Below, one piece after another: positions 1 through 21,038 of a stretch of 21,038 nt of DNA. The stretch is from a virus. The stretch is from positions 1 to 21,038 of the IMG/VR virus record IMGVR_UViG_3300027983_002214; one strand, written 5' to 3'. Both the position numbers and the translations under genes were made by a program. The notes beneath the pieces are model-generated. The model was not told the DNA's origin, did no database searches, and worked only from the letters and a program-made list of their open reading frames with translations. Every line of letters begins with the position of its first letter. Position 1 is the stretch's first letter.

Positions 1-57
1 GCACGCACAGGCCGCATAGGCTCAGCAACTGAGAGCGCCTGCTGAGCGATTTTCAAC

Positions 58-81
58 AAAAAGCGGGACATCCCCTTTTTT
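58..81. terminator. A-tract/T-tract palindrome, possible bidirectional terminator
   Basis: A run of five A, then GCGGG, the loop ACAT, CCCC and six T. The GGG/CCC core pairs, with a C-C mismatch and a G-T pair before an A5/T5 stem. The GC core is only 3 bp, so this is a weak intrinsic-terminator candidate. A second inverted repeat, CTCAGCA (21-27) with TGCTGAG (40-46), lies just to its left. Nothing else was recognised in bases 1-131. Confidence 0.25.
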
Positions 82-131
82 CTGGGTTCGAGATTTGGAG
101 TGGGTGGCGGCGGCGTCCGGGATCGAATCTT

Positions 132-646
132 AGGGCCGATCGCTCGGGCATGGCGCCCATCGCCACGGCGAAGAACACGGCGAAAACCACGATCTGCAGG
201 ATCTCGTTCTGCGCCATCGCCTTGACGACCGAGGTCGGAATGAGATGGGTCAGGAATTTTTCCAGCGAGAAGCCCGAGACCGGCAGGCCGTTCGACAGAC
301 CGGCGTCGGGCAGCGCGCCCGGGAAGTTGGCGCCGGGCTGCAGCAGGTTGACTATGACGAGGCCGAGAAGGAACGAGACGAACGAGGCGCTCAGGAACCA
401 GCCATGGTCTTGGCGAAGATGCGGTCGAGCCGAGCGCCGCTGCCCATATGGGCGATGCCCCGACCAGGGTCGCGAAAACCAGCGGAGCGGTGATCATCTT
501 GATCAGGCGCAGGAACAGCATGGCGATCAGGTTGACGTTTTGGCGATCTCGTCGCGGACCTGCGGCAGATACTCATAGACCAGCGCGCCCATGACGACGC
601 CGAACGCCATGGCGATCAGGATGTTGCGCGTGAATTTGTTGTACAT
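132..646 (-). pseudogene. Dicarboxylate/amino acid:cation symporter (DctA/GltP type), 5' fragment with three frameshifts
   Basis: Read on the minus strand from the ATG at 646, the translation starts MYNKFTRNILIAMAFG and continues, after frame corrections, through NVNLIAMLFLRLIKMITAPL, GIAHMGSGARLDRIFAKTMA and KAMAQNEILQIVVFAVFF. This is the N-terminal third of a sodium/proton dicarboxylate symporter (SDF family, normally about 420-450 residues), an inner-membrane carrier for C4-dicarboxylates. Three single-base deletions break it: a missing T in the T-run at about 537-541, a missing G at about 457-461 and a missing G at about 399-402. Similarity stops near 132-150, so the 3' two thirds are gone. 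A good ribosome site (GGGGAGAG) precedes the ATG. A decayed gene is likely; sequencing error could explain the deletions but not the truncation. Confidence 0.75.
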
Positions 647-802
647 GCGACAGGCTCTCCCCGACCTCGTCGCGAATCTGTGGAGGCATCAGGTGCAGGG
701 CAAGAACGCGATGGGATGGCGGTCTCGTGGGCCTGGGCAACCACGTTGCATCGCGATCCAAGAAGTCCATTCGTCAACAGCGCGGGTCGATCGCGGCTTC
801 CA

Positions 803-1591
803 TCATTGCCTATCGGTCTTCGGCAAGGCCGCCAAGGCTGCTTCCAATGGAGCAATGGATACCATTCTCGGCTGGGTAAACGGGTCTTCCGAAAGAGCGG
901 CTGCTGCTAAGCTCAGGCTTCCCGCGAGGGATATCAACATAAGATGGACGATCATGCGGCGAGTATCCTCGCCATGTATCAGAACCACGGCTACCTGTAT
1001 CGACAACAGCAGGTAGAAGAGTAACGCCCATTTTAGTTCATTGGGCTCGGCGCTCATCAGAGCGAGCCGTCTTGCGCGCGCATCCGATGCACTCAGGGCC
1101 AACTCGAGTGCCATGTTGCGAACAGTTCCGCTTACGGCACTTACCTCGGTGAGGGCTGCTGCCGCTGCGCCAAGTTCCTCCATCTTCTGCGAGGCGGTCG
1201 CGAACTCGATTGCCGCGCGACTGCCGGAGAGCTCTCGCTTGATGGTACTCTCCAAATAATTGCGGGCGGCAGTCCTTACAGCGTTTCCCGCGGGGCCTTC
1301 CACTTTGAGTATCGAAGCGATCCCGCGAAGGGAATTTCCTTCTACGCTGAGCGCATTCGCCGCTTTTTGTATTCGATCTTCGATTTCGACGGCCAGGAAT
1401 CCGATATTGAGGCTAAACAGGACGCCGAGAAAGAAAAGCAGGTCCGGTGTCGCACAGCCGAGAATTTTTATTCTTGTGCGAAACCGGGGCCACAGAACAA
1501 TTGCTGAGAGCAGAAGTGCCGAAACCAGATAAAGGCAGACGATGGTCGAGCCGACAATCCAATCGTCGAATTCAAACAGGTATTGGATCAT
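803..1591 (-). CDS. DUF4239 (bestrophin-like) integral membrane protein
   Basis: 262 residues. Two hydrophobic segments lie at the N-terminus (about 10-35 and 45-68). A long, mostly helical soluble region follows (about 70-185), with a conserved-looking NSLRGIAS stretch. Two more hydrophobic segments lie near the C-terminus (about 187-205 and 212-235), then an EDPFTQPRMVSIAPLEAAL ending. Two membrane pairs around a cytoplasmic helical region, with a DPF motif after the last segment, are the layout of DUF4239 proteins. These resemble bestrophin channels, but their function is not established. The start is the ATG at 1591, with GGAAG just upstream. It stands alone between degraded genes and seems intact. 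The family call rests on pattern recognition of topology and the C-terminal motif; no substrate can be inferred. Confidence 0.65.
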   Translation of the reverse strand: MIQYLFEFDDWIVGSTIVCLYLVSALLLSAIVLWPRFRTRIKILGCATPDLLFFLGVLFSLNIGFLAVEIEDRIQKAANALSVEGNSLRGIASILKVEGPAGNAVRTAARNYLESTIKRELSGSRAAIEFATASQKMEELGAAAAALTEVSAVSGTVRNMALELALSASDARARRLALMSAEPNELKWALLFYLLLSIQVAVVLIHGEDTRRMIVHLMLISLAGSLSLAAAALSEDPFTQPRMVSIAPLEAALAALPKTDRQ

Positions 1592-2071
1592 TGGCTTCCA
1601 CTGTCATGCGATGACGCCCCTTGGGGGCGCTTCGGTAAAGGTTGCGGCGTCGCAAGGCGCTGATCATCGCTTGCTGTCACAGACCGGGTCGACAAGACAA
1701 TCGATCCAGCACGGCCGAACTGGCTTCGACACCGGATGACCGACTTGTTGAGGCAAGATTGCCGCCCTTGAGGGCGGCCTGCAATGCCGAAGTGGTGGCA
1801 TAGGGATCGCCGCCCATTCGAACCGGCGACCGCCGGGCGTTGCGCGCCTCACGCGTCGATTTTTCGATCATCCGGACGCACCTCTCCTGGCTTTGCTTGC
1901 ACCGCGTGATCGAACCATGGAACTCGAGCTTGAGGCGGCGGTCGAAATCGAGCCGGAGAGAACCATCGAGTGCTTCACCCGTCGGGGTTCTTCATCACGA
2001 CTTTGCAATACTTGCCTCAAGCTATTGATTCTTATAATTTAACCAGAGTGCAACTTAAGAGAGTAACCGCG
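1592..2071. other. Gene-poor stretch with hairpins, a short ORF and transposase debris
   Basis: No full gene is supported in these 480 bases. Two clean hairpins are present. One is CGCCCC-TTG-GGGGCG at 1615-1629. The other is GCCGCCC-TTGA-GGGCGGC at 1761-1778, a perfect 7-bp stem. A 64-codon minus-strand ORF (1677-1871) starts MIEKSTREAR behind a good AGGAGAGG site but has no recognisable family. It contains SSGVEAS, which resembles the repeat peptides nearby. The end nearest 2071 is AT-rich (about 2020-2050), unlike its surroundings, and could hold a promoter, but I see no clear -35/-10 pair. Confidence 0.5.
1909..1978 (-). mobile_element. Remnant of an IS1380-type transposase (N-terminal scrap)
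   Basis: On the minus strand, one frame reads GSLRLDFDRRLKLEFHGS. This matches the N-terminal signature I know from IS1380-family transposases, where such a segment is normally followed by a TSDAGLLAYRELD-like run. Here the similarity stops after the HGS, and the next residues (ITRCKQSQERC) do not fit. The scrap is about 60-70 bases, with no terminal repeats seen. It marks an old insertion and later deletion next to the Bug-protein fragment. The identification is from memory of the family motif. Confidence 0.55.
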
Positions 2072-2152
2072 TCATCCGGTGAATACGGGCTCCAATGGTT
2101 CAGGCGCAGCAACGGCACTGGCCTCAGCCCCCGGGGAGACGATTTCATACAT
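2072..2152 (-). CDS. Short ORF (26 aa) inside the left repeat copy, leader-peptide-like
   Basis: The predicted peptide begins MYEIVSPGAEAS and continues AVAAPEPLE. The ATG at 2152 is preceded by GGAG with a 6-nt gap. It aligns without gaps, from the start codon on, with the peptide at 3690-3803: M-[IY]-E-[NI]-[IV]-S-[SP]-G-A-E-A-S-[NA]-V-A-A-P-E-P-L-E. Differences outside the identical core include synonymous changes (GAA/GAG for Glu, TCC/TCG for Ser). This hints at selection on the peptide, but two copies cannot prove it. No gene follows closely downstream on this strand. It could be a leader peptide, or simply a repeat that happens to be open. Confidence 0.35.
   Translation of the reverse strand: MYEIVSPGAEASAVAAPEPLEPVFTG
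2089..2133 (-). repeat. 45-bp direct repeat, left copy
   Basis: Matches 3740-3784 at 42 of 45 positions; the shared core starts AATGGTTCAGGCGCAGCAAC on the plus strand. Both copies have the same orientation and bracket about 1.6 kb holding a Bug-protein fragment and an MFS transporter gene. The central CAGC-AACGTT-ACTG near-palindrome of the right copy is not kept in this one (AACGGC), so a conserved palindrome is unlikely to be the point of the repeat. Confidence 0.8.
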
Positions 2153-2207
2153 TCGCTGCTCCGTTCTGCCGGGACGAAAACTCTCACGGCTTCCTGGCAT
2201 GACCGCG

Positions 2208-2434
2208 CGATGTTTCAGGGCATGTTTGCCACCATCGGGACGCCGCAGGCCCTCGTCGACCGCACGCAGGCCGTCATCGCCGAATCGATCAAGGACCCCA
2301 AGGTGTGCGAGCGGCTCGACCCGTCGGGCGCCGACCTGGTGGCCAACTCGCCGGCCGAGTTCAAGACCTGGCTTACCGGGCAGCGCGAACAGCTCGGCAA
2401 GCTGATCAAGGAAGCGGACATCAGGTTGCAGTAG
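2208..2434 (+). pseudogene. Tripartite tricarboxylate transporter substrate-binding protein (Bug/TctC), C-terminal fragment
   Basis: The plus-strand frame reads FQGMFATIGTPQALVDRTQA, then IAESIKDPKVCERLDPSGAD, SPAEFKTWL and KLIKEADIRLQ before a TAG. This is the last quarter of a Bug-family periplasmic binding protein (whole proteins are about 320 residues): the GTP-x-x-(I/L)-VDR segment, the xxxPEF/AEF segment and the final lysine-rich helix. No N-terminal part or signal peptide is present. Upstream sequence is the repeat copy, which appears to mark the breakpoint. The stop lies 2 bases from the convergent MFS stop codon. The fragment has an internal ATG but is unlikely to make a working protein. 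Confidence 0.7.
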
Positions 2435-2436
2435 GC

Positions 2437-3693
2437 CTAACCCACTTCGAGCGGAGCCTTGTAAGTCTCCTTGAAACACAGCAAGGCGGCGAAGGTGATC
2501 GCGGCGGCAGCCATGATCATGAAGGCCGGGCTGTAGTCGTTGCCTGTGCGTTCGACCAGCCATGTCGCCGCCAGCGGACTGAGCCCGCCCACGACGCCCA
2601 GGGTGACGTTGTAGCCCAGCGCAATGGCCGTGCAGCGCACGGCCGCGGGTGCTGCCTCGACCATGAGGGTGGGCTGCGTGCCGACGAAGGTGCCGACGGC
2701 TATGACAAAGCCCATCTGACCCAGCAGCACGAGCGCTGGATTGGTGCTGTGCATCAGCCAGAAGAACGGCCAGGCGCCGACGAAGCCAAACACGATGGCG
2801 CAAAGCATCACGGGCTTGCGGCCAAAGCGATCCGTCATCCAGCCCATCAGGATCATGAGGGGCAACAGCGCCGCCATGCTGATGGTGTTGATGCCCAGCG
2901 CGCGCGACGGCGCCATGCCGTCAACCAATTCGAGCCAGCTCACGATGTAGACAAACATCAGGTAGAAGCCGACCGAGTTGAAGACCGACACGGCGGCCAA
3001 CCGCCCCAGCAGCGGACCGTGGTTGCGCATCGTCTCGAGCAGCGGCGAGCGCGCCGCCTTGTGGACCTTGGGCGCTTCCTGGACGTGGCGCCGCAGAAGG
3101 AAGCCCGCCAGGCCGACCAGGAGACCGAGCAGGAACGGGATGCGCCAGCCCCAGGTCTCCACGGCTTCGGCCGACATCGTCGAGGCCAGCAGCGCGCCGG
3201 TCGCGGAGCCAAGCAGGATGCCGCCGACCGCGCCGCAACCTGCCATCGCGCCGATCAGGCCGCGCCGGCCCGGTGGCGAGCGCTCGACCATGAAGACGAT
3301 CGAGGTCGTGTATTCACCCCCCACCGACAGGCCCTGGATCATGCGCAGGAGGGTGAGGATGATTGGTGCGGCCATGCCCAGCACCTCGTAGCCCGGCAAG
3401 GCGCCGACCAGGAAGGTCGGGATCGCCATCGCCGCCACCGAGAAGGTGAGCGCGGCACGGCGGCCGTACTTGTCGCCGATATGGCCGATCAGCGCGCCGC
3501 CCACGGGACGCATGAGGAAGCCCACGGCGAATATGCCGAAGGCCGCCAGCACCTGGGCCACGGGGTTCTCGTTGGGAAAGAAGGTCCGCCCGATGGCGGC
3601 GGCGAAATAGCCGTAGACCGCGAAGTCGTACCACTCCAACACATTGCCGATGGCACCGACCGCGATGGTCCGCGCCGTACTGTCCGACTTCAT
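2437..3693 (-). CDS. MFS transporter, metabolite:H+ symporter (MHS) subfamily
   Basis: 418 residues with about 12 hydrophobic segments. Motifs seen in order are [15 protein letters not shown] in helix 1, [13 protein letters not shown] between helices 2 and 3 (the MFS G-x-x-x-D-x-x-G-R-R signature), [14 protein letters not shown] in helix 4, and [13 protein letters not shown] between helices 8 and 9. This set fits the MHS group (relatives of ProP, KgtP and the citrate or shikimate carriers), which import organic acids or osmolytes with protons across the inner membrane. The substrate cannot be told from sequence. The ATG at 3693 has GGGGAG 5 nt upstream. It overlaps the stop codon of the preceding peptide/UmuC frame (ATGA), so its translation may be coupled to that frame. 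The gene is intact and convergent with the Bug fragment. Confidence 0.85.
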
Positions 3694-3803
3694 GAATGCT
3701 CCCCAGACGCCCGCTGTGTCTCCCGCAGACAGGATATCAGCTCTAATGGTTCAGGCGCAGCAACGTTACTGGCCTCAGCCCCCGACGATATATTCTCGAT
3801 CAT
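3690..3803 (-). CDS. Short ORF (37 aa) inside the right repeat copy, possible leader of the MFS gene
   Basis: The ATG at 3803 lies in frame within the umuC reading frame and has its own GAGGG ribosome site with a 5-nt gap. The peptide begins [20 protein letters not shown] and shares its start and 14 of its first 21 residues with the peptide at 2072-2152. Its stop overlaps the MFS start codon as ATGA, and the MFS ribosome site lies inside its last codons. It could be made separately as a leader peptide that couples to the transporter, or exist only as the C-terminal tail of UmuC. Sequence alone does not decide. Confidence 0.35.
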
Positions 3804-5063
3804 CCGCACCCTCGGTATGTCCTGCCACCGAGTTGTGTAATGCGGCGAAAGCTGCTCCTGGCGCATCCGCCACTCAGCATCTTTTGCGGATAGGCCCAGT
3901 CCAATGGTGCCGCGTCCGAATCTATCGTTGATCCGATCGACGGCCTTCATCAGTCCATTGCTGGTGACATGGTTTGTGAACAGGGTCGGCTGGATCTCGC
4001 CGGCGGGTGACAGATCCAGGAGCATGACGCCTGCTTTCCGCCAGGAAAATCCGTCACGCCAGAAGCGGCCAAGGATAGCGATGGCAGCGGCCACGAGGGC
4101 ACGGCTGTCAGCGGTGGGCGTCATGAAGGTGGTTGAAGCGGAGGCCGAGTGCTGCGGCGCGGATGTATCGAACGGGTCCGTGATGATGAACACCTGCATG
4201 GAACCGCAGACCTGCCCGGAGTTCCGAATCTTCTCGGCGGCGCGCTCGGCGAAAGAGATGATGGCATCGCGGACCTGATCCTTGTCCGTGATTGCGTGGC
4301 CGAAGGTTCGCGAACAGCAAGTCGTCTTCTTCGGAGATGGTTGGGTCTCCAGCTCATGGCAAGGGATGCCGCGTAATTCGTGGACGGTTCGCAAACCGAC
4401 GATGCCCATGCGCTGACGAACCCAGCCGTCCTGGGCGTTGCGCAATTCCAGTGCGGACGTGATGCCTCTTTCGTTGAGCATTGCGGACCAGCGGCGTCCA
4501 ATGCCCCAGACATCCCCCACCGGCGTCTTGTTCAGCGCCGATACAATCCATTCGGGATGATTGGCGAGATCGATCACGCCGTCGGCCTTGGCCGAACTCT
4601 TCGCAAGCTTGTTGGCGATTTTCGAAAGCGTTTTGGTCGCGCCAAGGCCTATGGAGACTGGAATCCCTGTCCAGCGTTTTGTTCGCTGGCGAAGTGCGCG
4701 GCACCAGGCGGTCAGATCCTTAACGGCAAGATTATCGAGATCGAGAAAGCATTCGTCGATGCTGTAGACCTCGTGTCGAGGTGCTGATTCGGCAAGTATG
4801 CTCATGACCCGTTCCGACAGGTCGCCATAGAGCGCGTAGTTAGAAGAACGTACGACAACGTCGTGCAGCTTGATGATGTCGCGGATCTTGAACAGAGGCA
4901 CGCCCATGGCGATGCCAAGTGCCTTCGCCTCCTGTGACCGCGCGACGACGCAGCCATCATTGTTGGAGAGCACGACGATGGGGCGACCAATTAGACGGGG
5001 CTGGAATACCCGCTCGCAGGATGCGTAGAAATTGTTGCAATCGACGAGACCGAACGTCGGCAC
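3690..5063 (-). CDS. umuC: DNA polymerase V catalytic subunit UmuC (Y family), with a C-terminal extension
   Basis: 457 residues from the GTG at 5063, which is 5 nt after the umuD stop; a longer upstream reading to 5180 would overlap umuD. The start [20 protein letters not shown] carries the first catalytic Asp. [10 protein letters not shown] carries the Asp-Glu pair of the Y-family active site, and [20 protein letters not shown] is the conserved fingers/palm segment. GEIQPTLF fits the beta-clamp-binding motif. With UmuD' it forms the error-prone translesion polymerase of the SOS response. UmuC proteins normally end soon after SPxYTTRWxxxPxVR. Here the frame runs on for about 36 more residues through the dispersed repeat peptide to a stop that overlaps the MFS start. 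Likely cotranscribed with umuD from the LexA-controlled promoter. Confidence 0.95.
3740..3784 (-). repeat. 45-bp direct repeat, right copy
   Basis: The second copy of the repeat at 2089-2133, in the same orientation, with three mismatches. It forms part of the coding frame at the 3' end of umuC and ends about 45 bp before the MFS start codon. A weaker echo of the sequence around its ATG (GGTGCG, then GGATGATCGA) occurs on the minus strand near 1866-1885. Confidence 0.8.
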
Positions 5064-5068
5064 GGCAG

Positions 5069-5509
5069 TTATCGATCGCAATGCCGACGGATGCTGTGGG
5101 TGACGACGCCCCAGACTTCGCAACCTGGATCGTCGATCGGTATGTCCGGGAAGGTTGGATTTTCTGCGGTGAGAATCCACGCGCTATTTTGCTTCTTCAG
5201 GCGCTTGACTGTCAGCTCGCCGAAAAGAACCGCGATAACGATGTCCGCGGGCTGCGGCGTGATGCTGCGATCGACAACCAGAAGGTCGCCATCGAAGATG
5301 CCGGCGTCCTTCATGGACTCGCCCGCAGCTCTGGAAAAAAACGTGGCGGCCGGGTGTCGGATGAGGTGCTCGTTCAGATCGAGCTTGCCCTCGATGTGAT
5401 CGTCGGCCGGACTGGGGAAGCCGGCGGGAACACGGGAGCTGTAGACCACGAGCGCCAAGTTTGAGGGCGAGTGGGTAAAAGAAAGCACGGCGGAATCTTT
5501 GGCGGGCAT
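5069..5509 (-). CDS. umuD: UmuD, self-cleaving accessory subunit of DNA polymerase V
   Basis: 146 residues. The autocleavage site is the Ala-Gly of [11 protein letters not shown] (residues 29-30). The catalytic Ser is in [11 protein letters not shown] (about residue 65) and the catalytic Lys in LTVKRLKK (about residue 102), giving the LexA/UmuD Ser-Lys dyad. DLLVVDRSI and [10 protein letters not shown] are further family segments. RecA filaments trigger removal of the N-terminal arm, giving UmuD', which joins UmuC. The ATG at 5509 has no ribosome site and coincides with the predicted transcription start, so the mRNA may be leaderless. A GTG at codon 8 is an alternative that would place the cleavage site nearer the position in E. 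coli UmuD. umuC follows after 5 nt. Confidence 0.93.
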
Positions 5510-5511
5510 TA

Positions 5512-5544
5512 GAACAAAATAGGAACATAGTCAGGCTTGGTCAA
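5512..5544 (-). promoter_or_regulatory. LexA-type SOS box and sigma-70-like promoter of umuDC
   Basis: GAAC-AAAATAG-GAAC at 5512-5526 is an exact match to the alphaproteobacterial LexA operator (GTTC-N7-GTTC on the coding strand). On the minus strand, TTGACC (5544-5539) and TATTTT (5521-5516) are separated by 17 nt, an almost ideal promoter. The operator overlaps the -10 element, which suits direct repression. Counting from the -10 element, transcription should begin at about 5509, the A of the umuD ATG. Confidence 0.85.
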
Positions 5545-5586
5545 CCTGGTGTTTCCGGCGGATGCTTTCACTCCCGACGCCGCGCC

Positions 5587-5997
5587 TCAGCCCGTTGGAA
5601 ACGCCCATGCCTGGCGCTGCCGGTCCCAGCCGGCCGTCACTTCCTTGAGCATGGCGTTTACGCTGAGCCCGCGTGGCTGACGTCCGTCGAGAATGGCCGA
5701 GACGATGTCAGGTGCGAGGCAGGTGAGGTTCAGGACCCTGCCGACATAGGCGATGGTCACTTTCTCCTGGGCCGCCAGATCGGTGATCGATCTGGCCTTG
5801 CCGCTCTCGATCCGCCGCCGCCAGCGGTGCGCCTTGATCAGCAGCTTGAGCATGGTGTCGTCCACGACCGGCTTGGACGCGATTGGCGAGGCGACGCCGT
5901 CGGGCGCCAGCACCCACTTGCGACCACCCCGCCGCTTGAACTGGACGGGGATGTGAATGGTCAGCGTCGTCACCTCGACCGCGGCCCGCCTGGTCAT
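5587..5997 (-). CDS. HTH protein linked to serine recombinase cassettes
   Basis: 136 residues. The basic N-terminal half contains VQFKRRGGRKWVLAPDG. A central helix-rich part (LLIKAHRWRRRIESGKARS) leads into a clear helix-turn-helix, SITDLAAQEKVTIAYVGRVL (about residues 70-89), followed by LTCLAPDIVSAILDGRQP. That last stretch resembles the KorB/ParB-type HTH region, often found as a separate ORF after, or fused to, alphaproteobacterial recombinases. Its ATG overlaps the recombinase stop by 4 bp (ATGA), so it is the last gene of the four-gene chain. A DNA-binding partner or directionality factor for the recombinase is a reasonable inference but unproven. Confidence 0.75.
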   Translation of the reverse strand: MTRRAAVEVTTLTIHIPVQFKRRGGRKWVLAPDGVASPIASKPVVDDTMLKLLIKAHRWRRRIESGKARSITDLAAQEKVTIAYVGRVLNLTCLAPDIVSAILDGRQPRGLSVNAMLKEVTAGWDRQRQAWAFPTG

Positions 5998-7373
5998 GCG
6001 GCGGCTCCGATGTAGGCCTTGAGCGGCGCGTCGCCGGCGTGAAGTTCGGTGACCAGACTGCGGATGCCCTCGGCGCGGAGCGTGATACTAAACCCCGTCG
6101 GCTCGACCGTGATCCGCTCGATCAGCAGGTGGAGAATACGCTGCTGCTCGACCGGGAACAGTTCGCTCCAGATCGTGTCGAGGCTGCCGAGCGCGCCGAC
6201 GATCTCTCGTTCCCGTCCCGCGACGCCGCCGACATCGTCGTCGAGCCGAGCTGCGGCGGCGATAACCTGCGCGGCGATCTCGGGCGCCTTGAAGATGGCC
6301 TGCATCTGCGCCAGCACCAGCGTCTCCGTTTCACCGGCTGCAATCGATCGCACCGGACAGGAGGCATGGCCGTTCTTGATGGCGCTGGTACAGAGGTAAT
6401 ATCGGTAGAGCCGGCCGCGGCGGCGGGTATGGCTCGGGGTCATCGCGGTGCCGCAGCAGCCACAATGCATTAGCCCCTTGAGCGGCGCCGGCGTAGTGGC
6501 GCGTGTGCGGTTACCCCTGCGGCGGCCGTTCTCGGCGAGCATGGTCTGGACACGATCCCAGGTCCGGCGATCGATGATAGCCTCGTGCTCGCCAGGATAA
6601 GCGTCGCCCTTGTGGACGGCGTCGCCCAGGTAGACCCGGTTGTTCAGCAATTTGTAGAGGAAGCCCTTGTCGATCCGCTTGCCCTCACGCGCCTTGCCGT
6701 CCTGGGTCGTCCAGGATTTGGTCTGGTACCTGGCCTTGGCCAGTTCCTGAACCAGGGTGGTGGCGGAGCCGACGGCGAGGAAGCGCTCGAAGATCAACCG
6801 CACCAGCGCCACCTCGGGCGGGTTGATCACCAGCTTGCGGTCCCGGACGTCGTAGCCGAGTGGCGGGATGCCGCCCATCCACATGCCGCGCTTGCGCGAG
6901 GCGGCGACCTTGTCGCGGATGCGCTCGCCGATTACCTCGCGCTCGAACTGGGCGAAGGACAGAAGGATGTTCAGCGTCAACCGGCCCATCGAAGTCGTCG
7001 TATTGAACGACTGCGTGACACTCACGAACGTGACGCTTTGCCGGTCGAACACTTCGACCAGCTTGGCGAAGTCCATCAGCGCGCGCGACAGACGGTCGAT
7101 CTTGTAGACGACGACCACATCGACACGGCCACCTTCGATGTCGGCGAGCAGGCGCTTGAGCGCTGGGCGCTCCAGATTGCCACCGGAGAAGCCGCCATCC
7201 TCGTAGCGGTCGGGGAGCGCAATCCATCCTTCGTGGCGCTGGCTCTCAATGTAGGCAAGCCCGGCGTCGCGCTGCGCATCGAGCGAGTTAAACTCCTGCT
7301 CGAGCCCTTCCTCACTGCTCTTGCGGCAATAGACGGCGCAGCGGGTTTTACGCAGGGCGATCGTGGCGGTCAT
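5994..7373 (-). CDS. Large serine recombinase (resolvase/invertase family integrase)
   Basis: 459 residues. The N-terminal catalytic domain shows YCRKSSEE with the nucleophilic Ser (residue 19 or 20), DRYEDGGFSGGNLERPALKR, and VVVYKIDRLSRALMDF with the catalytic Arg. SFAQFEREVIGERIRDKVAA starts the long linking helix. The recombinase domain follows (GIPPLGYDVRDRKLVINP). A zinc ribbon comes next, with MHCGCCG and then a Cys in YYLCTSA and another in HASCPV. The C-terminal segment is short and lacks a long coiled coil. Such enzymes integrate or excise mobile elements by cutting both strands through a 5'-phosphoserine. It overlaps both neighbours by 4 bp. It is probably the integrase of the element that includes part of this window; no att sites could be identified. 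Confidence 0.92.
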   Translation of the reverse strand: MTATIALRKTRCAVYCRKSSEEGLEQEFNSLDAQRDAGLAYIESQRHEGWIALPDRYEDGGFSGGNLERPALKRLLADIEGGRVDVVVVYKIDRLSRALMDFAKLVEVFDRQSVTFVSVTQSFNTTTSMGRLTLNILLSFAQFEREVIGERIRDKVAASRKRGMWMGGIPPLGYDVRDRKLVINPPEVALVRLIFERFLAVGSATTLVQELAKARYQTKSWTTQDGKAREGKRIDKGFLYKLLNNRVYLGDAVHKGDAYPGEHEAIIDRRTWDRVQTMLAENGRRRGNRTRATTPAPLKGLMHCGCCGTAMTPSHTRRRGRLYRYYLCTSAIKNGHASCPVRSIAAGETETLVLAQMQAIFKAPEIAAQVIAAAARLDDDVGGVAGREREIVGALGSLDTIWSELFPVEQQRILHLLIERITVEPTGFSITLRAEGIRSLVTELHAGDAPLKAYIGAAA

Positions 7374-7837
7374 TTTCTGCGCTCCAGCTTGGCCGGGTTC
7401 GGCAGGCCGAAGAACGCCCAGCCATTCCAGCGGGTGCCGCTGATGTGGCGGGCGACCGCCGACAGCGACTTGAAGCGCTGCCCGCCGTATTCATATCCGC
7501 CGTCCGCAACCGCCACCTCGTGGGCGACCCCCTGGTGCTCGCGCACCAACCGGGTTCCGATCAGCAGCCGCCGGTCCTGGCCAGCGTGAACCGTCGTGGC
7601 GCGTCCGCGGCCTTTGCTCGGGGGCTGGTCATCGACCAGGGCATCGAGACGCTTCTGGTGGGTGGCAGGCAAGCTGCCGTAGGTCAGTTCCTGGATGCGC
7701 TGGCCGAGCCCACGGATCAGGAAGCCTCGGCGGTAAGCCGGCGGCTCGGTGCCGAAATACTCGCTCCACATTGCCTTTAGCTCGTCTTGTGATCGGTCTT
7801 GCAGGTCGGCGATCTGGCGCAGGATCGGCGTGGTCAT
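7370..7837 (-). CDS. DUF2924 domain protein of the recombinase cassette
   Basis: 155 residues, of the usual family length. The N-terminal part reads ILRQIADLQDRSQDELKAMW and YRRGFLIRGLGQRIQELTYG. After a basic linker comes GTRLVREHQGVAHEVAV, then GYEYGGQRFKSLSAVARHIS and GTRWNGWAFFGL. The C-terminal half matches the DNA-binding-like fold seen in many phage and recombinase-linked proteins (typically G-T-x-L-x-R-x-x-x-G followed by F-x-S-L-S-x-x-A-x-x-I-T-G-x-x-W-N-G). The family regularly precedes a serine recombinase in alphaproteobacteria. Its role is unknown; an accessory DNA-binding factor is plausible. Both ends overlap neighbours by 4 bp. Confidence 0.85.
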   Translation of the reverse strand: MTTPILRQIADLQDRSQDELKAMWSEYFGTEPPAYRRGFLIRGLGQRIQELTYGSLPATHQKRLDALVDDQPPSKGRGRATTVHAGQDRRLLIGTRLVREHQGVAHEVAVADGGYEYGGQRFKSLSAVARHISGTRWNGWAFFGLPNPAKLERRK

Positions 7838-8052
7838 GGCGACTCTCTAAGGCGGGTTTTGGTGTCGCCATGACCGCTCTGTACACCCGGTAAGTCGAGA
7901 GAAACGTCTCCGCTTCTGCTGTTGTGCCGCGGGTTTTCAGACCGCGCTCGATTGCGGGAACGCAGGTAGCCAACGGCCAGGATCTGCCCGATCTCGGCCA
8001 GGCGTTCGGCAGAGGTCATGTGGTCGGGCGGGAGCGGATTCGGGCGTTTCAT
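7834..8052 (-). CDS. Small protein heading the recombinase cassette
   Basis: 72 residues. The only conserved-looking part is MTSAERLAEIGQILAVGYLR near the N-terminus, a short amphipathic helix. The rest is polar and probably disordered. Small proteins with this SAERLAEIGxIL motif often precede DUF2924 genes. The start could be the ATG at 8052 or the internal ATG at 8019 (MTSAERL); neither has a strong ribosome site. The stop overlaps the DUF2924 start as ATGA, which argues that it is really translated. Confidence 0.6.
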   Translation of the reverse strand: MKRPNPLPPDHMTSAERLAEIGQILAVGYLRSRNRARSENPRHNSRSGDVSLDLPGVQSGHGDTKTRLRESP

Positions 8053-8440
8053 GGCTCAGCCGTGTTCGGTTGTGTCGTTACCGATCAAAAGCCACCCGGC
8101 AGCCCGAGACGGGACATCTCAGAAGAATGGAATGCAGAAATGCGAACGAGCGAAGAACATCAGATCTTGCCGCCCGCAGTTTTGTCCACAATTATCGCAG
8201 GCTGAATCGACCAAAATCAGTTGTTCAATGAGGTGAATTCATAGCGCGCAAATCACTTCGCATCGGCCCAGTAGGCACAAGCTGATCGAAGATGCGCGCG
8301 TCGATCTCCCCCGCGAAGTTCTTACTCTCAGGTGCGGTGATGATGGTGATTTCAGGCGCCAGGCGCGACATCGCAGTGTCAAGCTCCAAGCATGGCACCA
8401 TGAGCGCGCTCTATAGCTCAAGTAAGTTTTCGGAGAAAAT
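8053..8440. other. Divergent intergenic region between recombinase cassette and unknown gene
   Basis: 388 bases between two divergent transcription units, which must hold both promoters. GATAAT occurs on the minus strand within TGCGATAATTGTGG (about 8190-8203), a plausible -10 for the cassette, but no -35 lies at the right distance. On the plus strand, no convincing promoter was found ahead of 8441. A short minus-strand ORF is listed separately. The region is less GC-rich than the genes around it. Confidence 0.4.
8225..8401 (-). CDS. Short ORF (58 aa), unrecognised, possibly a gene remnant
   Basis: The ATG at 8401 opens a frame containing MSRLAPEITIITAPESKNF, AGEIDARIFDQLVPTGPMR and SDLRAM. 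Composition and codon use look coding (alternating hydrophobic beta-like and helical segments, no low complexity). There is no ribosome site, and an in-frame stop lies four codons upstream. It may be the C-terminal end of a lost gene or a real small gene divergent from the 734-residue ORF. I do not recognise the family. Confidence 0.3.
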   Translation of the reverse strand: MVPCLELDTAMSRLAPEITIITAPESKNFAGEIDARIFDQLVPTGPMRSDLRAMNSPH

Positions 8441-10645
8441 ATGGTACGCGCCCCGGCCAAGACCTGTCCCAACCTTTCTCGGCTATTCGATGATGCAGAG
8501 CCGAAGCTGCTGTCCGCATTTCTTGAAAGCCAAGCTTTTGAGAGGTTGAACTGGCTGGCGACCTACAAGTTCGATCCGGGCAACCCAGACGGTCTGCAAG
8601 TTGCCAGCAAAATGCTGCGGCAGGAAAAGAAGGACCGACTGGGCCCGCTCGAAACCGAAGCGGCCCGGATCGTCATAATAGCGAGCGACCGCGGCGAGTA
8701 CGTCCTCGAAGGTCTCGCCAATACCAAGCTCGAACCCGACCGCGCCAAGGAACTTCTGAAACAGCGGGACAAGCTCGCGCGAAGCCTATGGGCCTTTGCC
8801 AACGAACACGGCTTGTTCGAAGCGGCAGAAAACAGCCTGCACCTGCGTCTGTACCGGCGCTATGACAAGCACTACCAGACCTTCATGGCCGAGCCTGCGG
8901 GCGACGGTGGCCCGGACGCCGGCAGTGCAGTACTCGATGCGCTTCTTGCCGATCTCAACAAGCGCTTGGATCGCGGCGACGGTTACAGCATTGACAGATT
9001 CGACATCCCCGAGGACGGCGAAGAGCCGGCCGCAGAGATGTATCTGCTGTTTCATCCCGATTCCCCCACAAGCATCCAGGAGATCGACGACAATGGCAAT
9101 CGGTCGAGTATCTATTTCCGCCCGCCTGGAGAGGCGATGATCGTTTACACGCCGTCGACCGGGCGGGTCCATGTCCGGGCAGGCAACAGAAAGCTGAGGC
9201 ACACCATCGCCGAACGCTTCATCGAGACGGCTCTCGATCAGTCATATTCCAGCCAGCCCGTCGACTTCCAAGCCTACGACATTTCGCAGTTTCGGAAGGG
9301 GTTCATTCTGGAACCGCCGGAACTCGACGACGTGGTGATCGACTGCGCAAAAGTGATCCGCGCTGACATCAGCATTGGCAATCTCGCCAATCGCCTTTCG
9401 CTTTCCACCACGATCGATCAGGACATCTCCGAGATCATCGATAGCCAATCCGGCCTACCGAAGATTTTTGAGCGGGCGGTCGCCATCCGTTTTGTCGAGA
9501 TCGCAGTCCGGTATCGCCGCGCGGGACGGGACGAGGCCCAAACCCTCAACTTCACGCTCACCGATCGGAACACGAGCAGCCTACTTAGCCTGGACGATCC
9601 CTTCGAACGAGTTCTGGGCCATCGCCTGCTTAGACACTGGAATATCTTGCGTGACGGTCGCTCGCCAAGCGAAGCGGAGAGCATGGCAGTCATACCCGCC
9701 TTGCTTGCCATCTGGGACATAGGAGCCGACAGGGTCAGCGGCGCCTGGCTCATGGATCGCGGTGTCGATCCGGTCTTCCTGACGGAACTGGGGTACCTTG
9801 TGCCTGCCGGGTGGGAAGGCGACGACCTGATAGACGATGAAGACGAGGTAGGCCCGGTCGCGGCTGAGGTGGTTGTCCGGATCGAGCGAGGTGAATCGGA
9901 GGCAGGTGACCAAAAGGTGGCCGACCTTAAGGTGGCCGAAGGACAGGTGACGCCTGGCGGCAACCCGGATCGCTACAGGATCTATCGGGTGCGCGACGGC
10001 TGGGTCGCGCAACACCTGAAGACGCGTCTCGGCCAAGCGCTTGATGCGCCCGCCATCGAGAAACTGACCGATCATCTTCTCTACCTCGGGACGCTCGTGG
10101 TCGATGGTGGGGATGTTCCGATCTACCTTGCGCGTGGTCTCGACCGGGAGAAGGTCCGGTCCGCCGTCGATACGGAGCTTCGGGCGCGCCATAATCTTGG
10201 AATCGGACTGGTCCTGCAGGCCGCCAACGCTCCTGGACCATGCCTGGCGGCCAATGTCCTGACGCCGCTCACCGATCATATAGACAACGACCAGTCCGAG
10301 ATCGCGTTGGTCGCGGATAAGCTCCGGTCGGTGTTCCGAAGGCACCGGATATTGGCCCGCGGCGGCCAGACGGTCGAACTCACCCGTGTTGGGGACAACC
10401 TCGCGACCTTGCTCGTTCCGGGGAAAGGCAGCATCGACATCAAGGGGGAGCAACGCATCGACGTCATCCAGCGACTGGTCGACGCCCACAACGCAGGCCC
10501 AATGCCGATGGCGACCGAAGACCTGGTCAAGGGAATAGCCGAGGACCAGTCCCTGTCGAACATCTTCAATAAGCCGCTATGGGACAAGTTGAAGTCCGGC
10601 TTCCTACGTAGCCCCGGAAAAGGGAAATGGGAGATCGCTATCTGA
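8441..10645 (+). CDS. Unrecognised 734-residue protein
   Basis: The ATG at 8441 has a good GGAG site 5 nt upstream. No signal peptide, membrane segment, Walker motif or nuclease motif was found, so it is probably a soluble cytoplasmic protein. The N-terminal 150 residues are helical and charged (KMLRQEKKDRLGPLETEAAR, RAKELLKQRDKLARSLWAF). The middle (about 200-420) is beta-rich, with MYLLFHPDSP, SIYFRPPGEAMIVYTPSTGR and LNFTLTDRNTSSLL. An acidic linker (DDLIDDEDEVGPVAAEVVV) and a K-V-A-D/K-V-A-E stretch lie near 465-505. The last 70 residues resemble a winged helix (QRIDVIQRLVDAHNAG to SGFLRSPGKGKWEIAI). It stands alone, transcribed away from the recombinase cassette, and a repeat cluster separates it from the downstream operon. 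Its position suggests cargo of the mobile element; a regulatory or defence role is only a guess. Confidence 0.85.
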   Translation: MVRAPAKTCPNLSRLFDDAEPKLLSAFLESQAFERLNWLATYKFDPGNPDGLQVASKMLRQEKKDRLGPLETEAARIVIIASDRGEYVLEGLANTKLEPDRAKELLKQRDKLARSLWAFANEHGLFEAAENSLHLRLYRRYDKHYQTFMAEPAGDGGPDAGSAVLDALLADLNKRLDRGDGYSIDRFDIPEDGEEPAAEMYLLFHPDSPTSIQEIDDNGNRSSIYFRPPGEAMIVYTPSTGRVHVRAGNRKLRHTIAERFIETALDQSYSSQPVDFQAYDISQFRKGFILEPPELDDVVIDCAKVIRADISIGNLANRLSLSTTIDQDISEIIDSQSGLPKIFERAVAIRFVEIAVRYRRAGRDEAQTLNFTLTDRNTSSLLSLDDPFERVLGHRLLRHWNILRDGRSPSEAESMAVIPALLAIWDIGADRVSGAWLMDRGVDPVFLTELGYLVPAGWEGDDLIDDEDEVGPVAAEVVVRIERGESEAGDQKVADLKVAEGQVTPGGNPDRYRIYRVRDGWVAQHLKTRLGQALDAPAIEKLTDHLLYLGTLVVDGGDVPIYLARGLDREKVRSAVDTELRARHNLGIGLVLQAANAPGPCLAANVLTPLTDHIDNDQSEIALVADKLRSVFRRHRILARGGQTVELTRVGDNLATLLVPGKGSIDIKGEQRIDVIQRLVDAHNAGPMPMATEDLVKGIAEDQSLSNIFNKPLWDKLKSGFLRSPGKGKWEIAI

Positions 10646-10649
10646 CGGT

Positions 10650-10693
10650 CGGCTCCGATCCGGCTCCGATTGGGGGGTCTGACTAGCTCCGAT
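10650..10693 (+). repeat. Three phased GCTCCGAT repeats, operator-like
   Basis: CGGCTCCGAT occurs at 10650-10659 and again at 10661-10670; GCTCCGAT returns at 10686-10693. The spacings of 11 and 23 bp are about one and two helical turns. The cluster lies between the end of the 734-residue gene and the start of the Com/sigma operon, where an operator would be expected. No clear -35/-10 pair was found nearby. Confidence 0.45.
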
Positions 10694-10738
10694 TCTTCGG
10701 GCCAATGGGAGTGCTCCATCGATCAGAGGAGCACCCCG

Positions 10739-10984
10739 ATGCCGACTCCCTTCCCCTCGCGCCAGGCAGCCCCGACGAGCTGGTCCGGCGCCGCGAAGAC
10801 CAAGCCCACCACTTCGAACTCGGAATGGCGCTGCACGCGCTGTGACAAGCTGCTCGGCGTTTGCCGCGACGGCCGCATGCACCTGCGTTTTGCGCGGGGG
10901 CACGAGTACCTCGTGGGCTTCCCGGTTCAAGCCACCTGCCGGGGCTGCGGTACGCTGAACCAGGCGACCGCACCCGCGCGCTGA
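10739..10984 (+). CDS. Com-like zinc-finger regulator
   Basis: 81 residues from the ATG at 10739, which has AGGAG 7 nt upstream; an in-frame TTG at 10670 is less likely. The basic, Ser/Thr-rich first 28 residues are followed by WRCTRCDKLL (Cys32, Cys35) and ATCRGCGTLN (Cys67, Cys70), a four-cysteine zinc ribbon. The C-x-x-C-x-x-L-L and C-x-x-C-x-T-L-N signatures are those of phage Mu Com. In Mu, Com binds a stem-loop in the mom mRNA and exposes its start codon. The spacing between the two pairs is longer here (31 residues). A perfect hairpin lies directly before the next gene's start codon, an arrangement that echoes Mu. Target and activity are inferred. Confidence 0.75.
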   Translation: MPTPFPSRQAAPTSWSGAAKTKPTTSNSEWRCTRCDKLLGVCRDGRMHLRFARGHEYLVGFPVQATCRGCGTLNQATAPAR

Positions 10985-11054
10985 CGCGCGCACTACCCAA
11001 CCTCCTGAAACCGCAGAGACGCGCGACGTCCTGACCTGGCCACGACAAGGCGCT

Positions 11055-11081
11055 GGACGCCTGGCCGCAAGGCAGGCGTCC
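11055..11081 (+). promoter_or_regulatory. Perfect 9-bp hairpin ending one base before the sigma-like gene start
   Basis: GGACGCCTG (11055-11063), a 9-nt loop GCCGCAAGG, then CAGGCGTCC (11073-11081); the ATG is at 11083. The only Shine-Dalgarno-like sequence, AAGG, lies at the loop edge. No T-run follows, so a terminator is unlikely. Such a stem would hinder ribosome access or could be a protein-binding operator. Confidence 0.6.
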
Positions 11082-11082
11082 G

Positions 11083-11805
11083 ATGTCTTTCGCGTGGCAC
11101 GAGATCCGCGACCACCTCATGCGAACTTCTTTCACCCTCAGCTTTCAGCGCAGTTTCGACGCGATACGGCGCAGCCAAAAGCCCATCGCAGCATTCGGCG
11201 AGCCGCCTGCGATCCTGGATACGCTGCATCGGCAGTCCGGCGACAGCGAACAGAAGAACCTTATCCTTGCCGCGCTGGTCCGGGCCGCGCAGGGCGCTGG
11301 CTCCGCGGCCGACTGCGCGCTGAGCTTGATGCTGTTGGCGCTCTGGCCGGGGCTCGATGCCATCCAGCGCCGGTCGGTCTGGCACAGGCTCGGCACCCCC
11401 GACGAGATCGCCTCCGATATCCTCGCCCGGACTGTGGAGGCCATCCGCGGCCTGGACCTGCAGCGGGTCAATCGGATCGCAGCGACCGTTCTCAGAAACG
11501 TCGAGCGCGACATGATCCGTGGTCGTCGGCGCGAGGCGGATCGTCAGAGCGTCGTCAGCGATACGGATCCCGACGATGTGGCGGGCGATTACGATGTGCA
11601 GGACCCGGCGCTGAGTCACTCACGACTGCAGGATGACATGCGGCGGCTTATCGGCGCTGACGCGACGCTGGTGATCCGCGTTGCAATCGAGGGCTTCTCC
11701 CAGGCCGAGGTCGCCATTGAACTCGGCCTTTCCGAGGCGGCGGCGCGCAAGCGCTACCAGCGTGCCACGCGGAAGATGCGGGACGCCCTCCATGAAATCG
11801 CCTGA
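11083..11805 (+). CDS. Sigma-70-like (ECF-type) protein of the mobile element
   Basis: 240 residues. The C-terminal part is a sigma region 4-type HTH: FSQAEVAIELGLSEAAARKR, then YQRATRKMRDAL (about residues 205-236). A region-2-like helical block precedes it (RLGTPDEIASDILARTVEAI, then VNRIAATVLRNVERDMIRGR, about 105-150). The N-terminal 100 residues, with AFGEPPAILDTLHRQSGD and LILAALVRAAQGAG, are unlike housekeeping ECF factors. Similar proteins occur in alphaproteobacterial phage-like elements. It may direct transcription of the downstream operon, or act as an HTH regulator only. The ATG at 11083 is preceded by a hairpin; an ATG at 11119 is an alternative start. The coding end runs close to the next small gene. 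Confidence 0.7.
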   Translation: MSFAWHEIRDHLMRTSFTLSFQRSFDAIRRSQKPIAAFGEPPAILDTLHRQSGDSEQKNLILAALVRAAQGAGSAADCALSLMLLALWPGLDAIQRRSVWHRLGTPDEIASDILARTVEAIRGLDLQRVNRIAATVLRNVERDMIRGRRREADRQSVVSDTDPDDVAGDYDVQDPALSHSRLQDDMRRLIGADATLVIRVAIEGFSQAEVAIELGLSEAAARKRYQRATRKMRDALHEIA

Positions 11806-11890
11806 GTGGATGTCCCGATCCAGATGCCGTTGTGGCTTTTTCTCAATGACAGGCCCGAACAGCGCCGAACATCCCGAACAAGGACGGACC

Positions 11891-12151
11891 ATGCAGGAAA
11901 GCCACCCAGTCCCCGCAACCGAAATGGTCAGGATTCCCGGCCTCTACCGGCGCTGGGAACTCCCCGAGGTACTGAAGAACCATCACGCATTCCGCATCGA
12001 GGATGCCGGCGCCCACCAGGACGGCGCGCCCCTGCTGGCGATCTACGTCGCCAGCGACAGCTATCCGCAGACCGCCGGCGACGACGTCCCGGATGGGGGA
12101 GTCGGTCCCCTGTCTCGCGGGGGCGGGTCGGCTTCTGGACGGCCTGAGTAG
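11891..12151 (+). CDS. Hypothetical small protein (86 aa)
   Basis: The ATG at 11891 follows AAGGACGG, a fair ribosome site. The sequence includes VRIPGLYRRWELPEVLKNHH and APLLAIYVASDSYP, then a Gly/Ser-rich, probably disordered tail. I do not recognise a family. The frame is open upstream to 11681, and an ATG at 11792 would overlap the end of the sigma-like gene, but nothing supports the longer form. It is the first of three small unknowns before the recombination module. Confidence 0.5.
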   Translation: MQESHPVPATEMVRIPGLYRRWELPEVLKNHHAFRIEDAGAHQDGAPLLAIYVASDSYPQTAGDDVPDGGVGPLSRGGGSASGRPE

Positions 12152-12175
12152 AGGCGAGAGCAGGAGATCGTGTTC

Positions 12176-12514
12176 ATGCAGACTACCTCCTTCGTCAGCA
12201 TCAGCCGTCCGCTGACCGATATCGAGTTCTGCGCATGGGTGGCGCAGGCAGTGCCCGGTGCACGGCTGGAATATCACTGCGGCCTGCTTGCGCGGGACGC
12301 CAGCATCGACGGCCAGACTCCCAAGAGCGATGCGCGCCGAGAACTCGCCCGTGTCGCCCGCCGCGCCTGGTGGGCCGCCTCACAGGGCTTGGTCCATCTG
12401 GTCCAGCGGCGCAACGGCTCCGACGACTTCACCTACATCGCGATCGCGCGACCCCTCACGCCCGAGGCCTCTGCATCGCTGTCATCGGTTCTTCTGAAGG
12501 AGGTTGCCCAGTGA
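12176..12514 (+). CDS. Hypothetical protein (112 aa) of the recombination operon
   Basis: Start chosen at the ATG at 12176, 9 nt after AGGAG; a GTG two codons earlier is possible. It contains DIEFCAWVAQAVPGARLEYH, a helix followed by GLLARDAS, then RRELARVARRAWWAASQGLV and HLVQRRNGSDDFTYIAIAR. This mixed alpha/beta layout with a basic, Trp-containing helix could contact nucleic acid, but no family is recognised. Its stop overlaps the next start codon (GTGA), which supports translational coupling. Confidence 0.6.
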   Translation: MQTTSFVSISRPLTDIEFCAWVAQAVPGARLEYHCGLLARDASIDGQTPKSDARRELARVARRAWWAASQGLVHLVQRRNGSDDFTYIAIARPLTPEASASLSSVLLKEVAQ

Positions 12515-13002
12515 ATACCGTGACGACCAATCGCCCCCACCTGGAGACGATCCGGAACGTGCCGATCGGCGAGATCGCGCAGCTGCCGGCCGAGCATCTG
12601 GCGCTGCTGCAGGAAGACGCTGCGGCCGCCCTGGATGCCGGCAAGCGGCTCAAGGAGTGGATCGACAGCGCCATCGCGCTGCGTTTCGCCGACCACGCCC
12701 AGGCCCTGCGCCGCGAGGCCGGCCGGGACACCGGCACCATTCGATTCGAGCAGGACGGTGTGACGGTCGTGGCCGATCTGCCCAAGCGGGTGGACTGGGA
12801 CCAGGATCGCATCGCCAAGCTGGTCGAGCGCATCCGCGCCGGCGGCGACGACCCCAGCCAGTACGTCGACATCGCGATCAAGGTGCCGGAGCGCAAGTAC
12901 ACCGCCTGGCCTGATCACATCCGGACCCAGTTCGAGCCGGCGCGCACCGTCAGGACCGGCAAGCCGAGCATCACCCTCAAGCTGGGCGAGGACGCACGAT
13001 GA
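12511..13002 (+). CDS. Conserved phage/ICE-type hypothetical protein (163 aa)
   Basis: The GTG at 12511 overlaps the previous stop and lies 5-8 nt after AAGGAGG. It contains IGEIAQLPAEHLALLQEDAA, AGKRLKEWIDSAIALRF, TIRFEQDGVTVVADLPKRVD and RIRAGGDDPSQYVDIAIKVP, ending with ARTVRTGKPSITL. I know this type of protein only as a conserved neighbour of the ATPase below in alphaproteobacterial prophage-like modules; it has no assigned function. The N-terminal helices followed by a beta-rich end could form a small DNA- or protein-binding factor. The stop overlaps the ATPase start by 4 bp (ATGA). Confidence 0.7.
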   Translation: MNTVTTNRPHLETIRNVPIGEIAQLPAEHLALLQEDAAAALDAGKRLKEWIDSAIALRFADHAQALRREAGRDTGTIRFEQDGVTVVADLPKRVDWDQDRIAKLVERIRAGGDDPSQYVDIAIKVPERKYTAWPDHIRTQFEPARTVRTGKPSITLKLGEDAR

Positions 13003-13832
13003 GCCTGCGCATCATCACCGCCGAAGAGCGGTTGTCGGCGACGAACAACAAGACGTCGCTGGCCATCTTCGGCCCGCCGGGATCGGGAAAGACCTCGCTG
13101 CTGAAGACCCTTCCTGCACAGGACACGATCTGCCTCGATCTCGAAGCCGGCATGAAGTCGGTGCAGGACTGGCCGGGCGACAGCATCCCGGTACGCACCT
13201 TCACCGATGCGCTCGACATCGGATGCCTCGTCGGTGGCGTCAATCCGGCGGCCGATCCCAACGGCTTCTTCTCGGAAGGGCATTACCAGCATCTCAGCCA
13301 GACCTATCCCGATCTGGTTCGGATGATCGCTGGCAAGCGGATCGTCTTCGTCGACAGCATCACCGACCTGACCCGCCAGGCGATGGCGTGGGCGAGGACG
13401 CGGCCAGAAGCCTTCTCCGAGAAAAACGGCAAACCCGATCCGCGCGGCGCCTACGGCCTTCTCGCCCGCGAGGTGATTGGGCTGCTGAAACACCTGCAGC
13501 ACGCGGCCGGCAAGACGGTGATCTTCGTCGGCATCCTCGAAAAGGTGACCGACGAATTCAATCGCTCGACCTGGCAGCCGCAGATGGAGGGCGGCAAGGC
13601 CGGCCGCGAGCTCCCGGGCATCGTCGACCAGGTGATCTCCATGAGCCTGTTCGAGGCCGAGGGCGATGGCTGGCGACACGATCCCGAGCGCGCCGACGTC
13701 CGCCGCCTGGTGTGCCGCGCCGGCAATCCCTTCGGCCTTCCCGCCAAGGACCGTTCCGGCCGTCTCGATGTGACCGAGGCGCCCGACCTCGGCGCGCTGC
13801 TGGCAAAGATCAACTCCACCACGAAAGGATGA
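12999..13832 (+). CDS. Sak4-like/RecA-fold phage recombination ATPase
   Basis: 277 residues. Walker A is GPPGSGKT at residues 25-32, and Walker B is IVFVDSITD at about 114-122. A later segment, TVIFVGILEKVTDEF, fits the sensor strand, and LPGIVDQVISM fits the C-terminal core. These are the marks of the AAA_24/Sak4 group of phage ATPases, which are minimal RecA-like cores that work with a single-strand binding or annealing protein in phage recombination. The next gene is a likely partner and a PD-(D/E)XK exonuclease lies downstream, which fits that role. The start overlaps the preceding gene by 4 bp. Confidence 0.8.
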   Translation: MSLRIITAEERLSATNNKTSLAIFGPPGSGKTSLLKTLPAQDTICLDLEAGMKSVQDWPGDSIPVRTFTDALDIGCLVGGVNPAADPNGFFSEGHYQHLSQTYPDLVRMIAGKRIVFVDSITDLTRQAMAWARTRPEAFSEKNGKPDPRGAYGLLAREVIGLLKHLQHAAGKTVIFVGILEKVTDEFNRSTWQPQMEGGKAGRELPGIVDQVISMSLFEAEGDGWRHDPERADVRRLVCRAGNPFGLPAKDRSGRLDVTEAPDLGALLAKINSTTKG

Positions 13833-13837
13833 CTGTC

Positions 13838-14563
13838 ATGAGCTTCGACATGAACGATGCCGAGCCGCAGAAGGTCGGCGACCTGATCCCCGACGGCACC
13901 TTCGCCAAGGTGACCATGACCATCCGCCGCGGCAACGCCGACGGCGACAGCGAGATCGACCGCGGCCTGCTCAAGGCGTCCAACGCTCCTGGCAGCGACG
14001 TCAAGTCGCTCGACTGCGAGTTCACCGTTACCGAGGGCCCGTACGCGCGGCGGAAGTTCTGGCAGATGTTCACGGTGTCGGGCGGCAAGGTCGACGATCA
14101 TGGCGTGTCGATCGGCTGGAAGATCTCGAAGAGCCTCTTCCGGGCCATGATCGACAGCGGGCTCGGGCTCGATCCGAAGGACATGAGCGAGGCCGCGAAG
14201 GCCAAGCGCATCCTGCGGGGCCTGGCCGACCTGTCGGGCGTCACCTTCGTCGGCTGCCTCTCGGTCGAGGCCAGCAGCAATCCCCGCTACGGCGACAGCA
14301 ACAAGCTCGGCCGGGTCGTGCTCCCGACCGAACCCGAATGGCGTCGCGTCCTGGATGGCGAGGTCGTGGCGCCGGTGCCTGGCAACCGGCCTCGCGCGAA
14401 GTCCGCGCCCGCCACCGCGGCCACGCCGGTATGGAACCAGAACCCTGCCGCGCCGGCACCGGCTCCGACCTGGAATCGTCCGCCGGCAAACGCTCCTGCA
14501 AAAGCGTCCGAACCCGCACCGGCGGCACCGTCGTCGACCGGCCCGCAATGGCTGAACAGCTGA
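13838..14563 (+). CDS. DUF669-like protein, putative ssDNA-binding partner
   Basis: 241 residues from the ATG at 13838, which has AAAGGA 8 nt upstream; an ATG at 13829 overlaps the previous stop but is too close to that site. The folded part (about 1-175) has LIPDGTFAKVTMTIRRGN, VKSLDCEFTVTEGPYARRKF, WQMFTVSGG and a GLADLSGVTFVGCLSVEAS strand pair, an OB-like pattern. A Pro/Ala-rich linker (about 180-235) ends in a short STGPQWLNS tail, as in single-strand binding proteins. DUF669 proteins commonly sit next to Sak4-type ATPases. The ssDNA-binding role is inferred from fold pattern and position. Confidence 0.65.
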   Translation: MSFDMNDAEPQKVGDLIPDGTFAKVTMTIRRGNADGDSEIDRGLLKASNAPGSDVKSLDCEFTVTEGPYARRKFWQMFTVSGGKVDDHGVSIGWKISKSLFRAMIDSGLGLDPKDMSEAAKAKRILRGLADLSGVTFVGCLSVEASSNPRYGDSNKLGRVVLPTEPEWRRVLDGEVVAPVPGNRPRAKSAPATAATPVWNQNPAAPAPAPTWNRPPANAPAKASEPAPAAPSSTGPQWLNS

Positions 14564-14568
14564 GCGCC

Positions 14569-14796
14569 ATGACTTCGGACGAGTGGCAGGCGCACGTCAC
14601 GCGCGAAGCAGCGAAGGCGATGGGTGAATGGCTCGAAGGACGCGGACGGCTCAATCAACCCATCGCCGCGCTGACCATGGCGGATCTCGAGGCCATGGCG
14701 ATCAACGCCATCTCGCGCTTCGTCGTGCTGGGAATGGAGCGGATCAGGACCAAGGCCGACAACGCCGAGGCCCTGACCCGGTTCTTGCTCGCATAG
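14569..14796 (+). CDS. Hypothetical small helical protein (75 aa)
   Basis: MTSDEWQAHVTREAAKAMGE is followed by LNQPIAALTMADLEAMA and an almost wholly helical end, FVVLGMERIRTKADNAEALT. An ATG at 14548, overlapping the previous gene, would add seven residues; neither start has a strong ribosome site. No family is recognised. Small helical proteins of this kind are frequent between recombination genes in phage-like operons. The next coding segment begins at its stop codon in another frame without an obvious start, so the two may be linked by frameshifting (see findings). Confidence 0.55.
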   Translation: MTSDEWQAHVTREAAKAMGEWLEGRGRLNQPIAALTMADLEAMAINAISRFVVLGMERIRTKADNAEALTRFLLA

Positions 14797-15137
14797 CGCC
14801 CTGCGCCCTGTGCAGCCGGGAAGCCAGTGGCTTCGGCTACGTCCACCGGCTGCTCTGGGACCACTTTCCTTACTACCGCTTCTGCTCGATGCGCTGCCTC
14901 GACGGCGGCTCGGCAATCGCCAACAGGAACAACGGCATGATCGACAAAACAGACATGGAGCAGCGCGCCATCAAGGACGCCCGCGTGTTCCTTGCCGAGG
15001 CGCTCGCCGAGCTTGGCTTGATGGCGCCGTTCAACGACCGCAGCGCCGGCGACATCGACCAGATCATCGAGGCCTGCGTCGACGGCTTCCAGGCTTCCAT
15101 GCAGCGCCAGTCGGCCACCGGCGATGTGCCTTTTTGA
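14628..15137 (+). CDS. Zinc-finger protein with unclear start
   Basis: The clearly coding part begins near 14796 with APCALCSREASGFGY, continues to FPYYRFCSMRCLDGG, and ends with a helical part (RVFLAEALAELGLMAPFNDR and IDQIIEACVDGFQASM). Cys-x2-Cys and Cys-x3-Cys, 25 residues apart, look like a small zinc finger of the type seen in many phage replication operons. No ATG, GTG or TTG lies between the preceding stop codon and the first cysteines. The nearest upstream start is the ATG at 14628, deep inside the preceding gene in another frame; the ATG at 14889 would lose the finger. The given start is therefore only the longest option. Confidence 0.55.
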   Translation: MARRTRTAQSTHRRADHGGSRGHGDQRHLALRRAGNGADQDQGRQRRGPDPVLARIAPCALCSREASGFGYVHRLLWDHFPYYRFCSMRCLDGGSAIANRNNGMIDKTDMEQRAIKDARVFLAEALAELGLMAPFNDRSAGDIDQIIEACVDGFQASMQRQSATGDVPF

Positions 15138-15147
15138 GGGTAGTGCA

Positions 15148-15915
15148 ATGATCGACATGAACCATGGATCGGAAGCCGTCTACGGCGACAAGGCGGCCAG
15201 TGAGGCGGTCACAGGGCGCATCAATGCGCTGATCGATACCTCGCTCCAGCAACGCAACCGCGCGCAGACGCCACGCACCTATCTCGGCGGCAGCCGGATC
15301 GGCGAGCCCTGCGCCCGCAAGCTGGTCTACGAATATACCCGCGCGACGGTGGATGCCGGAAAGGGGTTCGACGGCCGCACGCTCAGGATCTTCGACGCGG
15401 GCCACCAGTTCGAGACGCTGTCGATCCGCTGGCTGCGCGCCGCAGGCTTCGACCTGCGCACCCATCGCAGCGATGGCGAGCAGTTTGGCTTCATCACGGC
15501 CAACGGACGCATCCGGGGGCACATCGACGGCGTCATCGTCGAGGGACCCGACGTCGGCATCGCCTGGCCGGTGCTGTTCGAACACAAGGCCGTCAACGCC
15601 AAGTCCTGGACGGACATCGCCAAGCGCGGCGTCCAGCTGTCGAAGCCGATCTACTACGCCCAACTGCAAATCTACATGGCCTACATGGACCTGGCGGCGG
15701 CGCTGTTTACCGCCCTCAACAAGGATACCCAGGCGCTCCACCACGAGATCGTCCCCTTCGATGCACGCGCCGCCCAGGCGCTGTCCGACAAGGCCGTCGA
15801 GGTCATCCGCGCCGCCGAGGCCGGCGAGTTGCCGCCGCGGGTGGCCTCGAACCCGGACTTCTATCTCTGTCGCTGGTGTGCCTACGCCCAGCGCTGCTGG
15901 GAGGGCGCGGTATGA
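15148..15915 (+). CDS. PD-(D/E)XK exonuclease, Cas4/RecB-like, probable Fe-S cluster
   Basis: 255 residues from the ATG at 15148, which has GAGGG 7 nt upstream. GHIDGVI supplies the catalytic Asp (127), and LFEHKAVN supplies the Glu-x-Lys (145, 147). YYAQLQIYMAYMDL is the conserved Gln-x-x-x-Tyr helix of this nuclease group. One cysteine near the start (IGEPCARKLVYEY, Cys55) and three at the end (LCRWCAYAQRC) make the four-cysteine staple that holds a 4Fe-4S cluster in Cas4 and AddB. It likely resects DNA ends for recombination together with the ATPase and its partner upstream and the RecD-like helicase downstream. No cas genes are present, so an adaptation role is unlikely. The stop overlaps the HNH start. 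Confidence 0.85.
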   Translation: MIDMNHGSEAVYGDKAASEAVTGRINALIDTSLQQRNRAQTPRTYLGGSRIGEPCARKLVYEYTRATVDAGKGFDGRTLRIFDAGHQFETLSIRWLRAAGFDLRTHRSDGEQFGFITANGRIRGHIDGVIVEGPDVGIAWPVLFEHKAVNAKSWTDIAKRGVQLSKPIYYAQLQIYMAYMDLAAALFTALNKDTQALHHEIVPFDARAAQALSDKAVEVIRAAEAGELPPRVASNPDFYLCRWCAYAQRCWEGAV

Positions 15916-16508
15916 ACACCGGGATCCCCGAGGGACAGGAGGCGGTCCTGGAGGTGTGGCGCGAAGTCCCTGGCTACCCATCCTACGAAGTCAGCGACCA
16001 GGGTCGCGTTCGACGACGTTGCGCCAAGAGTGGCTGGAGTGCAGGCCATATCCTTCGGCCGGCATCAATGGGTTATGGGCACAAATTCGTAATGCTCACC
16101 GACTCAGCGGGATGCGCGAGAAAGCAATTCGTGCACCGCCTCGTTGCGCGGGCATTCATCGGCCCACCTCCATTTGATCGGGCGATGGTCCTGCATCACG
16201 ACGATGTCCCGACCAACAACACACCGGAGAATCTGTATTGGGGCACACACGCGGAGAATGTCGCAGACGCCCGACTCAACCGCCGTCCCGGTCGTAAACG
16301 CAATCGTGGTGCACAGCCTGGCGAGGAAAACTCGTCCGCGATCCTCACGGAGGACCAGGTTCGCCGCATCAAGGGGATGCTTGGACTGGGGCTGTGTGGT
16401 GCCTGCATCGCGCGCCTCCATGGCGTGCGCAAGGAAACCATCTACGCCATCGCGAAGCGCAGAACCTGGACACACATCACCGACGAGGCGACGCCATGGA
16501 TTGTGTAG
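15912..16508 (+). CDS. Free-standing HNH endonuclease with NUMOD4 motif
   Basis: 198 residues. EVWREVPGYPSYEVSDQGRV is the NUMOD4 DNA-binding motif. FVHRLVARAFIG with HHDDVPTNNTPENLYWG is an HNH_3 nuclease core, with His-His-Asp, Asn and a final Asn-x-x-Asn helix. The C-terminal part, AILTEDQVRRIKGMLGLGLC to GVRKETIYAIAKRRTW, is a helix-turn-helix that adds site recognition. Homing endonucleases of this type mobilise themselves between phage genomes. It overlaps the exonuclease stop by 4 bp and the helicase start by 13 bp, so it sits in the operon without breaking either neighbour. Its base composition and codon choice are less GC-rich than its neighbours, which fits later arrival. Confidence 0.88.
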   Translation: MNTGIPEGQEAVLEVWREVPGYPSYEVSDQGRVRRRCAKSGWSAGHILRPASMGYGHKFVMLTDSAGCARKQFVHRLVARAFIGPPPFDRAMVLHHDDVPTNNTPENLYWGTHAENVADARLNRRPGRKRNRGAQPGEENSSAILTEDQVRRIKGMLGLGLCGACIARLHGVRKETIYAIAKRRTWTHITDEATPWIV

Positions 16509-17782
16509 CTCTCAGTGCGCAACAACAGGCTGCCGTTGCCGCAATTGTGCATTGGTACCGGAACGACCGGCATCACCAGCAGGTCGCAAGAGTCTGGGGG
16601 TATGCCGGAACGGGAAAAAGCACGATCACCCGCTACGTCATTGAGGAACTCGGCCTCGCGGCCATGAGCCGACAGGGTGGCGCCACCGGCGGCGTGCTGT
16701 TTGCGGCCTTCACCGGCAAGGCGGCGCTGGTGATGACCCGCAAGGGCACGCCAGCCTCGACTATCCACAGCCTTATCTACCGGGTCTCGGAAGCGACGCC
16801 GGAAGAGATCGCGCGCGTCGAGAAGGATCTGTTCGACCTTCAGAGGACCGCGCACCGGATGCCACCGGCCGAGCGGGCCTTCGCCGAGACCCAGATCCGC
16901 CGCCTGCAGCTGCGCCTGGCCGACATTCACAAGCCGGTGTTCCTGCTGAACGAGAAGTCTCTGGTCCGCGACGCCGACCTGATCGTGCTCGACGAGGTCT
17001 CCATGGTGGGGCCGGAGATGGCGGCCGACCTGCTGGCCTTCGGCAAGCCGATCCTGGTGCTGGGCGATCCCGGGCAGCTGCCGCCGATCAAGGGCACCGG
17101 AGCCTTCACCGAGGCCGTGCCGGACGTGATGCTGACCGAGATCCATCGCCAGGCCGGCGATAGTGCGATCCTGCGCCTGGCCACCCTGGCGCGGCAGGGC
17201 GAGCCGATCCCCTACGGCCGCCATGACGACTACGTCTGGAAGATGCGCCGCAATGAGGTCGGGCCCGAGCAGCTGCTGCGCGGCGGACAGGTGATCTGCG
17301 GGCGCAACGCCACGCGCCTTCACCTCAACGCCGCCATGAAACACGCGGCCGGCTTCACCGATGTGCTGCCGCAAGGTAGCGGCGAGAAAATCATCTGCCT
17401 AAAAAACCGCCACGATCTCGGCCTGGTCAACGGCATGTTCGTGTCCCTGGCCGATATCCGGGGCGAGGGGCGGCTTTCGTTCAGCGCCACCGTCACCACC
17501 GAGGACGGCGTGGCGATTAACGGCCGGCAATACTTCTACCGGGGATACTACGACGATCACGTCAAGCCGGATCCGGATCGTACCCGTCGCGACTGGAAGG
17601 AGTTGCGCCAGCTGATCGAGACCGTCTGGGGCTACGCCATCACCTGTCACAAGAGCCAAGGAAGTTCCTGGCCCAACGTCATCGTCTACGACGACGGTTT
17701 GAGCCGCACCGCGGAGGAGCGTAACCGCTGGCTCTACACCGCCATCACGCGCGCCGAGCGCGGGTTGGTGATCCTTGATTGA
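16496..17782 (+). CDS. RecD-like superfamily 1 DNA helicase
   Basis: 428 residues from the ATG at 16496, inside the end of the HNH gene. Walker A is GYAGTGKS (residues 35-42), AAFTGKAALVM is motif Ia, LIVLDEVSM is Walker B (162-170), and ILVLGDPGQLPPI is motif III. VMLTEIHRQAGDSAILRLA is motif IV with its Arg. WGYAITCHKSQGSSWPNVIV and YTAITRAERGLVIL are motifs V and VI. This is the RecD/exonuclease V alpha pattern (5'-3' helicase), in the short form used by phages and ICEs. It probably unwinds DNA for the upstream exonuclease or for replication initiated by the primase downstream. The primase start codon overlaps its stop by 8 bp. Confidence 0.9.
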   Translation: MDCVALSAQQQAAVAAIVHWYRNDRHHQQVARVWGYAGTGKSTITRYVIEELGLAAMSRQGGATGGVLFAAFTGKAALVMTRKGTPASTIHSLIYRVSEATPEEIARVEKDLFDLQRTAHRMPPAERAFAETQIRRLQLRLADIHKPVFLLNEKSLVRDADLIVLDEVSMVGPEMAADLLAFGKPILVLGDPGQLPPIKGTGAFTEAVPDVMLTEIHRQAGDSAILRLATLARQGEPIPYGRHDDYVWKMRRNEVGPEQLLRGGQVICGRNATRLHLNAAMKHAAGFTDVLPQGSGEKIICLKNRHDLGLVNGMFVSLADIRGEGRLSFSATVTTEDGVAINGRQYFYRGYYDDHVKPDPDRTRRDWKELRQLIETVWGYAITCHKSQGSSWPNVIVYDDGLSRTAEERNRWLYTAITRAERGLVILD

Positions 17783-20720
17783 CCTAAACGGAGCGACCTA
17801 TCCGTCCGCGCCGCGGGTCCGCTACGACCTCGATGCCATCGTGGCACGGCTGCGCGCCACTGCGGAATCCTGGGTGCCGCAGCATTTTCCCAACGGTCGG
17901 CGTGTCGCCGACGAATGGCGGCTCGCCAATATCCGCGGCGATGCCCCGCGGAAGTCTGGATCCTGCGTCTTCACGCTGAAGGGTGAGCATGCCGGCGACT
18001 GGCACGACTTCGATGGCGGGCAGGGCGGCGGGCCGCTGAGTGCCCTGGAGGAGGCGGAGGGCCTCACCAATCGCGACCTCTTTGCCTACGCCGCCGAACT
18101 GGTCGGCTGGTCGGCCGGCGCGCCCGCGCGAAGGGAACCTGCCACCGCCGCGGCGAAGCCGGAGCGCGACCCGTCGCGCGAGATCGCCTTCATTCTCGAT
18201 CATGCCCGACCCATCGACGATACAGCGGCGACAGCCTATCTCGAAGGGCGCGGGCTCGTGTTCGCCGGTGCGGTCGATCTGTTGGCGCACGCCGATCTGA
18301 CGCATTGGGAGACGAAGTCGGGCTACCCCGCGATGATCGGCGTAGTCCGCAATCTCGCCGGCGAGGCGGTCGCGCTCCACCGTACCTACCTGCAGGTCGA
18401 TGTACAGGATCCCGGCAAGGTAACGAAGGCGCCCGTTGCCAAGCCACGCATGATGCTGGGCAAGGTAGCGGGCGGTGCGGTGCGGCTGGCCCCGATCAAT
18501 CCCGGCGCCGCCCTTGGTCTGTGCGAAGGCATTGAAACCGGCCTTGCCGCGATGACGGCCTGTCCTGGCTTGCCGGTCTGGGCGACCTTGTCGGCCACCA
18601 ACCTCGAACAGGTGAAGCTGCCCCCAGAAGCCCACCGCATCGTCATCCTGGCCGACCACGATGCATCCGGTGCCGGCACTCGGGCGGCCGAGACCGCAGC
18701 GCGGCGGTTACGGGGCGAGGGGCGACAGGTAGCGATCGCGATCCCACCAGGGGAAGGTTGCGACTTCAACGACGTGCTGTTGTGCGAGGGGCCCGAGGCC
18801 GTCGCAGCCATCATCGAAGCGGCTTTCACCACGAAGGCGGGAGAAGAGGCGGGGCACGCACCCGACGCCACCGGCCGCCACCTCCCGATCGGCTTTGTGG
18901 AGCCCTCCGGGCCGCTGCCGACGCTGCGCGCCGATGATGGCGACCTGGCTCGCGCGGTCGATCGTGCCTGGAGCGTGCTGCTGGCGTCCAATCGCACGCC
19001 GTGGCTGTTCCGCGCCGGCGGCCTGCCGAGCTGGGTCGTGCCCGACGACGAGGGCCGCCCCATGGTGGCGCCGATCACTGACGAGCGCCTGCGTCATGTG
19101 CTGGCCAGGCTCGCCAACTGGCGGCGTATGGACAGCCGGGGCGACATCGTTCCGGCGCATCCGCCGACGTCGCAGATCAAGTCGCTGATGGCGACGCCCG
19201 ATCCCGCCCTGCCGGTCCTGGCAGGCATCGTTACCACGCCGGTGTTCGGACGGGCCGGGGTGCTGCTGACCGAGCCGGGCTATCATGCCGATGCGCGACT
19301 GCTGTACCAGCCGGTGCCCGGGTTCCAGCTGCCCACCATTCCGGAGCAGCCGACGGCCGACGACATCGCAGCCGCACGCCAGCTGATCCTGGACGACCTG
19401 CTGGGCGAGTTCCCGTTCACTTCGCTGGCCGAACGCGCCCACGCCGTGTCGCTCCTGCTGCTGGGCTTTCTGCGCGCCATGATCGAGGGGCCGACGCCGC
19501 TGCACCTGATCGAGAAGCCCACGGCGGGCACCGGCGCCACGCTCATGGTCGATGCCATGGCGACCATTCTCACCGGCTCGGGCGCGGGGGTGATGACCGA
19601 GGGCACCGATGAGGAGGAATGGCGCAAGCGCATCACGGCGAAGCTCCGCCAGATCCCAGTGCTGGTGCTGATCGATAATTTGAAGCGCCACCTCGACGCC
19701 TCGGCCCTGGCCGCCGCGCTGACGGCGCCGTTCTGGGAGGACCGCATCCTCGGCGTTTCGGAGATCACACGCCTGCAGATCCGATGCCTCTGGGTCGCCA
19801 CCGGCAACAATCCGACCTTCTCCAACGAGATGGCGCGCCGGCTGGTCCGCATCAGGCTCGATGCGCATGTCGAGCGGCCCTGGCAGCGCAGCGGGTTCCG
19901 CCATCCCGATCTGATGGTCTGGGTTGTCGCGAATCGCGCTCGCCTCGTCGCGGCCTGCCTCACCCTCGGTCGTGCCTGGATCGCCGCCGGCCGGCCTCGC
20001 GCAACCCGCACCATCGGCAGTTACGAGTCCTGGGCTCAGACCATGGGCGGCGTACTCGAGGTCGCCGGCATCGAGGGGTTCCTGGGCAACATCGAGGAGA
20101 TGATGGCAGCGTCGGACAGCGAGGGTGGCGCCTGGCGCAGCTTCGTTTCGGCCTGGTGGGATCGGTTCGGGACGGCCGACGTTGGGACGGGCGACCTCCA
20201 TACCCTCGCGAGCGAGTGCGAGCCGCCGCTGCCGCTGGGAACTGGCAACGAAAAGTCGCAACGCACCCGGCTGGGCATGGCGCTCGCAAAGATGCGAGAC
20301 CGGGTGTTCGACATCGACGGAATCAAGGTGCGCCTTCAGCTGCTCGGCGTCTCGCATCAGGCCAAGCGGTGGAGGCTCCGCCTCGAAGACAATAAAGGGC
20401 CCTCGCCGGAGCTGTCGGGCCGTTCCGCCGGGGAACCTTTGGCCTCGGAGGGGAACCTTTGGAACCAAGGTTCCCCGACCTATCCCATTGAAAACAAAGG
20501 CTCCGGGGAACCTGGGGAACCTGGGGAACCTTTTTTAACCCTTACACATGCGCGCACGCGCGTGTATGCGAGAGAGGATAGGGAAAAAGGTTCCCCAGGT
20601 TCCCCAGGTTCCCCCGGCCCTGAAATATCAAAGGGTTACGTCGGGGAACCTTGCGGGGAACCTCGGTCGCAACGTTCCCCGATCCCAAATCCGCCCGATT
20701 GGCTGAAGGAGGTGCTGTGA
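17775..20720 (+). CDS. Phage/plasmid-type TOPRIM primase fused to a helicase-like domain
   Basis: 981 residues from the TTG at 17775; an in-frame stop two codons upstream excludes anything longer. The N-terminal part has WHDFDGGQGGGPLSALEEAE, as in DUF7146-type primase leaders. The TOPRIM domain follows: LCEGIETGLAA with its catalytic Glu at about 250, and VILADHDASG with its Asp-x-Asp at about 291-297. A second module from about 540 on resembles a replicative helicase, but its P-loop reads PTAGTGATLM (about 580), with no Lys. VLVLIDNLKRHLD (Walker B-like) and LWVATGNNPTFSNEMARRLV (sensor) follow. Residues about 880-965 are low-complexity, full of Gly-Glu-Pro and Gly-Ser-Pro encoded by the repeat array. 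It probably makes primers, and may open DNA, at the element's origin. Confidence 0.88.
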   Translation: MIDLNGATYPSAPRVRYDLDAIVARLRATAESWVPQHFPNGRRVADEWRLANIRGDAPRKSGSCVFTLKGEHAGDWHDFDGGQGGGPLSALEEAEGLTNRDLFAYAAELVGWSAGAPARREPATAAAKPERDPSREIAFILDHARPIDDTAATAYLEGRGLVFAGAVDLLAHADLTHWETKSGYPAMIGVVRNLAGEAVALHRTYLQVDVQDPGKVTKAPVAKPRMMLGKVAGGAVRLAPINPGAALGLCEGIETGLAAMTACPGLPVWATLSATNLEQVKLPPEAHRIVILADHDASGAGTRAAETAARRLRGEGRQVAIAIPPGEGCDFNDVLLCEGPEAVAAIIEAAFTTKAGEEAGHAPDATGRHLPIGFVEPSGPLPTLRADDGDLARAVDRAWSVLLASNRTPWLFRAGGLPSWVVPDDEGRPMVAPITDERLRHVLARLANWRRMDSRGDIVPAHPPTSQIKSLMATPDPALPVLAGIVTTPVFGRAGVLLTEPGYHADARLLYQPVPGFQLPTIPEQPTADDIAAARQLILDDLLGEFPFTSLAERAHAVSLLLLGFLRAMIEGPTPLHLIEKPTAGTGATLMVDAMATILTGSGAGVMTEGTDEEEWRKRITAKLRQIPVLVLIDNLKRHLDASALAAALTAPFWEDRILGVSEITRLQIRCLWVATGNNPTFSNEMARRLVRIRLDAHVERPWQRSGFRHPDLMVWVVANRARLVAACLTLGRAWIAAGRPRATRTIGSYESWAQTMGGVLEVAGIEGFLGNIEEMMAASDSEGGAWRSFVSAWWDRFGTADVGTGDLHTLASECEPPLPLGTGNEKSQRTRLGMALAKMRDRVFDIDGIKVRLQLLGVSHQAKRWRLRLEDNKGPSPELSGRSAGEPLASEGNLWNQGSPTYPIENKGSGEPGEPGEPFLTLTHARTRVYAREDREKGSPGSPGSPGPEISKGYVGEPCGEPRSQRSPIPNPPDWLKEVL
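20430..20680 (+). repeat. Array of twelve 9-bp GGGGAACCT units in both orientations
   Basis: Forward units start at 20430, 20450, 20505, 20514, 20523, 20643 and 20655. Reverse units (AGGTTCCCC) start at 20468, 20588, 20597 and 20606, and an imperfect one (ACGTTCCCC) at 20672. Three forward units are in tandem, and three reverse units are in tandem. All lie inside the 3' end of the primase gene in multiples that keep the frame, giving Gly-Glu-Pro and Gly-Ser-Pro. A side hairpin forms from 20450-20459 and 20467-20476 (10-bp arms, 7-nt loop). Iteron-like binding sites for a replication initiator are the leading inference. Confidence 0.8.
20505..20614. other. Nested inverted repeat with Z-DNA-prone core, candidate origin
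   Basis: Arms of 31 bp (20505-20535 and 20584-20614) pair perfectly: three GGGGAACCT units plus four T against four A plus three AGGTTCCCC units. The 48-nt centre holds CCCT/AGGG, which can extend the stem. It also holds a 28-nt strictly alternating purine-pyrimidine tract (20543-20570). Inside that tract, a 9-bp hairpin forms from 20546-20554 and 20557-20565 (one G-T pair). This could extrude as a cruciform or Z-DNA, or fold strongly in the mRNA. Confidence 0.7.
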
Positions 20721-20821
20721 TGCGCCGCCCTCAAGCCACAGGGCCGCCCGATTGCACCCAAATCCCCCAAGCCGGACGACGACGGAGAGCTCCGCCAAGA
20801 ACCGCTCCGTCGCCGCCCTGA
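20720..20821 (+). CDS. Small ORF (33 aa) with a strong ribosome site
   Basis: The ATG at 20720 overlaps the primase stop (TGATG) and lies 7 nt after AAGGAGG, the best Shine-Dalgarno sequence in the window. The peptide is short, Arg/Pro-rich (MRRPQATGPPDCTQIPQ, then AGRRRRAPP) and has no known family. It may serve mainly to carry ribosomes towards the next gene, 29 nt downstream. Confidence 0.35.
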   Translation: MRRPQATGPPDCTQIPQAGRRRRAPPRTAPSPP

Positions 20822-20850
20822 CCACGACCACCCCCTCGACGGAGATCATC

Positions 20851-21038
20851 ATGGCTGAGACGATTCAGACGACGGCCGCCGACAATGCAATGCCGCTGTC
20901 GGCCGCACTGCGCCCCGGCGGCGCCCTCCTGGCGCTGGACCTCGGCACCACGACCGGCTTCGGGCTCCGCGGAGGCGACGGCGCCATCACCAGCGGCACG
21001 GCGGAGTTCCGGCTCGACCGCTGGCAGAGCGGCGGCAT
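20851..21038 (+). CDS. RuvC-like Holliday junction resolvase (5' end only)
   Basis: The ATG at 20851 has GGAG 6 nt upstream; the gene is cut by the window edge after about 62 codons. GALLALDLGTTTGFGLR gives the first beta strand and catalytic Asp of the RNase H-like fold, followed by ITSGTAEFRL as the second strand. This is the opening of phage-type RuvC-like crossover junction endonucleases, which resolve branched DNA. Its place after the primase, helicase and exonuclease fits a recombination-replication operon. The remaining catalytic residues are outside the window. Confidence 0.7.
   Translation, partial: MAETIQTTAADNAMPLSAALRPGGALLALDLGTTTGFGLRGGDGAITSGTAEFRLDRWQSGG

Follow-up and report, generated by a model that had tools for sequence, protein, structure and literature searches.

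A probable iteron-type replication origin inside the gene of a fused primase initiator in alphaproteobacterial prophages

Introduction

Several known replication systems offer points of comparison for the element analysed here. P4 alpha combines a Toprim primase, an SF3-type helicase and a C-terminal winged helix that binds the repeats of the origin (summarised in PMC4234260). In PICI and SaPI elements, the origin lies 3' of rep and consists of two sets of iterons around a central region (PMC6092414); for pRN1 and the Bordetella phage BIP-1, Berkner et al. proposed origins of the stem-loop type (PMC4234260). A relative studied by experiment is the locus of pWTY27, a theta plasmid of Streptomyces, in which a 300-bp array is needed in cis for replication and, when re-cloned, restores it; RepA binds this array specifically in EMSA, with a footprint that covers the inner inverted repeat, and a plasmid carrying the locus also propagates in linear form, and this was interpreted as a sign that replication proceeds in both directions (PMC3583192). 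Recognition of a stem-loop was suggested by the authors (PMC3583192).

These origins differ in their placement relative to the initiator gene. The O gene of phage lambda contains its own iterons, in the middle of the gene, and the specificity of initiator for iteron varies among its relatives. The iterons of P4 are not known to be located within the alpha gene.

Here we analyse an array of 9-bp repeats at positions 20430-20680 of a 21,038-base virus record from IMG/VR, the entire length of which is referred to below as the window. The array lies within the 3' part of a gene that encodes a primase fused to an ATPase and a winged helix. By computation, we identify the array, its conservation in homologues and a coupling between its bases and individual residues of the winged helix, and we conclude with high confidence that the repeats form a replication origin of the iteron type, which lies within the gene for its initiator and is docked by the winged helix of that protein.

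Results

The repeat array

The 9-mer GGGGAACCT is present in 11 exact copies in the window, counting both strands, and every one of these falls within 20430-20663; dinucleotide shuffles of the window yielded 0.19 copies on average, with a maximum of 2. With a twelfth copy that carries one mismatch (Table 1), the array shows the concentration of many short repeats of one sequence at a single place that is typical of iterons, with none elsewhere. Twelve units in both orientations, three of them in tandem on each side of a 28-nt alternating purine-pyrimidine tract and together forming a palindrome with 31-bp arms, had been described in the original prediction, and all these features are confirmed: the alternating run is exact and the inverted arm is perfect (20505-20535 and 20584-20614). 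A longer and looser arm of 70 nt is 84% complementary. The 56-nt spacer between the 9-mer triplets has a G+C content of 50%, compared to about 65% around it, and its core, the run of exactly 28 nt, has a short T tract on one side and a short A tract on the other. An AT-rich unwinding element of the classical kind was not identified at the array, and the GC skew in its vicinity shows a weak local change that is confounded by coding.

The array is translated in frame between the C-terminal winged helix and a peptide that ends the protein across homologues (PPxWL[DK][GE]V[PL]), and because this conserved peptide lies beyond the array, the frame is kept open through it. The Gly-x-Pro repeats noted originally are indeed encoded by the inner copies (GEPGEPGEP ... 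GSPGSPGSP), but the outer single copies lie partly in other frames (SEGNLW at 20450), which implies that the constraint acts on the DNA and not on the Gly-x-Pro peptide.

Table 1. Positions of the initiator gene, its domains and the repeat array in the window
Feature	Positions	Strand	Basis
Gene of the initiator (981 aa): DUF7146 and Toprim primase, ATPase half of D5/SF3 type, winged helix, linker encoded by the iterons, conserved peptide at the C terminus	17775..20720	+	
DUF7146 (residues 135-238) and Toprim_3 (residues 247-340) primase domains	18177..18794	+	Pfam E 5e-24, 3.5e-20; phrog_510 DNA primase
D5/SF3-like AAA+ half, residues 381-780	18915..20114	+	AlphaFold2 model and structural matches
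C-terminal winged helix, residues 800-870, predicted 9-mer reader	20172..20384	+	Model pLDDT 87; coevolution with the 9-mer
Recognition helix, residues 826-840; 827, 831, 835 covary with 9-mer bases 6, 7, 8	20250..20294	+	
Wing hairpin, residues 850-870; tip residues 861, 863 covary with bases 3, 5	20322..20384	+	
9-mer copy 1, outer left	20430..20438	+	
9-mer copy 2, outer left, in a different reading frame	20450..20458	+	
9-mer copy 3, outer left, inverted	20468..20476	-	
9-mer copies 4-6, tandem, left inner arm	20505..20531	+	
Spacer between inner arms: T tract, alternating purine-pyrimidine core, A tract	20532..20587	.	Conservation across 106 non-redundant arrays
Alternating purine-pyrimidine tract of 28 nt, presumed zone of opening and initiation	20543..20570	.	
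9-mer copies 7-9, right inner arm, inverted and in tandem	20588..20614	-	
9-mer copy 10, outer right	20643..20651	+	
9-mer copy 11, outer right	20655..20663	+	
9-mer copy 12, outer right, inverted, 1 mismatch	20672..20680	-	
Conserved C-terminal peptide PPDWLKEVL and stop	20691..20720	+	Homologue tails

The protein encoded around the array

The gene starts with TTG, and its start overlaps the end of a Dda-like helicase gene; further upstream neighbours encode a Sak4-like annealing protein and a Cas4-type exonuclease, and the downstream gene encodes a RuvC-like resolvase, identified as such in a homologous locus (L035). The assignment of the gene as a primase is supported by the DUF7146 and Toprim_3 domains, but the product is not a plain primase: AlphaFold2 (pLDDT 80.5) models its C-terminal half as an ATPase of the D5/SF3 type with a winged helix after it. 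Pfam yielded no match for this part, and neither did a PDB sequence search with a C-terminal profile. By structure, the ATPase half is closest to the primase-helicase of SaPI5 (Z 12.1 over 364 aligned residues, rmsd 8.9), with additional matches to vaccinia/mpox D5/E5, ASFV PrimPol and the C-terminal region (CTR) of NrS-1. In the winged helix modelled alone (pLDDT 87), the third helix comprises residues 826-840 and the wing hairpin turns at 861-862. Foldseek searches with this domain returned nothing below E 0.1, and VIA-align retrieved generic winged helices (best Z 8.4; MCM8 WH 7.0; Z-alpha 6.8), so that the domain cannot be given a named relative; a tie to Z-DNA binding would be speculation. 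The winged helix of P4 alpha is absent among the matches listed, an absence that proves nothing.

An unusual feature of the ATPase is the lack of the canonical Walker A motif GxxGxGK[ST]. The position of the Walker A lysine is occupied by alanine in 145 of 145 homologues (Ala588 here), and an invariant lysine (Lys581 here) is found seven residues upstream (KPTPGTGA), whereas the plasmid relatives keep the lysine in its place.

Conservation of the array in homologues

Scans of IMG/VR and GTDB contigs recovered about 180 homologous loci, mostly from Alphaproteobacteria, with carriers that include Roseomonas, Paracoccus, Erythrobacter, Parvibaculum and Jannaschia. The array or recognisable parts of it are present in all 155 homologues checked, that is, those in alphaproteobacterial prophages with a readable 3' part. 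An intact three-plus-three array, scoring 44 to 54 of 54, is found in 145 of these, compared to at most 36 in shuffled tails and at most 38 in upstream stretches of the same genes. The low scores of the other ten go back to frameshifts, interruptions, a readthrough fusion with the following gene or a smaller number of copies. All keep the repeats or, in two interrupted copies, remnants located downstream (in L049, which is interrupted far upstream, the tail is unread); accordingly, gene damage, fusion or reduced copy number, rather than true loss, account for these apparent absences.

The 145 intact arrays contain 36 different 9-mers in a single register, mostly of the form N-G-[GT]-G-[AG]-N-N-N-T, and the copies of one locus change in concert, in both arms and in the outer positions. 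The outer single copies occur at fixed offsets (-75, -55 and -37 on the left; +28, +40 and +57 on the right) and match the 9-mer of their own locus 5.7 times per locus, compared to 0.12 for foreign 9-mers. They occupy several reading frames among the homologues, and the peptides encoded by the arrays vary freely (GEP, GER, WGT, CEP, GSL). The alternating run in the spacer is likewise conserved, with a median length of 28 nt versus a mean of 6.1 in random windows. The original prediction had placed an origin or initiator-binding site at the 3' end of the primase gene and had proposed, as a check, to ask whether the array persists in homologues with correlated change of the 9-mer on both sides. 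This is the observed pattern, extending even to the outer copies, and a homologue with the same neighbours and no array at this place, named at the time as counter-evidence, is not found among the 155. Among genomes with co-resident prophages, three have different 9-mers and three have the same one, numbers that do not amount to a test of incompatibility.

Coupling between protein residues and repeat bases

At a core identity of 0.90-0.95, the identity of the winged helices is 0.958 between loci with the same 9-mer and 0.627 between loci with 9-mers that are unlike in at least two bases. In a comparison of about 100 related prophages, one protein residue largely predicts one repeat base. At base 3, G goes with His861 (66/66) and T with Arg/Gln861 (32/34). 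At base 5, A goes with Ala863 (71/74), whereas Ser/Thr863 is accompanied mostly by G, and the single Leu863 by T. C at base 7 is found solely with Thr831 (57 of 57 cases), and base 6 goes with residue 827 (0.95). At base 8, G occurs mostly with Lys835, C with Met/Ile835 and A mostly with Arg835. In the predicted structure, residues 827, 831 and 835 are spaced one turn apart along the recognition helix, and 861-863 form the tip of the wing.

The array and the winged helix adjoin in the DNA, and joint transfer could explain part of the raw coupling. In its strong form, this argument holds that the two are swapped as one cassette and that the coupling is hitch-hiking in the absence of contact. 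They do recombine against the core, and two loci, L007 (GGGGAACGT) and L008 (GGTGGACGT), differ mainly in the winged helix and the array. However, phylogenetically independent contrasts on the core tree supported the coupling by 14:0 at base 3, 11:0 at base 5 and 12.5:0 at base 7 and, for base 8, by 14:0 for C versus a small or hydrophobic residue 835 and by 11.6:1.0 for G versus Lys. On a tree of the local DNA from which the tested codons were removed, the contrasts persist in small numbers, with approximately 3, 5, 3 and 2-3 supported and none that opposes. Moreover, rules derived from 28 loci and based on single residues predicted the bases of 50 held-out loci, each with less than 85% winged-helix identity to any training row, with an accuracy of 0.89; taking the bases from the locus with the nearest core gave 0.57, and from that with the nearest winged helix 0.67. 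Among 674 protein columns, the best predictor of the respective base is 861, 831 or 835, and 863 ranks second for its own, so that the top columns fall on the recognition helix and the wing, although the coupled columns were first chosen with all data in view. When columns were chosen from the training rows alone, 863, 835 and 827 were selected again; for bases 3 and 7, other columns fit this small training set equally well or better. Pure hitch-hiking is thus highly improbable. The coupling has the pattern that is predicted by direct contact between the winged helix and the 9-mer, and not by shared transfer of neighbouring DNA, and it suggests that the winged helix binds the 9-mers directly. 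As in iteron systems generally, the repeats adjoin an initiator gene with a DNA-binding domain that matches them.

Distant relatives

More distant relatives share the ATPase-winged helix half alone, at about 30% identity, and have similar arrays directly after the stop codon. Such arrays were found in Azospirillum (AGTGGGTTT, three plus three), Streptomyces, pCM32 and several Pseudomonadota genomes; in Nonomuraea, 14 repeat copies surround a long purine-pyrimidine run 3' of the stop codon. The location of these arrays outside the coding region indicates that their role is not in the peptide. In two families (L202 and L218), the array apparently lies inside the gene as well. No array was detected near the gene in related lytic phages of Ruegeria and Caulobacter, nor was one found in several distant Pseudomonadota homologues, so that part of the wider superfamily lacks it. 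RepA of pWTY27 is homologous over the ATPase and the winged helix (tblastn E 2e-44, 29% identity over 54% of the query).

Discussion

Taken together, these observations place the array among initiators with a 3' iteron origin, a known kind, with the difference that here the putative origin lies within the coding sequence of a fused primase initiator. A close parallel is pWTY27, in which direct and inverted short repeats also lie directly 3' of the winged helix on two sides of a centre, the inner arms paired and the outer copies single. From this homology and layout, we infer that the phage array functions as an origin. Unlike the phage element, pWTY27 has a non-coding array with a different repeat (GTGGGAAC), a canonical Walker A motif and a separate prim-pol, RepB; in the phage, the array is in frame and the Toprim primase is fused. 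The combination of primase, SF3/D5 ATPase and winged helix in one chain is that of P4 alpha, a likeness drawn through a published summary. The PICI/SaPI primase-Rep proteins (PMC6092414; PDB 7ola, 7om0, 7pds) provide the closest ATPase structure and share the two iteron sets around a centre, but the PICI centre is an AT-rich melting site, whereas the phage has an alternating purine-pyrimidine tract in a spacer of 50% G+C, within the gene. Orf904 of pRN1 and the BIP-1 protein are also primase-SF3-winged helix proteins, with an inverted-repeat origin just 3' of the gene; they differ in their archaeo-eukaryotic primase and in a stem-loop that lacks iterons, and specific binding of Rep was not detected (PMC4234260). 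The initiator of phage lambda, O, is an unrelated protein that has neither primase nor ATPase, and its iterons are mid-gene. In the open-access literature, we found no earlier report of a primase gene of this type that contains an origin. The residue-base code backed by prediction, the conserved purine-pyrimidine centre and the unusual Walker A motif also appear to be new.

Coupling demonstrates recognition rather than purpose, and the initiator could bind the array as an operator, to regulate its own gene or the RuvC-like gene immediately downstream, with replication starting elsewhere. Iterons often act in copy control too. However, no copies are found near other genes (5 exact matches in 950 kb of flanking sequence versus 8.6 expected), the array is at the end of the gene and not at its start, and the fixed arrangement of twelve sites on two sides is like the locus required for the replication of pWTY27 and unlike an operator. 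We therefore consider a purely regulatory function improbable, although an operator role may exist in addition to that of an origin.

Another alternative is that the hairpin itself is functional, as mRNA or as a cruciform, and that the 9-mers covary merely to preserve pairing. The predicted RNA structure has high stability (-158.7 kcal/mol, z -11.4), and there is the precedent of the stem-loop origins proposed for pRN1 and BIP-1 (PMC4234260). Nevertheless, any array of inverted copies would fold stably, and base pairing would not lead one to expect the coupling to protein residues or the concerted change of tandem and outer copies. In the 28-nt blocks between copies, complementarity is nearly the same within a locus (0.431) as between loci (0.411). 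Control of the downstream resolvase by an mRNA structure, considered in the original prediction, is likewise disfavoured. A search of Rfam gave no match, indicating that this is not a known RNA family. We regard a functional hairpin as very unlikely; for pWTY27 as well, the coupling favours direct reading of each short repeat over recognition of a stem-loop. The remaining alternatives, a selfish, REP-like repeat (also raised originally) or a peptide repeat with a role in the protein, can be dismissed because, although the repeats occupy a fast-evolving linker, there are no dispersed copies, the copies lie in several frames, the encoded peptides are not maintained and the arrays of distant relatives are non-coding.

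The preferred interpretation, an origin within the gene of its initiator, translates into a simple model of initiation. Under this model, the winged helix would dock on the 9-mers, with residues 827, 831 and 835 of the recognition helix reading bases 6-8 and residues 861 and 863 at the tip of the wing reading bases 3-5. The inverted triplets, once bound, would load the initiator from both sides of the purine-pyrimidine tract, which would then be opened; the attached primase would prime, and replication would be bidirectional, probably assisted by the Dda-like helicase and the recombination proteins encoded next door. Opening at the purine-pyrimidine tract is a hypothesis, as is any role of an ATPase devoid of the Walker A lysine, and it is uncertain that such a protein could drive melting with ATP. 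Whether the lysine is displaced or the motor is dead would decide how opening is powered, and the protein may depend on a partner, for instance the helicase encoded next to it.

Since a single protein has to fit every copy in its element, the array and the winged helix would diversify together and give rise to lineage-specific specificity. A more elaborate scenario combines a winged-helix residue-base code (827/831/835 for bases 6/7/8; 861/863 for bases 3/5), at least 36 specificities that exist because the origin travels inside the initiator gene, opening at a conserved Z-DNA-prone tract in place of the AT-rich element, and a displaced Walker A lysine. We advance this combination only tentatively, as somewhat less likely than not.

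The present analysis places a likely replication origin, by sequence alone, across a group of alphaproteobacterial prophages and ties it to the protein expected to read it. Each genome carries this reader together with about a dozen sites, and many protein-site pairs can thus be read from public data. The specificity of winged-helix initiators, the incompatibility of prophages and the swapping of origins become directly testable. Furthermore, our findings suggest that the 'stem-loop' origins located beside similar proteins may be iteron arrays.

Discussion

In the ATPase of the initiator, the position of the Walker A lysine is occupied by alanine in all 145 homologues (residue counts), and the lysine seven residues upstream is invariant among them (motif EKPTPGTGAT). 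The Walker A lysine is likewise replaced, by alanine or glycine, in two lytic relatives (L188, L191) and in L198, a distant homologue; the plasmid relatives retain GxGK and lack the upstream lysine. Past the repeat linker, the final residues of the initiator are also strongly conserved (PPxWLDGVP or PPDWLKEVL in homologue tails) and possibly act as a peptide on which a host replication protein docks.

Coordinates of features in the window
Feature	Position	Strand	Residues
MFS transporter, UmuC/ImpB-type polymerase, large serine integrase	2437-7373	minus	
Walker A	19515-19544		581-590
Candidate IHF site	20625-20637		
Conserved C-terminal residues	20691-20717		

Integration host factor (IHF) recognizes the consensus WATCAANNNNTTR, and a match to it, TATCAAAGGGTTA, lies between array copies as a candidate site. 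Some of the close relatives, L004 among them, retain this match, but not all do. Elsewhere in the window, the presence of the large serine integrase suggests that a prophage end or attachment site is nearby.

In Bordetella phage BPP-1, two copies of TTGCCTCGTT and two inverted copies flank CATACGTGTACATG at about 26.6-26.7 kb of the record, about 0.5 kb 3' of bbp29 (primase). A stem-loop origin 3' of such a protein, built on an inverted repeat of this kind, has been proposed (PMC4234260). Judging by the BPP-1 sequence, such inverted repeats may be small iteron arrays with a purine-pyrimidine centre.

Two distant homologues from other families, L202 and L218, apparently carry repeat arrays within the coding sequence near the gene end (peptides GVTGVTGVI, and KVTHQKPPTHQ with YAQAHAHAC). 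That these arrays, too, appear to lie in the gene suggests that embedding in the coding sequence evolved on more than one occasion.
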